Source: a gamma proteobacterium NOR5-3 (GTDB lineage: Bacteria; Pseudomonadota; Gammaproteobacteria; Pseudomonadales; Halieaceae). From it: DNA of 64,000 nt. Below the pieces are notes generated by a model. The model saw only the letters and a list, made by a program, of their open reading frames with translations, was not told the origin of the DNA and did no database searches. The stretch's first letter is position 1, and each line of letters begins with the position of its first letter. Below, piece after piece: positions 1 through 64,000 of this stretch. The translations under genes and the position numbers were made by a program. The stretch is taken from the NCBI GenBank assembly GCA_000158155.1, contig DS999407.1, positions 505,087 to 569,086 on the forward strand, written 5' to 3'.

Positions 1-1241
1 GGTTGAACCGCCGTGCGATCGTTTTCGGAGTAAGTTAATGCCGCGTACCAGTCCCAGCCGGAATCGAAGCTGCCCTCAAAGTCCACCGAAGCACGCAGCG
101 TTTCGCTGTCACGTGGTGCGAAGGGAGAGGGAGATTCTGCTCCCAAGGGTCGACCCAGCCATACGACCGGCTGGTCGAAGGGGCTCCCTGCTTGCCCCGG
201 GAACACCAGAGGGAACGACAGGTTGGGATAGGTTGGCGACTGCGGATTGTCGAAGACCTCGTTCTTTGTCCACCCAAGTTCGATGGTCATCGACAGGTCC
301 TCGGAAAAGTCATGACTCAGGTTACCGTAGAGCTGCGTTTGTTCCTCTTCGTTGACGAGATTAAAGCGCGGCCCGTAGAGGAAACCACAGCGGGTGCCGG
401 ATGCCTGGGGTACCAGAACGCCAAGCTCGGAATTCAAGCACGCCGGATCGGGAATATTCTCGCCGGGGGAGTAGGTGCCCGCGTAGGCGCCGCTGCCATT
501 TGTCGGCGCGATCGCAATAAAGCTGCGTCCCAACGTACTGATTGCGTTTTCTGTGGTGAAGGGGCGGTCCGCCGAACTCAGAGGATCCTGCTGGCGGAAG
601 GAGCCCGAAAGCAGAAGATTCGTGTTGTCGCCAATGTTAATACCACCGAGCAAATTTACGTCGGCCGTATCCTGACTGCTTTCGGTAGTCGTTTGGTAGC
701 CGCCGGAAACTTCAAAGCCCTCAAAGTTTTGACGCGTTATAAAGTTCACCACACCGGCGATGGCGTCAGAGCCGTAGGTTGCGGTCGCACCCTCTTTAAG
801 CACCTCGACGCGTTCAAGTGCGGCCATAGGTACGGTGTTGGTATCTACAAAAACGCTGCCGTCGTTGGCCACCGTGGCGGCAACCGTCTGACGCTTACCG
901 TTGATAAGAACCAGGGTTGAGGTCAGACCGAGTCCCCGCAGATTCACATTCGAGGTGCCCTGGGTTTCTCCCGCGGTAAAGGAGTCCGGATTGTTCTCGG
1001 CACCGGAGGCCACTGTCAGGCGTGACGTTAACTCTGCAATAGTGACCGCACCGGTCTTGGCAATATAGCCAGCGTCAAGCACCTCTACGGGACTCGCCTC
1101 ATTCTCGGAGGAGCCCTTAATGAACGACCCGGTAATCAGGACTTCTTCGATCTGACTGCCTTCCTGCGCGATGGCGGATGACGCCAGAGTGGCGGATACG
1201 GATGCAGCTAGAACAGACTTAGCAAAAGAAAACTTTCTCAT
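1..1241 (-). CDS. TonB-dependent receptor, N-terminal part (runs off the window)
   Basis: An outer-membrane receptor for TonB-driven uptake of an unknown ligand. The start is ATG at 1241 with AGAGG upstream, and the frame stays open to the window edge, so much of the C-terminal barrel is missing. A signal peptide ending in SSAIAQ is followed by a TonB-box-like EEVLITGS. A plug domain then carries LRGLGLTSTLVLINGKR, VEVLKEGATATYGSDAIAG and VVNFITR, typical of the large Proteobacterial receptor group. About 413 residues are visible. No STN domain precedes the plug, so unlike the receptor at 6741-9404 it is probably not a FecI/FecR transducer. The substrate cannot be told from sequence. Seen: motifs and order; inferred: transport role. 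Confidence 0.93.
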   Translation of the reverse strand, partial: MRKFSFAKSVLAASVSATLASSAIAQEGSQIEEVLITGSFIKGSSENEASPVEVLDAGYIAKTGAVTIAELTSRLTVASGAENNPDSFTAGETQGTSNVNLRGLGLTSTLVLINGKRQTVAATVANDGSVFVDTNTVPMAALERVEVLKEGATATYGSDAIAGVVNFITRQNFEGFEVSGGYQTTTESSQDTADVNLLGGINIGDNTNLLLSGSFRQQDPLSSADRPFTTENAISTLGRSFIAIAPTNGSGAYAGTYSPGENIPDPACLNSELGVLVPQASGTRCGFLYGPRFNLVNEEEQTQLYGNLSHDFSEDLSMTIELGWTKNEVFDNPQSPTYPNLSFPLVFPGQAGSPFDQPVVWLGRPLGAESPSPFAPRDSETLRASVDFEGSFDSGWDWYAALTYSENDRTAVQ

Positions 1242-1506
1242 GACAACGCGCCTCTATTTGTAATTAGTTGATGACACTGCTTGGCAGAATATCAAAAGAG
1301 TTGAAGGCAGAACACGCTTGGTGCACACGCAAATCGGAATTAGTTTACAAGGCCACCGTTGGATGAATGCCTGAGATCTGGCCCGTACGTTCCTGTCGCG
1401 CCCTGCAAGGTAAGCACCCGTTGGTCGTCGGAGAGATGGGCGGCCTATTGATCAGAGGGTATGACCCGGGCAGGTATCCCTGGACGCAACCACCGTCCTC
1501 GGGCGG
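1242..1506. other. Intergenic region upstream of the TonB receptor
   Basis: About 265 bases between the receptor start and the end of the acetamidase-like gene, both on the minus strand. It should hold the receptor promoter. An AT-rich stretch near 1255-1300 could serve, but I cannot name -35/-10 boxes with confidence. No convincing terminator or small gene was found. Confidence 0.4.
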
Positions 1507-2754
1507 TTACTTCGCCTTTTCGACGAAGATATCTAACGGCAGAATAGCTGTTACACCCACATTCGGTATATCCACCAGCTGACCGATGCGCAGGTCGACA
1601 GCCACGCTGGCAATCATGTAGGCCTGGGCACGGTCGTAGCCATATTCAGACACAATGTAATCAATCATGGCAGCGAGCGCGTTCCGCGCGGCGAGGTGGA
1701 CATCCGTAGAAAGGTTGCCAAGATCAGCAATGCGATCTGAGCCCAAATAGGCGAGATTCGCTGGTACCGTTCCCGGCTCTTTCAGCGGAAACCCGGTCGT
1801 GGCATAAAACCGCTGTGACGGTATTTCCAATACCTTGGCAGGACCCTCATAGTGCGGCCCATATTTAAGGTCAGGCGGATTCTTCACGATGCTCGCAGTG
1901 ACGGTGAGCGTGCCACCCATCTCAATCGCCGTACCAGAGACCTCTCCATCACCTTGTGCGTAGTGAAAATCTCCAACGGCCAGACCACAGCCATCGATGT
2001 AACACGGAAGGTATACGGTGGTGCCCGAGGTCATGTAGCGGATGTCCATATTGCCGCCGTGCTCGCGCGGTGGAACTGTGCGCAGGCATTCGGACGGCTT
2101 GGTTCCCTGGGGTCCGCACAGCGCTGAAGGCTGTGCTTCGCTCGGGTCCGGAGGTAACACGGCGCCGCCAAGGCCCATCAACTGGCCTTCGCGTTTGAGC
2201 ACGTCCGCAAGCAGTTGTTGGCCAGGCAGTGTGGTGATGACACCTGGAAAACTCGCATTGGGAATGCGCACGCCCGGCAGTGCATCGCTCACTGCGTAGT
2301 CCTCGTTGATACGCCAAACAATAAAGCGAACATCCTGACCAAACTGTTCGCCCGCAAAACCGATGGGAGCGGCCTGAGTCCAGCCCACGCTGGCCGCCTT
2401 GAGAGAGTCAATCTTGACTGCGAGCACGTCACCGGCCTTGGCGCCTCGGATGTGCACCGGGCCAGTCAGCGCGTGTACGATGCCGATGCCTTCCCGGGGC
2501 ATGTCGGGAGCGCTGGAAAACTCGTCAGGATCAAGGAAAAGATCAAAAGCGTCTCGACCGTGGAACACAATCGGCTCCCCCGGGTCCGCCGTTGCCACCA
2601 TGGGAATCTCCGGGTGAAGCCGGTTCATACAGGCGGAATCCTCAGCGCAGGGAACGCTCACGTCGCCCAGGATCACCTGGGCGTTGCTTGCCGCAGAAAG
2701 CACGAGAATCGATATCGGCCCCAATAAGCCAAACAAAAAGCGTCGTTTGCACAT
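1507..2754 (-). CDS. Exported acetamidase/formamidase family protein
   Basis: Member of the FmdA/AmdA family, which hydrolyses short amides to ammonia and a carboxylate. Family signatures are REHGGNMDIR and the neighbouring GDFHYAQGDGEV, plus the N-terminal GPVHIRGAKAGDVLAV segment. I start at ATG 2754 rather than the TTG at 2769, because it gives a clean signal peptide (CKRRFLFGLLGPISILVL, ending near SNAQ); the protein would be about 415 residues and periplasmic. Most characterised members are cytoplasmic, so export is notable and the true substrate may not be acetamide or formamide. The usual DCH of the family reads DFH here. It sits at the end of the minus-strand hydrolase/receptor cluster. 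Confidence 0.88.
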   Translation of the reverse strand: MCKRRFLFGLLGPISILVLSAASNAQVILGDVSVPCAEDSACMNRLHPEIPMVATADPGEPIVFHGRDAFDLFLDPDEFSSAPDMPREGIGIVHALTGPVHIRGAKAGDVLAVKIDSLKAASVGWTQAAPIGFAGEQFGQDVRFIVWRINEDYAVSDALPGVRIPNASFPGVITTLPGQQLLADVLKREGQLMGLGGAVLPPDPSEAQPSALCGPQGTKPSECLRTVPPREHGGNMDIRYMTSGTTVYLPCYIDGCGLAVGDFHYAQGDGEVSGTAIEMGGTLTVTASIVKNPPDLKYGPHYEGPAKVLEIPSQRFYATTGFPLKEPGTVPANLAYLGSDRIADLGNLSTDVHLAARNALAAMIDYIVSEYGYDRAQAYMIASVAVDLRIGQLVDIPNVGVTAILPLDIFVEKAK

Positions 2755-2859
2755 TCCCGTACCCCACAAAGGTTTAGAAGCTTGTGGCGTTATCGTACTC
2801 CATAACCTGAGAGCAAGGGCAGCAACCGGTTCGCTCCGTGCGAGACGTCACCGACAAAA

Positions 2860-3012
2860 CCGCGTCGCAAAAGTCCGCACACCCGCTGAGCACCATGCCG
2901 CCAACAACGCTGGAGGCTCGGCCATGCGGCGTGCTCCGCAACCGGGGCAAAATCCGCGGTTCTTGCGGGAAAACGCTACGCTTCGATCTAAATGGCGTTT
3001 GTCGCAGCGTGT
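2860..3012. mobile_element. Mosaic scar of two IS91-type transposase fragments in opposite orientation
   Basis: Two decayed pieces match the transposase at 12613-14115. On the minus strand, about 2890-3010, a translation with FSRKNRGFCPGCGARRMAE matches the zinc-binding segment FSCKKRGFCPSCGARRMAE of the full copy. On the plus strand, about 2866-2895, KVRTPAEHHA matches EVRTPAERHT from near the transposase C-terminus. The pieces abut head to head, so this is a rearranged remnant and not one truncated copy. The rest of the 394-base gap (2770-3163) shows no gene. Nothing here would be functional. Confidence 0.75.
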
Positions 3013-3163
3013 GTTATGCGAGGTGGGGCGTTCGTCGGCTGGCTGGGAAGCGGCACCAGGACGAGATTGAGGATGTGTGGCTTTTCTGGAAAACGTCAAG
3101 GCTGCAAAGGCGCCCCACTTGCCGATGCGATACCACCGTATGTAACACGCATAGCGCTCAATG

Positions 3164-4039
3164 TCAGCGGCAGTTGGCCATCATCCACGGCACAACATGA
3201 TCGATTAGCGTGAGCCGGTGAGCAGAAAACACGTGATCGGAGTCAATGGTGAGCTCATCGACATTTGGCGCGCCCTGCTCTCTAAGTGCCGCCATCAGCG
3301 CGCGGTGGTTCATATCGTAGTCGACGACCTCGTCGTGGAGTGCCGACAACACGAGCATCCGCCGCGCCGCGAGCGCCGCCACACGCCCCCTGAGATCGAG
3401 AGCGTCGGCGTTGTCCCGTACCTCAGAGAACACACTGTAGCCGTCCGCCCACGTGAGCGGCGGAGGTCGACGGGAAAGCGAATCCTTCACCAGCGCCATG
3501 AGTTCGGTGTTGCCCGCGGCCATGCGCACGTAGCCACCCATGTTCGCGAAGGCGAGCGGAACGGCACAGCGCACTTCTGGATCTCTCGCAACGTGATGCA
3601 GCGTCAGGAAACCGCCCATGCTGTGGCCAACAACCGACACGCGCTTAGGGTCCGTGTTCATGGCCGGGTCGGTACGCAAGCGCTCGACCGCAGCGGCAAC
3701 ATCCTCTATGGCATTGAGCAGGCTGAACATGCCCTCGCTGCCCCATGCACCACGATAGTGGAAGAACAGCACGTTGAACCCGGCGCGGCGCAGTGACTGC
3801 GCAAGATCCAGATTCTTTTCGTTACCCGGGTAGCCATGCAGCAGCACTACGCCCGGGTGCGGGCCTGGCCCGGCAGCTCGGTAAATCAGTCCGTTTAGCC
3901 GGCTGCCCGCAACTTCCAGGGAGACGTAATCCATTGATGGCGGATGCACTGAGTCAACGGGCCACGGGTCCTGCTCGGAGCTAGCCAATGACACTGATGT
4001 CCAGCCCACCAGAATGACGAATAATGCTGTACGAATCAT
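3164..4039 (-). CDS. Secreted alpha/beta hydrolase
   Basis: Serine hydrolase of the alpha/beta-hydrolase fold, close to the dienelactone-hydrolase or acyl-peptidase-like groups. The oxyanion-region motif VVLLHGYPG, the nucleophile elbow VVGHSMGGF (Ser in G-H-S-M-G), a late Asp in SALHDEVVDY and a His near IDSDHVFSAHR together supply a plausible catalytic triad. A signal peptide (MIRTALFVILVGWTSVSLASS) indicates export. I chose ATG 4039 because AAAGGA lies seven bases upstream; an ATG at 4045 is also possible. About 291 residues. It lies 34 bases after the GntP permease gene on the same strand, so probably in the same transcript. The substrate is unknown. Confidence 0.85.
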   Translation of the reverse strand: MIRTALFVILVGWTSVSLASSEQDPWPVDSVHPPSMDYVSLEVAGSRLNGLIYRAAGPGPHPGVVLLHGYPGNEKNLDLAQSLRRAGFNVLFFHYRGAWGSEGMFSLLNAIEDVAAAVERLRTDPAMNTDPKRVSVVGHSMGGFLTLHHVARDPEVRCAVPLAFANMGGYVRMAAGNTELMALVKDSLSRRPPPLTWADGYSVFSEVRDNADALDLRGRVAALAARRMLVLSALHDEVVDYDMNHRALMAALREQGAPNVDELTIDSDHVFSAHRLTLIDHVVPWMMANCR

Positions 4040-4073
4040 TGGCATTTCCTTTCTTTTGTTGTCGAGGGCGTGG

Positions 4074-5408
4074 TCATAGTAGCAACAGCGAAAGGAGCCA
4101 CACCGCGCAGGCCGCGGCGATCCCTTCGATGAGGGTCCCTAGCGTATGCAGCCGCAGGCCCTCGCTCATGTTCATCCCGGAAAATTGGGTCACTACCCAG
4201 AAGTAGCTATCGTTTGCATGTGAGACGACCATCGCGCCCGCACCGATGGCAACGACGGTGAGTGCGCGAGCCGCCTCGCTGTCGAGCCCGAGTGCACTCG
4301 CAAGGGGCGCCACGATACCGGCAGTGGTAATGATGGCGACGGTTGAAGACCCCTGAGCAGTTTTGATAACGGCTGCGATAAGGAACGGAAGCCAGATCTC
4401 GAACCGGGAGTCGCCGGCCAGCGATCCAGCGCCCTCAGCGATACCTGAATTCTGCAATACCTTGCCAAAGGCGCCTCCGGCCCCGGTAATCGCCAGGATC
4501 GGCGCAGCAGCAACAATGGCATCACCGAGCCAGCCGTTCGCTGACAAGCGCTGCGGGTCTGCACGGCGTGGCAGGAGGAATGCAAGCAGGGCACCGATTA
4601 GCAGCGCGACTACGGGTTGCCCAAGGAAGATGAGTGCATTAACGGCACGACTCTCGCCCAGTGGCGTCCCAGGGTATTGGGCGACAGACTGTACGACTAT
4701 AAGAAGAATGGGAAGCAGGATCGGCAGCACTGAGAGTCTGGTCGGCGGCCGCCATGTGTCAGCGCTAGCGGGCACTCTTTCGGGGACACGACCATTCATC
4801 AACTCGACGTTCACCGCGAAGCGGGTGGCGAAAAGCCAGCCAGCAGCGAGTGCTACAAGGCTCACCGCGAGCCCGAAGAGGATCACGCGCCCGAGATCTG
4901 CGCCCAGGATACCCGCTGCCGCGATCGGGCCCGGTGTCGGCGGCACCATAGTGTGTGTCGCGTAGAGGCCAAGACTCAGTGCCACGGCGCCCGCCGCAAC
5001 GGGCATACCCGCGCGCGTCGAGAGCGCTCGGTTTAGCGGTGCGAGAAGTACAAAAGCCGCGTCGCAGAAAACGGGCAAAGACACCACGTAGCCGACAGAG
5101 CCCATCGCGAGCGGCACGTTGTTCCGCCCCGTCAGGCGCAACGCACTTTCTGCGAGACTCTGCGTGGCCCCCGATCGCTCGAGAAACACCCCAATGATTG
5201 TGCCGCAGATGATGACCACACCTATATGACCGAGGGTGCCGCCGAACCCGAGATTGACCGACTCCACCACTTCTGCTGCTGGCATCCCCGCGAGCAAGCC
5301 GTAGCCAAAGGCAGCAAGCAGCAGCGCCAGAAAGGGGTGCAAACGAAATCGAGTGGTGCCGATGACAATCCCGATAATGGCTAGCGCCAGGAGTAGCAAT
5401 TGCGTCAT
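4074..5408 (-). CDS. GntP family permease (gluconate/organic-acid:H+ symporter type)
   Basis: Inner-membrane transporter of 444 residues, the usual length of the GntP family, with around a dozen hydrophobic segments. The signature SLPVFCDAAFVLLAPL and the following ATHTMVPPTPGPIAAAGILGAD are characteristic; PPTPGP is strongly conserved in the family. Known substrates are gluconate, fructuronate, serine and similar small hydroxy or keto acids. With secreted hydrolases on both sides, it may import an acid released in the periplasm, which is inference. No kinase or catabolic enzyme for gluconate lies nearby. The start is ATG 5408, 96 bases downstream of the frameshifted hydrolase gene. Confidence 0.92.
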   Translation of the reverse strand: MTQLLLLALAIIGIVIGTTRFRLHPFLALLLAAFGYGLLAGMPAAEVVESVNLGFGGTLGHIGVVIICGTIIGVFLERSGATQSLAESALRLTGRNNVPLAMGSVGYVVSLPVFCDAAFVLLAPLNRALSTRAGMPVAAGAVALSLGLYATHTMVPPTPGPIAAAGILGADLGRVILFGLAVSLVALAAGWLFATRFAVNVELMNGRVPERVPASADTWRPPTRLSVLPILLPILLIVVQSVAQYPGTPLGESRAVNALIFLGQPVVALLIGALLAFLLPRRADPQRLSANGWLGDAIVAAAPILAITGAGGAFGKVLQNSGIAEGAGSLAGDSRFEIWLPFLIAAVIKTAQGSSTVAIITTAGIVAPLASALGLDSEAARALTVVAIGAGAMVVSHANDSYFWVVTQFSGMNMSEGLRLHTLGTLIEGIAAACAVWLLSLLLL

Positions 5409-5504
5409 GGTCTCGCTCGTTCCATCATCAACGCTACAGCTCAGGAGGCCTGGTCACTAGCTTCATGCACCGAACCGCTCAGTGACTCGCAAAGACGCCA
5501 AACC

Positions 5505-6577
5505 CTAATACTTTGATTGAAGTCTTTCGAGCAAGTTGCCCATATCGCGTAGGAACCAGTCTTTACGCATCGGATGGGCGGCGTGCGGAGTGTTCGGGTA
5601 TTCAACGACCTCGATCAGCTCAGGGTGCATACGACGCAGCGCCTCGAAGTCATCACTGGGATCGAAATCATCACCGGTTGGATTGATCACCAGCATGGGG
5701 ACATCAAGATTACGGTACGTGATGATCGGGTGCGTGCGTCGCCACGACTGATGGAGAAGCGGCAGCTCATGGCTACGCGCCGGATCTATCATCGCGGGGC
5801 CTTCGCCGAGAAGCAGAGGGCCATTAAAATGGGGAACGAACTGGCCATCCTCCCGCTCCATAATCCAAGACTGGAACATGGGAGCTGTGCCCTCAGGTAA
5901 CGTACCCCCCAACCCGGTAGGTAATAACTCGAGAACGCCTGGAACGCTGAGAACCTATCATCGAACACCAACTCTTCGTGTATGATCCCCACATCAGACT
6001 TCGCGGCAAGCGATGGAAAGAGACGCTCCGTTCGTGCCTGTACCGGATCGGCTCCGCCATCCTCCAACACCACTGCCAGCGCCTTATCAGCGTAATGGTC
6101 ATAGAACGCGGTTGTTACGCCGCCGCCGAGCGATAGTCCGCCAATGACGGCTCGATCCAGTCCCAACACTTCCATCATAGCTGAAATGTCATCCGCCACG
6201 TGCGAGAGCGAGAAGCGGTAGTCTTCGACTTTTGTTTGTCCATGCCCCCGATAGGTGATGGCAAAAACATGATACCCAAGGGCTGCAAGCTCCGGACCAA
6301 CATTAATCAATTCATAGCCTGTGCTTGTGTAACCGTGCGACCAGATGAGCGGCACGCCGGTGTCGTCCCCCCATTCCAGGTAGTGCATATTAATGCCGTT
6401 TACCTCGATGAAGTGACCCCGCGCATCTGCGATTCGACGAAATTCCTGAAACGCGTCATCAACCAGCGCCCGATTCTGCGCGGTATCGGCAAAGAGCGCG
6501 GGCCGCTCCTCAGCTGCATGGCCAGCTAAGGATGCAAGTCCCAGGTAAAGAGCGACGACAAAGACGTGTGTTCTCAT
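5505..6577 (-). pseudogene. Secreted alpha/beta hydrolase split by a frameshift
   Basis: The N-terminal frame (start ATG 6577, signal peptide MRTHVFVVALYLGLASLAGHAA) has GVPLIWSHGYTSTG, ITYRGHGQT and the nucleophile motif VIGGLSLGGGV. Homology ends near YYLPGWG and continues in another frame as GGTLPEGTAPMFQSW, with the catalytic-Asp segment MLVINPTGDDFD and final His region NTPHAAHP. The switch falls in a run of six C at 5905-5910 (G6 on the coding strand). One extra G would restore an uninterrupted protein of about 357 residues. It may be a genuine frameshift, slippage in the G tract or a base-calling error. It lies between the STN receptor and the GntP permease, all on one strand. Confidence 0.82.
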
Positions 6578-6740
6578 AAAAATTCACCCTCATAGACCAG
6601 TATGTAAAAGGTGCATTAGCATGCACCCCGCCCATGTGACGATCAGCAGTTAACGCCCCACACCATCAATAACAAGGTGTTTGTCGAGGAGAAAGGCTCC
6701 TGATGCGTCGTTTGGATTCACTGGATATCAATTTAGCTTG

Positions 6741-9404
6741 CTAAAAGTCGTAGGTCAGATTGACCCCGAGCGTCCTCGGCCGGTTTGTCCGGATCGACTT
6801 AAAACTCGCGCCCTGGTTATCGACGTCGTAAGTGACTGCCTCGTCGAACACATTGTGGGCGAACAATGACACTGAGTACCCAGCACTGCTGGCAAGGCCT
6901 AGGTTTACGTCGAGTAGGTCATAGGAAGGCAGGGCGACGTCAAGATCAGTGTTAAAGTCATTCAGTCGCTCGCCGACATACCGATAATTCATCGCCCCAA
7001 AAACTTCAAATCCGCTCGCCAGTGCCCGGCGATAATTCGCGACTATCGAAAAGTTTTCCTCCGCGGCGCCAGGCAAGGTATCTCCCTTCTTGCCCGATAC
7101 GCCGCCTGGAACGTCTTCCGTCAACTCCGGACGTGTTAACGAGCCAGCAAAGGTTACGTCCAGGTTTTCGGTTAGCAGCGCAGACAGAGAAAATTCGACA
7201 CCTGGTATTTCAGCACCACCGACATTCTTCGTCTCGACAATAAAAGTCACCGGGTCCTGCACCGGGAGTTGGATATCTGTCCAGTCGATAAAGAATGCTG
7301 CCACGTTCGCTACTAAGCGGCCATTCATCAGGGTAGACTTTAAGCCGACCTCGTAGCTCCAAAGCGAATCGGAGTCGAAAGTACTGAACTCGGAAAGGGG
7401 TGTGGGCACGTTAAAACCACCGCGCCGATAACCCGACGCCGCTGTGATGTAGGTGAACATATCATCGCTGAAGGCATGCTCCAGTGAGAACTTATAGGTG
7501 TTTACGTCCTCCTGTGTGTCAAAAAGGACATCCTTAATCGCGGCAGTACCATTGAATGCGAGGAAAAACCCATCGGTTTTCGTAAAAATTGTGCCGTACT
7601 CGACGTCTGCACGGCGATACCCGGCGACCAGACGAGTCGCGTCTGTAAAGCTCCATCCCAGCTCCGCATAAACAGCGGTTTCTTCGCCGACCAAATCTTG
7701 CACCGAGTCGATGGCAAGGTCACCATCGGCTACCGGGAAAAATCCAAATACCGCGTCGCCACTACCGAAGTAAGTGATATTCTGAACCGAGTCCTGATCC
7801 TGTTTTTCGTAGTACGCACCTGCGATCCAGTCGAGTCGGCCATCGCCTGCTGACACAAGGCGTAACTCAAGAACATCTGAGTCCGTCGACAACTTCGTCG
7901 GTGCTACGTTACCGTCACAGACACAGCCATTGGTGATCCCTACAAACTCACGCTGCTCGGAAATGCGCCAGTTTTCCTCTGAAATTCGTGTGCCAAGGAA
8001 AGTTGCTGAGAAAGCATCAAAATCGTACTGTAAATCGATGTTGATTGCTTCGTAATCCACATTGTTGCGCTGTTCAATACCGCCGATTGCCGCACGAGCT
8101 TTCGCTGACGCCGGCGTTATTGCACCAGCGGGATCGTTCGGGGGCGTGCGGAGATCCGTCGACCAGTTGTTACCCGATCTTATGCGTTGGTTTAGGTAGG
8201 TCAGCTCGGCAGACAATCGCTCTGTTGGCTCCCAACGAAGCGCCAGACGACCCCCGGTAGTGTCCTCACTACCTCCTTCGCTGCTTCCAAGTTCGATATT
8301 TTCGATGAAACCCTCGTGGTCGTAGTTATACACGACGCCTCGCAGCGCAAGCGTATCTGTAATGGGTACATTCAAATAGCCGTAACCGCCAAAATTTCCA
8401 CCACCATCAGTCGTGTCGGACACGTAACCATTGATTCCACCACTTAAGGAATCCGTGCTGGGCTTGTTGGCCAGGTATCTTACGATTCCACCCATGGCGC
8501 TGCGACCAAACAGCGTGCCCTGGGGACCCTTGAGTACTTCCACGCGATCCATATCCACGAGGCGCAGCGCCGGTGACGTTCCCCGGCCAGCCGACAATGG
8601 GAAATCGTTAAAGTAAGCGGCGACAGTTTCACCACCCGGCTGATCAGTTGAGGTGGAAATATTTCGAATAATGATTCGATTAACGGAGGGCCCCTGCACT
8701 GCGAACGTAACACCGGGCACGCTGTCCAGCACCTGTTCCACAGCCGAATAGACATTGTTATCCAACTGCTCTCCTGTCAGTGCGTTAACGGACATTGCGG
8801 TGGACTGAATACCCGAGTCACGCCGGGTAGCTGTGACGATGATCTCCTCAATAGATCTGCCTCCCTCGCTCGGTGCCACTTGCGCGATACCGTCCGCGCT
8901 AAAAAACGCAGCCAACGCCGACAGCAGATAGCCGCCGGTTCTGGAGCCTGTCTCACGATTATTATCGTTATTTCCCATTTGCTTATTCCCTTCTTGTGGG
9001 AGTTTTGTGACACGCACCTGGCGGATCACGATCACCCCTTTATCGGTCAACCGGCCTTGATAAGCCGTACCCTCGAGCATCAAACGCAGGGCCTCGGTGA
9101 CGGTAAAGTCACCATCCAGCGCTGGCGCCATGAGGTCATTCATCTCCTCATAGGAAAACAGCGTCTGCGCGCCGACCGCCGCCGCCAAAGCACTTAGCGA
9201 GCGATCCATCGACTGGGCCGGTAACGAAAGCCGGTACTGACCCTGCGCTGTCGCGCTCGCAGCCTGCACAAAGCACATCGAAACCGACGCGATGATCGCA
9301 AGCGCAAGCACCAGCGACGCAGCTCTGCTCAGTTGCTCATGTACTAAGACAGTCAGAATAGAAAAATCCCCCAGCACACTTCTGCGAGAGCAGTCAGACT
9401 TCAT
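6741..9404 (-). CDS. TonB-dependent transducer with N-terminal STN signalling domain
   Basis: Outer-membrane receptor of 887 residues. After a long signal peptide (roughly residues 1-53), residues about 58-125 form an STN domain (YRLSLPAQSMDRSLSALA, GVIVIRQ). A linker, a TonB-box-like EEIIVTATRRD, a plug with VEVLKGPQGTLFGRSAMGG and a barrel ending in the aromatic NLTYDF follow. STN-bearing receptors pass a ligand signal to a FecR-like anti-sigma factor, and the fecR-like and fecI-like genes lie directly upstream; ATGA overlaps the fecR-like stop (9401-9404). The ligand is not evident. The plug style resembles receptors for non-siderophore compounds as much as iron receptors. The 163 bases downstream (6578-6740) show no clear terminator. 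Confidence 0.95.
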   Translation of the reverse strand: MKSDCSRRSVLGDFSILTVLVHEQLSRAASLVLALAIIASVSMCFVQAASATAQGQYRLSLPAQSMDRSLSALAAAVGAQTLFSYEEMNDLMAPALDGDFTVTEALRLMLEGTAYQGRLTDKGVIVIRQVRVTKLPQEGNKQMGNNDNNRETGSRTGGYLLSALAAFFSADGIAQVAPSEGGRSIEEIIVTATRRDSGIQSTAMSVNALTGEQLDNNVYSAVEQVLDSVPGVTFAVQGPSVNRIIIRNISTSTDQPGGETVAAYFNDFPLSAGRGTSPALRLVDMDRVEVLKGPQGTLFGRSAMGGIVRYLANKPSTDSLSGGINGYVSDTTDGGGNFGGYGYLNVPITDTLALRGVVYNYDHEGFIENIELGSSEGGSEDTTGGRLALRWEPTERLSAELTYLNQRIRSGNNWSTDLRTPPNDPAGAITPASAKARAAIGGIEQRNNVDYEAINIDLQYDFDAFSATFLGTRISEENWRISEQREFVGITNGCVCDGNVAPTKLSTDSDVLELRLVSAGDGRLDWIAGAYYEKQDQDSVQNITYFGSGDAVFGFFPVADGDLAIDSVQDLVGEETAVYAELGWSFTDATRLVAGYRRADVEYGTIFTKTDGFFLAFNGTAAIKDVLFDTQEDVNTYKFSLEHAFSDDMFTYITAASGYRRGGFNVPTPLSEFSTFDSDSLWSYEVGLKSTLMNGRLVANVAAFFIDWTDIQLPVQDPVTFIVETKNVGGAEIPGVEFSLSALLTENLDVTFAGSLTRPELTEDVPGGVSGKKGDTLPGAAEENFSIVANYRRALASGFEVFGAMNYRYVGERLNDFNTDLDVALPSYDLLDVNLGLASSAGYSVSLFAHNVFDEAVTYDVDNQGASFKSIRTNRPRTLGVNLTYDF

Positions 9405-10399
9405 TGCCTCGCGTGAAGCTGAACCGTGCCATCAGGCAGTCGGTGAATCTCGATGGGGAAGCCAGCCTCCAGCGCATCAAGCATGGTGTCGGTATCGCCG
9501 GCGCGAAAATACCCGCCAATGCGGAGGTTCTCGATGGACGCGTCCCTTATTACAATTCGCGTGTTTGTATAACGACCGATTTCATCAACCACAACAGCCA
9601 ATGGTTCGCCGCTAAATGACAGCATGCCCTGCCGCCAAGCAAGCTCGCGCGTCAATTCTTCGTCGGACACCGCCTCCGGCGCCGATGGCTCGGCCTCCCG
9701 TGCGAGACGTACCCGCTGTCCCCGCAGGACCTTGCCGAGGACCCGCGATGTGTCGTGCGCAGTAGTGCCCTCAGCGCCACGACTCAGTTCTACAACACCC
9801 TCGGTCACGAGAACCTCAAGCACATCGGAATCGCGGTGAATGGAGAATGCCGTGCCCACGGCACGTACCGTGCGCTCGCCGGCATTCACCAGAAACGCAC
9901 GCTGTGGATCGTGCGCTACATCGAAAAACGCCTCCCCAGCGAGCAGAAACAGCTCCCGGCGCTGCGGGCTGTAGCTCACCCGAAGACGCGTCGCCGTATT
10001 CAGCTGTATTGTCGAGCCATCAGGCAAAACGATAGTTTGCTTCTCACCCACCGCAGTCGCGTAAACCCCGTCTGCCTGTGATGCGGGCTCTCCGAATGGC
10101 AAGCGCAACGTCGCCGCCACAGCGAGTACCAATACGGCCGCAACCGCCCCCAGTCCCAGCGACCGCCAGGCCCGACGGGTCTTAACCGGCGGCGGTACTG
10201 CCAGCAACGTGAGATCATTCAACTCGCCCCATAGTGACGAGAGTCGCTCGATTGCCTCACGGTGACGGGGACTGCGATTGACCCACTCGCGAAACGCCTC
10301 CAGATCTGCGGGAGACGGCTCACCGCCATCGAACTGCGCGATCCAGGCGCAGGCTTCCTTGTCGATATCGGACCGTCCGTGAACGGCTGGCTCAGCCAT
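9401..10399 (-). CDS. FecR-family anti-sigma/signal-transducing protein
   Basis: Inner-membrane regulator that holds the cognate ECF sigma factor and receives the signal from the STN domain of the receptor. The cytoplasmic N-terminal domain includes DKEACAWIAQFD and FREWVNRSPRHREAI. One membrane segment (LGLGAVAAVLVLAVAATLRL) follows, then the periplasmic FecR domain with VLPDGSTIQLNTATRLRV and VRAVGTAFSI, and a C-terminal part that probably contacts STN. I prefer ATG 10399 (AAGGTGA upstream) to the GTG at 10411; either overlaps the end of the sigma gene. About 332 residues, normal for the family. It is translationally coupled to the neighbours on both sides. Confidence 0.93.
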   Translation of the reverse strand: MAEPAVHGRSDIDKEACAWIAQFDGGEPSPADLEAFREWVNRSPRHREAIERLSSLWGELNDLTLLAVPPPVKTRRAWRSLGLGAVAAVLVLAVAATLRLPFGEPASQADGVYATAVGEKQTIVLPDGSTIQLNTATRLRVSYSPQRRELFLLAGEAFFDVAHDPQRAFLVNAGERTVRAVGTAFSIHRDSDVLEVLVTEGVVELSRGAEGTTAHDTSRVLGKVLRGQRVRLAREAEPSAPEAVSDEELTRELAWRQGMLSFSGEPLAVVVDEIGRYTNTRIVIRDASIENLRIGGYFRAGDTDTMLDALEAGFPIEIHRLPDGTVQLHARQ

Positions 10400-10982
10400 G
10401 GCTTTTATCACCTTCGTTGCTTTCTTTAATCTGCAGCGTCTGGGCGGGCGACGGGGTCACGCCCTCCATCGCCTGCATGAACTGGTTGCATCGATACAGT
10501 CCAGTCGCAATGTGCTTCTCCACTGTACTGGTGGAAACACCCAGCTGCTCGGCAATCTCCCGGTGTGAGTAACCGTAGACCTTGCGCATCAGGAACGCCC
10601 GCCGGCATTGGGCGGGCAGCCTCGACGCTGCGCGGCAGAACAGTGCAAAACGTTGTTCTCCGTGCTGCTGCTCGTCCAATGTATGCGGCGATGCCACATC
10701 GCCGCCGACGGTGACATCCTCAATAAAGTCGGTGAGCCGCCGCGATTTACGTGACAACTCGTTCAGGGCAAGGTTGCGAGCCACGCGGAAAAGGAAAGCC
10801 TTTGGCGAGCGCACCGGGCCGTTTTTTTCCGCCTTGGAGGCGCGCAAATAGACCTCCTGTGAGAGATCCTCAATGTCGCGAAAATCGAAAAGAAAGCGTG
10901 ACAGAAACCGTCGCAGATGATCTGCGTTCGCTACGTAGGCCTCATCAACGGGAGACCGATGGTGCTCCGCCCGACGCTTCAC
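10392..10982 (-). CDS. FecI-like ECF sigma-70 factor
   Basis: Extracytoplasmic-function sigma factor that likely activates the receptor operon, and perhaps the hydrolase and permease genes downstream. Region 2 includes FRDIEDLSQEVYLRA and SPKAFLFRVARNLALNELSR. Region 4 has RRAFLMRKVYGYSHREIAEQ followed by LGVSTSTVEKHIATGL, the recognition helix-turn-helix. I choose GTG 10982 because GGAGG lies seven bases upstream, giving about 196 residues; a TTG at 11039 would add a low-complexity extension. The order sigma, anti-sigma, receptor matches the classical FecIR arrangement. Confidence 0.93.
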   Translation of the reverse strand: MKRRAEHHRSPVDEAYVANADHLRRFLSRFLFDFRDIEDLSQEVYLRASKAEKNGPVRSPKAFLFRVARNLALNELSRKSRRLTDFIEDVTVGGDVASPHTLDEQQHGEQRFALFCRAASRLPAQCRRAFLMRKVYGYSHREIAEQLGVSTSTVEKHIATGLYRCNQFMQAMEGVTPSPAQTLQIKESNEGDKSHG

Positions 10983-11164
10983 TGTTATGCCTCCATGCCT
11001 CTGCCCCCTCCCGCCACGCTCGCCGTGCCGCCGCTGCAAATAGGTGCTCTACAACATTATGACCGCCCAGCGGCAATTATCCCCCATGCAAATGTGCCCG
11101 CTCGACGTGCGACGTGGGCTGAGCGGTTGCGGCGAGATCATCCAGATTTGTGTTGGCACAGGAA

Positions 11165-11605
11165 AGATAAAGGACCTTTCGGCAGTAGACATCCTCGCTT
11201 ACTTTGCCGACTGGGATGCGCAACCGCTCACGCCATGCGGTTTTCAAGGGGTTCCTCGCTGGCTATGGGCCTGAGCCCTTCCCGGCGCAAAGAAGGAATG
11301 CAGCCAAGGGGACTCTCTCGACGCTTTGCGTCGACTCACCTTATCCGAGGCGGCGTTCTAGTCGGTTGACACCAGCAATGACCGAGTCGCTGCTTCCTGT
11401 TCTTTCTGGCGCAGTTGAGTCGGGATCCGGTCGAGAGCCGGTCCCGCAAGCGAAGCGAGTGCTTTGGTCATGATCCTGACGGATCCGCCACAGAGACTGC
11501 AGATCTCGACACGGTAGAGTGATGCGAGGCGTTATGAGCGGGTGCACTGGAACATGTCGGTGCTGAAAACCCGCTTTAGCCGGTGCGCCCGGGTCATTGC
11601 GATCG
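11165..11605 (-). mobile_element. Degenerate 3' end of an IS91-type element (partial copy)
   Basis: This stretch repeats, with many substitutions and a deletion of roughly 95 bases, the region 12348-12823 that carries the terminal non-coding part and the transposase C-terminal codons of the fuller element. Shared landmarks are AGATAAAGGACCTTTCGG at the outer end (11165 versus 12348), GCCATGCGGTTTTCAA, CCACA-AGACTGCAGA and GGGTCATTGCG. No reading frame survives. It has the same orientation as the fuller copy and ends about 20 bases before the tRNA-Lys fragment. The interval 10983-11164 should hold the sigma-gene promoter; I see nothing else in it. Confidence 0.75.
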
Positions 11606-11623
11606 ATACAAAGTAAGAAAAAG

Positions 11624-11668
11624 TGGTGGGCCGTGCTGGGTTCGAACCAGCGACCAATTGGTTAAAAG
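11624..11668 (-). repeat. 45-nt copy of the 3' part of tRNA-Lys: possible attachment-site remnant
   Basis: These bases are identical to 16775-16819, the 3' 45 nt of tRNA-Lys from the anticodon loop through the encoded CCA, in the same orientation. The similarity stops abruptly after the anticodon segment, and no 5' half of a tRNA is present. Integration into the 3' end of a tRNA gene leaves such a duplicate at the far end of an inserted element. An inserted segment of about 5.1 kb would run from here to the intact tRNA. No integrase is visible inside, so any island has decayed. Confidence 0.75.
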
Positions 11669-11805
11669 TCGGACAGCCATTTTCCAGGTGATTGATTTAA
11701 TTTAACTTTTGTCGGTGACGCCCGTTGCAAGTTGCACCGAAATGCACAACAAAGCAGGACTGTTCCCGGCAAAAGTCCGGCAGTGGCGATCAATTGGAAT
11801 TCTAC

Positions 11806-12010
11806 TAACTGTCCTCTTCCGAGAAGGCTTTCTCCAGAAAGGTGGCGTAGCCGAGGATGGGTATAGCCTCCGCGACCGCTGCGCGGCGCAGGCCCAACGG
11901 ATTGTCGGTGTCAGAATCGCCGATCAGAAGCTGTAGTCAAGTATCACGTAGTAGCTACGGCGGGTATAGCGCCCGGGGCGTACACGCGGCATTCACGTCT
12001 CCAGGGGGCT
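11806..12010 (-). other. Possible decayed coding fragments, including a receptor-like C-terminus
   Basis: On the minus strand the codons ending at the TGA at 11924-11926 read RYTRRSYYVILDYSF, which resembles the last beta-strand of a TonB-dependent receptor. Overlapping it in another frame, about 43 codons down to a TAG at 11806-11808 (NPLGLRRAAVAEAIPILGY and so on) have GC-rich third positions like real coding sequence, but no start codon and no family I recognise. Both are too short to be genes and are probably remnants. The surrounding 11669-12017 otherwise shows nothing. Confidence 0.25.
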
Positions 12011-12017
12011 GTCCGCC

Positions 12018-12340
12018 TCAGGACAGCGGTTCCAGTCTCATCCGCACGGCGATCGTGGGACCCGGATCCACGGACGTGCGCGTCTCATGAATCCTATCCT
12101 CAAAGCGGTAGCGCACGCGATAGCCGCTGAGCTGCTCGCGTTCCTCGATCTCGTAGCTCGTGGAACACACCTCCTCCGTCACGTAGTAGCTGTCGTCGCG
12201 ACGCCGGCGCTGACCAATGTCGTTGCCGATGGAGGCGCCGAGAAGCGCGCCCGCACCGGTAATGAGATCTCGCCGGCTCGAATTGTCACCGAGGACGGAT
12301 CCCGCGGCCGCGCCGACCACACCGCCAAGGGGTATAGGGT
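12018..12340 (-). pseudogene. 5'-truncated glycine-zipper (17-kDa surface-antigen type) gene
   Basis: The surviving C-terminal portion reads GGVVGAAAGSVLGD, then GAGALLGASIGNDIG, a glycine-zipper pair, followed by the domain EEVCSTSYEIEEREQLSGY and dPGPTIAVRMRLEPLS typical of small outer-membrane proteins with a 17-kDa-antigen-like fold. There is no signal peptide or lipobox. The frame is lost upstream near 12340, exactly where the IS91-type terminus begins (12348), so the element probably removed the 5' part. The usual full length would be 150-180 residues; about 105 remain. Confidence 0.65.
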
Positions 12341-12347
12341 ATAGGAC

Positions 12348-14185
12348 AGATAAAGGACCTTTCGGGATTAGACATCCTCGCTGACTGTGCCGACTGGGAC
12401 TACAGACCGGTCAAAGTTTCCATCTGTTGACCCGTAAATCCAGTTCGCGGCGTGCGGCATGTTATTCCTATCCGGTCAATCCTGACGGAGCGCGCGCAAC
12501 CGCTCACGCCATGCGGTTTTCAATGGCTTCCTTGCTGGCTATGGGACGAAGTCCTTCCCGGCGAAAAGCAGCAATGTACCCCAGGGCACCTTCTCTCGAC
12601 GCTTGCGCCGATTCACCTTGTCCCAGGCGGCGCTCTGGTCGGCGGCACCAGCAGTGGCTGGGTCGGCGTTTCCCACTCTTTCTGGCGCACGTGAGTCAGG
12701 ATCTGGTCGATGACGTCCTGGTCCTCGATACAAGCGATGACTCTGGCGGATCCGCCACAAAGACTGCAGACCTCGATGTCGATGTTGAAAACTCGCTTTA
12801 GGCGTTGAGCCCAGGTCATTGCGGTATGACGCTCTGCGGGTGTGCGGACTTCTGCGTTGGAGGTAGACTTGATGCCTTTCCCACGCCTTGCTGGTGTGAC
12901 CAGCCCACGCCAGCGGTGGTTCGGCGCGAGTACGCCGTGGTAGCGGGTGAGGTTGACCCTCGGCTTCGGCACCAGTGCCGCCAATCGCGCTATAAAATCC
13001 ACTGGTTCGAAGGCCACCTGCGTAGTCCCATCCCGGTACGGTGTCTTCAGGGTGTAGACCACCTTGCCTGTGGAACTCAGCGAAAGTCGGGGAACTGCTA
13101 CGGCCGGGCGGGAAATGTACCGACACAGGCGCTCACGCTTGTCTTTCTGATTGCCCTCACAGCTGACCCCGGCGTGCAGAGAGAAGCCATTGGCCTTGGC
13201 CACCCGCTCCAGGCGAGGATCAGGCCGGTCCAGCGGACGGATGGTACGGATCATGAACGCTTTACGTCCCTGCTGTGGGCCAACGGCAATGCGGTAGGAG
13301 ATGGAACTGCCCAGGATCTGTGGCATCGCATCCGTGTCTTCTGCGGGTTCCTGTTCCAGCCAGGCGCTCTCGGTGTCCTGTTCCAGCAAGCCCTGGCGCT
13401 CGAGGCAGCGGCCGACGCGCTGGCTGATCAGTTGAACCAACTCCTCCAACTCGGCTTTGTCTGGTGCCTTGACGCGTTGAAATCGGGGTGGTCGATTGTC
13501 GCGATACACATAGACGCCATCCAAGAACAAAATATGAAAGTGAATGTTGAGGTTAAGGGCGCTGCCGAAGCGCTGGATTAGCGTCACGGCCCCAGTGGCG
13601 CCATCCTCGAGCGGTAATCCGATCTTGTGGATCAAGTGGGTGGAGATAGCCCGGTAAACGACGCCCAGCACCTTGCCCATAGCCTGGGGGTGGGCCGCAA
13701 ACAGGTAGCGCAGAGGAAAGGGGAAGCTGATGACCCACTGGCGAAGAGGGACATCGGGAAACACTTCATCGGCCAGCAGGGCGGCGGTCTCGGCCATGCG
13801 GCGGGCGCCACAACTGGGGCAGAACCCGCGTTTCTTGCAGGAAAAAGCCACCAGCCGCTCGAAGTGGCATTTGTCGCAGCGCACCCGGAGAAAGCCGTGC
13901 TCGAGGCGACCGCACTTTAGGTAAGCCTCAAATTCCCGGTGGACATGTGCAGGTAGGGATTTACCCTGCTGTGCCAGTTGCTCTACCAGGGCCGGATAAT
14001 GCGCCGCGATGAGCTGATAGAGAAGTGTCTGCTCGGGCCGATGGCGTTCGTAGAGGGTGCTGGCAAAGCTCTGCCGACCCGGTAACTGCATCGCGGTTGC
14101 GCCCTGGATCGCCATCGTGTGGAACGGTCCAGAGTGGAGTCGCGACCTGCGAGACGCCACGTCCGAAGCGGTCGTCGGCTTCGGC
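12348..14185 (-). mobile_element. IS91-type insertion element, nearly complete
   Basis: The element comprises the transposase gene plus about 265 bases of terminal sequence on its 3' side (12348-12612). The left limit is set by the sequence shared with 11165-11605 and by the breakpoint in the glycine-zipper gene. The right limit is set by the point where PQQ-dehydrogenase homology resumes, about 14185, and is uncertain by some tens of bases. IS91 elements have no terminal inverted repeats or target duplication, and move by rolling-circle-like replication, which can mobilise adjacent DNA. The two flanks are unrelated gene fragments, consistent with insertion and rearrangement here. Confidence 0.75.
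12613..14115 (-). CDS. IS91-family transposase (Y2/HUH type)
   Basis: Single-strand HUH nuclease that drives replicative transposition. The N-terminal zinc-binding domain has CDKCHFERLVAFSCKKRGFC and PSCGARRMAE. The catalytic HUH motif is NIHFHILFLDGVY, and the tyrosine region is LCRYISRPAVAVPRL. The C-terminal part includes FIARLAALVPKPRVNLTRYHG and a final CSLCGG cysteine pair. With ATG 14115 it is 500 residues, the family size; ATG 14091 is a good alternative, and the frame remains open to 14262 without homology. No internal stop or frameshift is visible, so the enzyme may be active. Fragments of relatives lie at 2860-3012 and 11165-11605. Confidence 0.9.
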   Translation of the reverse strand: MAIQGATAMQLPGRQSFASTLYERHRPEQTLLYQLIAAHYPALVEQLAQQGKSLPAHVHREFEAYLKCGRLEHGFLRVRCDKCHFERLVAFSCKKRGFCPSCGARRMAETAALLADEVFPDVPLRQWVISFPFPLRYLFAAHPQAMGKVLGVVYRAISTHLIHKIGLPLEDGATGAVTLIQRFGSALNLNIHFHILFLDGVYVYRDNRPPRFQRVKAPDKAELEELVQLISQRVGRCLERQGLLEQDTESAWLEQEPAEDTDAMPQILGSSISYRIAVGPQQGRKAFMIRTIRPLDRPDPRLERVAKANGFSLHAGVSCEGNQKDKRERLCRYISRPAVAVPRLSLSSTGKVVYTLKTPYRDGTTQVAFEPVDFIARLAALVPKPRVNLTRYHGVLAPNHRWRGLVTPARRGKGIKSTSNAEVRTPAERHTAMTWAQRLKRVFNIDIEVCSLCGGSARVIACIEDQDVIDQILTHVRQKEWETPTQPLLVPPTRAPPGTR

Positions 14186-15309
14186 CGCTCGACAACGATC
14201 TCAGCTATTACGGTTCCTCGGTTGTGGCCGTGCGCGCCTCGACTGGCGAGGTGGTGTGGCATTTCAATACAGTGATCAATGATTATTGGGATTTCGATAT
14301 CCCTTCACAGCCGGTGATAGCGGACATCGAGATTGACGGCGAGTGGGTGCCAGTGGTGATTCAGAGTACGAAGATGGGGTTTGTCTTTGTGCTTCACAGA
14401 GACACCGGCGAACCCGTTGTGGATGTCACCTATCGGCCTGTGCCTCGTCACGGACCGCTCGAGGCATTGCTCTCGCCGGTGCAGCCCTTTCCGCCGGAGG
14501 CGTTCCAGGCCTCTCGATCCTACGAGGCTGGTGGTTCGCTTTTCGGGTTCTGTGACGATTTAGAGAACGAGAGCGTGATCGGTCCCGTCTACACGCCGAT
14601 CACAGAAGACTGGACGATTGGGCTGCCGAGCAATATGGGGGCGACCAACTGGGGTGGGGTCGCAGTTGACCCGGAACGGGGTCTGATTGCGGTCAGAACC
14701 AGCAGCGTGCCGTTTCGTACCAAACTGATCGAGCGGGCGGATGCCGCCGATCTGCTAGCGATTCTTGATGCCGAAGCTGCAACATCGCAAGCCAGAACCC
14801 AGGCTCAAAAGGCATTCTTTGAACGTTACAACCTGCCCCCGGGAACCGAAGTAGCCCGCCAGTCCGGGACAGACTATCTGATGGCCCGCCATGTGATGCT
14901 GGATCCGGTGATTGGGTTGCCCTGCGCAGGCGTGCCGCTTGGTGAGCTGATGATGATCGATATTGACGATGAACAGGTTCTCTGGCGGCGGCCACATGGC
15001 ACGGCCCGTGATGCGGGTTTGCCGTTTAACGTCGGCATGCCCGGTGTGGGCGGTTCTCTGATCACGTCGAGTGGCCTGGTGTTTGTTGGTGGCATTGCCG
15101 AAAGTGCGTTTCGTGCCTATGACGTCACAACCGGTGAAGAACTCTGGCATCACCGCCTGCCAAACCCGGCCAATGCCACGCCAATGAGTTATACGGTCAG
15201 TCTGCCTGAGGGTCAGAAACCCTTTGTCGTGGTTGCCGCCGGTGGTGATGAGCGCGGTGGCATTGGCGGCGTGGGCGACTATCTTGTGGCGTTCTCTATT
15301 GCGCGATGA
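14185..15309 (+). pseudogene. PQQ-dependent (glucose-type) dehydrogenase, 5' half lost
   Basis: Quinoprotein dehydrogenases oxidise sugars or alcohols in the periplasm with pyrroloquinoline quinone and pass electrons to the respiratory chain. The visible part holds beta-propeller segments: YYGSSVVAVRASTGEVVWHF, NDYWDFDIPSQPVIADI, NMGATNWGGVAVDPERGL, LMMIDIDDEQVLWRRPHGT and the C-terminal FVVVAAGGDERGG. Such proteins have roughly 600-800 residues; only about 374 remain, with no start codon or signal peptide. The upstream junction coincides with the IS91-type element. The stop (15307-15309) directly abuts the stop of the convergent redoxin gene. It is probably non-functional. Confidence 0.85.
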
Positions 15310-16050
15310 TTATGCAAAGCTGCTTTTGATGGCCGAGGCGACGTAGGCAGGGTCAGAACGTTGCGGGTAGTTAGCCGATTGATCCTTCCAGACCACCGTG
15401 CCAGCCTGATCGATGAGCAATGAAGTCGGCACAGGCAGACCCGGTCGCCCGGGCATCTTAAAGTTGTTGATGTTCTGGTTTTTGACGCCGAATAAATTGA
15501 TCACTTTCAGTTCCGGGTCGGCCAGCATGGTTGCTTTGAGCCCATGCAGGCTGCGACCGGCTCGAATCTCGCCGGGTTTGTCCGTTGAGACAGTGACGAC
15601 CTCAATACCGGCCTCTTCCAGCGTCGGTCTCAGTTCTTCCCATCGCCGTAACTCGGCGACACAGTAGGGTCACCAGTGACCGCGGAAAAACTTGAGCAGT
15701 ACACGCTTGCCTTCGAGAGTTGAGCTGTTAAAGGTGCTGTCATCAGCGGCGATAGCCGTAAAGGCCGGGATCTTGTCGCCGACGCTGATCGACTCGCCGC
15801 CCATACGCTGGCGCCCGGTGGAGATCAGATAAACCAGCAACGCGCCGATGCCGATAGCGGTCGGTGCGAACGGATCGGCAGGATTCTGCAGGTAAGCCAA
15901 TACGCCCAGCACCAGCCCTGTTATCCACAATCCCCGATACAGTCCGAATGACGCCGGTATATTCACTTTCATGGCACGCCAGAACCACCGGATTGCGGAG
16001 CCCAGCAGCAGTACGAGAGCCATCAGCCCCAGATAGGGGATTTCCGGCAT
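15310..16050 (-). CDS. Membrane-anchored redoxin with in-frame UGA: candidate selenoprotein
   Basis: Thioredoxin-fold redoxin of the AhpC/TSA or TlpA-like group. ATG 16050 has GGAGG eight bases upstream. Residues 1-80 hold three likely membrane segments (about 6-24, 37-54 and 62-78), then GDKIPAFTAIAADD and LLKFFRGHW. The next codon is TGA (15670-15672), followed in frame by PYCVAELRRW, TVSTDKPGEIR, GLKATMLAD, LPVPTSLLIDQAGTVVW and a TAA at 15310. Relatives read WCPYC, so UGA replaces the first redox cysteine; as selenocysteine this would be U127 with C130 in a 246-residue protein. Read as a stop, the product lacks its catalytic site. No selA, selB or selC lies in the window. The alternative is a nonsense mutation in a decaying island. 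It is convergent with the PQQ-dehydrogenase remnant. Confidence 0.78.
15642..15664 (-). promoter_or_regulatory. SECIS-like hairpin immediately after the in-frame UGA
   Basis: In the mRNA, five nucleotides after the UGA, a nine-base-pair stem forms between CUGUCGCCG and CGGCGAUGG (two G-U pairs), closing a five-base loop AGUUA. The loop carries G and U at its start, as bacterial SECIS elements do. The distance from the UGA to the loop is about 14 nucleotides, slightly shorter than I recall for characterised examples. The loop is supplied by a UUA leucine codon, unusual among the GC-rich codons of this genome. Seen: pairing and loop; inferred: SelB binding. Confidence 0.55.
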
Positions 16051-16101
16051 GGTCAGCGCCTCCAGCAAATTTGATTACAGAATAACATGATTGTGGCGAG
16101 C

Positions 16102-16479
16102 TTACGGTGTGACTCGAATGATCTGATCCTGACCGAGCGGAGTCTGGATCATCATCACACCCTGCTGACCAAACCGTTTGACATAGAGTGTCGCCAACGA
16201 CTGCGCTTTGGGGATATCAGCTTTGTTTATCAGCAGAGTAACAACGCGGGACCTTTCTGCGGCACCCTGGTAGTAGCCGATGGTCTCGCTGACCGTGAAC
16301 CCGTCGAACGCGGCGGCGATATCCTGGTTCTGAAAATGCTGCCATTCCTGATAAGACACGGCGCCCCCGCCAGGTTTCGAAAGACCAAAAAACATCTGCA
16401 GCTGATGAGTGATGGGGGGCGTCGCCGCCTGGGTGATAGCGGTGATGGTCAGCAGGCAGGTCAGGAGCAAAATGCGCAT
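16102..16479 (-). CDS. Exported DUF3574 family protein
   Basis: A small protein of 125 residues starting at ATG 16479, with a signal peptide (MRILLLTCLLTITAITQA). The core has QLQMFFGLSKPGG, VSYQEWQHFQNQDIAAAFD, GFTVSETIGYY and a VVTLLINKAD strand, matching the conserved pattern of DUF3574 (FGLS, W..F, F.DGfTV, then a gR..E-like segment). No function is known for the family. It lies about 50 bases upstream of the redoxin gene on the same strand and could be co-transcribed. It is inside the putative island bounded by the tRNA-Lys repeat. Confidence 0.7.
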   Translation of the reverse strand: MRILLLTCLLTITAITQAATPPITHQLQMFFGLSKPGGGAVSYQEWQHFQNQDIAAAFDGFTVSETIGYYQGAAERSRVVTLLINKADIPKAQSLATLYVKRFGQQGVMMIQTPLGQDQIIRVTP

Positions 16480-16658
16480 CAGGATTCTCCGTCAGAGGGT
16501 TAACAGGGTCTGGGACAACCGGGTACGGGCAGCGTACACGGTTCGGTCTGGTGATCCAGGTCATGGTATGCCTTCTGTGGTGCGACTACTATAAAACAGT
16601 ACTCGATGCGCCACTCGCCCCATGTCTGACAGGCAACTGAGTCGGCATTATCAACCGA

Positions 16659-16749
16659 GTTTAGTGAAAACCGGTGTATCCCCCGTTAACTGGGTAGAGC
16701 CGAGCCGTTTAGTGAAAACCGGTGTATCCCCCGTTAACTGGGTAGAGCC
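16659..16749. repeat. Two tandem copies of a 43-base unit (period 48)
   Basis: GTTTAGTGAAAACCGGTGTA begins each copy and GGGTAGAGCC ends it; copies lie at 16659-16701 and 16707-16749 and are identical. The five bases between them (GAGCC) nearly repeat the end of the unit. There are only two copies, with no spacer variation, so this is not a CRISPR array. It sits 25 bases from the 3' end of tRNA-Lys, at the putative island end. The rest of the 295-base gap 16480-16774 shows nothing I recognise. Confidence 0.85.
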
Positions 16750-16774
16750 AGCAATTGATAGAAAAAGGGAAAAA

Positions 16775-16819
16775 TGGTGGGCCGTGCTGGGTTCGAACCA
16801 GCGACCAATTGGTTAAAAG
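16775..16819 (-). repeat. tRNA-Lys 3' segment matching the copy at 11624 (putative attachment site)
   Basis: The 45 bases from the anticodon loop to the encoded CCA are identical and in the same orientation as 11624-11668. The intact tRNA retains its 5' half here, as expected when an element re-creates the tRNA end on integration. The interval between the two copies is the candidate island. Confidence 0.75.
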
Positions 16820-16850
16820 CCAACTGCTCTACCAACTGAGCTAACGGCCC
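16775..16850 (-). tRNA. tRNA-Lys (anticodon UUU), CCA encoded
   Basis: The minus strand folds as a cloverleaf of 76 nt. The acceptor stem GGGCCGU pairs with ACGGCCC, followed by A and CCA. The D-loop has AGCTCAGTTGGTAGAGC, the anticodon loop CTTTTAA gives UUU, and the T arm has GGTTCGAACCC. It closely resembles E. coli tRNA-Lys. The 3' 45 nt are duplicated at 11624-11668. A T-rich stretch follows the 3' end. Confidence 0.97.
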
Positions 16851-16899
16851 CAGAAGGATCGCGCATAATACGGATTTAACAGCAAAACTCAAGCGCCTT

Positions 16900-17346
16900 T
16901 CAGGACTTTACTGCGGCAATGCACTCGACCTCGACACGGGCCCCCAAAGCCAGGCCGCTGGCAGCAAAAGCACTCCTTGCCGGGTAAGGCTTGCTGAAGA
17001 ACTCCGTATACACTCTGTTGAAAGCTCCCCACTCGCTGATGTCGGCAAGCATCACGGTGCACTTGACCACGTCGCTCATGGTAAGTCCCTGTCCCTCAAG
17101 GGTATTCCGGATATTCGTGAGGGTTTGAATGCTCTCCGGCACGATACCGCCAGACACGGTGGTCATCTCTCCGGGCAGAGCGCCGAGCTGGCCAGACAGG
17201 TAAACGGTATCGCCTACCCGAACCGCCTCAGAGAACGGCAGATCCGCCGCGAGGGAGCCGCTACTATTAACAAACTCCACTTCAGCAGCATGTAGCGTCG
17301 TACAGAGACCCAGGATTAGAAAAATCGATATGACTGTGTTTTTCAC
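16900..17346 (-). CDS. Exported RidA/YjgF-family protein
   Basis: Rid proteins hydrolyse reactive enamine/imine intermediates; related subgroups have other or unknown roles. This one has 148 residues, including a signal peptide (ISIFLILGLCTTLHAA) rare in the family, so it would act in the periplasm. Core motifs are FSEAVRVGDTVYLSGQLG, LTNIRNTLEGQGLTMSDVVK, AFNRVYTEFF, PARSAFAASGLALGARVEVE and CIAAV; the Arg and Glu of the last segments correspond to the usual Rid pocket. It lies 33 bases after the M19 peptidase gene on the same strand, hinting at shared processing of peptides or amino acids, which is inference. Confidence 0.9.
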   Translation of the reverse strand: MKNTVISIFLILGLCTTLHAAEVEFVNSSGSLAADLPFSEAVRVGDTVYLSGQLGALPGEMTTVSGGIVPESIQTLTNIRNTLEGQGLTMSDVVKCTVMLADISEWGAFNRVYTEFFSKPYPARSAFAASGLALGARVEVECIAAVKS

Positions 17347-17379
17347 GGATGTATCTCCACGGTGAATATAGGTTTGATG

Positions 17380-18561
17380 CTAGGCACGGGCTTCGCGCTG
17401 CACCCGAAGCGCGTTTCCTCCGGCAAACTTCGCCAAATCCCCGTCGCTCATGCCGTTATCGATGAGCTTGGCACACACCTTAGGGAACTGGCGATAGTCC
17501 TGCAAGAATGCCGGACGTACCGGCTCACCCAGATCCGTGGACCAGGCTACGTGATCGATGCCGACGGTATCGATCATAACTTGCAGCGCTTCGACAAACT
17601 CGTCGAGGTAGCTCACTCCATAGGGCGCCTGAATGGGGAATGTGCCCACAACACCGCCAGTGTCGGCGATTAGCCGCGCGTGCTCGGGACTGATCCATCG
17701 ACTACGCGTATTGCGGTAGTCGCCAAAACGCGGTGAATTGTACTTAACCATAGTGTGAGACAAAGCCAGAGGTCGATCTGTTAGCTCAATGGTTTGCTCC
17801 ACCACCGCCTGACTCGCATGCGCCATGTCTAACAACATGCCCATATCGCTTGCCTGCTCCAACACCTGTCGACCCAGCGCCGACAATCCGCCGTAACGGG
17901 GTGGATCGGTTTGACTATCACCCAGAGTGGATGCGACGTAATGAATAGGCTGCAAGCGCTGCAGACCCTGCGTGCGAAGCACCTGTAAACGCGTAGGGTC
18001 GAGTTCGAGCATATGCCCACCCTCGGTAGACAAAATCACCCCAAGCTCGCCGCGGGCGTTAATTTGGACCAAAGAGTCAGCCTCGGTAACAGGACTCATG
18101 GGCAGTTGCTTCAGGAACTTCAGCATTAGCTCGTACTGCCGCTGGTAATCGTCCCAAGCTTCATCACCCTCAAAATCGCGGTCTTTGTTACCGGGCTGAC
18201 CAATGCGTGTGCGCGCGATATCACTGATGGTATCCAGATAGATGCAGTTGACTCCGGCATCGAGATACTCGGTGATGTTGCTGGCGAGCTTATCCTCACT
18301 TACCGGCGGAATAGGACTATTGGGCTTATCGAGCCCCATGTTTTGCCAGATACCGATATGCGTATGGAAGTCGACAATGGGATGCTCTGCAAATACCGCT
18401 GCAACGCGCTCTAAAGCCTCTTTGCTCACGTTTATTTTTTCAGCTTCCAAGGCCAAAACCTTGTGCGGTAACGACAACGTCGCACCAAGAGCCACCGATC
18501 GGCGCAAGAGGCTACGCCTCGATAATGGGGTACCAGGCTTAAACAACATAGCGTGTGACAT
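17380..18561 (-). CDS. Dipeptidase, peptidase family M19 (renal dipeptidase type)
   Basis: Zinc dipeptidase of 393 residues. The metal site is suggested by [12 protein letters not shown] near the N-terminus, a bridging Glu in ILSTEGGHM and later histidines in LQPIHYVAS and LALSHTMV, the expected order for M19. An N-terminal twin-arginine-like stretch ([13 protein letters not shown]) followed by a hydrophobic segment suggests export of a folded metalloenzyme. The gene start (ATG 18561) overlaps the end of queC by 23 bases, and ridA follows closely. Alternative substrates of the family include D-amino-acid dipeptides and beta-lactams. Confidence 0.9.
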
Positions 18562-19237
18562 CCTCTAATCCCGCATTGACGAAGCCGTCGCGGCGTAATC
18601 GACAGGCGTCGCAAACGCCGCAGGCAAGACCATCGTCGGTGGCCTGGTAGCACGATACGGTCTGCGAGTAATCAACGTCCAGGCGCGCCCCAAGTTTCAC
18701 TATCTCATCTTTGCCTAAATCCATCAGTGGAGTGTGAATCTGGTAACTACCGCCCTCTACACCCACGCGCGTTGCCACATTGGCCAACTGCTGGAATGCG
18801 TCAATGAACGCAGGGCGACAATCGGGATATCCAGAATAGTCCACCGCATTGACGCCGATAAAAATATCCTGCGCGCCGAGCACTTCGGCCCAGCCAAGGG
18901 CGATGGACAGAAAAACCGTATTCCTTGCTGGCACATAAGTGACCGGAATACCTTCGCTGGCCTCCTCTGGGACAGCGATACTGTCATCGGTGAGCGCTGA
19001 GCCACCAATGCTATCCAGGTTCAAGCGTACGACCTTGTGCTCAACATCGCCGAGCGTTTTCGACACACGCTCTGCAGCAAACAGTTCCGCGCGGTGACGC
19101 TGGCCGTAATCAAAACTCAGGGAGTAGCAGCGGTAACCCTGCTCTTTTGCGAGGGCTAGCACGGTGGTGGAGTCCAAACCGCCGGACACAAGAATGACGG
19201 CTTTTTTCGAAGAATTCATAGACGGAGGCTCTGACAT
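18539..19237 (-). CDS. queC: 7-cyano-7-deazaguanine synthase QueC
   Basis: ATP-dependent enzyme converting 7-carboxy-7-deazaguanine to preQ0 in queuosine biosynthesis. It has the PP-loop [35 protein letters not shown] and the zinc-binding C-terminal cysteines SCYQ and CGVCDAC. About 232 residues from ATG 19237, which overlaps the stop of queE as TGATG, so the two are translationally coupled; an internal ATG at 19219 is possible. The queE-queC pair directly follows the Tol-Pal operon, a common gammaproteobacterial order. Confidence 0.97.
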
Positions 19238-19917
19238 CAATGCCCGGGCGCATCGTCCCAGAGAAGCTTATGCAGCTGCAACTGCAGCCGCACGGGAAGG
19301 CGATCAGCCAAAATCCATTCCGCTAACTCTCGTGGAGCAAGCTGTTCGTGGCTAGGCGAAAACAAAACATCTGACACCCGGGGCACAAGCGCCAGTTCGT
19401 CCAGCTTAAAACGCGCCCACTCATAATCATTGCGATCACAGATCACAAACTTGAGTTGGTCATTGCTGGTGAGATGCTCGATGTTGGCGTAGTCATTGCG
19501 CCCTGCCTCGCCGGAGGCCGGCGTCTTCAGGTCCAGTACTTTGACGACCCGGGGATCTACATCTGCCACAGGCATCGCGCCGCTGGTCTCCAGGGACACC
19601 TCGTAGCCCTGATCACACAGCAACGACAACAAAGGCAGGCAGTTCGGCTGCGCGAGAGGCTCTCCACCGGTGACGGTGACATAGGCCGGAGCATGCTGTG
19701 CCACCTGCCCGGCGATATGCTCAAAGGTCATGATCTCGCCACCGTGAAACGCGTATTCGGTGTCGCAGTACAGACAGCGCAGGGGACAGCCGGTCAGGCG
19801 CACAAAAACCGTCGGCAAGCCGACGGTGCGCGCTTCGCCCTGCAGAGAATAAAAGATCTCGGTAATTCGCAGTGTCTGGCCAGCCACCACGCTATCTGCT
19901 GTTACGATAGCACCCAT
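19237..19917 (-). CDS. queE: 7-carboxy-7-deazaguanine synthase QueE
   Basis: Radical-SAM enzyme that forms the deazapurine ring from 6-carboxytetrahydropterin in the queuosine pathway. The iron-sulfur cluster cysteines are C44, C48 and C51 in [33 protein letters not shown] at the N-terminus and [12 protein letters not shown] are signature segments. The protein has 226 residues. It lies 8 bases downstream of cpoB and overlaps queC by one base. queD and queF are not in the window. Confidence 0.97.
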
Positions 19918-19925
19918 GCCTGACC

Positions 19926-20840
19926 TCAGAGATTCTGGTCGAGAAAATCGCCCGCCAATCGCGCCGCTGAGCTATCTGGATACTCACGAATCACTCGATT
20001 CAAAAACTCGCGGGAGCGATCCCGGTTGCCCTTCATAAAGTGCACGCGGCCAAGCTTATACAGAGCATCGGGAATCTTGGCGTTTGTAGGGTATTGATTC
20101 AGCAGCAGCATAAAGGCCTGCCGCGATGCCTCGGGATCGGCGGGATCCGTGACCAGGTAGAGCTCACCCAGCCAGTAATGTGCATTGGGTGCATAGCGCC
20201 CTGCAGGAAAACGCTCAAGGAACGCTGTAAATGCGCTCACCGCCTGATCAAATTCCTGCCCTCGTACCAAAGCATAAGCCGCTCGGTAAGCTTCACCCTC
20301 GCCCGGCTGTTCAGCCACCTCCGTGGCAGAGCCACTGCTGTCTAAAGCGCCCGTAGACGGTTTGTTCGGCGAGGCGCCCCCGCCGGTGCTGCCGATGGGC
20401 GGAGCAACACTAGTGGAGCCCGATGCCAAACGGCGATCGATATCCATGTAGCGCTCAAGGCTTTGTTCTTTCAAAGTGCGGATTTCGTAGGACTGCTGTT
20501 CCACGAGCCCGTTGAGACGCATTACTTCCTGTTGCAGCTGCTGCACCTGGTTAAACAGGCCACCGAGGTTATCTCCCGCGGCAGCAGCGGCCGGAGGAGG
20601 CAGCGAACGGGTGGTCACTGCAGACGGAGCAGTACCCACGCCATAGCTCACCGCAGGTGCGGTAACTGTCGCGGCGGGCCGGGACTGCGTTTGCGTTTGC
20701 GTTTGCGTTTGGGGGGATCGGCGCTCAGCCTCTACATCGATGTAGTCTTGAGCCGTAGCCGAGATCGCCACAGTCAAAAACGAGATCGGGCCGACCAAAA
20801 AGGTCAGCCCGATACGCCGGTACGGTATTGCTCTAAACAT
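19926..20840 (-). CDS. cpoB: Cell division coordinator CpoB (YbgF) of the Tol-Pal system
   Basis: Periplasmic protein that links outer-membrane constriction by Tol-Pal to peptidoglycan synthesis. An N-terminal signal segment is followed by a TQ dipeptide repeat (PQTQTQTQTQSR, encoded by a hexanucleotide repeat near 20686-20711). A coiled-coil region (LFNQVQQLQQEVMRLNGLVE) and a low-complexity Ser/Gly linker come next. The C-terminal half has TPR repeats (GEAYRAAYALVRGQEFDQA, YAPNAHYWLGELYL, DALYKLGRVHFMKG). It has 304 residues. It is the last Tol-Pal gene, 11 bases after pal, followed by queE. Confidence 0.95.
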   Translation of the reverse strand: MFRAIPYRRIGLTFLVGPISFLTVAISATAQDYIDVEAERRSPQTQTQTQTQSRPAATVTAPAVSYGVGTAPSAVTTRSLPPPAAAAAGDNLGGLFNQVQQLQQEVMRLNGLVEQQSYEIRTLKEQSLERYMDIDRRLASGSTSVAPPIGSTGGGASPNKPSTGALDSSGSATEVAEQPGEGEAYRAAYALVRGQEFDQAVSAFTAFLERFPAGRYAPNAHYWLGELYLVTDPADPEASRQAFMLLLNQYPTNAKIPDALYKLGRVHFMKGNRDRSREFLNRVIREYPDSSAARLAGDFLDQNL

Positions 20841-20851
20841 ATAGACCGTTC

Positions 20852-21385
20852 TTATTTGAGCTCAACGCGGCGGTTCTGGGACCAGCTGCTCTCTCCGCTG
20901 CCGTAGGCAACCGGCTGCTCTTCGCCGTAGCTCACTGTCTCGATGCGATAGCTCGCTACACCGTTGACGACCATGTAGTCGCGAACCGCGTTGGCACGAC
21001 GCTCACCCAGAGCCATGTTGTAGTCACGGGTACCACGCTCGTCGGTGTGGCCATCAAGACGCACGCTGCGATCGTTGGTCTTGAGCAGGGCAATGTGTGC
21101 ATCGACCGCAGCCTGAGCTGCCGGCGTCAAAGTAGAGCTGTCAAACTCAAAGTAGAAAACCGTGCCCGCTGCCATGGCAGCCTGCTCCATCTGACGCTGC
21201 GCCTCTGCCGCGGCAGATTGAGCCTGACGCTCAGCCTCACGTGCAGCGTCTGCAGCAGCAGCTTCGGCAGCAGCAGCGGCAGCGGCAGCCTCATCTTCTT
21301 TGGTTGAGGTGCCAGAACAGGCCACGAGGAAAATCGCAGCGAACAGCAGTGTTAGCGCCTTGCCGGCAACAGGGATTTGCTTCAT
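20852..21385 (-). CDS. pal: Peptidoglycan-associated lipoprotein Pal
   Basis: Outer-membrane lipoprotein that binds peptidoglycan and TolB. The lipobox LVAC places the lipidated cysteine at residue 23. An unusually Ala/Glu-rich segment (about residues 33-72), likely helical, precedes the OmpA-like domain with [32 protein letters not shown] and RRVELK; the Asp and Arg of that segment contact diaminopimelate. It has 177 residues. It lies about 100 bases after tolB, with a tandem repeat in the gap. Confidence 0.97.
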
Positions 21386-21458
21386 GACGTGCTTCCTTCA
21401 CTATATCGTGTGTAAAACGTGATTATTAAAACCGCTGCTTTAAACAAAACAACGGCTT

Positions 21459-21506
21459 AGAACTGCATGTACCTGGAACTGCATGTACCTAGAACTGCAT
21501 GTAAGG
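21459..21506. repeat. Three 16-base tandem units at the end of tolB
   Basis: AGAACTGCATGTACCT, GGAACTGCATGTACCT and AGAACTGCATGTAAGG follow each other. The last unit includes the tolB stop and its final codons (YMQF), so the first two look like duplications of the gene end that carried extra stop-region sequence into the gap before pal. See also 40246-40296 and 53278-53311. Confidence 0.85.
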
Positions 21507-22775
21507 CGACCAGGCAGGCTCGCGAACATCTCCATTGCGGGCCGGCAATCTGAACTTGACGCCGCCGTCCACCGACACCGCTGACAGAATGCCACGATCA
21601 CCAAACTTGGTTGCGTACAATACCATGGAACCATTGGGTGCGATACTTGGACTTTCATCCAAATCCGTATTTGTCAGGACCTGAAGTCGATTGCTCACCA
21701 GATCGTGAATGGCAATTTGAAACTCCCCCTCCCGCTGGTGCACGAGCACTACATTGCGACCATCCTGGGCGACGCGGGCCCGGGCATTGTAGTTGCCCTC
21801 AAAGGTCACTCGCTCGGTCAGACCACTGCGCAGGTCGTAGCGATAGATCTGTGGGCGCCCCCCGCGATCTGAGGTAAACAGAAAGGAACGCCCATCAGGC
21901 ATCCAGCTGGGCTCAGTGTCAATCGCGTAATGACTCGTCACCCGGGTCAGGCGGCGCGTCGCCATATCCATAAGATAGATATCCGGGCTCCCGTCTTTGG
22001 ACAGCACCATGGCCATAGAATTGCCATCCGGTGACCAGGCAGGAGAGCTGTTAAGTCCGCGGAAGTTAGTCAACTGCTCCCGCTCTCCCGTCGCCAGAAC
22101 CTGTCGGAAAATAGCGGGCCGGCCTGTTTCAAAGGAGACATAAGCCACCTGCTTGCCATCCGGCGCCCAGCTGGGCGACATAATCGGCTCTCGCGACTCC
22201 AACAACACTATGGGTCTTGCCCCATCAGAATCCGCAAGGGTCAGTCGGTAATAATCCTTACCCGTGGGATTACGGGTCACCGACACGTAGATCAGCCGGG
22301 TGGCAAAAGCGCCGGGAATGCCCGTGAGTTTTTCGTACACGGCGTCAGACACACGGTGTGCGAGCATTCTCGCCTCTCCGGCAGGCCCCGCAACGCTCCC
22401 TTCGGCAATCCGCGCCTGGCGCAGGACATCGTAGAGCTCGTAACGCAACGACAGCTGATCACCCTCGCCACTGGCGCGCCCGATCAGCACATACTCACTG
22501 GCAATGGCCCGCCAGTCACGATAGAAGACCTCTTCCTCCCGACTGGGGAAGCCGAGCATGTCTGCCCGGTTAACCGGCGAAAACTGCCCGCTGCGCTCAA
22601 AGTCTTCCTGGACTACCTGAGCCATATCCACGGGTGCATTGCCCGCACCTTCCCAGGCGAAGGGCACAACGGCCACGGGCGTCGGATCATCCACACCCTG
22701 GGTAATTTCGATGACCAGTTGGGCCTGAGCCAAAGGCGCAAGCAGCGCCAAAGAAAGAACAATAAGTCGAAACAT
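21489..22775 (-). CDS. tolB: Tol-Pal system beta-propeller protein TolB
   Basis: Periplasmic protein that contacts Pal and TolA during envelope constriction. A signal peptide ([19 protein letters not shown]) precedes an N-terminal alpha/beta domain ([11 protein letters not shown]) and a six-bladed beta-propeller with repeats such as [31 protein letters not shown] and [15 protein letters not shown]. It has 428 residues, normal for the family. Its start overlaps the tolA stop by one base. Confidence 0.98.
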
Positions 22776-23542
22776 CAGTAACGCAGATCCTCGGGTCTAA
22801 AGAGTAACTGAAAGCGGCGAAAGGTCTTCTCGAATTCGCGGCCCGGCAAATTTTTCAGCTCGGGAAAACTCCCGGCTTTTTCTACAGCATTTATTGCTGA
22901 ACGATCAAAGGCGACACTGCCGCTGGAGCGCAGAACACTAACAGAAACGATCTCTCCCGTAGGCACCAGCTGTATCGCCAGCAGCGCCTCCATACCGTTC
23001 CGGGCGCTGGGGGGACGACTCCAGTAGTTCACCACGGTATCGCGAATCAGTGCCGCGTAACTCGTCGCCATCTCTTCTGCCGTTACCGCCACCTGCGTAC
23101 TGTCTTCGGCCGCCATGGCGGCAGCAAGTTCCCGCCGACTGATCGCCGCGAGTTCTTCAGCGCTGATGCGTTCCTCGACCTTGGGTTCGACCTTCGGCGT
23201 CACCGCTGGAGCTTTACTCGGCTGCGCGACGGGTTTGGGGGGCGCTTTAGTGCTTGCGGTCGCGGCGGTCTTCACCGGCGCTTTTCTGACGGGCTTTGCT
23301 GCTTTTTTTGCGGCCGGCTTAGGCGCTTGTTTGCGGACCTCTTTCTTGGGCTTTAACGACGCGGCGTCAATGAGCGTGGCGTTTATCGCCGTCGGTGGAA
23401 GCACCCGTGCTTCAATGGTGCGCGGATCGCTATCGGCTTGAAAACGCAGCAAAATCGCCGCAAGCAGCAGGAGATGCAACGCCAGCGTACCGGCGATAGG
23501 CAGCAGGGTAAGCTGCCCGAGGCTATACCAATCCCGAATCAC
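22775..23542 (-). CDS. tolA: Tol-Pal inner-membrane protein TolA
   Basis: Energy-coupling protein that spans the periplasm from the TolQR motor to TolB/Pal. One N-terminal membrane helix ([21 protein letters not shown]) is followed by a Lys/Ala/Pro-rich linker (about residues 63-125), then helical sequence and a TonB-like C-terminal domain with [20 protein letters not shown] and [21 protein letters not shown]. At 255 residues the middle domain is much shorter than in E. coli TolA. The GTG start at 23542 overlaps tolR by four bases. Confidence 0.95.
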
Positions 23543-23961
23543 CGGGGGTCCTCGGTCACCAGTCCCACCCCCGGGGCTCCTGCCTCTTGCAGGGCAGCCA
23601 TGAGTCCCACCACCTCACCGTAGGCAACAGCCTTATCACCCCAAACGAGCACAGGCTTGTCAGGACTGCGACGAATCACCGCCCCCACGCGTTGCTGCAC
23701 CGTTGCCAGGGATAACACCTGATCCTCCTGGCCACCTACGTTCATAAACAACTGCCCCTGGGCGTTGATAGAGACAATTAATGGCTCGGCATCCTGATTA
23801 TCTACCGGCTCGGTCCTGGCCTGCGGCAGATCAACCTTGACGCCCTGCATGAGCATGGGCGCGGTGACCATAAAGATGATCAACAGGACGAGCATCACGT
23901 CGATGTAGGGAACGACATTAATCTCGGCCATGGGCCGAAAGCGGGCTCGTCGTCGAGACAT
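23539..23961 (-). CDS. tolR: Tol-Pal proton-channel subunit TolR
   Basis: ExbD/TolR-family stator protein of 140 residues. The single membrane helix contains the essential Asp in VPYIDVMLVLLIIFMVTAPM. The periplasmic domain includes VDLPQARTEPVDNQDAEPL and VLVWGDKAVAYGEVVGLMA. It functions with TolQ to convert proton flow into TolA movement. The gene overlaps tolQ by one base and tolA by four, indicating tight coupling. Confidence 0.97.
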   Translation of the reverse strand: MSRRRARFRPMAEINVVPYIDVMLVLLIIFMVTAPMLMQGVKVDLPQARTEPVDNQDAEPLIVSINAQGQLFMNVGGQEDQVLSLATVQQRVGAVIRRSPDKPVLVWGDKAVAYGEVVGLMAALQEAGAPGVGLVTEDPR

Positions 23962-24671
23962 TACTGCCTGGCCTCGCGTTGCCGGGACTTCAGTGCGTAC
24001 GCCTGACGACCGAGAATGCTGGAAAATTCATCCACAAAGGTATCGTAGCGCTTGCCGTAGACATCCACCTTGGAGGCAAAACGGTTATAGGCCATTACGG
24101 CGGGAATCGCGGCAAACAACCCCATGGCCGTGGCCACAAGCGCCTCGGAGATACCCGGTGCTACGGTTGCCAGAGTCGCCTGGGACGTATTCGCCAGCCC
24201 CCGAAACGAGTTCATGATGCCCCACACGGTGCCAAACAGTCCCACATAGGGGCTGGTGGAGCCCACTGTCGCTAAAAAGGGCAGGTGCTGCTCCAGACGC
24301 TCTTCCTCGCGCATCATGGCTACGCGCATAGCGCGGCGGGCACCCTCGAGCATGGCTTCGGCGTCCATATCGGACTGCTGGGCCAGCCGGGAAAACTCCT
24401 TAAAACCCGCCCGAAACACGCCCTCGACGCCGATGATGATCTCGCCGTCGGCCGCCCGCTCATTGCCTTCACGGTACAGCTGCGCCAGGTCCACGCCGGA
24501 CCAAAAGTGCTCTTCGAAATCCAGCATCTCCGCTCCCGCACTGCGAAAGTAAAAGAATCGCTGAAAAATCATGTACCAGGAGGACACCGATGCTGCCATC
24601 AGTAAGGCCATAACCAGCTTTACGGTGACCCCGGCATCCATTACCAGGTCGATGATGCTAAGTTCGTCCAA
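23961..24671 (-). CDS. tolQ: Tol-Pal proton-channel subunit TolQ
   Basis: ExbB/TolQ-family membrane protein of 236 residues with three helices. The conserved segments PFLATVGSTSPYVGLFGTVW, GIMNSFRGL and AIPAVMAYNRF line the channel. The start appears to be TTG 24671, which gives the usual N-terminus (ELSIIDLVMDAGVTVKLVM); there is no obvious ribosome site, so the start is less sure. It lies 15 bases after ybgC. Confidence 0.96.
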   Translation of the reverse strand: MDELSIIDLVMDAGVTVKLVMALLMAASVSSWYMIFQRFFYFRSAGAEMLDFEEHFWSGVDLAQLYREGNERAADGEIIIGVEGVFRAGFKEFSRLAQQSDMDAEAMLEGARRAMRVAMMREEERLEQHLPFLATVGSTSPYVGLFGTVWGIMNSFRGLANTSQATLATVAPGISEALVATAMGLFAAIPAVMAYNRFASKVDVYGKRYDTFVDEFSSILGRQAYALKSRQREARQ

Positions 24672-24686
24672 GATAGTTAGTCCAAG

Positions 24687-25112
24687 TCATTCTTCAAGAG
24701 GGTTGAGCGCGGCGCGCAGTGTAGCAAGCATCGCTTTGGGGATGCGACGTGGTGCAAGCGAATCGGGGCTCACGCAGGCTAAAGTCACCGTCGCATCTGC
24801 AATCAGCTCGGTGCCACGACGCACGCATTGTCGCAGCTTTAGCGACGCACCACCGACAGCGATGAGCACCGCCGTCGCATGAAGCTCATCATCCAGAAGC
24901 GCTGGACGGTGATAGTTCACTAACAGGTCGCTCACTACGAACATCGTATCGCCATTAAAAATCGCCGCCCGATCCATGCCCAGCGAGCGCATGAACTCGG
25001 TGCGAGCGCGCTCAATGTACTTGAGATAGTTCACGTAGTAGACAATGCCACCCGCATCCGTGTCTTCGATGTAGACCCGAAGCGCTAAAGAAAATTCCGT
25101 CCGTTCACTCAT
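24687..25112 (-). CDS. ybgC: Tol-Pal-associated acyl-CoA thioesterase YbgC
   Basis: Hot-dog-fold thioesterase usually encoded at the head of the tol operon. The active-site segment is [21 protein letters not shown] with the catalytic Asp, followed by [13 protein letters not shown] use ATG 25112, which gives a normal 141-residue protein overlapping ruvB by eight bases; a longer frame to 25205 adds an N-terminus with no homology. It acts on acyl-CoA or acyl-ACP at the inner membrane. Confidence 0.95.
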
Positions 25113-26175
25113 CTGAACCCAGGGGCAGGGAGCCCTGACCTTCATCAGTTTGCGCTGTTGGCCGGCCATCGCTGGGCATGGGCACGCCAAAATGCTGGTA
25201 AGCAAGGCGCGTCACCATGCGCCCTCGCGGGGTGCGGATCATGTAGCCCTGTTGAATCAAAAAAGGCTCGAGCACATCTTCGATAGTGCCCCGTTCCTCC
25301 GATAGCGCCGCGGCCAGACTGTCTACGCCCACGGGCCCGCCATCGAACTTTTCGATCATTGCCAGCAGCAGCCGCCGGTCCAAGTGATCAAAGCCCTTGG
25401 CATCAACGCTCAGCAGATCCAGCGCACGATCAGCGATATCGCGGTTTACCGTGCCGTCGCCTTTGACCTCGGCGTAGTCCCGCACCCGCCGCAGCAGGCG
25501 GTTAGCAATGCGGGGCGTGCCCCGGGCACGACGCGCAATCTCCCTCGCACCGGCCTCATCCATGGGTATGCCCAGAATTCGTGCTGATCGCGCAACGATC
25601 ACTGCCAGGTCATCCACGGCATAGAATTCCAGTCTTTGCACGATGCCGAAGCGGTCCCGAAGCGGTGAGGTGAGTAGCCCCGCCCTTGTGGTAGCGCCCA
25701 CCAGCGTGAAGGGGGGTAGGTCGAGTTTGATCGAACGCGCCGCAGGACCCTCGCCGATCATGATATCCAGCTGGTAGTCCTCCATGGCCGGATACAGAAT
25801 CTCTTCGACAAAAGGACTCAGACGATGAATTTCGTCAATGAAGAGCACGTCGCCCGGCTCAAGATTCGTCATGAGCGCCGCAATATCGCCGGCCTTCTCC
25901 AGCACCGGACCCGAGGTGGTCTTCAAAGATACGCCCATCTCATTGGCAATAATGCTCGCCAGCGTTGTCTTGCCAAGCCCCGGGGGACCAAATATCAGCG
26001 TGTGGTCCAGCGGTTCTTCGCGACCCTTGGCCGCAGCCAGGAAAATCTCCATCTGCTCCCGCGCGACGGGCTGGCCAATGTACTCTGCCAGGCTTTTGGG
26101 TCGCACAGCGCGGTCCAGAGCATCCTCATTCGCCGTTGTGGGAGCAGGAGCAATCAGGCGATCAGTTTCAATCAT
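25105..26175 (-). CDS. ruvB: Holliday junction branch-migration helicase RuvB
   Basis: AAA+ motor that drives branch migration with RuvA. It has Walker [10 protein letters not shown], Walker [12 protein letters not shown], sensor/arginine-finger segment [20 protein letters not shown] and a C-terminal winged-helix ([32 protein letters not shown]). It has 356 residues. It lies 41 bases after ruvA. Confidence 0.99.
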
Positions 26176-26216
26176 GCGTGTATCGTCACTCTGTTAGCTG
26201 CACTCATATCAGCATC

Positions 26217-26828
26217 CTAACTACTTCGAACCGTAGAGCGCAGCGCCAGACGGATCAGCTCTTCGCTGTCAGTGATGTCATCGTTATCTACGCGGGCCAC
26301 CAGTCGCGCAGCTTCCGCGGGCTTGTAGCCCAGAGACACCAGCGCTTCTTCGGCGTCACTGAGCTTATCTGAGGCAGGTATGGGCCGTGCCATGCCGCCA
26401 CCGGTATCGGTAATTTTATCCAGCCAACCCGATAGACGATCCCGCATTTCGATGAGCAGGCGCTCGGCGGTTTTTTTACCGACCCCGGGCAGCGCAACCA
26501 GAGCCGTCAGATCGTCAGCCTGCACCGCGCGGGCAAAGCTGTCACTGTCCATGCCCGAGAGAATGGTCAGCGCCAGTTTGGGGCCGACGCCACTGACCTT
26601 GATCAGATGCCGAAACAACTCCCGATCGCGCTCACTCACAAATCCATACAGGGTCTGCGCATCCTCACGAACAGCGTGATGCGTTAACAGCGTCACGGCA
26701 TCGCCCAAAGCAGGGAGCTGAAAGAGCGTGGTCATGGGCACCTGAATCTCGTAGCCCACACCGGCCACGTCCACCAATATCTCCGGTGGATGTTTGTGCA
26801 GCAATGTTCCTGAAATTCGACCGATCAC
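26217..26828 (-). CDS. ruvA: Holliday junction DNA-binding protein RuvA
   Basis: Tetrameric junction-binding protein of 203 residues starting at GTG 26828. The OB-fold domain (MIGRISGTLLHK), tandem helix-hairpin-helix motifs (VSGVGPKLALTIL and LPGVGKKTAERLL) and a C-terminal RuvB-binding domain (DAEEALVSLGYKPAEAARL) are all present. It follows ruvC by 17 bases. Confidence 0.98.
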   Translation of the reverse strand: MIGRISGTLLHKHPPEILVDVAGVGYEIQVPMTTLFQLPALGDAVTLLTHHAVREDAQTLYGFVSERDRELFRHLIKVSGVGPKLALTILSGMDSDSFARAVQADDLTALVALPGVGKKTAERLLIEMRDRLSGWLDKITDTGGGMARPIPASDKLSDAEEALVSLGYKPAEAARLVARVDNDDITDSEELIRLALRSTVRSS

Positions 26829-26845
26829 CTTTTCATCCTCACTGA

Positions 26846-27364
26846 TTAGCGCATACGACCACGACGGATGGCCGTGGCGCCCACCACTCGAACCAAACCG
26901 TCACGGGTATGGGCATGACAAAGCGCCGCCGCGAGGGCATCTGCGGCATCTTCCTGCGGCTGTCCGGGAAGATTCAGCAACGCTTTCACCATGTGCTGAA
27001 CCTGGGCTTTATCGGCAGCGCCCGTGCCTACCACCGACTGCTTGATCTGCCGGGCGGAATACTCAGCGACTTCCATGCCCCGGATCACACAAGGCACAAT
27101 CGCAGCGCCCCGGGCCTGGCCAAGCTTTAATGCGGCATCAGCGCTCTTGGCCAAAAACACCTGCTCTACAGACAGCTCCGTGGGCCCATGCAACTCCACC
27201 AACTCGGCCACGCTCTCGGCGATGATGCGCAGGCGCTCGGGCAAAGCACCCTTGGGCAAACGAATGACACCGCTGGTGATATAGCTGTTTTTGCCATTGA
27301 GTGTGCTGATAATACCGAAGCCGGTCTTTTGCGAGCCGGGATCAATACCCAGAATGATTGCCAT
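26846..27364 (-). CDS. ruvC: Holliday junction resolvase RuvC
   Basis: RNase-H-fold endonuclease that cuts Holliday junctions. It has the N-terminal catalytic Asp in ILGIDPGSQKTGFGII, a Glu in LSVEQVFLA, and the C-terminal acidic residues in EDAADALAAALCHAH. It has 172 residues. It is the first gene of the ruvC-ruvA-ruvB-ybgC-tol series, 71 bases downstream of the yebC-like gene. Confidence 0.98.
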   Translation of the reverse strand: MAIILGIDPGSQKTGFGIISTLNGKNSYITSGVIRLPKGALPERLRIIAESVAELVELHGPTELSVEQVFLAKSADAALKLGQARGAAIVPCVIRGMEVAEYSARQIKQSVVGTGAADKAQVQHMVKALLNLPGQPQEDAADALAAALCHAHTRDGLVRVVGATAIRRGRMR

Positions 27365-27435
27365 GCGCTGCGTCCTCGCGGTCGCTATGCGGAAACCTCA
27401 TAATATGTATAAACATACAGTGTTTCCAGCAAAGA

Positions 27436-28182
27436 TCAGGACATTGCGTCGAGGACCTCATCGGGGATGTCGACATTGGAATACACGTTTTGCACGTCAT
27501 CAAGCTCTTCAAGCGCGTCAATCAGTCCCATGACCGTCTCTGCACCACTGGCATCGACAGGGACGGTGGTCGAGGCGACCATGGTGACTTCACCGTCGGC
27601 AGGCTCCAGTCCCGCCTCTTCCATGGCAGCTTTGACGCCGGAAAAATCTTCCCAGGCGGTGGTCACTTCGATGGAGCCATCATCCGCGGTCTCAATGTCC
27701 TCGGCGCCGGCCTCCAGAGCCGCCTCCATAACCTGCTCTTCATCAGCGCCCGGCGCAAAGCTGATCTGCCCCTTGCGCTCAAACAGGTAGGCCACCGATC
27801 CATCCGTGCCTAAATTGCCCCCACGCTTGCTAAAGGCGTGACGCACCTCAGCCACGGTGCGATTGCGGTTATCGGTCATCACTTCCACCAGCACCGCCAC
27901 ACCACCCGGGGCATAGCCCTCATAGGTCAGCTCTTCGACATCATCCGCTTCGTTATTGCCCGCGCCCCGGGCAATGGCCCGGTCGATGGTATCGCGCGTC
28001 ATATTGGAGCCCAGTGCCTTGTCCACGGCAGCGCGCAGGCGGGGATTATCTTCAGGCAGAGGGCCGCCTTGTTTTGCCGCGACGACCAACTCGCGAATCA
28101 GTTTGGTAAACATCTTGCCGCGCTTGGCATCCTGAGCGGCCTTACGGTGCTTGATGTTGGCCCATTTACTATGCCCGGCCAT
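27436..28182 (-). CDS. YebC/PmpR family regulatory protein
   Basis: Member of the TACO1/YebC family. Members were first described as DNA-binding regulators; some have been shown to relieve ribosome stalling. The invariant N-terminus [20 protein letters not shown] and the internal [19 protein letters not shown] are present. It has 248 residues, three domains' worth. It lies between aspS and ruvC, its standard position. Confidence 0.97.
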
Positions 28183-28268
28183 CAGCGATTCTCCTTTATG
28201 CTTCCTTCACTGCGCAAAACTTGCCATCGATGGGGAAGACGCTGCACAGATACCGAGCCTCTTATGAC

Positions 28269-30050
28269 TCAGCTATCGCTTTCTTTTTTCTCTGGCTCCC
28301 GCAAACGTATGTGCAGGTCACGCAACTGCGCGGCACCCACGGTGCCCGGCGCTTCGGTCATCACACAGGCGGCGGTTTGCGTCTTGGGAAAGGCAATCAC
28401 ATCGCGAATAGACGCAGAACCGGTCATGAGCATCACAATACGATCAAGACCAAAGGCCAGGCCTCCGTGAGGTGGCGCGCCATACTTGAGCGCATCGAGC
28501 AAGAAACCAAATTTCTCCCGCGCTTCTTCCCGGTCGATCCCCAGAATATCGAACACAGCTTCCTGGGTTTCAAGATTGTGGATACGAACACTGCCGCCAC
28601 CGAGTTCCGTGCCATTCAAAACCATGTCGTAGGCACGCGACAGGGCTTCACCGGGATGCTGGCTGAGGGTAGACAGATCGCAGGCAGGCGCGGTGAAGGG
28701 ATGGTGCAGCGGCGTCCAGCCCCCGTTGCCATCGTCTTCGAACATGGGGAAGTCCACCACCCAAAGGGGCGCCCAGCCCTCGCTCACCAGTCCCTGATCG
28801 GCACCGACTTTTATGCGCAGAGCACCCAGCGCCTCGTTGACGATACTCGCACGATCAGCGCCAAAGAAAATAATGTCGCCATCGGCGGCCTCCAGGCGAG
28901 ACATCATCTGGGCTACGACGTCGTCGGGCATGAATTTAAGAATCGGTGACTGCAGGCCTTCCACACCTGCGGCCAGATCATTGACCTTGATCCAGGCCAG
29001 CCCCCGCGCGCCATAGTTACCTACGTAGCGGGTGTAATCATCGATTTCTTTGCGCGAAATCGATGCACCGCCGGGCACTCGAAGCGCTGCCACGCGGCCC
29101 AGAGGATCATCTGCCGGGCCCCGGAACACCTTAAAGTCCACCTGCTGCATCAAGTCATCCACAGACACCAGTTCCAGCGGAATCCGCAGGTCTGGTTTGT
29201 CCGAACCGAAGCGCTCCATGGCTTCAGCCCAGGTCATATGCGGAAAACTTGGCAGCTCCACATCAAGCACTGACTGGAACAACCCCCGCACCATGCGCTC
29301 GGTGATCTCCATGATCGCAGCCTCGTCCAAAAAGGACGTCTCGATATCAATCTGCGTGAATTCGGGCTGACGGTCCGCGCGCAGATCCTCGTCGCGGAAA
29401 CATTTGGCGATCTGGTAGTAGCGATCAAAGCCAGACACCATTAACAGCTGCTTGAACAACTGGGGCGACTGCGGCAGCGCAAAAAACTGCCCCGGGTGGG
29501 TCCTGCTGGGCACCAGATAGTCCCGGGCCCCCTCGGGCGTAGCGCGGGTCAGGATAGGCGTTTCGATATCCAGAAAGCCTTCTTCATGAAGAAAGCGGCG
29601 CACCGCATCGGTCACCCGGGAGCGCAGACGTAATCGCTGCTGCATCTCGGGACGACGCAGATCCATGTAGCGGTAGCGCAGACGAACTTCTTCCCCCACA
29701 GAAGTGTGCTCGTCAAGCTGAAAAGGCGGCGTGGCGGCGGTGTTGAGCACCTCGATTTCCTTGCCCAGCACCTCGATCTCACCGGTGTCCATGCTCGGGT
29801 TCACGGTGGCGTCGCTGCGTGCCCGCACACGGCCGGTCACTTTGAGTACGTACTCGCTGCGCACGCGGTCGGCGGTGGCAAAGTGCTCCTCGGTATCAGG
29901 ATCAAAGACCACCTGAACGATACCCTCGCGATCACGCAGATCCAGGAAAATCACACCACCGTGGTCCCGGCGGCGGTCCACCCAGCCACAGAGTGTAACG
30001 GTCTCGTCGATATCGGCGCTTCTGAGAAGGCCGCAGTTATGACTGCGCAT
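28269..30050 (-). CDS. aspS: Aspartyl-tRNA synthetase
   Basis: Class II synthetase of 593 residues. An N-terminal OB-fold anticodon-binding domain ([20 protein letters not shown]) is followed by class II motif 1 and 2 segments ([20 protein letters not shown] and [20 protein letters not shown]), the bacterial GAD insertion and motif 3 ([15 protein letters not shown]). Whether it is discriminating or also charges tRNA-Asn cannot be settled here. It follows the fmdB-like gene by 35 bases. Confidence 0.99.
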
Positions 30051-30085
30051 GGTGGTTCCTATATGAGGGTTGATGCTGCCAATAA

Positions 30086-30397
30086 TCAGGCGGCGGAGCT
30101 GCCGCTGCTATCAGGCTTGGGGGTTTTGGTGGCAGAGCTGTCTTTTTTGTCACCGCTTTTATCGCCAGAGGGCTTGTCCGGTGAGTTATCCCCGGCCAGG
30201 TTCTTTTTGTTACCGCTCTTTTTGAAATCCGTCTCGTACCAACCGCTACCGGCAAGCCGAAAAGCGGCTGCAGAGACTTTTTTTCTCAGTGTAGGCTCGC
30301 CACAAGCCGGACAGTCCGTCAGCGGTGGATCGCTGATCTTTCGAAGGGCTTCGTGAAGCTCCCCGCATTCAGTGCACTGATATTCATAAATAGGCAT
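30086..30397 (-). CDS. FmdB-family zinc-ribbon protein
   Basis: Small protein of about 103 residues. The N-terminal zinc ribbon [12 protein letters not shown], then CPACG, defines the FmdB (putative regulatory) family. A low-complexity Lys/Ser/Asp/Pro-rich tail follows the core ([11 protein letters not shown] to the end). I start at ATG 30397, the universal MPIYEY start, not at 30418. The function is unproven; the gene commonly precedes aspS. Confidence 0.92.
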
Positions 30398-30632
30398 AGT
30401 AGTAAATCCTGCCAACACAAGGGCGCTGTCGCCTCTGTCCGGGGCCGTCTTAAGGCACTTGCGCTAACGCAGAGAGCCATTTGTAAAAGCGGCGCGGATT
30501 CTACCTCAGCTCGCGAAGCGAACCAATGGGAGAACGTCTACCCTCGCTGACCGGGTGACGCCAATAAAGACAAGGTGAAAGACAAGCCCGCCCGGCGCCC
30601 AGGACGCCGAACGGTCTCAGATTACAAAGAGC

Positions 30633-30651
30633 GGCGCCTCTTAAAGACGCC
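30633..30651 (-). terminator. Probable intrinsic terminator downstream of the HU gene
   Basis: On the minus strand an eight-base-pair stem (GGCGTCTT with GAGGCGCC, two G-T pairs) with a three-base loop begins 15 bases after the HU stop. It is followed by CTTTGT, a weak T tract. The rest of the gap 30398-30665 shows nothing else. Confidence 0.45.
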
Positions 30652-30665
30652 GGCCCCATCCTTAA

Positions 30666-31085
30666 TCAGGACTGGGCAAACTCTTTCATCTTCTTCAGCG
30701 GACGAACCTTCACAGCTACGCTGGCTGGCTTCGCCTTGAACATAGTCTCTTCACCCGTGAAAGGGTTAATGCCCTTGCGCGCCTTGACCGCAGGCTTTTT
30801 CACTGTGGTGATTTTCATCAGACCTGGCAGCGTGAATTCACCAACCGCACGCTTCTTGACGCTGCGCTCGATGAGTGTCTCAAGCTCAGCCATTACGTCA
30901 CCGACCTGCTTCTTGGACAGACCTGTGCTCTCAGCAATGCTGGCCAGGACCTGAGTCTTGGTCATCTTTTCTTTGAGTGCGGGGGCTGGCTTTTTAACGG
31001 GAGCTGCGGCTTTTTTAGCAGGTGCCTTTTTGGCTACTGCTTTTTTCTTTGCCGGAGCTTTCTTAGCTGCTTTACGTGTCGCCAT
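30666..31085 (-). CDS. HU-family DNA-binding protein with histone-H1-like N-terminal tail
   Basis: Nucleoid protein of 139 residues. Residues about 1-38 are almost only Lys, Ala and Pro in KKAPAKK-type repeats, like histone H1 tails. The remainder is an HU/IHF domain with KTQVLASIAESTGLSKKQV, FTLPGLMKITTVKK, the DNA-contacting RKGINPFTGEETMFKAKPA and VRPLKKMKEF. Ordinary HU has about 90 residues. Tails of this kind occur in several lineages, at either end, and probably strengthen DNA compaction. It is transcribed alone, divergent from proS. Confidence 0.95.
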   Translation of the reverse strand: MATRKAAKKAPAKKKAVAKKAPAKKAAAPVKKPAPALKEKMTKTQVLASIAESTGLSKKQVGDVMAELETLIERSVKKRAVGEFTLPGLMKITTVKKPAVKARKGINPFTGEETMFKAKPASVAVKVRPLKKMKEFAQS

Positions 31086-31531
31086 GTGTATGAACCTTCC
31101 TTACGGGATAACCGTTTTACGTTTCACAACACGACGCGTTTTCTACCGGGGTCCAGAAGCCGTGAAGTGGACCGACAACCAAACTGCGATTGCTGATGCA
31201 CCCCGCGACAGGAGCTTTGCCAGAAAAAACGTCGCGTTTCTCCATTTAATGACCTAGGCATACAAGCCTTGATTTTCCCTACCACAGAATCTTGTGGACA
31301 AGCCAAAATACTGCATACGTAGCGTCGATCACGACTCAGTGCCATGTATAAATGACTCGACACTACAATACAAGCGTTTATCGCAAGCTATCGTAAAAAA
31401 ACCCTATATTTTTAGGTATTCCTGCAAAACGCCGCTCCAAATTAGCAACAGGGCCACTGGATTCGTATCTGTACCGCCGACCCATTGCGACTTACACTTC
31501 CCCCCTATCAAAGGTACAAGGAAAAACCCCC
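31086..31531. other. Divergent promoter region between HU and proS
   Basis: 446 bases that must carry promoters for both genes. AT-rich stretches occur at 31385-31425. AAGGA lies about 11 bases before the proS ATG. No RNA gene or conserved leader was recognised. Confidence 0.4.
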
Positions 31532-33247
31532 ATGCGCAGTAGCGAGTTTCTTATCACTACGCACAAAGAAACCCCGGCAGACGCAGAGATCGTCAGTCAC
31601 CGGCTGATGCTCCGCGCCGGGCTGATCCGAAAGCTGTCCTCGGGCCTGTATACCTGGATGCCCATGGGACTCAAAGTGCTGCGCAAAGTTGAGCGGGTGG
31701 TGCGCGAGGAAATGGATGCGGCGGGTGCTCTGGAGATGGCCATGCCCATGGTGCAACCCGCGGAGCTTTGGCAGGAATCGGGCCGCTGGGAGCAATATGG
31801 CCCGGAACTGCTGCGCATACAGGACCGGCACAACCGTGATTTCTGTCTTGGACCGACGCATGAAGAAGTGATTACCGACATCGTGCGCAACGAAATCAGC
31901 AGCTACAAGCAACTGCCGCTCAATCTCTATCAGATCCAGAACAAGGTCCGGGACGAAATACGTCCACGTTTTGGCATCATGCGGGCGCGGGAGTTTCTCA
32001 TGAAAGACGCCTACTCCTTCCACAGTGACCAGGCCTCCCTGGAAGAGACCTATCAGGTGATGCATGGCGCCTACAGCAGGGTATTTGAACGTCTCGGGCT
32101 GGATTTTCGCCCCGTCATGGCCGATAGCGGCAGCATAGGCGGGAACACCTCCCATGAATTCCATGTGCTGGCAGACTCCGGAGAAGATGCCATCGCTTTT
32201 AGTGACAGCAGCGACTACGCCGCCAACATCGAGCGGGCAGAGACGCTCGATGAGAGCGCTAAGCGTCCGGACGCGGCCATGGCCCTGAGCAAAATCGCAA
32301 CGCCCGGGGTAAAGACTATTGCGGAGCTCTGCGCGTCTGTGGACGTCAGCGCAGACCGCACGGCAAAAACGCTGCTCGTGGAAGCCGCGGAAGGCGGACT
32401 GGTAGCGCTGGTGCTGCGTGGCGACCACGAACTCAACACGATCAAAGCAGAAAAGCATCCGTTGGTGGCATCACCGCTGCGTATGGCCACGGAAGAAGAG
32501 GCTGTGGCGGCCTGCGGAGCAGGCTTTGGCTCCATCGGCCCTGTGGGGCTGTCCATAACGATCATCGCGGACTATGCGGCCGCTGCCTGCGCTGACTTCT
32601 ACTGCGGCGCCAACAGCCCTGAGGAGCACTATGAGGGTGCGAATTGGGACCGCGATATCAGCAACTACCAGCGCGCCGATCTTCGCAGCGTGGTGTCCGG
32701 AGACCCAAGCCCTGACGGTCAAGGCTCCCTACAGATACGCCGGGGTATCGAGGTAGGCCACATTTTCCAGCTCGGCACCAAGTACAGCGAGGCTATGAAT
32801 GCCAGGGTACTGGACGAGAATGGTCGCAACGTGACCATCAGCATGGGCTGCTATGGCATCGGCGTCAGCCGCATCGTTGCTGCTGCCATCGAGCAAAATC
32901 ACGATGATCGCGGGATCATCTGGCCAAATGCCATGACGCCCTTCCAGCTGGCCATCGTGCCTTTGAATATGCACAAGTCCACGGCCGTCGCCGAGGCCGC
33001 CGAGGCTTTGCATGCACAGTGCCTGGAAGAGGGTATCGACGTGCTCATGGATGATCGCAATGAGCGACCGGGCGTAAAATTCGCGGACATGGAACTGCTG
33101 GGCATACCCCATCGCATCGTGATCGGCGATCGATCTCTGGCCGAAGGCGAGCTCGAGTATCAAGGTCGTAGGGATAGCGAGGCACAGCGAGTGCCGGTGG
33201 CGCAGGCCATGAAGTTTCTCACCGACCAGCTAGAGCACGGGGCCTGA
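31532..33247 (+). CDS. proS: Prolyl-tRNA synthetase
   Basis: Class II synthetase of 571 residues, the long bacterial type with an editing insertion between motifs 2 and 3. Visible segments are the N-terminal [38 protein letters not shown], the motif 2 region [18 protein letters not shown]-like sequence with [36 protein letters not shown] at the edge of the insertion, and the C-terminal [19 protein letters not shown]. The lytic transglycosylase gene follows. Confidence 0.99.
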
Positions 33248-33284
33248 GATCTCGCCTCTGCCGGCAAAACAAGCGCTCGCTATC

Positions 33285-33857
33285 GTGCTGCTTCTGGCAG
33301 CAGGGAATCTCCCCGCCCAGAGTCCTGACCCCATGGAGAGCCGGGAGCGCGAAGCGCTGCGGCAGTTTCTGGAGTTAAACATCGCAGCCAGCGAAAGCTT
33401 TGATGATCGCTTTGATGCGGAGGTCTGGCTGGTCGATATGAGCGCCAGGCTGTCTCGTTTTTTGCCTGAAACCGACACGCGGCTTACCTTACTGCGACAG
33501 ATTCATGCCGCGGCGACCCGCAGTGGACTCTCTCCACAGCTGGTGCTGGCGGTGATCGAGGTAGAAAGTCACTTTGACCGCTTTGCCGTGTCTCGGGTAG
33601 GCGCCCAGGGCCTCATGCAGGTAATGCCGTTTTGGAAGGACGAAATTGGTCGCCCGGATGACAACCTTACTGACAACCTCACCAACCTCGATTACGGCTG
33701 CCGTATTCTGCAGTTTTACCTCCAACGGGAGGACGGCGTTCTGCCTCGTGCCCTGGCTGCCTACAACGGCAGTAGCGGCAAACGGGTGTACAGCGACAAA
33801 GTAAAGCGAGCCTGGCAAGCGCACTGGCGTACCGAAAGTCTGGACTGGCGCGACTAA
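33285..33857 (+). CDS. Lytic transglycosylase (SLT domain)
   Basis: Periplasmic peptidoglycan-cleaving enzyme. The catalytic Glu lies in LVLAVIEVESHFDRFAVS, followed by GAQGLMQVMPFW and LAAYNGSSG, standard for the soluble-lytic-transglycosylase domain. The frame opens after a TAG at 33231 and has no ATG. GTG 33285 cuts into a likely signal peptide (QALAIVLLLAAGNLPAQS), so a non-standard start slightly upstream, such as CTG 33258, may be used. It closely follows proS. Confidence 0.85.
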   Translation: MLLLAAGNLPAQSPDPMESREREALRQFLELNIAASESFDDRFDAEVWLVDMSARLSRFLPETDTRLTLLRQIHAAATRSGLSPQLVLAVIEVESHFDRFAVSRVGAQGLMQVMPFWKDEIGRPDDNLTDNLTNLDYGCRILQFYLQREDGVLPRALAAYNGSSGKRVYSDKVKRAWQAHWRTESLDWRD

Positions 33858-33931
33858 CGGTTTGACATGGCCGTGTACCCACAACACACTCTGCGTCATC
33901 TTAAAAATTACGCTGTAGCGGCCCGTCTGGC

Positions 33932-34777
33932 ATGAGCACACTGACAGTACTGAGTGAGTGGAATCGCGATCTCGCCCGAGCCGTCGGCGCATTGGGTCGA
34001 GATGAGTTTTTCCCCGCACTGATCGCCGCCGTACGCGCGCGAGTGCCTATCGCCTACCCCCAGGTCTGGCTGTATCACAGAGACCTTCCGCCCAGCGTTC
34101 TCTATCACGACATTCCTCCGGCAGCGATTGCCTCGCAGATCGATGCCTATCTCGAGGGTCCCTACCGCGAAGACCCGTTTTTTCAGGCCTCTATTGACCG
34201 TCCCAAAAACCGCATCTATCTCCTGTCACGCCTTACCGCGGGGCGCCTGGAGTCGTCCAGCTACTACAACAATTACTACGGCGACACAGGCACCGTCGAC
34301 GAAGCCATATTCCTGTCCCAGCTTCAGGGCGGCAGCGTAATCAACCTGTCCATGATGCGCCTGCCGGAGCAGGGCGCCTTCAGCGAAGATGAGTTTCAAC
34401 TTCTTTATTCGCTGGCTGAACCGATTTCCGAACTCATGCGCATTCACAGCGAATTTGACGCCTTTGCCGTGGAAAACCTCATCCAGCCCGGCATCGACCA
34501 TCAGATTGATTTGGCTTTTCGCACTTTTGGCACCTCGCTACTCTCGCCGCGGGAAAAAGGCGTGCTTGAGCTCATGCTTCGAGGTTACGGCACAGACACC
34601 ACCGCAGACCGTCTGTCCATTGCCAGAGAGACCGTTCGCCGCCATCGCAAGAGCATTTATCGCAAGCTGGACGTCAACTCCCAGACGGATCTGTTCTCAC
34701 TGTTTCTAAACACCATGTCCTGCCTGGGAGAGGCCGCGGGCGACGATCCACTGAAGATCTACATGGGCCCCGCCTGA
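33932..34777 (+). CDS. LuxR-family transcriptional regulator
   Basis: 281 residues. The N-terminal 200 residues have no signature I recognise; they may be a GAF-like or other sensory domain. The C-terminal LuxR helix-turn-helix includes LSPREKGVLELMLRGYGTD and IARETVRRHRKSIYRKLDVN. No autoinducer synthase lies nearby, so any ligand is unknown. The adjacent glutamine-synthetase-like gene, 95 bases downstream on the same strand, is the obvious candidate target, which is inference from position only. Confidence 0.85.
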   Translation: MSTLTVLSEWNRDLARAVGALGRDEFFPALIAAVRARVPIAYPQVWLYHRDLPPSVLYHDIPPAAIASQIDAYLEGPYREDPFFQASIDRPKNRIYLLSRLTAGRLESSSYYNNYYGDTGTVDEAIFLSQLQGGSVINLSMMRLPEQGAFSEDEFQLLYSLAEPISELMRIHSEFDAFAVENLIQPGIDHQIDLAFRTFGTSLLSPREKGVLELMLRGYGTDTTADRLSIARETVRRHRKSIYRKLDVNSQTDLFSLFLNTMSCLGEAAGDDPLKIYMGPA

Positions 34778-34872
34778 CCAGAGCCCGTGCTGACCAAAGC
34801 GGGGCATTGCCTGCTGCGCCAGAGATAGCAATAGTGCGCTCTGGGGACTTTTAACACGGGAAAGTTTGTCTT

Positions 34873-36219
34873 ATGGCGCTGGAAGTTGACTGGTTCCTGC
34901 GCGCGTACCCTCAGATTTCGATGATAGAAGCGCTGCTACCGGACAGTAATGGCGTTCTCAGGGGTAAATGGATCCCAAGGAACAAGCTCGCCAAGGTCTA
35001 TAAGGGCGAACTGAAGTTCCCCAAGACCGCCCTGTCTCTCGACATCTGGGGTCGCGATGTAGAAGAGCTGGTGTTTGCCACCGGTGACGAGGATGGCGTG
35101 TGCCTGCCCGTTGAGGGTTCCCTGTTGCCCACGCCCTGGTCTCCCCGGGAGCGACACGGCCAACTGATGCTCACGATGTTTCGGCCCGGCGGAGGAGGTT
35201 ATCTGGGCGACCCGCGGCAGGTCCTCAAACGCGTCGTGGCGCGCTACCACGCCAGAGGATGGCGTCCGGTAGTCGCAGCGGAGCTGGAATTCAGCCTGAT
35301 TAAATGGGACGGTAAACATCCAAAGCACAGCGGCGAGAAGCCGTATCGGGGCGAGCCCATTGGCGGCAACCTCTACGGTCTTGACGTACTGCAACAGAAT
35401 CACGCGATGCTCGAACAAATTCATCGTGCCTGCCAGCTGCAAAGCCTGCCCTTTGACGGTGTGGTGAAAGAATCCGCTCCCTCGCAGTACGAAATCAATA
35501 TGCAGCACGTGGACAATCCCGTGCTCGCCGCGCGGCAAATTCTGATGATGAAGCACGCCATCAAGGAAATTGCCCAGCAGCATGGCCTGGTGGCGAGTTT
35601 TATGCCGAAGCCCTTTGCCAATGAGGCCGGGAATGGACTCCACGTGCACTGCAGTGTCATCGATCGCGACGGTAAGAACGTATTCGATGATGGTACGGAG
35701 TTTGGGACACCCAAGTTACGCCACGCCATCGGCGGCTGCCTCCAGCACATGGCAGACTCCTTTGCCATATTTGCACCCAGTTTCAACGCCTACCGGCGTT
35801 TTCAAAAAGGCAGTCACGCACCGACCACGGCAAACTGGGGTTATGAGAACCGCACGGTAGCGCTTCGAGTTCCCGCCGGCAGCAGCAAGGCCCGGCGCAT
35901 CGAGCATCGGGTTGCGGGTGCAGACGCCAACCCCTATCTGGTGTTCGCGGTGATCCTGGCCGCCGCGATGGACGGCATCGAACGCAATCTCACCCCCAAG
36001 GCGCCTGTCAGTGGCGATGGTTACAACCAGCTCGATGCCGAGGAACTCCCCATCTACATGCAGGACGCCCTGCGTCTGTTTGGCGAATCCAGTTTCATCA
36101 GCACAGCGCTCGGCCCGGAAATGCAGCGCAACTTCGGTCTCACAAAGGCGCAGGAGCTGGAAGAGTTTCAGCGCCACATCACCAGTCTCGAATACCACGC
36201 CTACGTAGAGAAGCTGTAA
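34873..36219 (+). CDS. Glutamine-synthetase family protein (gamma-glutamylpolyamine synthetase-like)
   Basis: Ligase of the GS catalytic fold, 448 residues. It has GKWIPRNKLAKV, ELEFSLI, the NEAGNGLHVHCSVIDRDG motif, HAPTTANWGYENRTVALRVP and EHRVAGADANPYLVFAVILA. This pattern matches the PuuA-like group that ligates glutamate to putrescine or other amines, not the house-keeping GlnA. No other polyamine genes are adjacent. The LuxR-type gene upstream may control it. The EEP gene follows by 20 bases. Confidence 0.9.
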   Translation: MALEVDWFLRAYPQISMIEALLPDSNGVLRGKWIPRNKLAKVYKGELKFPKTALSLDIWGRDVEELVFATGDEDGVCLPVEGSLLPTPWSPRERHGQLMLTMFRPGGGGYLGDPRQVLKRVVARYHARGWRPVVAAELEFSLIKWDGKHPKHSGEKPYRGEPIGGNLYGLDVLQQNHAMLEQIHRACQLQSLPFDGVVKESAPSQYEINMQHVDNPVLAARQILMMKHAIKEIAQQHGLVASFMPKPFANEAGNGLHVHCSVIDRDGKNVFDDGTEFGTPKLRHAIGGCLQHMADSFAIFAPSFNAYRRFQKGSHAPTTANWGYENRTVALRVPAGSSKARRIEHRVAGADANPYLVFAVILAAAMDGIERNLTPKAPVSGDGYNQLDAEELPIYMQDALRLFGESSFISTALGPEMQRNFGLTKAQELEEFQRHITSLEYHAYVEKL

Positions 36220-36238
36220 CCAACGTTATACTGAGGCG

Positions 36239-37123
36239 ATGATTCTCAGGCTTTTGACGCTCATATCTTTCGCTTTTTTTGCCGACCCGATACTGGCCAG
36301 CGATCATGGCCAGGACCCTATCCAGGACCCTATCGCGTATAAAAGCGTCGCTGCTTGCAGTGAAGCACTGCAAACACCCCCCGGTTCCACATCGCGCGAG
36401 TTACCCGATCCCCTGCACCTGAGAAGCTGGAACGTAATGAAGTTTGATCTTCCCGGCGCGCAGGAAGAGCTCCAGCGTATGTCCCGAGATGTCGATCTGG
36501 TTTTTCTTCAGGAGACCGTGCGCAGCACTGACCACCCCCCAGAGCTGCAGCCCCATCGCTACTTCAGCCCGGGCTATGCACGAGGGAGTGAGGCAACCGG
36601 CGTGGAGATCCGCAGTAAAACGGCGGCGGACCTCAGCTGCGAATTCACGTTTACCGAGCCCTGGCTCAGAACACCAAAAGCGGTCAGCGCCGTGCGCCTG
36701 CCCTTTCGCGAAGGCGCCCTGCTCCTTATCAATCTCCACGCGATTAATTTCACGTTAAGCAGCACTGACTATCGCAAACAGCTTGCTGCGTTATCCCGAT
36801 TGGTAAAAGCTCACCGAGGACCCGTTGTTGTAGCCGGCGACTTTAACCATTGGAATGTCTGGCGCGCCAAAGCACTGCAAGCATGGGCTCTGGACCTCGA
36901 GCTGCTGGAAGTCGGCTTTGAACCGGACTGGCGCAGTCGACACCTTGGCTCTCGCGTCGACGCAATATTCCTCAGAGGCTTAACAGCCATCAGCAGCGCA
37001 GCGCTGCCGACCACTCGCTCAGATCACCACGCGATAGCGGCAAGCCTCAAGCTGCTTAAGGGCTCCGCAGATCCAGCGGCGGATAATCGCGCTGAAGTCG
37101 CTTTACCAACGCCAGCGCACTGA
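36239..37123 (+). CDS. Exported endonuclease/exonuclease/phosphatase-family protein
   Basis: EEP-superfamily metal-dependent hydrolase of 294 residues with a signal peptide (LRLLTLISFAFFADPILAS). Conserved motifs are LRSWNVMKF, DLVFLQETVRS, VVVAGDFNHWN, RVDAIFLRG and the final RSDHHAIAA, containing the catalytic Asn, Glu, Asp and His. The substrate could be nucleic acid, phosphodiester or lipid. The last 68 bases overlap the 3' end of the convergent MATE gene, beyond the conserved core. Confidence 0.88.
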   Translation: MILRLLTLISFAFFADPILASDHGQDPIQDPIAYKSVAACSEALQTPPGSTSRELPDPLHLRSWNVMKFDLPGAQEELQRMSRDVDLVFLQETVRSTDHPPELQPHRYFSPGYARGSEATGVEIRSKTAADLSCEFTFTEPWLRTPKAVSAVRLPFREGALLLINLHAINFTLSSTDYRKQLAALSRLVKAHRGPVVVAGDFNHWNVWRAKALQAWALDLELLEVGFEPDWRSRHLGSRVDAIFLRGLTAISSAALPTTRSDHHAIAASLKLLKGSADPAADNRAEVALPTPAH

Positions 37124-38408
37124 GCAAACCCAGTACGCCAAAGAGTGAAGCCCCCAGGGCCTCACCAATCATCAAACCACGAGCTCCGTAAAGTGACGCC
37201 CCCAGATAGGCTGCCGGCACGACGCCCAGAAAGACCTTGGCGTAATTAAACAAGGTCGCAAGATAGGCCCGACCAAGATTGTTAAAACTTGCGTTGGCAA
37301 CGAACAGCAGGCCGTTGAAGGCGAAGGCCCCCACCAGAAAGTGGATGTAAAAGCCCAATAAGTCCGCAGCCAGCTCGCTCACCGTGAACGCCGCGATCAC
37401 AAAGTCTGCCGCCAGCCACAGTAGCAACCAGGCAACTGCCACATAGCCCACCACAAACTTCGAGGCGTCCCACAAGGTCTGCCGCACGCGATCGTAGCGC
37501 CGCGCGCCGGCATTTTGACCCACGATGGGTCCCACCGCACCGGACACCGCAAAAACCACCGCAAAGGCCAGCGGCGCCAGGCGTCCCATAACCGCCGATG
37601 CTGCCACCGCGCTGTCACCAAACTGGGACATCAGGCGTAGAACAACACTGTTGCCCAAAGGGGTGGCCAGGTTGGTGAGCACCGCAGGAATAGCAATCAC
37701 CATGATGGCTGGCGCGTCGGCCACCACCATGCGAGGTGATACGCGGGTCGGCAAACGATGGTGTTGAAACAGGACATATCCAGCGTAAGCAACGACCACA
37801 ACCCGAGAGGCGACGGATGCCCAGGCTGCCCCCTCAATCCCCAGTCCAAAATAGAAAATCAAAACAGGATCGAGCACAGCGTTAACGCCCGCCCCCGCTA
37901 AAGTAGCGAACATACTGTGCCGGGCGTCACCCACGGCCCGCAGCCCTGCGGACAGGCTCATACCCAATACCAACAAAGGTACCGCCGGCAGCTGAATGCG
38001 GCTGTAAGCCAAGGCAAAATTCAGGGTATCGCCTGACGCCCCCAGCAGCTGCAGTAACTCCGGCAGCCGGGTCCAGGCCAGTCCCGAGACCACAGCGACA
38101 CTTAAGGCATTAAACCAAAGCACCGAGCTGCAGTAGCGCCCCGCCAAAGCCCGATCCTGATTCCCCTCGGCCCGGGCCACCAGCGCCCCCAGCGCGATCT
38201 GTAGCCCGATACCCAGCGACAATAAAAAGAACAGCAATGTGCCGGCGAAACCCACCGCGGCCACCAGTCGCTGCTCCCCTAAAAGGGTCAGGAAAAACAT
38301 GTCCACCACATCAACAGTGAACATCGCTATGAGCCCCACGGACGCCGCGCTGGTCATGACCAGCACGTGGCGCATGGTAGAGCCGCTAAGAAATACGGGC
38401 GTGCTCAA
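37056..38408 (-). CDS. MATE-family efflux transporter
   Basis: Inner-membrane multidrug/toxic-compound exporter of 450 residues with about 12 helices. It has two related halves typical of MATE: VDVVDMFFLTLLGEQRLVAA in the first, and SVVLRLMSQFGDSAVAASAV then GPIVGQNAGARRYDRV in the second. Its stop lies 68 bases inside the convergent EEP gene. Upstream, 75 bases separate it from the divergent desaturase gene. Confidence 0.93.
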   Translation of the reverse strand: MSTPVFLSGSTMRHVLVMTSAASVGLIAMFTVDVVDMFFLTLLGEQRLVAAVGFAGTLLFFLLSLGIGLQIALGALVARAEGNQDRALAGRYCSSVLWFNALSVAVVSGLAWTRLPELLQLLGASGDTLNFALAYSRIQLPAVPLLVLGMSLSAGLRAVGDARHSMFATLAGAGVNAVLDPVLIFYFGLGIEGAAWASVASRVVVVAYAGYVLFQHHRLPTRVSPRMVVADAPAIMVIAIPAVLTNLATPLGNSVVLRLMSQFGDSAVAASAVMGRLAPLAFAVVFAVSGAVGPIVGQNAGARRYDRVRQTLWDASKFVVGYVAVAWLLLWLAADFVIAAFTVSELAADLLGFYIHFLVGAFAFNGLLFVANASFNNLGRAYLATLFNYAKVFLGVVPAAYLGASLYGARGLMIGEALGASLFGVLGLLSALALVKRLQRDYPPLDLRSP

Positions 38409-38483
38409 AACTTCACGTCTTGAAAGGTCAAGACTTCACTCGCCGATCCCGCTAAAATTGTCGCTCGCAACTCAGGCTCCAGC

Positions 38484-39665
38484 ATGATGACAGTACAATC
38501 TCCAAAACCGCCACTGATCCGTGTCAACGCGGTGATCTTTATAGGATTCCCCATTCTGGCCGCTATTTTGCTGCCGATGTGGGGCGTTTACGCCGGATTC
38601 ACCACGGCTCAATGGGTCTGGGCCGTGATCTTTCTGTATCTCAACGGCCTCTCCATAACCGGTGGCTATCACCGTTTATGGTCCCACAAGGCCTATGACG
38701 CTCATTGGACCGTTCGCCTCTGGTTCGCACTTTGGGGCGCCGGTGCGCTCCAAAACAGCATCCTGATCTGGGCAGCGGACCATCGCCGTCATCATCGACA
38801 TGTTGACGACAACGAAGCCGACCCCTATTCCGCCGGTCGCGGGCTCTGGTTCAGCCACATGGGCTGGATGCTGCGAGAGTATGCCACTCATCCAGAAGAT
38901 TTCAGCAATGCGCAGGATTTAATGCGCGATCCCATCGTCATGTGGCAGCACAAGCACTACGTAGCCCTCACCACCTTTATGAACCTGGGCATGCCCATCC
39001 TTCTGGGTCTCGCTCTGGGCGATGTCATCGGCACAGTACTGCTGGTGGGCCTGCTGCGCCTGGTAGTGAATCATCACGTGACGTTCTTTATTAACTCTCT
39101 GGCGCACTTTTGGGGAACCCGCCCCTACACTGAAGAAAACAGCGCTCGCGATAACGGCTTTCTCGCCTTCCTCACCTATGGCGAGGGCTATCACAACTAC
39201 CACCACATCTTTCAAAAAGACTATCGCAACGGCATTCGCTGGTATCAGTGGGATCCCACCAAGTGGATGATTGCCGGCCTGGAAAAGCTCGGATTAGCGA
39301 GCAGCCTGCAGCGGGTGCCTGATTTTCGCATTCAGCGGGCTCTGCTCGACATGCAATTCAAACGCGCCCAGGATCTGGCGGCCGGCCATGGGGAACCCGC
39401 CTTGCTGGCCATTTTGGAGCGGGAATACCAGATCTTTACCGAATCGGTAAACCAGTGGACCCAGCTGCAGTCTGCGCGCTATGAGCGTCACCGAGAGCAG
39501 CTCGGAGACGCTATGGTTGAACGCTATCAGCAGCTGCAGGAGCGCTGGGAGCAGGCGACGCTTAGAGGCCAGTTTCGGGAGCTGGAGTTCTCCCTGCGAG
39601 TCCAGCGCAAACGTTTACAGATGCTGGTCAATCAATGGCAGCTTCAACCCCTGAGCGCCGGTTGA
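38484..39665 (+). CDS. Fatty-acid desaturase (acyl-CoA delta-9 type)
   Basis: Integral membrane di-iron desaturase of 393 residues that introduces cis double bonds into acyl chains. The three histidine boxes are HRLWSHKAYDAH, DHRRHHRHVD and GEGYHNYHHIFQKDY. Two membrane segments precede the first box. The C-terminal 110 residues form a mostly helical Arg/Gln/Glu-rich extension beyond the usual bacterial length, likely coiled-coil, with unknown role. It would modify membrane fluidity. Confidence 0.95.
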   Translation: MMTVQSPKPPLIRVNAVIFIGFPILAAILLPMWGVYAGFTTAQWVWAVIFLYLNGLSITGGYHRLWSHKAYDAHWTVRLWFALWGAGALQNSILIWAADHRRHHRHVDDNEADPYSAGRGLWFSHMGWMLREYATHPEDFSNAQDLMRDPIVMWQHKHYVALTTFMNLGMPILLGLALGDVIGTVLLVGLLRLVVNHHVTFFINSLAHFWGTRPYTEENSARDNGFLAFLTYGEGYHNYHHIFQKDYRNGIRWYQWDPTKWMIAGLEKLGLASSLQRVPDFRIQRALLDMQFKRAQDLAAGHGEPALLAILEREYQIFTESVNQWTQLQSARYERHREQLGDAMVERYQQLQERWEQATLRGQFRELEFSLRVQRKRLQMLVNQWQLQPLSAG

Positions 39666-39745
39666 TCGCTCAAGCCGGCGCCGGCGTATAGTGATACTCA
39701 ATTCACAGTGACCCGACCAGCGGGTCGCGCAGACGAGGCATTTGT

Positions 39746-40228
39746 ATGAGCGATGGCATTTACGGCTTTGCGCCGAAAGACAATCAGGGCAGCGAAAAAT
39801 CGCTCGACGACTATCGGGGGCAGGTTTTGCTCATCGTGAATACCGCTTCCAAGTGTGGCTTCACACCGCAGTTTGCCGGACTGGAATCGGTGTATGAAGA
39901 GCACAAGGATCAGGGTTTCACCATTTTAGGCTTTCCCTGCAATCAGTTTGGCAGCCAGGATCCGGGCAGCAACGACGAAATCATGGAGTTCTGTCAGTTG
40001 AACTATGGCGTCAGTTTTCCCATGTTCGGCAAAATCGACGTCAATGGTGACGATGCCGACCCGTTGTTCAAACATTTAAAGCAGGCGGCCCCCGGTGCCC
40101 TGGGTAGCCAGCGCATCAAGTGGAACTTCACCAAGTTCCTGGTCAATCGCCAGGGCGATGTTGTGAAGCGCTACGCGCCCACTACCAAGCCCGAGGCCAT
40201 AGCAGCCGACATTAAAGCCCTGCTCTGA
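39746..40228 (+). CDS. Glutathione peroxidase family protein (cysteine type)
   Basis: Thiol peroxidase of 160 residues. The peroxidatic residue is C37 in VNTASKCGFTPQF; the partner motifs LGFPCNQFGSQDPG and WNFTKFLV supply the catalytic Gln and Trp/Asn. Several bacterial relatives use selenocysteine at this position, but here it is a normal Cys codon. It is most likely reduced by thioredoxin. A 17-base tandem repeat follows the stop. Confidence 0.95.
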   Translation: MSDGIYGFAPKDNQGSEKSLDDYRGQVLLIVNTASKCGFTPQFAGLESVYEEHKDQGFTILGFPCNQFGSQDPGSNDEIMEFCQLNYGVSFPMFGKIDVNGDDADPLFKHLKQAAPGALGSQRIKWNFTKFLVNRQGDVVKRYAPTTKPEAIAADIKALL

Positions 40229-40245
40229 AGCGCTTTTGGCCGTCG

Positions 40246-40296
40246 AGCTAAGCTTCACTCTACGCTAAGCCCCACTCTACGCTAAGCCCCACTCTA
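40246..40296. repeat. Three 17-base tandem units after the glutathione peroxidase gene
   Basis: A degenerate unit (40246-40262, AGCTAAGCTTCACTCTA) precedes two identical units CGCTAAGCCCCACTCTA (40263-40279 and 40280-40296). The array starts 18 bases after the stop. It belongs to the same type of short 3'-end duplication as 21459-21506 and 53278-53311. Confidence 0.85.
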
Positions 40297-40347
40297 CATT
40301 GACCACCGCACGTTACACGTGAGTGCCGCCGTACCGTGCTAACCGGG

Positions 40348-41967
40348 TTAATGCTCCCGGGTAGCGCGAAACTGGATATCTGGCCAGCGCTCTTCCATCA
40401 GTGCCAGGTTGACCCGGGTGGGAGCCAGGTAACTTAAAAAACCGCCGCCGTCGATGGACAGCTGATCCGCGGCTTTTTTACGAAACTCTTCGAGCTTGCG
40501 CTCATCATCGCAATGCACCCAGCGAGCGGTGTAGACATTGACTGGCTCGTACACCGCCTCGACCTTGTATTCATCCTGCAATCGATAGGCAACCACATCA
40601 AACTGCAGCTGCCCTACCGCGCCTACGATAAGATCAGTGGAGCTGATCGGCGCGAAAACCTGGGTGGAACCCTCTTCGGACAACTGCTGTAAACCCTTTT
40701 GCAGCTGCTTTGACTTCATGGGGTCGCGAAGGCGAATACGTCGGAACAGTTCGGGCGCAAAATGTGGGATGCCGGTAAAGCCCAGATTTTCGCCATCGGT
40801 AAAAGTGTCGCCGATCTGAATGGTCCCGTGGTTATGCAGCCCGATAATGTCGCCGGCAATAGCTTCTTCTACCAGCACCCGCTCACCCGCTTTGAAGGTC
40901 ACCGCGTCGGCAATTTTGACCTCCTTGGCCATGCGCACGTGACGCATTTTCATGCCTTTTTCGTAGCGCCCGGAGCAGACTCGCAGAAAGGCGATGCGAT
41001 CGCGGTGCCGCGGATCCATGTTTGCCTGAATCTTGAATACAAAACCGCTGAAGTTGCTCTCTCCTGCGTCGACCTGTCGCTCGTTACTGCCTCGACCCTG
41101 CGGCGGCGGCGCCCACTGGACAAAGTTATCCAGCATTTCGCGCACACCGAAATTACCCAGGGCGGTGCCAAAAAAGACCGGGGACAGTTTGCCGGCAAGA
41201 AACTCCTCAAGATCAAATTCGTGACTGGCGCCTTTCACCAGTTCGATCTCGTCTACAAAGCTGTCGTACTCATCACCCAGCAACGCCCGGGCTTCATCAG
41301 AGGCTAACCCTTCAATTCGCGTATCTGGCGGCAGCACCGAGTTGTGCCCCCGCTCAAAGCAATGCAGGGTGTCGGTGTACAGGTTGTACACACCCTGAAA
41401 GTGCTCGCCCATACCCATGGGCCAGTTCACAGGCGCAGCGGCAATACCCAGCACCTCTTCGATCTCGTCCAGCAGTTCAATGGGATCCCGGGTGGGGCGA
41501 TCCAGCTTGTTCACAAAACTGATAATCGGCGTGTCCCGAAGTCGACACACGTTCATCAACTTGATGGTCCGGTCCTCAACACCCTTCGCACCATCAATAA
41601 CCATGAGCGCGGAATCCACAGCGGTGAGGGTCCGGTAAGTGTCCTCAGAAAAGTCCTCGTGTCCCGGCGTGTCCAGCAGGTTCACCACACGATCACGATA
41701 GGGAAACTGCATCACCGAAGATGTAACCGATATACCCCGCTCCTGCTCCATGCTCATCCAGTCAGAGGTGGCGTGAGGCCCCTTTTTACCCTTGACGCTC
41801 CCGGCAATAGCGATGGCGTTGCCCAACAGCAACAGCTTCTCGGTAATCGTGGTTTTACCCGCATCCGGGTGTGAAATAATCGCAAAAGTGCGGCGCCGGG
41901 CCACTTTTGCGGCAAGGTTGGCCACCTTGGCGTTGCTGCCAGTATCTGTAGGCTTGGCGTCGGTCAT
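40348..41967 (-). CDS. prfC: Peptide chain release factor 3
   Basis: Translational GTPase that recycles RF1/RF2 from the ribosome. P-loop [16 protein letters not shown], switch region [27 protein letters not shown] and [12 protein letters not shown] are present. It has 539 residues, normal for RF3. A region with no obvious gene (41968-42083) separates it from lipB. Confidence 0.98.
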
Positions 41968-42083
41968 GCAGGATCCGTCATTGATTATTGCTGTGCCACA
42001 AACGCATCGCTGAACTTGCGTGTGTCGGCACCGAGGGCGCGCATCATAGCCGATGCCGCCACGCGGTTAAATCGACTCATACC

Positions 42084-42710
42084 CTAAGACAGGCGCAGCT
42101 CCAGCTCGCGTAGCAAAATATCACTCACGGTCGACATGTCCGGACAGCTATCGCCCAGCAGAGCGCGCATAGAGGTGACCTGCAAACCGGCGTAGCCACA
42201 GGGGTTGATGCGGCTAAAGGGCTCCAGATCCATATCGACATTCAACGCCAGACCGTGATAGCTGCAGCCGCGACGTACCCGGAGCCCCAAAGAGGCGATT
42301 TTCTGTCCGGCGACATACACGCCGGGCGCCGCAGGATCCGGTGCCGCCTGAATCCCAAAGTGATCGAGCGTGGCCACAAGCGATTGCTCGATCAGATCCA
42401 CAAGAGCCCGGACGCCCAGATGCCGGCGACGCAAATCCAGCAGTAAATACACCACCCATTGACCGGGACCGTGATAGGTCACCTGGCCGCCCCGATCCAC
42501 CTGAACCACCGGAATCTCGCCGGGTGCCAGAAGATGCTCCGCACGCCCCGCAAGACCCTGGGTAAACACCGGCGGGTGCTCAAGCAACCACAGCTCATCC
42601 GGCGTGTCGGGGGTTCGCGCGTCAGTAAAACTGCGCATATGGTCGAGTGTTTGCTGGTAGTCGCTGGCGCCGAGGCGGCGGATGAGCGCAGGCGATACGG
42701 GTGAATTCAC
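42084..42710 (-). CDS. lipB: Octanoyl-[acyl-carrier-protein] transferase LipB
   Basis: Transfers octanoyl from ACP to lipoyl-dependent enzymes. The catalytic Lys is in [16 protein letters not shown] and the Cys in [14 protein letters not shown]. It has [17 protein letters not shown]. The GTG start at 42710 overlaps the stop of the preceding ybeD gene by four bases. 208 residues. lipA is not visible downstream in the window. Confidence 0.97.
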
Positions 42711-43015
42711 AGCACCATCTGTACAATGCCGGTGGCGCGAAGATCCTGATGGAGGGCCTCCAGCTGCTCTGGCCCGGTCGCCGTGATAGTGACAGTCATG
42801 GACAAAAAATTGCCCTTGCGACTATCCCGAACAGTAATGGTCTGTTGGTCAAAGCCCGGCGCATGGCGTTCAAATATCTCAAGCACCAGGGACCGAAACT
42901 CCGTTACGTTGCGGCCCAGCACTTTCACCGGGTAGTCACAGGGGAATTCGATCTTCGGTGGTTCTTCACCTCCCACGCCCCCGGTGCCACCGGCTCCTGT
43001 AATTAACTCAGCCAC
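42707..43015 (-). CDS. ybeD: YbeD/DUF493 family protein
   Basis: Small ferredoxin-like-fold protein of 102 residues. It has [33 protein letters not shown] and [20 protein letters not shown]-like sequence near the end. The function is unknown; a regulatory or ACT-like binding role has been proposed. The gene order dacA-ybeD-lipB is conserved in Gammaproteobacteria, with eight-base overlap to dacA. Confidence 0.93.
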
Positions 43016-44228
43016 CGAAGAGCTTCGCTAACCACATGAGCACCACGTCCCAGATCCGTGCAAAGAACCCACCGGGTTCCACCGGCTCCAGCGCGACCAG
43101 CGGAATTTGCTGCAGAACCTCGCCATCAAGGCTCAAGGTGAGCTCACCCACCGCATCTCCCTGGGCCAGCGGTGCACTGATAGGGTCCATGAGCACAAGC
43201 TCTGTCACAAGGCTGTTACGCTTGCCCCGGGGCAAGGTAAGAACGACATCATCGGCGATACCCACAGACACATAATCTGCCTGTCCCTTCCAAACGCGGG
43301 GCTTTTCCAACTCCTCGGCACCGGCAACCATGACGTCCGTCTCATAGAAGCGGAAACCATAATTGAGCAGGCTGCGGGTCTCCCGGGCACGGGCGCGGGT
43401 GCTTTCGGTGCCCATGACCACGGAAATCAGCCGCATACCATTGCGCTCTGCCGATGCCACCAGTCCATAGCCTGCTTCCCGGGTATACCCGGTTTTCAAG
43501 CCATCTACCGAGGGGTCCTCACCCAGAAGCTTGTTACGGTTGTACTGGCGGATGTCGTTGTAGGTGTATTCGCGCTGGCTGTAGACCTTATAGTGCTCAG
43601 GAAAGCGCGTAATGATGGCTTTTGCGAGCGTGGCGAGGTCCCTTGCGGTCATCAAGTGCTGCGGGTGGGGAAGACCATGGGAATTAGCAAAGTAGCTGCC
43701 ATGCATGCCCAGCTCCGCCGCATGCTTATTCATCAGATCCGCAAAAGCCGTCTCACTTCCCGCGATGTGTTCGGCCACGGCAACAGTGGCGTCGTTACCG
43801 GAGGAAATCACGATCCCCTGCTCCAGCTGCCCGATAGTGACCGGCATACGCGGCTCAATCCACATGAGCGAAGAGCCGTTGAACACCGGGTTCTGGGACC
43901 AGGCGTTGCGGCTCACCGTTACCTGATCGTCGCGGCTCAAACGACCGGCATCAATCTCCGAAGCCAGCACAAAAGCGGTCATGAGTTTGGTAAGACTGGC
44001 GGGGGGCAACTGCTCGTCCGCATTGGACTCAACGAGCACCGCACCACTATTGGCATCTACCAGCAGGTAGGCCCGGGCAGCCACCGCAGGAGGAGCAGGC
44101 ACAATATTTTGTGCGGTTGAAGCGCCACTGAACGTCGCAAGCGACAATACAAGGCAGCTCGTCAGTGTAGCTATGGAACGTCGTAAACAGGGCATAGGCA
44201 TCAGGTCAGGGACTCGAAGGCGGGGCAT
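43008..44228 (-). CDS. dacA: D-alanyl-D-alanine carboxypeptidase (PBP5/6 type)
   Basis: Periplasmic, membrane-tethered peptidase that trims the terminal D-Ala of peptidoglycan. The active-site motifs are SLTK ([15 protein letters not shown]), SGN ([17 protein letters not shown]) and KTG ([14 protein letters not shown]). A signal peptide ([19 protein letters not shown]) and a C-terminal amphipathic anchor ([20 protein letters not shown]) are present. Start could be 44228, 44201 or 44195. About 406 residues. Confidence 0.95.
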
Positions 44229-44303
44229 GGTACCGCAAGCGCTGTGGGCAGCGAAATGCGTGGTCTAAAACCCCGTAAAAACAGCAAGAAAGTGAACGGT
44301 CAG

Positions 44304-45095
44304 TCAAGGGAGCGCCAACCCCGGAGAGTACCCACGGGTCATGAGCAGGTCGCGAAGATAACGCAGCTGCTCTCCATCGGCGACCGGACCCACCCTCACA
44401 CGGTTGAGCCGCTGTCCACCGACATCAACGGGGCTGACGTTTACCGGCGCGGTAACCAGGGCAGCGACGGCATCGCGAAGGCTGTTGGCGGTTTCAGGGT
44501 CCGCAAAGGCCCCCAGTTGCAAGTAACGATAGGCACCGGTTTCACTGTCGCGCCGATCATCTACACCGGCCATGCTGATGGTTTCCACCAGTACTTCCGT
44601 AGTGCCTTTATCCACAAAACCCAGCTTTACGGCGGCCGCATAACTCAGGTCAATCAGACGATCGGCATGGAAAGGCCCGCGGTCATTCACGCGCACCACT
44701 ATCTGACGACCGTTCCACAGATTAGTGACCCGGGCGTAGCTGGGTATGGGGAGACTGCGGTGGGCGGCCGTTGCCAGATACAGGTCGTATATCTCGCCAT
44801 TGGCGGTTTTGTTGCCATGAAACTTGGTGCCGTACCAACTGGCGATGCCCTTCTCGCTATACCCCTCGGCGCTATCCAGCACCCGGTATTCCACCCCATC
44901 AATGCTGTAGGGCGAGGTATTTCCTGCGCGAAGTATAGGGTCTGGTCGCGGCGTAGCATCGGCCACATCATCGGGCTCCAGGTTAGCCACGGGTGCTCCA
45001 TCACCCTCCCAGGCAACTTTGGGTTCAGAGCTGGAACAGGCTCCCAGCACGGCCAAAGCCGCCAGCAACAGCGCAACCCCCCATCGATTCATCAC
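44304..45095 (-). CDS. rlpA: Septal-ring lytic transglycosylase RlpA, lipoprotein with SPOR domain
   Basis: Lipobox LGAC gives a lipidated cysteine at residue 20. The double-psi beta-barrel RlpA domain includes EKGIASWYGTKFHGNKTANG, RVTNLWNGRQIVVRVNDRGP and IDLSYAAAVKLGF. The C-terminal SPOR-like domain (YRYLQLGAFADPETANSLRD) binds denuded glycan strands at the septum. 263 residues. ATGA overlap with mltB. Confidence 0.93.
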   Translation of the reverse strand: MMNRWGVALLLAALAVLGACSSSEPKVAWEGDGAPVANLEPDDVADATPRPDPILRAGNTSPYSIDGVEYRVLDSAEGYSEKGIASWYGTKFHGNKTANGEIYDLYLATAAHRSLPIPSYARVTNLWNGRQIVVRVNDRGPFHADRLIDLSYAAAVKLGFVDKGTTEVLVETISMAGVDDRRDSETGAYRYLQLGAFADPETANSLRDAVAALVTAPVNVSPVDVGGQRLNRVRVGPVADGEQLRYLRDLLMTRGYSPGLALP

Positions 45096-46096
45096 TGCAC
45101 GCCCGCGGCAATGCGCTGACTGAGCAAAAACACACTCATGGCATACATTGCTGAGTGGTTGTAACGGGTAATCACATACAGGTTATGCAGCCCTAACCAG
45201 TACTCATAGCCATCGGTAAGTTCAAAGCGCATGGCGGTGGCGAGTGCCTCGGCGTCCAGAAATTGCTCTGGGCTGAGCCCCAAATCACGAAAGGCCTGGA
45301 CAGAACGTGTGGGCTTCAAACCACCCTCAAACGCCTCATCAGGCGTGGAGGCAGCGGCTGTCGCCGCACTGACCACGGGCTCACCCGCACGCCAGCCATG
45401 CCTGGCCAGATAATTGGCCACACTGCCAATGGCATCGGTGGGGTTATTCCAGATATCGACCAGCTCGTCGCCATCAAAATCCACGGCATAGGCTCGATAA
45501 CTACTGGGCATGAACTGGCCATAGCCCATTGCGCCGGCGTAGGAGCCCTTGAGCGTCAGTGGGTCCATGCCCTGCTCCCGGGACAGCAGCAGGAAATTCT
45601 TGAGCTCGCTGGTAAAAAACTTGGAGCGCTTGGGATAGTCAAAGGCTAAGGTCGACAGCGCATCAATCACATCGTAGCTACCGGCAATACGACCGTAGTA
45701 GGTCTCGACGCCAATAATAGAGACGATGACTTCGGCCGGCACGCCGGTCTCTGCCTGCGCGCGGGACAGCGCTTCGCGGTGCTCGCGGAAAAAGGCTATT
45801 CCCTCGCGTTCGCGACGCTCCGTGAGAAAAATTTCGCGATACTCGTACCAGGGCTTGGTTTTCTCCGCAGGCCGGGAGATAGCATCGAGAATGCTTTGTT
45901 GGCGCTCGGCGGAGGCAAACAGCGTCTGCAGTTCTTCGCGGGAAAATGCATGCTCTGCGACCATCTCGTCGATCAATGCCTGAGCACCGGGGTTGCCGGA
46001 ATAGTCCGCCTGCACCGGCGCAATGAACAGCAAGGCACTGCCCAGTGTTATACAAGCTCTGCCAAAAATTCTGTTGATAAAAGCTTCAGGAATCAT
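45092..46096 (-). CDS. mltB: Membrane-bound lytic murein transglycosylase B
   Basis: Cleaves glycan strands to 1,6-anhydromuropeptides. The catalytic Glu is in VSIIGVETYYGRIAGSYDVI. It has KGSYAGAMGYGQFMPSSY and SVANYLARHGWRAGEPV. I use ATG 46096, so that a signal peptide (RACITLGSALLFIAPVQA) begins the protein and the spurious overlap with rodA disappears. About 334 residues; there is no lipobox cysteine after the signal, so it may be a soluble periplasmic form. Confidence 0.94.
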   Translation of the reverse strand: MIPEAFINRIFGRACITLGSALLFIAPVQADYSGNPGAQALIDEMVAEHAFSREELQTLFASAERQQSILDAISRPAEKTKPWYEYREIFLTERREREGIAFFREHREALSRAQAETGVPAEVIVSIIGVETYYGRIAGSYDVIDALSTLAFDYPKRSKFFTSELKNFLLLSREQGMDPLTLKGSYAGAMGYGQFMPSSYRAYAVDFDGDELVDIWNNPTDAIGSVANYLARHGWRAGEPVVSAATAAASTPDEAFEGGLKPTRSVQAFRDLGLSPEQFLDAEALATAMRFELTDGYEYWLGLHNLYVITRYNHSAMYAMSVFLLSQRIAAGVQ

Positions 46097-46163
46097 GCAT
46101 TTAGCTCTGCAGAAGTTCAAAAACGAGAATACGGTTGCCCGCTGTGTATGCGTCTGGCCAGAA

Positions 46164-47303
46164 TTATTGGCCCACCACCCGCTTCTCGGTGCTGACCGCC
46201 ATGAGCAGTCCAAATCCTGCCATCAGTGTCACGACCGAGGTGCCGCCGGCACTGACCAGGGGCAAAGGTACCCCCACCACCGGAAGTAAACCCGCGACCA
46301 TTCCCATGTTAACAAAGATGTAGACAAAGAAAGTCAGCGTAATACTCCCGCAGAGTATGCGCCCGTAGCTACTTTGTGCATTCAGGCCGATCCAGAAGGC
46401 CCGAAGCAAAATCAGCACATACAATCCCAGGAGCAGCAAAACGCCTTGTAAACCAAACTCTTCGGCAAGCACCGCAATGATAAAATCCGTATGGCTCTCG
46501 GGAAGAAAGTCGAGCTGAGACTGGGTGCCTTGAGTCCAGCCCTTACCGGTCCAGCCCCCGGAACCAATGGCGGTCTTGGATTGGATGATGTTCCACCCCG
46601 CTCCCAGCTTATCGCTCTCGGGGTTGAGCAAGGTGAGGATCCGCTGCTTCTGATAATCCTCCAGCATGAACATCCATGCAGGCCATGCGGAAAACACTGC
46701 CACCAGGCCCGTACCAAAGATAAACCGCCAGCTGATCCCCGCCATAAAAATGCCGAACAAGCCCGATGCACCGATGAGCAATGAAGTCCCCAGATCCGGC
46801 TGACGAACAATCAAGCCGCAGGGAATGGCAATCATCAGCAGGCACGCCACAATATGTTTTGACACCGGGGGGAGCACCCGGGCACCGAGGTACCAGGCAA
46901 TCGTCATGGGCACCGCCAGCTTCATCACCTCTGATGGCTGGAAACGAAAACCACCAAGATCCAACCAGCGCTGAGCCCCCTTAGCCCCCACACCGGCAAC
47001 CGCCACTGCCGCCAGCAGTGCCACACCCAGGAGATAGCCCCAGGGAGACCAGCGGGACCAGCGCACGGGACTGAACTGGGCCATGGCGAACATCACCACG
47101 TAGGCGAGCACAAAGTATCTGCCCTGGCGCACCACAGCATCCATGCTTTGCCCCGAAGCGCTATAAAGAACCAGCAGGCCGTACGCGGTAAGCGCCAACA
47201 GCAGCACCAGCAGCGGCGCATCAACGTGCATCTTGCGCGCCAAGCCCGGCGGCCGGGTTAAAGGCCCTACGTTGTCCGGCATCTGACGAACATACTCGGA
47301 CAC
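46164..47303 (-). CDS. rodA: Rod-shape-determining peptidoglycan polymerase RodA
   Basis: SEDS-family glycosyltransferase that works with PBP2 in the elongasome. About ten membrane segments, LDLGGFRFQPSEVMKLAVPM, RQPDLGTSLLIGASGL, the motif WTGKGWTQGTQSQLDFLPES, HTDFIIAVLAEEFG and GVPLPLVSAGGTSV. 379 residues from GTG 47303, overlapping the mrdA stop by one base. Confidence 0.98.
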   Translation of the reverse strand: MSEYVRQMPDNVGPLTRPPGLARKMHVDAPLLVLLLALTAYGLLVLYSASGQSMDAVVRQGRYFVLAYVVMFAMAQFSPVRWSRWSPWGYLLGVALLAAVAVAGVGAKGAQRWLDLGGFRFQPSEVMKLAVPMTIAWYLGARVLPPVSKHIVACLLMIAIPCGLIVRQPDLGTSLLIGASGLFGIFMAGISWRFIFGTGLVAVFSAWPAWMFMLEDYQKQRILTLLNPESDKLGAGWNIIQSKTAIGSGGWTGKGWTQGTQSQLDFLPESHTDFIIAVLAEEFGLQGVLLLLGLYVLILLRAFWIGLNAQSSYGRILCGSITLTFFVYIFVNMGMVAGLLPVVGVPLPLVSAGGTSVVTLMAGFGLLMAVSTEKRVVGQ

Positions 47304-49144
47304 TAGCTCGCCTCCCGCTCAAGCCAGGCATCAATCACCGCCCGGGCAATGGGATAAGCCGCGCTGCTGCCGCCGCCGTTTTCCACGATCACCGCTACCG
47401 CGATGGTCGGTGCATCCAACGGAGCAAACGCAATAAACAAACCGTGATTGCGGTGGCGGGCATCGATCTCATCTTCGTCGTAAACCGCATCCTGCGCGAT
47501 ACCGATAACCTGGGCCGTACCGGTTTTACCGGCCATTTCGTAATCCATACCTTTGGAAATAGCCTTGGCTGTACCACGACGCCCATGGACTACCTCGCGC
47601 ATGCCCTCGACCACGGCATCCCAGTTGGCGCCATCGGCCATGAGCGGCTCAACCATCGGGGCCTCCAGCGCCTCATTACCCAGCCACTGCACCAGTCGGG
47701 GTTCGCGATGCTCCCCCTGCGTGGCGAGCACCGAAGTGGCCACCGCCAGCTGCAGCGGCGTCGCCAACATGTATCCCTGGCCAATACCCACACTCAGAGT
47801 TTCGCCGGGATACCAGGCCTGACTCAGCGCGGCACGCTTCCAGGCCTTGGACGGAAGAACGCCGGGGCGCTCTGCGGTAGTGTCAATGCCGGTGCGGCGA
47901 CCCAGCCCGTAGTGGTCCAGATAATCATGAATACCATCTACCGTCAGGCGCCGGGCGAGATCATAAAAGTACACGTCGCAGGACTCTGCCAGAGCCATTT
48001 TCAAATCCACCTCCGGCGCATGCCCGGTGCCGCGAATACGCAAAATCCAGTCACGATAGCGGCGCCGATCACCGGGAAGGCGATACCAGCCCGGATCGGG
48101 GACGGTATACAGAGGGTCAATCAAGCCGGCCTCAAGACCCGCCATGGCGATCATCGGCTTCACCGTAGACCCCGGAGGATATTGGCCCTGAACGGTGCGG
48201 TTAAATAGAGGTACGTCGGGTGAATCGCGCAAAGCGTTATAGTCGCGACTGCTGATGCCATTGACGAACAGGTTACTGTCGAAGGACGGGGTGCTCACCA
48301 GCGCGAGTACGCCTCCGGTCAGGGGGTCGATAGCCACCACAGCGCCGCGCCGCCCCGCCAGCTGTTCATGAGCGACACGCTGTAAGTCGTAGTCAAGATG
48401 CAGAATGAGATCTTCGCCGGGAACCGGATCAAAGCGTTCCAGCACCCGTAAAACGCGCCCATGAGCGTTGGTCTCCACGGTCTGATAACCCACGGTCCCG
48501 TGCAATTCATCCTCGTAGCGTCGCTCGATGCCGATCTTGCCGATGTGAAAGGTGCCGCGGTAATCCGCCTGATCAATCTGACCCATTTCCTCGACGTTGA
48601 TGCGTCCCACATAACCCAGGGCGTGGGCAAACAGCTCGCCGTGGGGGTAGTAGCGCTGTAACTGGGCCTGCACGGTCACGCCCGGCAGCCGGTGCCGGTT
48701 TACCGCGATACGGGCCTGCTCAATGTCATCAAGACGAAAGCGCAGCGGCACCGGATCGTAGGGCCGACGCTGGCGAACGCGACCACGAAACTTCTCAAGA
48801 TCGCTCTGATCAATGGTGACAAGCTCGGCGAGACTGGCCAGGGTGGCATCGAGATCATCGACGCGCTCGACAATGAGGGACAGAGTGTAACTGGGGCGGT
48901 TATCCGCCAGCAGCACACCGTTGCGATCATAAATAAGACCGCGCTTGGGCGGCAGAGGTTGAAGCTGCACCCGATTGCGCTCGGACGCCGTACTGTAGGC
49001 TTCGTATTCGTTGATCTGGAGACTGTAATAGCGGACCAGCAACACGCCCAGGAGCAACGTGACAAAACCCAGCGCCACAAGACTGCGGGCGCCAAAAATA
49101 CGCTGTTCGCGCTGTGTATCTTTAAGAACTACGCGGGTAACCAT
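47303..49144 (-). CDS. mrdA: Penicillin-binding protein 2
   Basis: Class B transpeptidase of the elongasome, 613 residues. One N-terminal membrane helix (SLVALGFVTLLLGVLLVRYY), a dimerisation/pedestal region, then the transpeptidase domain with S-x-x-K in PPGSTVKPMIAMAGLEAG, the S-x-D-like ALAESCDVYFYDLARR and KTG in YEMAGKTGTAQVI. The gene lies between rlmH and rodA in the usual order. Confidence 0.98.
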   Translation of the reverse strand: MVTRVVLKDTQREQRIFGARSLVALGFVTLLLGVLLVRYYSLQINEYEAYSTASERNRVQLQPLPPKRGLIYDRNGVLLADNRPSYTLSLIVERVDDLDATLASLAELVTIDQSDLEKFRGRVRQRRPYDPVPLRFRLDDIEQARIAVNRHRLPGVTVQAQLQRYYPHGELFAHALGYVGRINVEEMGQIDQADYRGTFHIGKIGIERRYEDELHGTVGYQTVETNAHGRVLRVLERFDPVPGEDLILHLDYDLQRVAHEQLAGRRGAVVAIDPLTGGVLALVSTPSFDSNLFVNGISSRDYNALRDSPDVPLFNRTVQGQYPPGSTVKPMIAMAGLEAGLIDPLYTVPDPGWYRLPGDRRRYRDWILRIRGTGHAPEVDLKMALAESCDVYFYDLARRLTVDGIHDYLDHYGLGRRTGIDTTAERPGVLPSKAWKRAALSQAWYPGETLSVGIGQGYMLATPLQLAVATSVLATQGEHREPRLVQWLGNEALEAPMVEPLMADGANWDAVVEGMREVVHGRRGTAKAISKGMDYEMAGKTGTAQVIGIAQDAVYDEDEIDARHRNHGLFIAFAPLDAPTIAVAVIVENGGGSSAAYPIARAVIDAWLEREAS

Positions 49145-49171
49145 CGGTCCTCGTCAACGACGACGCGGGTG

Positions 49172-49642
49172 TCAGGCGCGATGATAGGGGTGACCGATAG
49201 TAATTGTCCAAGCACGATACAGCTGCTCGGCCAAAATCACTCTCACCAGTGGATGGGGCAGGGTCAGGGGACCCAGGGACCAGCGCTGCTGAGCAGCAGC
49301 CAGACAATCATCAGACAAACCGTCAGGGCCACCAATAAACACACTCAAATCCTGTCCCTGCATCATCCAGCCCTCCAGCTGAGCAGCCAGTTCCTCCGTG
49401 GTCCAGGGCTTGCCCCTGCCATCCAGCGCGACACAGTGATCCCCGGGGCCGACGCCTTTTAGCAGGGATTCGGCCTCACGCTCTCGAAGCTGTTGCACGT
49501 TGGAGTTGGCTCCCCGTGCCGCCAGGGGCACGTCGCGCCATTGCAGTTTGAGCTCCCGAGGAAGACGCTTTGTGTATTCGCCCACAGCGGTGTCAACCCA
49601 GCGCGGCATCTTCCCCGCTACCGAGTGCACGGTGACCCGCAT
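49172..49642 (-). CDS. rlmH: 23S rRNA pseudouridine-1915 N3-methyltransferase RlmH
   Basis: SPOUT-class methyltransferase of 156 residues that modifies helix 69 of 23S rRNA. The SAM-binding knot includes VALDGRGKPWTTEELA, VFIGGPDGLSDDCL and the C-terminal LPHPLVRVILAEQLYRAW and HPYHR. It overlaps rsfS by one base (TGATG). Confidence 0.98.
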   Translation of the reverse strand: MRVTVHSVAGKMPRWVDTAVGEYTKRLPRELKLQWRDVPLAARGANSNVQQLREREAESLLKGVGPGDHCVALDGRGKPWTTEELAAQLEGWMMQGQDLSVFIGGPDGLSDDCLAAAQQRWSLGPLTLPHPLVRVILAEQLYRAWTITIGHPYHRA

Positions 49643-50016
49643 CAGTCCGAGCCGTTGTCCAGCGCGTGCTCAGCCGACTCGGAGTCCACCGGCCCGGTGC
49701 TTACCCAGAGGCGCTCCAGATCATAAAAGTCACGGATCGCAGGCTGCATGACGTGTACCACCACATCGCCGAGATCCACGAGCACCCACTCGCCGGCATC
49801 CTCGCCTTCAACACCCAGAGGCATTTGTCCTGCAGCTTTGGCCATGCGCGAGACGTTGTCCGCAAGGGACTTCACGTGACGACTGGATGTGCCACTGCAA
49901 ATGATCAGGTAATCCATCACATTGCTCAGTTCGCGCACATCGAGGGTTACGGCGTTGACGCCCTTTAAATCATCCAGCGCTTCGCCGACCAGGTTCATGA
50001 GTTCCTGCGCCGACAT
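49642..50016 (-). CDS. rsfS: Ribosomal silencing factor RsfS
   Basis: Binds ribosomal protein L14 and blocks subunit joining under nutrient limitation. It has [34 protein letters not shown] and [20 protein letters not shown]. 124 residues. It follows nadD by 45 bases; nadD-rsfS-rlmH is a common cluster. Confidence 0.97.
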
Positions 50017-50061
50017 CGGTGCCGGGGTACTTTTTGTTTTGTCTTGTGGGGTAATGGCCCG

Positions 50062-50724
50062 CTACTCCTGCTTTGCGTAGAGTCCACGCTCAGCGATATA
50101 TGCAAGCACGCTCTCCGGGAGGAGATAACGTGCGGAAAGCCCCAATTGTAACAGGCCGCGAATGTTTGTGGCCGAGATATCCTGTGGACGCAGAGTCTGG
50201 GTAATAACCCGACCTGCAGCCTGCTGACTCAGATCCTCAATGCTGCCCGCGTGATCGCGAAGCAGGCCAGCCAAAGCCCCTTCCGATGGCAGGTTCCAAC
50301 CCGGTCTTGCCATGATGACCAGATGCGCGAAGTCCAGAAGCTCATCCCAGCGGTGCCAGCCCGGCAGTCCCAGCAGCGCGTCACACCCCATCACCAGGCA
50401 AAGGCCTTGCTGTTCGCCAAGCTCTGCGCGCAGCTCCAAAAGGCTATCGACCGTGTATGAGGGCCCCTGCCGATGGAGCTCCCGTGTATCGCAAACGAAG
50501 CGCGGCTCACCGGCTATCGCCAGTTCCACCATGGCGGCCCTGTGCTGGGCACTCACCTGCGGTGCGTCTCTGTGCGGGGGTTCCCCGGCCGGCATAAAGC
50601 GTAGCTGAGCCAGTGACAGACTCTCCAGTAACTCAAGCGCAGAGCGTAAATGGCCAAAATGAATGGGATTGAAGGTACCGCCAAAAATCGCCACGGCCCC
50701 GGGGCTGGGAGGCAAAGGACTCAA
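50062..50724 (-). CDS. nadD: Nicotinate-nucleotide adenylyltransferase NadD
   Basis: Adenylates nicotinate mononucleotide in NAD synthesis. It has [18 protein letters not shown] with the nucleotidyl-transferase GxFNPxHxGH motif, [19 protein letters not shown] and the C-terminal [13 protein letters not shown]. The start is TTG 50724, overlapping the proA stop as TTGA; 220 residues. Confidence 0.96.
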
Positions 50725-51995
50725 CGACGGATCTGCCCCTCACCCAGCACCACATATTTTTCTGAGGTCAGTCCCTCAAGGCCTACCGGCCCCCGGGCGT
50801 GCAGTTTATCGGTGGAGATACCGATTTCGGCCCCCAGGCCGTATTCGAATCCGTCGGCAAAGCGGGTCGATGCATTGACCATCACCGATGCCGAGTCCAC
50901 CTCGCGCAAAAAGCGCTGAGAACGCAGATAGTCCGAGGTCACAATGGCCTCGGTATGCCCCGAACCATAACGTGCGATGTGCGCCATTGCCGCGTCAATA
51001 TCGTCAACCACGCAAACAGACAGGATGGGTCCCAGATACTCTGTGCCCCAGTCGGCTTCGGTGGCCGCAGACGCGCCCGGCACGAGGGCCCGGGTCCGCT
51101 CGCAACCTCTTAGCTCGACTCCCGCGTCCAGATAAGCCTTGGCCAGCACAGGTAACAATTGCGCCGCTTCGTTATGATGAACGAGCAGCGTTTCCATGGT
51201 GTTGCAGGTACCGTAGCGATGCGTCTTGGCATTCACCGCAATGGCCACCGCCATTTCGGCGTCCGCGCCTTCATCAATGAATACATGACAGACGCCGTCC
51301 AGGTGTTTGATCACCGGCACGCGGGCTTCCTTACTGATTCTCTCGATGAGGCTGCGCCCACCCCGGGGAATAACTACATCCACCAGCCCCTCAAGCCCCA
51401 GCAAAGCACCCACAGCCGCGCGATCCCGGGTTTGTATCAACTGCACTGCAGCACTGTCCAAGCCTGCTACGGCAAGACCTTCGGCCATGGCGGCCGCTAT
51501 CACCGTATTGGAATGAAGTGCCTCAGAACCACCTCGAAGAATAGCGGCGTTACCAGACTTGAGGCACAGACTCGCCGCATCGGCAGTAACGTTGGGACGC
51601 GACTCGTAAATAATGCCAACGACGCCCAGCGGCACGCGCATCTTACCCACTCGGATACCCGAGGGCCGCGTGCGCATGTCCCGTATGGCACCCACGGGGT
51701 CCGGCAGCGCCGCGACCTGGCGCAGGCCATCGAGCATGTCGTCAATGCGCGCGGGGGTCAGCTCCAGGCGATCCAGCAACGCCGAGTCCAGGGCATTCTC
51801 CGCGGCGCGCTGCATATCCAGCGCATTAGCCTCGCATAACTCGCCGCGACGCTCCTGCAGGATATGGGCGGCGGCCAACAGGGCCTGATTCCGCGCATCG
51901 GTAGCCGACGCGAGTAACTGTCTGGACGCTGCGCGCGCGGCGATCGCCATATTGCGCACCAGTGCAACAACATCGTCGGCCGGGACTGCGTTCAT
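50721..51995 (-). CDS. proA: Glutamate-5-semialdehyde dehydrogenase (gamma-glutamyl phosphate reductase)
   Basis: Second step of proline biosynthesis. The catalytic Cys is in [15 protein letters not shown]. It has [40 protein letters not shown] and [20 protein letters not shown] use ATG 51995 rather than TTG 52001, giving about 424 residues. proB is not adjacent. It is the first gene of the minus-strand series proA-nadD-rsfS-rlmH-mrdA-rodA-mltB-rlpA-dacA-ybeD-lipB. Confidence 0.97.
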
Positions 51996-52065
51996 CACCA
52001 AAATCTCTTCATGAAAGGCACCAAATTATACCTGAGGAGGGCCTGTAAGAATGGCGTGCAAATAG

Positions 52066-52096
52066 TATTGACAATTATTCTCATTTGAAATAACTT
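52066..52096 (+). promoter_or_regulatory. Promoter with overlapping Fur-like box upstream of bfd
   Basis: TTGACA (52068-52073) and TAACTT (52091-52096) are spaced by 17 bases. The segment TATTGACAATTATTCTCATT (from 52066) covers the -35 element and reads on the other strand as AATGAGAATAATTGTCAATA, close to the Fur box AATGATAATAATTATCATT. Iron-loaded Fur would block this promoter, which fits bfd induction under iron starvation. Confidence 0.75.
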
Positions 52097-52129
52097 GGCC
52101 CTTCAAGTCACTTTTAAAGCAGGTTCCGC

Positions 52130-52342
52130 ATGTACGTATGCATCTGCAACGGCATTACTGACAAACAGATTCGAAACGCCATCGCCGAGGGTGCCAACTC
52201 TTTACAGCTACTGCGTGACGAACTCGGCGTAGCCAGCCAATGTGGTAGCTGCACTGACCAGGCGTTGAGCTTCCTCGAAGACAATCCCGCACAAAGCAAC
52301 CTGGGCAAAAGCTTGTTTTACTCTGCGGCATCGCCGGCCTGA
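52130..52342 (+). CDS. bfd: Bacterioferritin-associated ferredoxin
   Basis: Small [2Fe-2S] protein of 70 residues that reduces bacterioferritin to release iron. Cluster cysteines are C4, C6, C38 and C41 (YVCICNGITD and ASQCGSC), the BFD-domain pattern. It is preceded by a Fur-like box and followed by bfr on the same strand about 300 bases later. Confidence 0.96.
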   Translation: MYVCICNGITDKQIRNAIAEGANSLQLLRDELGVASQCGSCTDQALSFLEDNPAQSNLGKSLFYSAASPA

Positions 52343-52640
52343 CTGCACAGTCAATCTGTATGGACAAACGGTAACGACACCCACCGGCAGCGGTCCGGAG
52401 CCCGCACACATCCTTCGCCAGGTTGTTGATTGCTAATGCTTTTCATTTGTGTTCTCGACAATTTGTCTGGCCCCCCTACACCGCAAACCGCTACACTTTC
52501 CGTTCATAGTTCATCCGTGACCCGCAGTAGTTTCGGGCCACGCGGTATCTATTATCAATGTGCGCTTCGCCGGCACGAGCCCGCGCTTGCGACATCAACG
52601 TCTTGCAGTAACATCTTGAAGTAAAAAGGAGCTCCACCCC
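52343..52640 (+). promoter_or_regulatory. bfd-bfr intergenic region
   Basis: 298 bases. A perfect six-base hairpin TGACTG-CA-CAGTCA follows the bfd stop without a T tract. The region probably holds a separate bfr promoter, since bfd and bfr are normally regulated in opposite directions by iron. AAAAGGAGCT at 52624-52633 is the bfr ribosome site. A 64-codon open frame here has no coding features. Confidence 0.45.
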
Positions 52641-53126
52641 GTGAAAGGCGACGCAAAAGTTATCGAACATCTCAATCGTATCCTTGGCAATGAACTTGTC
52701 GCGATCAACCAGTATTTTCTGCATGCCCGCATGTACAAAGATTGGGGCCTGGTAGAACTGGCCGACCACGAATATCACGAATCCATCGATGAGATGAAGC
52801 ATGCGGATCAACTGGTGGAACGCATTCTATTTCTGGAAGGACTCCCGAATCTTCAGGATCTGGGCAAACTGATGATCGGCGAAAACACGCAGGAAATGCT
52901 GGAGTGCGATCTCAAGCTGGAGCACATTGCACACGCCGACTTAAAGGCTGCGGCAGCCTACTGCGAAAGCGTCGGCGACTATGCTTCTCGCGATCTGGTC
53001 GTGGATATTCTTACTGCAGAAGAAGATCACGTCGACTGGCTGGAAACCCAGCTAAGCCTCATCGACAAAGTGGGTATACAAAACTACCTGCAGACCGCCA
53101 TGAACACGGTGAAACCTGTCGCCTGA
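52641..53126 (+). CDS. bfr: Bacterioferritin
   Basis: Heme-containing iron-storage protein of 161 residues starting at GTG 52641 with AAAAGGAG upstream. The ferroxidase residues E18, E51 and H54 and the heme-ligand M52 ([13 protein letters not shown]) are present, with [14 protein letters not shown] and [14 protein letters not shown] later. A full-length single subunit. Confidence 0.98.
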
Positions 53127-53176
53127 TGAACACAGCGGCGGGGTCTCGCGGCCTCGCCCGTTTATTTACTGCGCGT

Positions 53177-53311
53177 TCACTGTACGGCCGCTTACTGTTC
53201 GGCCACTTACTGTACGGTCACGCGTGCTCGCCCACTCAGACCAGCGGGCGTACCGTCAGACACACCCTCACGACTCAGGCTAAAACGACTTAAGGGCTAA
53301 AACGACTTAAG
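53177..53311. repeat. Short tandem duplications between bfr and grxD
   Basis: Two arrays lie in the 180-base gap. At about 53177-53221 three related 15-16-base units of the form TTACTGTACGGCCAC occur. At 53278-53294 and 53295-53311 two identical 17-base units GGCTAAAACGACTTAAG are found; the second contains the grxD stop, so the gene end has been duplicated. Confidence 0.8.
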
Positions 53312-53627
53312 CCGCTTCAGACGCCTCACGTACCAGAGGCTCCAACTCGCCTTTTTCGTGCATCTCGGTGACGATATCGCAGCCACCAATCAACTCTCCC
53401 TTAACCCACAGTTGCGGGAACGTAGGCCAGTTGGCATAAGTGGGTAGATTGGCCCGGATTTCAGGATTACTGAGAATATCGACATAGGCAAAACGCTGAC
53501 CGCAGGCCATCAATGCCTGCACGACCCGCGCAGAAAAACCGCACTGTGGCTGGTTGGGCGAGCCCTTCATATACAGCAGCACCTGGTTCTGCTCGACCTG
53601 CTCTTTGATCTGCTCCATTACGTCCAT
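53307..53627 (-). CDS. grxD: Grx4-family monothiol glutaredoxin
   Basis: CGFS-type glutaredoxin that carries [2Fe-2S] clusters with glutathione and takes part in iron-sulfur trafficking. The active site is QPQCGFSARVV with C29; YMKGSPNQ and the glutathione-binding NWPTFPQLWVKGELIGGCD are present. I start at ATG 53627, giving 106 residues; the frame runs to 53693 without homology. It lies beside the iron-storage genes. Confidence 0.96.
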   Translation of the reverse strand: MDVMEQIKEQVEQNQVLLYMKGSPNQPQCGFSARVVQALMACGQRFAYVDILSNPEIRANLPTYANWPTFPQLWVKGELIGGCDIVTEMHEKGELEPLVREASEAA

Positions 53628-53716
53628 ACTAAAAACCCTGTTAAACCTTCGAGTGTCCGAGCATTTTACTAGGTTTAGTAGAGCGCGCGCCACGGCGATT
53701 TCATAAGCGTTAAAAA

Positions 53717-53745
53717 TTGTCAGGCATTCAAAGACTAGCTATAGT
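53717..53745 (+). promoter_or_regulatory. Sigma-70-like promoter of argDF
   Basis: TTGTCA (53717-53722) and TATAGT (53740-53745) are separated by 17 bases, close to consensus. Transcription would begin near 53752, immediately before the hairpin at 53753. An ATTCA half-site (53727-53731) in the spacer could belong to an ArgR box, but no convincing palindrome is seen. Confidence 0.6.
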
Positions 53746-53752
53746 TTTGCCG

Positions 53753-53782
53753 AGGCAGCGCGAGCGCTGCCTTTTGCTTTTG
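53753..53782 (+). terminator. Intrinsic terminator in the argDF leader (possible attenuator)
   Basis: AGGCAGCG pairs with CGCTGCCT over a CGAG loop, an eight-base-pair GC-rich stem, and is followed by TTTGCTTTTG. The T tract is on the plus strand only. It begins about one base after the predicted transcription start and 77 bases before the argDF ATG, and no plus-strand gene ends nearby, so it probably acts on leader transcripts. Confidence 0.65.
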
Positions 53783-53848
53783 GGGTACTGCTGCTTTTCA
53801 CCAGCCTCCGTGCCCGTCTTTTAACGAAACTTTTAGCTGGGCAACACC

Positions 53849-55957
53849 ATGTCGGCCTTGATGAACACCTATTCCCCACTGCCCGTGAGCTTTAGCCACG
53901 GCCGCGGCGCCGAACTATTTAGCAGCGACGGTCGCAGCTTTCTGGACGGGTTGTCGGGGATCGCCGTGACCAATCTGGGCCATGCGCACCCCCGCGTTAC
54001 TGCGGCGATTACCGAACAAGCCTCCAAACTACTGCATTGCTCGAACATTTACCGCATTGACCTTCAGGAGCGCGTCGGTGAGGAGCTCACCCGCCGCGCG
54101 GATATGGAGCGCGTTTTTTTTAGTAACTCTGGTGCAGAAGCCAACGAAGCCGCTATTAAGCTTGCTCGCCTGCATGCGCACCAGCGGGGCATAGAAAAAC
54201 CCCGGATTGTGGTGCTCGAGGGCGCCTTTCATGGCCGCACTCTCGCGGCCCTGTCCGCCACCGGTAACCCTAAAATTCAGGCGGGCTTTGGCCCTCTGCT
54301 CGATGGCTTTCTGCGCGTGCCGCGCAATAACCTCAACGCCCTTAAAGAGCTCGCTGAGCATCACAGCGATGTCGCTGCGCTGATGCTGGAGCCGGTGCAA
54401 GGGGAAAGCGGCATACATCCGCTGGATCTGGATTACCTCAGGGCAGCGGCTGACCTGTGCAAAGACAAAGGCTGGCTGCTGATCTTTGACGAAGTGCAGT
54501 CCGGCAACGGCCGCACCGGCAGTTACTTTTATTATCAGCAGACAGACGTAACGCCCGACATCGTCAGCACGGCCAAAGCGCTGGGCAATGGCGTTCCCAT
54601 CGGGGCCTGCCTGGCCCGGGGCGAGGCGGCGCAGACCTTTGCGCCGGGGCATCACGGCTCGACCTATGGCGGTAACCCGCTGGCTTGCGCGGCGGCCGGT
54701 GCGGTTCTGGAATCCCTCGCCCGAGAGCAACTGCAAGACAGAGCCCAACCCCTGGGGCAGCTTATTGAATCGAGCTTTCTAGCGGCCCTTAAGCATCAGC
54801 ACGCCGTGCAGGAATTCCGCCGCGCAGGATTGATGATCGGCATCGAACTCCATGCGGACTGCGGCGCTTTGGTAGCCCAGGCGCTGGAAGCCGGGTTACT
54901 GATTAATGTCACCGCAGGGCGAACCATCAGACTCCTCCCGCCACTGGTCATGACCGACGAACAGGGGCGCCAACTGGGCGAGTCCCTGGCCACGGTCGTG
55001 GACCACTGGCTGACCAACAATCCAACCATGGCAGTGACGCGTGAGCACTCAGCATTTTCTAACCCTTCAGACCTCTCTCCTCAAGAGCTTGATGCGCTCA
55101 TCGATCGAGCCATGGAGCTCAAAGTGGCGCATCGCGCCGGCGAACCTTCACCGCAGTTTCCGGGCAGCGTCATGGCAATGATTTTCGCCAAGTCGTCGAC
55201 GCGCACGCGGGTATCTTTTGAGTCAGGCATGGCCCAGATGGGAGGCCACGCCATGTTTCTGTCTCCGGGCGATACACAGCTGGGTCGTGGAGAGCCGGTC
55301 GAGGACAGCGCCCGGGTCATTTCTTCCATGGTCGACATCGTCATGATCCGCACCTTTGGTCACGACATCGTCGAACGTTTTGCCGCACATTCCAGTGTTC
55401 CGGTGATCAACGCACTCACGGACGACTTTCATCCCTGTCAGCTGCTGGCGGACATGCAAACCTATCGAGAGCATCGTGGCTCCATACAGGGCAAGACCGT
55501 ATGCTGGCTGGGTGACGGCAATAATATGTGCCATTCCTATATCAATGCTGCCCGGCAATTTGATTTTCAGCTGCGTATCGCCTGCCCGAAAGGCTTTGAG
55601 CCCCGCGCCGATCTGGTGAGCGCTAACAGCGACCGGGTCACCGTGCTGCATGATGCGCAGGACGCCGTAAAAGACGCCGCCCTTCTCGTCACCGATGTGT
55701 GGGCATCTATGGGCCAGGAAGAAGAGCAGGCACGCCGCGCCGCAGCGATGGCCCCCTTTCAGCTCAACAGCTCGCTGCTGGCTGCCGCTGCCCCCGATGC
55801 ACTCTACATGCACTGCCTGCCCGCGCACCGTGGCGAAGAGATTAGCGCCGAACTGATGGACGCCGCAGACACCGTGATCTGGGATGAGGCCGAAAACCGC
55901 CTGCATGCGCAAAAAGCGCTGATAGAGCGACTACTGCTGGGCACCTCAGCACCGTGA
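53849..55957 (+). CDS. ArgD-ArgF fusion: acetylornithine aminotransferase plus ornithine carbamoyltransferase
   Basis: One ORF of 702 codons. Residues 1 to about 398 are ArgD, a PLP enzyme with [35 protein letters not shown] and the PLP lysine near 243 in [14 protein letters not shown]. Residues 408-702 are ArgF, with [27 protein letters not shown] and [10 protein letters not shown]. The two enzymes act in the same arginine pathway. The out-of-frame GTG at 55041 encodes [10 protein letters not shown], a normal ArgF start, which joins DLSPQEL only if one base is added near 55070. A one-base deletion thus seems to have fused two overlapping genes; a sequencing error would give the same picture. 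Both domains keep their active sites. Confidence 0.88.
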
Positions 55958-56117
55958 TACCAAAGCCAAATAACCAGTCTGCATAGCGGATAGGCGGCTT
56001 AGAATAAATCGGTCCAAAGCACCAGAACACCCTGCATACCAGCATCGAAGAGGCGTGTTTTCGTGTTTACTTGACCTGTGGGGTTAGTAAGCGCAGACAT
56101 CACAGGCTCCACACATC

Positions 56118-56126
56118 TTATCCACA
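56118..56126 (+). promoter_or_regulatory. DnaA box upstream of nrdA
   Basis: TTATCCACA is a perfect match to the DnaA box. In E. coli, DnaA bound upstream of nrdAB activates its transcription in step with replication. A similar role here is inference. Confidence 0.6.
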
Positions 56127-56164
56127 AGATAAACTCAGGCTAATGCGCTTGCTTTCCCGCCAAT

Positions 56165-56214
56165 AGCGCTTTATCTTGTAGATCGTCGGTGACACCAACC
56201 CTATATCTAGCGTT
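56165..56214 (+). promoter_or_regulatory. Pair of NrdR-like boxes upstream of nrdA
   Basis: The palindrome AACCCTATATCTAGCGTT (56197-56214) resembles the NrdR consensus ACACTATATNTAGTGT. A weaker copy with CTTTATCTTGT lies 32 bases upstream (about 56165-56182). Two boxes about three helical turns apart is the usual NrdR arrangement. nrdR itself is not in the window. Confidence 0.55.
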
Positions 56215-56565
56215 TCAGGTCGTGCTGTGTATCGTATTTCGAGCAGGAAGTCTCCTCAGTTTGCTCAAATAGCGCGTTGCGACGTAACGGGATGCCTTCG
56301 GCCATCTATAAAAGTAATTAACTACCGCAAAATTGATCGTAAAAATCTCGAAACAGGCCACAACCCCTGCAAAAGTGAAGAAGACAACAGCCGCACTGCC
56401 CCTCAACCAGGGTCGGTATGGCAGGGAGCTTTATTCCCACAAAAAGTGTTAATCGGCTGCGAAAATCGTCAAATGTCCCGAAAAGTCATTAATGCGAGTG
56501 ACCAGCAAAAAACAAAGTAAAAAAAGCCACAAAAGCAATAACCGAGTTTAAAGGAGCGAACACGA

Positions 56566-59469
56566 GTGACCATGCAAACCAGTCAGGGCAGGGAAACAAC
56601 TCTCACAGACAGCGTCACAGACAACACCGCAGCGAACGTAGCGAGCGGCGTTTCAGCCAGCAAAGCCGAGGTATCGGCAACTGCACCAGGGCAACTGCGC
56701 GTCATCAAACGAAACGGTACCGTTGTTCCGTTTGAGGCCAGCAAGATATCCGTTGCTATCACCAAGGCGTTCCTTGCAGTTGAGGGCGGCACCGCGGCAG
56801 CCTCCAGCCGTATTCACGAAACCGTCGCCAAGCTCACCGAAATGGTCACAGCGACCTTTAAGCGACGCATGCCGTCGGGTGGCACCATCCATATCGAAGA
56901 CGTGCAGGATCAGGTCGAGCTATCCCTGATGCGCGCCGGCGAGCACAAAATTGCGCGCGACTATGTGATTTATCGAGAGCAGCAAGCGGTCAAGCGCGCT
57001 GCGCGGCAGTCCCTGTCTGCCGAGACCCAGCAAGCCGCAGATCGCATCAACGTAGTGCAACTCGATGGCAGCAAAGCGCCTCTTGATTTAGAGCGCCTGC
57101 ACATCATCGTCAGCGAAGCCTGCGCCGGGCTGGAAGATGTTTCCGAGTCCCGCATTCTCGATGAAGCACTGCGCAACCTCTATGACGGCGTGAGCATGCA
57201 GGAGCTGTCCACCTCTCTGGTGATCACCGCTCGCACACTCATCGAGCAGGAGCCCAACTACACCTACGCGTCTGCACGACTCCTTTGCGACAACCTTCGC
57301 ACCGAGGCCCTGACCTTCCTGGGCGTGGCAGAAAGCGCGACCCAGGGTGATATGGACCGGTATTACCCCCAGGCGCTGTCGGCCTACATTAAACGCGGTG
57401 TGGAGCTCGAGCTACTGGATCCCACACTGGCCGATTACGACCTGGAGCAACTGGGCGCCGCGATTCTTCCAGAGCGCGACCTGCAGTTCACCTACCTGGG
57501 GCTCCAGACGTTGTACGACCGCTATTTTATCCACAGCGATGAAGTACGCATCGAATTGCCACAGATCTTCTTTATGCGCGTCGCCATGGGCCTCGCTGTA
57601 GAAGAGGAGCATCGAGAAGCACGGGCCATCGAGTTCTATCGCCTGCTGTCGTCCTTTGACTATATGAGCTCCACTCCAACACTGTTTAACGCCGGCACCC
57701 TGCGGCCCCAGCTGTCGTCCTGCTACCTGACCACCGTGCCGGATGATCTCCACGGCATCTATGGTGCGATTCAGGACAACGCCATGCTGTCAAAGTTTGC
57801 GGGAGGCCTGGGGAATGACTGGACACCGGTGCGCGCACTGGGTTCTTACATCAAGGGCACCAACGGCAAGTCTCAGGGTGTAGTTCCCTTCCTGAAAGTG
57901 GTCAACGACACGGCCGTAGCGGTTAACCAGGGCGGCAAGCGCAAAGGCGCGGTCTGCTCTTATCTTGAAACCTGGCACATGGACATCGAAGAGTTTGTCG
58001 AGCTGCGCAAAAACACCGGCGACGACCGACGACGTACCCACGACATGAATACCGCCAACTGGATTCCCGATCTGTTTATGAAGCGGGTATTCGACGACGG
58101 TGACTGGACACTGTTTTCACCCAACGACGTGCCCGATCTTCACGATCTTTATGGCAAAGCCTTTGAAGAGCGTTACAACACCTACGAAGCCATGGCCGCC
58201 AACGGCGAGATCAAAAATCACAAGACGGTCAAAGCCCAAAATCTCTGGCGCAAGATGCTCGGCATGCTGTTCGAGACGGGCCACCCCTGGATGACCTTCA
58301 AGGACCCGTGCAACCTGCGCAGCCCACAGCAACATGCCGGCGTGGTTCACTCTTCTAACCTGTGTACAGAAATTACGCTGAACACCAGTGCGGACGAGAT
58401 CGCGGTGTGCAACCTGGGCTCGATCAACCTGCCCCAGCACATCGACGAAAACGGCCTGAACCTTGAGAAACTCGAGCAAACCGTTCGCACCGCGGTGCGC
58501 ATGCTCGATAACGTCATCGATATTAACTACTACTCTGTAGACACGGCGCGTAACTCAAACTTCCGTCACCGCCCGGTAGGCCTGGGATTGATGGGATTTC
58601 AGGACGCGCTCTACAAGCAGCACATCGCCTACGGATCAGACGCAGCCGTGGAATTTGCAGACCGCTCTATGGAGGCGATCAGCTACTACGCTATCGACGC
58701 CTCCAGCAGCCTGGCTGCCGAGCGCGGTGCTTACTCCAGCTACGAAGGCTCGCTCTGGAGCCAGGGCATACTGCCCATCGACTCATTGAGCAAGCTGGTG
58801 GACGAGCGCGGCAGTGACTACATCAAGGTCGATAGCACAACGACCCTGGACTGGGAGTCGCTCAGGACGTCTGTCAAAGCTCGCGGCATGCGCAACTCCA
58901 ACGTGATGGCCATCGCACCTACGGCGACTATCGCCAATATCACGGGTGTTTCGCAGTCCATCGAGCCGACCTATCAAAACCTTTACGTGAAATCGAACCT
59001 TTCGGGAGAGTTCACCGTAGTTAACCCATACCTTGTCAATGATCTAAAGGCTCGGGGACTGTGGGATAGCGTCATGGTTAACGATCTTAAGTATTACGAC
59101 GGCAGCGTTCAGTCGATCGAGCGTATTCCAGCGGACCTGCGCGCCATCTACTCCAATGCCTTTGAAGTCGAGCCCAAGTGGATCGTCGAGTGTGCAAGCC
59201 GTCGTCAAAAGTGGATTGATCAGGCGCAGTCACTGAACCTGTACATCAACAACGCCAGTGGTAAGAAGTTGGATATCACTTACCGCATGGCCTGGTACAG
59301 CGGCCTCAAGACCACCTACTACTTGCGCTCTTTGGCAGCCACAGGCACTGAGAAGTCGACCATCGCTACGGGTCAACTTAACGCCGTGTCTTCCAGTGCA
59401 GAGCCCCAGCCGGCACCCGTGCCGCAGGCCTGCTCGCTGGACGATCCGGACTGCGAAGCCTGCCAGTAA
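56566..59469 (+). CDS. nrdA: Class Ia ribonucleotide reductase, large subunit
   Basis: Reduces ribonucleoside diphosphates. It has 967 residues from GTG 56566, longer than E. coli NrdA because two ATP-cone-like regions lie in tandem (about residues 44-135, LRVIKRNGTVVPFEASKIS; and about 160-250, INVVQLDGSKAPLDLERLH). The catalytic core has SSCYLTTVPDD, NLCTEITLNTSADEIAVCNL and MAIAPTATIANITG. The C-terminal CSLDDPDCEACQ carries the mobile redox cysteines. Two cones suggest more elaborate dATP control, as known in some Pseudomonas enzymes. Confidence 0.97.
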   Translation: MTMQTSQGRETTLTDSVTDNTAANVASGVSASKAEVSATAPGQLRVIKRNGTVVPFEASKISVAITKAFLAVEGGTAAASSRIHETVAKLTEMVTATFKRRMPSGGTIHIEDVQDQVELSLMRAGEHKIARDYVIYREQQAVKRAARQSLSAETQQAADRINVVQLDGSKAPLDLERLHIIVSEACAGLEDVSESRILDEALRNLYDGVSMQELSTSLVITARTLIEQEPNYTYASARLLCDNLRTEALTFLGVAESATQGDMDRYYPQALSAYIKRGVELELLDPTLADYDLEQLGAAILPERDLQFTYLGLQTLYDRYFIHSDEVRIELPQIFFMRVAMGLAVEEEHREARAIEFYRLLSSFDYMSSTPTLFNAGTLRPQLSSCYLTTVPDDLHGIYGAIQDNAMLSKFAGGLGNDWTPVRALGSYIKGTNGKSQGVVPFLKVVNDTAVAVNQGGKRKGAVCSYLETWHMDIEEFVELRKNTGDDRRRTHDMNTANWIPDLFMKRVFDDGDWTLFSPNDVPDLHDLYGKAFEERYNTYEAMAANGEIKNHKTVKAQNLWRKMLGMLFETGHPWMTFKDPCNLRSPQQHAGVVHSSNLCTEITLNTSADEIAVCNLGSINLPQHIDENGLNLEKLEQTVRTAVRMLDNVIDINYYSVDTARNSNFRHRPVGLGLMGFQDALYKQHIAYGSDAAVEFADRSMEAISYYAIDASSSLAAERGAYSSYEGSLWSQGILPIDSLSKLVDERGSDYIKVDSTTTLDWESLRTSVKARGMRNSNVMAIAPTATIANITGVSQSIEPTYQNLYVKSNLSGEFTVVNPYLVNDLKARGLWDSVMVNDLKYYDGSVQSIERIPADLRAIYSNAFEVEPKWIVECASRRQKWIDQAQSLNLYINNASGKKLDITYRMAWYSGLKTTYYLRSLAATGTEKSTIATGQLNAVSSSAEPQPAPVPQACSLDDPDCEACQ

Positions 59470-59558
59470 GCAAAGCTGGCGGTGCGCACGCACGAATGAA
59501 AAGACCATGGTCGCTGTGGGGGCGGCCATAGAAGAGTGACACGAGAAGGAGTGACACG

Positions 59559-60884
59559 ATGTTGAATTGGGACGATTATCACGCGGAAGAAGGCGGCAAC
59601 ACAGCCGTGGCAGAACCCGCAATCGCAGAAGCAGCCGCGGCCAGCCTTGCAGAGATTAACGCTGCAGAAGCAGCCGAAGCCAAGCAGGCCGCGGAAGTCA
59701 GCGCGCCTGCGCCAGCGGCGGTTACAGCGCCGGTTGCAAACACGCAAGCTGCCGCCGACGCCGAGGGAGAACTCACGCCGGAAGCAAAGGCGAATATCGA
59801 TGCCGCGGCTGAGGCTCTGCGCAATCTGGATGTAGCGGCAGGTCTGGAAGAGCTGGAAATGGGCGCAGCACGCGTCTCCATTGACGAAAAAGCCATGATC
59901 AACTGCCGGGCCGATCTCAATCAGCTGGTGCCGTTCAAGTACGACTGGGCGTGGCAGAAGTACATCGATGGCTGTGCGAATCACTGGATGCCTCAGGAGG
60001 TCAACATGACCGCCGACGTGGCCACCTGGAAGAACCCCGAAGGGCTCACCGATGACGAGCGTCGCATCATTCTGCGCAGCCTGGGTTACTTCTCTACCGC
60101 AGACTCACTGGTAGCAAACAACCTGGTGCTCGCCGTCTATCGTCTGATCACCAATCCAGAGTGTCGTCAGTACCTGCTGCGCCAGGCCTTTGAAGAAGCC
60201 ATTCATACTCATGCCTATCAATATTGCATCGAGTCCCTGGGCATGGACGAAGGCGAAGTCTTTAATATGTACCGCGAAGTCCCCTCGGTTGCCAAAAAAG
60301 CCGCCTGGAGCCTCAGCCACACGCACGAGTTATCAGACCCCAACTTCAACACAGGCACCATGGAGTCGGATCAGACGCTGCTTCGCAATCTTATCGGCTT
60401 CTACGCCGTGACCGAAGGCATCTTCTTTTACTGCGGCTTTACGCAGATTCTGTCCATGGGTCGACGCAACAAGATGACCGGCGTTGCCGAGCAATTCCAG
60501 TACATCCTTCGCGACGAGTCCATGCACCTTAACTTCGGCATCGACGTAATCAACCAGATCAAGCTCGAAAACCCGCACCTGTGGACTGAAGAGTTCAAGC
60601 AAGAAGCGATTCAGATGATTCTGGAAGGCACCCAACTTGAGATCGAATACGCGCGAGACACCATGCCCCGCGGTGTACTGGGCATGAACGCGGCCATGAT
60701 GGAGGAGTATCTCCAGTTCATCGCCAATCGTCGTCTGTCACAGATTGGTTTGCCCGAGCAGTTCCCCGGCGTGCAGAACCCCTTCCCCTGGATGAGCGAG
60801 ATCATGGACCTGCGTAAAGAGAAGAACTTTTTCGAGACGCGCGTGATCGAGTATCAAACCGGTGGCGCCCTGTCCTGGGACTAA
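59559..60884 (+). CDS. nrdB: Class Ia ribonucleotide reductase, small subunit
   Basis: Di-iron tyrosyl-radical subunit, 441 residues. The first 100 or so residues are Ala/Glu-rich ([20 protein letters not shown]) and precede the ferritin-like core, which is known in Pseudomonas-type NrdB. The core includes [54 protein letters not shown] and [14 protein letters not shown], containing metal ligands. It follows nrdA by 89 bases. Confidence 0.97.
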
Positions 60885-60895
60885 GTACGAGCACG

Positions 60896-60920
60896 GCTGT
60901 CGGCGGTGTGCGCCGGCAGC
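60896..60920 (+). terminator. Strong hairpin after nrdB, without a clear T tract
   Basis: GCTGTCGGCG pairs with CGCCGGCAGC over a five-base loop, a ten-base-pair stem starting 12 bases after the nrdB stop. The following CTCTTCG is a poor T tract, so it may stabilise the mRNA end or terminate weakly. Confidence 0.4.
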
Positions 60921-60959
60921 CTCTTCGAATCATCCCGGCAGGTCACTGCGAGGTATGAC

Positions 60960-61169
60960 ATGAAAGACGAACCACAAGATCAGAAACAAGAACAGGATCC
61001 AGAACAAAACGACAACGAGACCATTCTTATGGCGTTGGATCAGATCAGTCAGACCATCGATGTCATGACCAGTGTCGTGGGCAGGCTCCGACATTTTGTG
61101 CAGGAACAAGAAATTACCGAAGACATGGAAGTACGCGAAGCCATGCGTCCGGGTAGAACTTTGCACTAG
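60960..61169 (+). CDS. Small hypothetical protein
   Basis: 69 residues from ATG 60960, very hydrophilic at the start (KDEPQDQKQEQDPEQND) and with a predicted amphipathic helix (ETILMALDQISQTIDVMTSV). No family recognised. It lies 75 bases after nrdB on the same strand. The steady coding character and position suggest a real gene; the function is unknown. Confidence 0.5.
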   Translation: MKDEPQDQKQEQDPEQNDNETILMALDQISQTIDVMTSVVGRLRHFVQEQEITEDMEVREAMRPGRTLH

Positions 61170-61190
61170 GTAGTCACCTCAAAAGACAGG

Positions 61191-61937
61191 GTGGATGCTC
61201 CCAAGCTAAGCCCTGATTCCAGTAAAGGCGCCATGCCAGGCATGACACCCCATAACGCTCCGTCCCCAACGCAGTACTCCACAGCCGCCTATCAGGGGCG
61301 CCGCAAACAGCTCAATCTCGCCCTACTCGTTACAGCCAACCTGCTCCCCTTGTTGGGTGTTTTGCTGTTTGACTGGGACGTGGGCGCGCTGATCATTTTG
61401 TATTGGTCAGAGAACTTGATTCTTGGCGCCTACAACATCATCAAGATGGCCAGTGTGGGCGGAGTACATGCGGTATTCCCCTCGATTTTCTTTCTTGTTC
61501 ACTACGGTGGATTCTGTGCGGTGCACGGATTTTTTATTCTCAGCCTGTTATTCGACGTACCTTCGAATTTTAACGACGAAGCCCCCTGGCCTTTGTTTCT
61601 GGTTTTTCTACAACTGTTGTTTCAGGTTGTTGAGCAGGTGTTTGCTCTGGCGCCGCGGGAATGGGTCATCGCCTTTATCGGCCTGACTATCAGTCACGGC
61701 TACTCGTTTGTGAGCAATTTTTTGATCGCCGACGAGCGGGCATCGACGACGGTCAATGGTTTGATGGCAGCACCCTACAAGCGCATCGTGATTCTCCATG
61801 TGACCATCATCGCGGGCAGCTTCGCTATCATGTCACTGGGACAACCGCTGTTTTTGCTTATCGTTCTTGTCGGGCTAAAGACCGCTATGGATGTTGGGCT
61901 GCATCTTCGAGAACATCAGCGAAAGGCGGGCAGCTGA
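61191..61937 (+). CDS. DUF6498-like membrane protein
   Basis: About 248 residues from GTG 61191, with internal starts at M15/M18 also possible. Six or so hydrophobic segments, including LALLVTANLLPLLGVLLFDW, GALIILYWSENLILGAYNII and IVILHVTIIAGSFAIMSLG. The WSENLILGAYNIIKM segment matches my recollection of DUF6498. No function is known. Confidence 0.65.
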   Translation: MDAPKLSPDSSKGAMPGMTPHNAPSPTQYSTAAYQGRRKQLNLALLVTANLLPLLGVLLFDWDVGALIILYWSENLILGAYNIIKMASVGGVHAVFPSIFFLVHYGGFCAVHGFFILSLLFDVPSNFNDEAPWPLFLVFLQLLFQVVEQVFALAPREWVIAFIGLTISHGYSFVSNFLIADERASTTVNGLMAAPYKRIVILHVTIIAGSFAIMSLGQPLFLLIVLVGLKTAMDVGLHLREHQRKAGS

Positions 61938-62094
61938 AGCTCAGGAAACGATTATGTGTCGACCTTCTTCTAACACCTCAGAGCGGTAATTGACTGACTT
62001 ACAGACACTCCGCTGAATACAAAACTCGTAACCTGAGTACAATCCGATCCAATCCTGTATTTTGGCATATCCCATTTTTAGCAGCGGTGATCGC

Positions 62095-62613
62095 ATGACT
62101 TTGGAGAGCATCTACTACATCGGACAGACAGTCGCGGTTCTGGCTATCCTGGCTTCGCTCGCTTTTGTCCTATATCAAATCAAATTGGCGCGGCTTCAGA
62201 TGCAGGGGCAGGCGGCAGTAGCCGTTCTTGATTATCAAAAGTCATTGGTTGATCACTTGCTGAATGATTCGGATCTTTACAAGATTGCGCTTCGTGGCAA
62301 TGAGGACATGAATAGCCTCAATGAGTGGGAGCATCATCGATACACACTCTGGTGTCTCAAAGAAACGGGAATGTGGGAGTTGTGCCATCACTTAAAAAAG
62401 CAAAATGCATTAGACGCCAATCTGTTTACGGGTCTGGAAGCCTACTGGGTAGACCTGCACAGTGCGCCGGGACGTCGGCAGTGGTGGGCAGAGCATACCG
62501 TCATGTTAGATCCTGACTTTCGTAAGTATGTTCAGGAAAAACTTAAAAGCCGCGAAGTCCGGCCCTTGCGAGAAACAAACCCGACATTCGACCCAAGTCG
62601 TTTCGATACCTAA
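62095..62613 (+). CDS. Hypothetical protein with one N-terminal membrane helix
   Basis: 172 residues from ATG 62095; a longer frame begins at 62062. One N-terminal membrane helix (YYIGQTVAVLAILASLAFVL) is followed by a soluble, Trp-rich domain (LWCLKETGMWELCHHLKKQN, GRRQWWAEHTVMLDPDFRKY). The later part resembles the protein at 63710-64000, so they may be paralogues. No known family. Confidence 0.65.
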   Translation: MTLESIYYIGQTVAVLAILASLAFVLYQIKLARLQMQGQAAVAVLDYQKSLVDHLLNDSDLYKIALRGNEDMNSLNEWEHHRYTLWCLKETGMWELCHHLKKQNALDANLFTGLEAYWVDLHSAPGRRQWWAEHTVMLDPDFRKYVQEKLKSREVRPLRETNPTFDPSRFDT

Positions 62614-62821
62614 AACATAGGACTTGAACACACGCGCATTGGCGATACCGGATCGACAGTTATTCCTGTACTGATGTTTTGTGCGAAACAATAAAGGCGA
62701 AAGCTGACTTAAGGGTGAGGTCGCGTCACACCTCGAGGTGGTCATTGGCGGAGCTTGGAATTCAAGCCGATGAGTGGCCGCAATCAGTGGCCAAAAGAAA
62801 GCATTCAAGTAGCGGGGGTGA

Positions 62822-63568
62822 CTACTTCAGCTTCCCAGTGTTCGACAATAGCTGCTGAATCTTAGCGATCCGCTCGCTGACTCTCTCTCGCCACAGGGTG
62901 TACCCACTGTGCGTGAACAACAATTGCTCGACCGCATTTTCGAATTCGGGGTCGGCGGTCAGCGTCTCAAAGTCGTAAATCAGCGATGCACCCACATCGG
63001 AACCCACCTTGAAGGTCTGTGCCGTGAATTGCAGGTCGGCCTCGTAGTCGAACGCTGACGTATAGGCCTCCGTAGCCCCAAGGGCCAGCGCGTGGTAGTA
63101 CTCTTTGGCAAACTCAAAGCGCTCAAGATAATCCTCGTAATCCACTAACTCCGTGAGCAGTGTTCTATCGCTCAGAATGTTGGCCTTACCCGAAGATATT
63201 AATTCTCTAAAACTACCGGCGGTATCGGCGCTCGTTTGAAACGCGATACCCAACAGCAGTGCACGCTCAACTCCTGCGACGTCGTCATTCGCCAGCGTTC
63301 CCGCACGCAAAGAGCGAAGCAACGTCCGTAAATTTGACGTCATCTCATTGTGAAAAGCCAGAGCTCGGTTTGAGTCCTCTTCTATGCGATCGAAATCGAC
63401 GCGAATTCTCTCAACAAGGACAATCTCCTCGAGCCGATTGCGACGCTCCTCGTTCCAATTCGCCACCTGAATACCGATAAACACACCGATAACGACGATT
63501 GCGAAGTCGAGCCCTACGGCAAACCAGTTTTGATCTTTCACGTGTTTTGTCAGGCTGCGAAGAATCAT
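62822..63568 (-). CDS. DUF6090-like membrane protein
   Basis: 248 residues. The N-terminal LTKHVKDQNWFAVGLDFAIV and VVIGVFIGIQVANWNEERRN are the signature of a large family of unknown function with one membrane helix and a mostly helical extracytoplasmic domain. These genes often occur in multiple copies in marine bacteria. The preceding 62614-62821 interval shows no gene. Confidence 0.75.
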   Translation of the reverse strand: MILRSLTKHVKDQNWFAVGLDFAIVVIGVFIGIQVANWNEERRNRLEEIVLVERIRVDFDRIEEDSNRALAFHNEMTSNLRTLLRSLRAGTLANDDVAGVERALLLGIAFQTSADTAGSFRELISSGKANILSDRTLLTELVDYEDYLERFEFAKEYYHALALGATEAYTSAFDYEADLQFTAQTFKVGSDVGASLIYDFETLTADPEFENAVEQLLFTHSGYTLWRERVSERIAKIQQLLSNTGKLK

Positions 63569-63709
63569 AAGGCGCTTGCTCCCTCAAGGCTTTGTCGTTT
63601 GCTTTGAGTGCAATTAGAACACAGCTGGCACTTCGCTTAGGAGGCGGAAGCGGTCGTTGGCTTAGCCCGGATTTGCCTAGTCTTGACCGCCGCTATTTGC
63701 CAAGAGCAG

Positions 63710-64000
63710 CTACCACAACGTGTTCTGTTGCTGGGGTAGGCCATCCACAAGCGAGCGAAACTCATCACCAAATTGATGGCAACGCAGGCTCCATACGTTG
63801 CGCATCGTATCTGAACTCATCGTATCTTCTAACTGGCGCAACATACCCTCCCAGTAAAACCGGTCGAGCCGCCCTTGTTGAAATTGATAGAAGGCCTCCT
63901 CGTAGAGTTTCAGGCCGCCGACCAAGTAAGACACCGCTTGAACTTTTTCGACCGGATCCAGCGTAGCGTATCCATCAAGCCCCTTAACCACTATGGCGGC
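63710..64000 (-). CDS. Hypothetical protein, C-terminal part (5' end beyond the window)
   Basis: The stop lies at 63710 and the frame is open to the right edge, so the N-terminus is missing. At least 96 residues are seen, including YEEAFYQFQQGRLDRFYWEG and CHQFGDEFRSLVDGLPQQ. The pattern of aromatic residues and the final Phe-Arg segment recall the C-terminal half of 62095-62613. Function unknown. Confidence 0.6.
   Translation of the reverse strand, partial: AAIVVKGLDGYATLDPVEKVQAVSYLVGGLKLYEEAFYQFQQGRLDRFYWEGMLRQLEDTMSSDTMRNVWSLRCHQFGDEFRSLVDGLPQQQNTLW

Follow-up and report, generated by a model that had tools for sequence, protein, structure and literature searches.

A decayed tRNA-Lys-bounded element in gamma proteobacterium NOR5-3 and its intact relatives in Halieaceae

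Introduction

Islander islands are recognised by an intact tRNA gene and a displaced 3' fragment of that gene, which lie 2-200 kb apart, in the same orientation and with the fragment on the 3' side (PMC4383910). Cis-mobilizable elements (CIMEs), known together with tandem accretion, have lost their integration genes and retain both att ends (PMC5704250).

Here we analysed a 64,000-nucleotide stretch of the gamma proteobacterium NOR5-3 genome (the window; all coordinates are its own unless a contig is named). As in Islander islands, the window has the tRNA/fragment arrangement and a repeat that reaches the anticodon loop. However, it lacks an integrase, and Islander's integrase filter would reject the interval. 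The likeness to a CIME lies in the lost integration genes, the retained att ends and a decayed neighbour with which it probably forms a tandem. Genes for integration and for transfer are both missing, while attL and attR are both present, the left one with a full arm and the right one with 25 nt. The window differs from a CIME in this truncated integrase-side end, in that no conjugative parent was seen, and in that excision is only a candidate property.

Results

The interval is delimited by a tRNA-Lys gene and a displaced copy of its 3' half:

16775..16850, minus strand: intact tRNA-Lys(TTT), the integration target presumably restored by the element (attL side); ARAGORN, Rfam RF00005 75 bits
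11624..11668, minus strand: displaced tRNA-Lys 3' fragment, the att core, spanning anticodon loop to 3' end; matches the tRNA at 45/45 positions

ARAGORN and Rfam both identified a single tRNA-Lys(TTT), whose 3' end points left. A repeat search returned a 50-nt direct repeat (11619-11668 versus 16770-16819) with 98% identity (49/50), in agreement with the first-pass annotation of this DNA, which had reported 45 identical bases of the tRNA-Lys 3' half in the same orientation at the two places. By chance, 45 identical bases within 5 kb are expected about 3e-22 times. The fragment was found once genome-wide; the search also returned the tRNA gene itself and, on a different contig, a second, weaker tRNA match. 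It has the orientation of the tRNA and lies on the 3' side of the gene, 5.1 kb downstream of the tRNA 3' end, and thus fits what is required of a tRNA-integrated island, namely a tRNA with its cognate 3' fragment in matching orientation on the 3' side. The GC content of the interval showed no difference and does not mark an island.

Very probably, an integrative element once recombined site-specifically into the 3' half of tRNA-Lys(TTT), and 11624-16774 is what remains of it. The steps are inferred from the anatomy of the locus and from intact relatives. A tyrosine integrase would have recombined a tRNA-identical attP with the tRNA-Lys gene, so that the tRNA was rebuilt from the element's own copy and its original 3' half ended up 5.1 kb away. 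The element would belong to a Halieaceae family whose members have both ends in common, together with a 364-aa integrase directed towards the tRNA. Insertion sequences (IS) would have inserted and the integrase would have been deleted, in no implied order, leaving ISL3-type IS ends that now reach up to a 25-nt spacer. An ISCR-like element would have truncated both of its neighbours, a glycine-zipper gene and a PQQ gene, and a further element, more decayed than this one, would probably adjoin the remnant in tandem on the left.

The source genome (4.2 Mb, rated 100% complete) was compared with relatives from the Halieaceae. Adjoining the fragment, we found a conserved sequence:

11669..11796, unstranded: conserved element end (att arm); ten-copy alignment, 86% identity over 167 nt in G019, match in Chromatocurvus halotolerans

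C. halotolerans DSM 23344 (G006), a member of another genus, carries its own tRNA-Lys fragment followed by the sequence of the window (95.7% identity over 1.9 kb). The identity begins exactly at the fragment, and the DNA to its left is unrelated. The 1.9-kb match takes in the glycine zipper and the ISCR-like element, with few mismatches before 12337. In total, the element end, made up of the 45-nt att core and about 130 nt beyond it, was present in ten copies in nine Halieaceae genomes, the window's included (window, G006, G160, G064, G019, G066 with two copies, G069, G063 and G154). Decayed versions occurred in G035, G018 and G001. The same end thus recurs in other hosts with different flanks, as expected of mobile DNA.

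The relatives also supplied the missing enzyme. Their tyrosine integrase (PF00589) has 364 aa and reads toward the tRNA, with its stop codon 22-34 bp from tRNA-Lys. Its closest version (91-100% identical) occurs in six genera (g1, g4, g11, g14, g17 and g27), and all nine of the nine loci adjoin tRNA-Lys(TTT) or a displaced copy of it; the displaced copy rather than the intact gene is the neighbour in Haliea salexigens (G029). More distant members in GTDB genomes lie next to Arg, Met, Pro, Thr and other tRNA genes in most loci with room. Complete 35-kb elements between tRNA-Lys and its fragment were found in Haliea alexandrii LZ-16-2 (G063) and in G069. The first-pass annotation had read the repeat as the footprint of site-specific integration at a tRNA gene. 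Two observations bear this out: the shared end of the relatives starts exactly at the tRNA-Lys fragment, and intact elements place a tyrosine integrase beside tRNA-Lys while the window keeps both ends.

At the tRNA-proximal side, two features lie where relatives carry the integrase and its spacer to the tRNA:

16750..16774, plus strand: retained spacer between the integrase stop codon and the tRNA 3' end (attL-side element end); 25/25 identical to C. halotolerans
16639..16749, unstranded: two end pieces of an ISL3-type IS, directly beside the spacer at the expected integrase position; they match the 3' end of an IS with a DDE_Tnp_ISL3 transposase

Longer copies of this IS occur elsewhere in the source genome and in G002. 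The 43-nt tandem repeats had been a candidate for integrase arm sites and were dropped once identified as ISL3-type IS ends. No PF00589 integrase was found within 11624-16850 or nearby, none of the nine PF00589 genes of the genome lies close, and a tblastn search for integrase remnants in the interval gave chance matches only. That the integrase appeared to be gone, as first annotated, is confirmed; intact relatives do carry it. The first-pass annotation had suggested looking for it elsewhere: it lies beside tRNA-Lys in relatives, and the source genome has no homologue of the 364-aa protein at E 1e-60. An intact, active island requires a tyrosine integrase inside it; the interval has none and is therefore filed as a remnant rather than as an intact island. 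As a tRNA-Lys-bounded decayed genomic island, it is supported by the relatives' shared end, their intact integrases and the retention of both ends.

To the left of the fragment we observed two further features:

11599..11623, plus strand: probable spacer at the integrase side of a further element to the left, in a tandem array; similar to that of the G035 element
11160..11601, unstranded: ISCR-like remnant at the place where the integrase of the second element is expected; 76-91% identical to the copy at 12337-14182

The fragment at 11624-11668 is probably not the edge of the ancestral chromosome, and the DNA to its left would be the end of another decayed island. The simplest reading is a tandem with a second decayed element; we hold it with moderate confidence, on the strength of a likeness of only 25 nt. 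G035 has sequence like the DNA left of the fragment directly after tRNA-Lys, over these 25 nt only. The stretch scored 12 against the integrase-side spacer of G035, a score reached by none of 20,000 random 25-mers, and other tRNA-Lys sites scored at most 5.5. The same architecture exists in H. salexigens, where a 41-kb island that has a different integrase follows the tRNA, and a tRNA-Lys fragment and the 364-aa integrase come next, in this order.

Alternatively, a single island could lie against original chromosome at 11624 and the 25-nt likeness could be due to chance, a variant compatible with the integration outlined above that we consider possible though rather unlikely. It is favoured by the shortness of the likeness, by the lack of any integrase remnant left of the fragment and by the lack of a further tRNA-Lys fragment or arm on source contig C4 from position 300 kb up to the window. 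On the other hand, neither random 25-mers nor any other tRNA-Lys flank reached the score, and the left side is a variable zone rather than conserved chromosome. In comparison with the complete genome of G002 (same genus), the colinear chromosome stops at about 495,060 of contig C4. The variable zone beside tRNA-Lys measures about 27 kb, and the interval is its tRNA-proximal 5.1 kb. A strict empty site, in which tRNA-Lys runs directly into the DNA left of 11624 with no element between, had been proposed as a check. No such strain was found with the window's left genes and the left flank of the G063 element as queries, at sites that held contig breaks and accessory DNA.

Within the left part of the window, 1507-2769 (an acetamidase/formamidase gene, 97% identical protein) and 1-1297 are shared with G002, one block being inverted, at 83-90% DNA identity versus about 67-80% for flanking core DNA. 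Further small fragments of the ISCR-like element lie at 2866-3009, and the region of 2.9-11.2 kb (hydrolases, GntP permease, TonB receptor, FecR, sigma factor) is bracketed by ISCR-like remnants.

Inside the interval the following cargo was annotated:

12018..12320, minus strand: glycine-zipper protein remnant; PF05433, 100% identical in C. halotolerans
12337..14182, minus strand: ISCR/IS91-like element with Y2 transposase (ORF 12613-14262); PF04986 and PF14319 (Y2_Tnp), 98% identical copy in the C. halotolerans element
14183..15309, plus strand: PQQ-dependent dehydrogenase, C-terminal part only; TIGR03074 positions 430-782 of 783, PF01011
15313..16068, minus strand: AhpC/TSA-type redoxin with in-frame TGA (FRGHW-TGA-PYC); PF00578 over the whole domain if the TGA is read through
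16102..16479, minus strand: DUF3574 protein, accessory cargo; PF12098

The transposase scored 580 bits against the NCBIfam model of ISCR clade Ia, below the cut-off of 925, and we therefore call the element ISCR-like only. It apparently cut the N-terminus of the glycine-zipper gene, and the N-terminal half of the PQQ dehydrogenase is missing at its edge. Because C. halotolerans shares the insertion beside the glycine-zipper gene, this insertion predates the divergence of the two copies. In the redoxin, the in-frame TGA replaces the first active-site residue. No SelB scored over the cut-off in the source genome (best score 169.7 versus 242.25), and the two best places were frames of 409-432 aa, the size of EF-Tu. 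With SelB missing from a genome that is rated 100% complete, the redoxin is probably a broken gene rather than the candidate selenoprotein first listed. The remaining contents listed at first stood, with IS91 now read as IS91/ISCR-like and the PQQ dehydrogenase as a C-terminal part, alongside the glycine zipper and DUF3574. DUF3574 has one weak homologue (32%, E 9e-6) among the other 139 Halieaceae genomes. None of the relatives' elements that we examined contained the PQQ, redoxin or DUF3574 gene, and part of the interior could for this reason have arrived later.

One-ended ISCR/IS91 transposition might instead have brought in the fragment and its neighbouring DNA from a different genome, in which case this lineage would never have undergone integration at tRNA-Lys. 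An ISCR-like copy does lie inside the interval, another remnant ends at 11601 beside the fragment, and C. halotolerans has the fragment, the glycine zipper and the ISCR-like element together. This course is, however, very improbable: by coincidence the fragment would have had to come down 3' of tRNA-Lys and correctly oriented, at a place where the 25 nt next to the tRNA are those of the same element too. Local duplication, by which replication slippage or IS-mediated copying would have placed a tRNA 3' piece 5 kb away in unrelated accessory DNA, is hardly credible: IS remnants do lie near both tRNA-Lys copies, but this case, named at the outset as part of what would overturn an island, is contradicted by the same 130-nt arm after the fragment in nine genomes (ten-copy alignment), by the C. 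halotolerans identity that starts at the fragment and by the integrases at the tRNA end in relatives.

Discussion

Integration at tRNA-Lys followed by decay is thus the reading that we carry forward. By its anatomy, the interval is well supported as a CIME-like remnant of a tRNA-integrated element, a kind that is itself known and ordinary. The remnant nevertheless points to an element family that appears not to have been described before, whose ends are defined, whose integrase has a known target and whose intact hosts can be named. The titles and abstracts of the open-licence papers searched, a set outside the subscription literature, held no description of this Halieaceae family.

The intact elements of G063, G069 and C. 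halotolerans have the att core, the 130-nt arm and the type of integrase-side spacer in common with the window. They differ from it in carrying the 364-aa integrase and a second recombinase (PF12834/PF12835), whereas the window has no recombinase and other cargo. In G063 and G069 the 35-kb elements combine the second recombinase with a catabolic gene cluster (acyl-CoA dehydrogenase, thiolase, MMPL transporter, DUF1302 and DUF1329 genes) that the window lacks. The family's integrase is about 51% identical to tyrosine recombinases that serve as integrases in temperate phages, for example Pseudomonas phage phiPSA1; unlike in such phages, the cargo sampled from the 35-kb elements showed no recognisable phage gene.

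At the integrase end of the tRNA-Lys element, 2.5 kb (L066, L059, L251 and L256) are 100% identical in four genomes of three genera, which we take as a mark of recent transfer. Near-identical recombinase modules in at least three genera point to recent gene-cluster transfer among marine Halieaceae. A more speculative proposal, which we consider unlikely although the sequences would allow it, has two parts. An incoming family integrase might excise or move the remnant in trans, so that the tRNA-Lys site would gather cargo by successive accretion, and the family would be an undescribed, two-recombinase element, neither phage-like nor conjugative, that spreads catabolic gene clusters among Halieaceae genera.

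Two further loci deserve mention. The tRNA-Lys element of G001 (L050, 2635-5931) has three tandem overlapping tyrosine recombinase genes, resembling the recombinase-in-trio arrangement. In H. salexigens, 46 kb of contig C7 (about 167,600-213,901; L058, L059 and L284) appear to be tandem tRNA-Lys islands, and the same stretch is listed as a viral contig in IMG/VR, with the same integrase (95% to the query) at an equal distance to the contig end.

Follow-up and report, generated by a model that had tools for sequence, protein, structure and literature searches.

Does an in-frame TGA at the redox-active position of a redoxin gene mean that the organism carrying the gene makes a selenoprotein? The question is raised by a locus within a 64,000-nucleotide stretch of bacterial DNA (the window), for which the synthesis of a membrane-anchored selenoprotein had been predicted. 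It is answered here from the gene itself, its homologues, the selenocysteine (Sec) decoding machinery of the host and its relatives, and the genomic segment in which the gene resides.

Reading Frame and Domain Organization

The features of the locus are compiled in Table 1. On the minus strand, the redoxin frame extends from an ATG at 16050-16048, with GGAGG upstream, to a TAA at 15312-15310, the sole in-frame TGA being located at 15672-15670; when re-derived, these coordinates were the same as in the original prediction. Its description of the active site was likewise borne out, as the TGA takes the place of the first redox Cys while the second Cys is kept, giving the motif FFRGHW-U-PYC. The 126 residues N-terminal and the 119 residues C-terminal to the TGA form, as had been proposed, one redoxin in the read-through translation, with a Pfam AhpC-TSA match (PF00578, 88.5 bits versus a cut-off of 26) that spans the UxxC position. 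The transmembrane helices are taken from a single-sequence AlphaFold model of low overall confidence (pLDDT of about 60-77 in the helices); a hydrophobic N-terminus is common to the aligned homologues. The protein would consist of a membrane anchor of three helices and, after it, a redoxin domain of the AhpC/TSA type whose active site reads Sec-Pro-Tyr-Cys.

Table 1. Features of the redoxin locus and its surroundings (window positions).
Feature	Position	Strand	Basis or remark
UGA-containing membrane-anchored redoxin gene	15310-16050	-	246 codons + TAA
In-frame TGA, first redox-active position, residue 127	15670-15672	-	Sequence and homologue alignment
AhpC/TSA (redoxin) domain, residues 90-221	15388-15783	-	Pfam, E 4e-25, TGA read as Cys
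Three predicted transmembrane helices, residues 5-26, 33-55, 62-82	15805-16038	-	Single-sequence AlphaFold model
bSECIS-like hairpin GUCGCCG-AGUUA-CGGCGAU	15642-15660	-	7-bp stem, 5-nt loop; conservation and covariation
Small DUF3574 protein gene, upstream of redoxin gene, same strand	16102-16479	-	Family search
tRNA-Lys(TTT), apparent integration site	16775-16850	-	tRNA typing
Direct repeat copy 1, 3' part of tRNA-Lys	16770-16819	+	Repeat search
Direct repeat copy 2, far end of segment	11619-11668	+	50 bp, 98% identical
IS91-family Y2 transposase, within segment	12613-14262	-	Family search
5'-truncated PQQ dehydrogenase fragment	14119-15309	+	Profile positions 264-589 of 595

Conservation of the UGA among Homologues

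In a six-frame search over 196 related genomes, homologues were detected at 29 loci outside the window genome (41-49% identity), every one of them containing exactly one internal TGA, and one extra locus was obtained by an order-wide search. In the codon alignment, the TGA falls into one shared column in 31/31 sequences, that is, in the window gene and in 30 homologues from 30 other genomes. At the UGA position, Cys is found in two homologues that are more distant, contain no stop, and belong to another family of the same order (L168, FYRGGWCPYC; L169, FFRGSWCPYC); the genome of one of them, G184, was covered by the selB search described below and is not among the selB-positive genomes. Selenoproteins are usually recognized by just such an exchange of Sec and Cys at a redox position. 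The comparison with homologues suggested along with the original prediction was thus favorable to it, the close ones all having UGA and the two distant ones Cys, and the window gene is a member of a conserved family of UGA-containing, membrane-anchored UxxC redoxins. Searches of genome contigs, viral contigs, and plasmids returned only distant relatives or none.

The TGA, one base away from TGC or TGT, might be a sequencing error or have arisen in an ordinary Cys redoxin gene by one nonsense mutation, but this reading would have to account for the TGA found at this codon in each of the 30 homologues, all from different genomes, and for the RNA-level conservation directly after it. Its probability is negligible; the 30 homologues rule it out, and the earlier argument that a chance nonsense mutation would hardly hit that codon has held. 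The window gene is a real selenoprotein gene by descent.

Additional copies of such genes occur in several of the related genomes. Extra copies of the redoxin, broken or partial, accompany an intact copy within the genome concerned (G088:C138 and G018:C87). A second UGA redoxin with an AVWUPPCW motif (UPPC) is encoded close to the UPYC gene, but on the other strand, at L144:10596 (G018) and L145:14380 (G037), and similar one-TGA matches are located beside the UPYC gene in G015, G050, G089, G102, G111, G112, G113, and G119. A search with this second redoxin gave no further TGA copy in the window genome (G000).

A SECIS-Like Hairpin downstream of the UGA

The family also possesses a hairpin directly after the UGA. 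In the published bSECIS model, a loop of 3-9 nt, a stem of 4-16 bp, and a G in the first two loop positions are combined with a distance of 16-37 nt from the UGA and a minimum free energy (MFE) of at most -7.5 (PMC13188914). The window hairpin, with G as the second base of its loop, located 16 nt past the UGA and having an MFE of -13.5 kcal/mol, lies within the published limits for loop, spacing, stem, and energy. Since the folding energy of the window copy, taken by itself, is not unusual (p 0.14-0.27; 0.14 in comparison with synonymous shuffles), the case for a SECIS element is built on synonymous conservation and covariation. When six-codon windows are ordered by synonymous conservation among 28 representatives, those beginning at codons 0 to +5 behind the UGA take ranks 1-6 of 243, with z values of 4.9 and 6.7 in columns +4 and +5, and the leucine at +7 is encoded by TTA or TTG in 29/31 sequences. 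Over 23 distinct sequences, 92.5% of the cells of the hairpin are paired, versus 85.8% after shuffling and about 60% at most when the hairpin is slid along the alignment. One pair covaries between C-G and G-U or G-C as an alanine is replaced by glycine, the third base of an arginine codon following this change, and the window copy conforms to the pattern.

Sec Machinery in Related Genomes

The UGA redoxin gene co-occurs with selB, which is present in 26/31 of the genomes having the gene (the window genome being counted among the 31) versus 22/165 of the others (Fisher p = 1.4e-14, a value that overstates independence because the genomes are related). Besides the window genome, the selB-negative carriers are four fragmented assemblies that are 79-93% complete and consist of 90-330 contigs. 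A tRNA-Sec gene lies beside selB in 27/29 selB loci scanned, and in G033 selB and the redoxin gene itself are about 220 bases apart and flank tRNA-Sec. One genome, G149, contains two selB genes. Within the family, Sec use is patchy, selB being matched in 39/120 genomes. In the Sec-using relatives, SelB would bind the hairpin and bring Sec-tRNA(Sec) to the UGA. Paired with the second Cys, the selenolate would then perform thiol/selenol redox chemistry, for which the periplasmic side is the probable location.

Sec Machinery in the Window Genome

The window genome itself presents a different picture. In its assembly of 4,208,084 bases (4.21 Mb; 6 contigs, 100% complete), selA has no match at E<=0.001 and selB none over the curated cut-off. 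The best two SelB candidates, encoded by near-identical full-length frames in a ribosomal-gene region, are taken as EF-Tu. tRNA-Sec is absent as well; the top match (C6:771114), marginally above the Rfam cut-off, is typed as tRNA-Ser(TGA). What is present is selD, fused to an N-terminal NADH-dehydrogenase-like part. Since it adjoins mnmH, it is accounted for by tRNA 2-selenouridine and was dropped as a sign of Sec use. The sel genes named as a check of the original prediction, for which a missing sel system had been set down as a refuting result, are thus represented by selD, whereas selA, selB, and tRNA-Sec are missing, and the claim that the organism makes the selenoprotein is probably wrong. 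With SelA, SelB, and tRNA-Sec lacking in the host, translation would most likely stop at the UGA, leaving a 126-residue membrane stub.

The main alternative is that the organism does make the selenoprotein and that a selA-selB-selC cluster is hidden in an assembly gap or was located on a lost replicon. The redoxin gene and its SECIS are intact, the assembly is in 6 contigs, and Sec genes are usually clustered, so that one gap could conceal all of them. Against this stand the 100% completeness, the lack of any selA trace at the threshold given above, and the position of four contig ends within rRNA operons, by which those breaks are explained as repeats; in addition, selB is absent from all three congeners, one of which is assembled as a single contig. 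A hidden cluster is, on balance, unlikely.

The UGA might also be read in another way, by near-cognate Trp readthrough or an undetected suppressor, yielding some full-length protein. The intact downstream frame would agree with this, but none of the 45 tRNAs typed in the window genome has a UCA anticodon, its tRNA-Trp has the anticodon CCA, and TGA is an ordinary stop there, terminating several ordinary genes. Such decoding is very improbable.

The Genomic Segment at tRNA-Lys

The redoxin gene is located deep inside a 585-kb contig, between two direct repeats that correspond to the 3' part of tRNA-Lys (50 bp, 98% identical; start-to-start distance 5151) and border a segment of about 5.2 kb, in the manner of a tRNA-targeted element. 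Synteny with congener G002 (74%) covers the flank between 19950 and 16643, whereas the query beyond 16643 toward the redoxin gene has no match in any of the three congeners. No integrase was recognized among the main ORFs of 11669-16769, which instead include the IS91-family transposase. In congener G001, an ORF resembling a tyrosine recombinase in a by-eye reading (C-terminal LGHRNGDITTHYS) ends 23 bases from the equivalent tRNA-Lys, which suggests an integration hotspot at this tRNA gene. The borders of the segment and its transfer are uncertain because an own integrase is absent, a dispersed repeat follows tRNA-Lys in both the window genome and G002, and the G+C content is the same as that of the host.

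Two further repeats were observed in this region. Directly after tRNA-Lys, window positions 16659-16749 contain two copies of a 43-bp repeat (GTTTAGTGAAAACCGGTGTATCCCCCGTTAACTGGGTAGAGCC), near-identical copies of which occur at many sites of G002. Parts of the IS91 element recur at window positions 11370-11509 and 12646-12776 (78-88% identical), which suggests that the element is partially present a second time near the far tRNA-Lys repeat.

If Sec had formerly been in use in the lineage and its machinery had disappeared recently, the gene would be a vertical leftover and not an import. The patchy Sec use in the family, the host-like G+C content, and the long branch of the window gene without a close sampled donor would be compatible with such a history. 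However, neither selB nor the gene occurs in any congener, and the segment between the tRNA-Lys repeats, in which the gene lies, is not present in any of the three. Vertical descent is regarded as rather improbable.

Evolutionary State of the Gene

The window gene has not decayed. Of the otherwise invariant residues, 31/33 are kept after the UGA and 10/10 in the part of the redoxin before it, and the 119 post-UGA codons contain 0 stops and 0 frameshifts. Because 4.2% of single changes in this part would create a stop and none has arisen, divergence under neutral drift is bounded (95%) at about 0.2 substitutions per site. The terminal branch is long (1.9), and no close donor of the window copy is found among the sampled sequences. 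The share of the window gene in the tree length is 0.142 after versus 0.126 before the UGA, which is no clear sign of relaxed constraint after the UGA; evolution is slow over residues 128-180, and the rate seems higher only in residues 181-246. It follows that through the greater part of its history the gene evolved as one encoding a full-length protein; decoding was probably lost, or the gene transferred, in recent times.

Taken together, the locus is best explained as a selenoprotein gene with an intact SECIS that was probably acquired horizontally without the decoding machinery and became stranded in a Sec-negative host. It would have been brought in at tRNA-Lys, most likely by horizontal transfer and unaccompanied by the machinery, and would not yet have decayed. 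On the other side, the undecayed post-UGA sequence would also fit a gene that is still in use, and an assembly in 6 contigs leaves room for a missing Sec cluster. It is also conceivable, though doubtful, that a selenoprotein gene traveling as mobile cargo without its machinery stays intact in a host that does not use Sec, either because its truncated membrane product is functional or because the UGA is read in an unrecognized manner. If a stranded gene is indeed at hand, selenoprotein genes can arrive, or outlast, without their decoding machinery. The gene would then be a test case for the rate of decay or of conversion to Cys, and a caution against deducing Sec use from a single UGA gene.

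Comparison with Known Systems

Across genomes, a good correlation between the presence of tRNA-Sec and that of selenoproteins has been reported, and in a tRNA-Sec survey the selenoprotein genes mentioned without tRNA-Sec are four, from two archaeal assemblies, and are ascribed to contamination (PMC5330540).

Among known redoxins, the ResA/TlpA-type thiol-disulfide oxidoreductases are likewise membrane-tethered and have two active-site chalcogen residues two apart; ResA is both the best NCBIfam match and the nearest PDB sequence. The window redoxin differs from this type by its three predicted helices, by the Sec codon replacing the first Cys, and by scores far under the curated cut-offs (48.5 versus 170 bits for ResA, NF002854). 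Two redoxin-fold models are named for a Sec motif or for selenoprotein SelL, namely NF041054 (WAxxUGC_long; score 46 versus a cut-off of 300) and NF040769 (SelL-related; 28 versus 120), while the window motif is UPYC. As no NCBIfam model reached its cut-off, the three-helix anchored form is without an NCBIfam model, and no paper describing it was found in the part of the literature searched. The suggestion that a membrane-anchored Sec architecture might be undescribed concerns the anchored form; the UxxC Prx-like kind as such is known from marine metagenomes (PMC2398784, PMC1088965).

With these Prx-like UxxC selenoproteins, represented by Prx-like 1 of the GOS set (PMC2398784) and a Prx-like thiol:disulfide oxidoreductase (PMC13188914), the window gene shares PF00578 and UxxC, a bSECIS directly past the UGA, and Cys homologues; a three-helix N-terminal anchor is not mentioned for them in the accessible portions of the two sources. 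Unlike them, the window gene sits in a host devoid of the Sec machinery.
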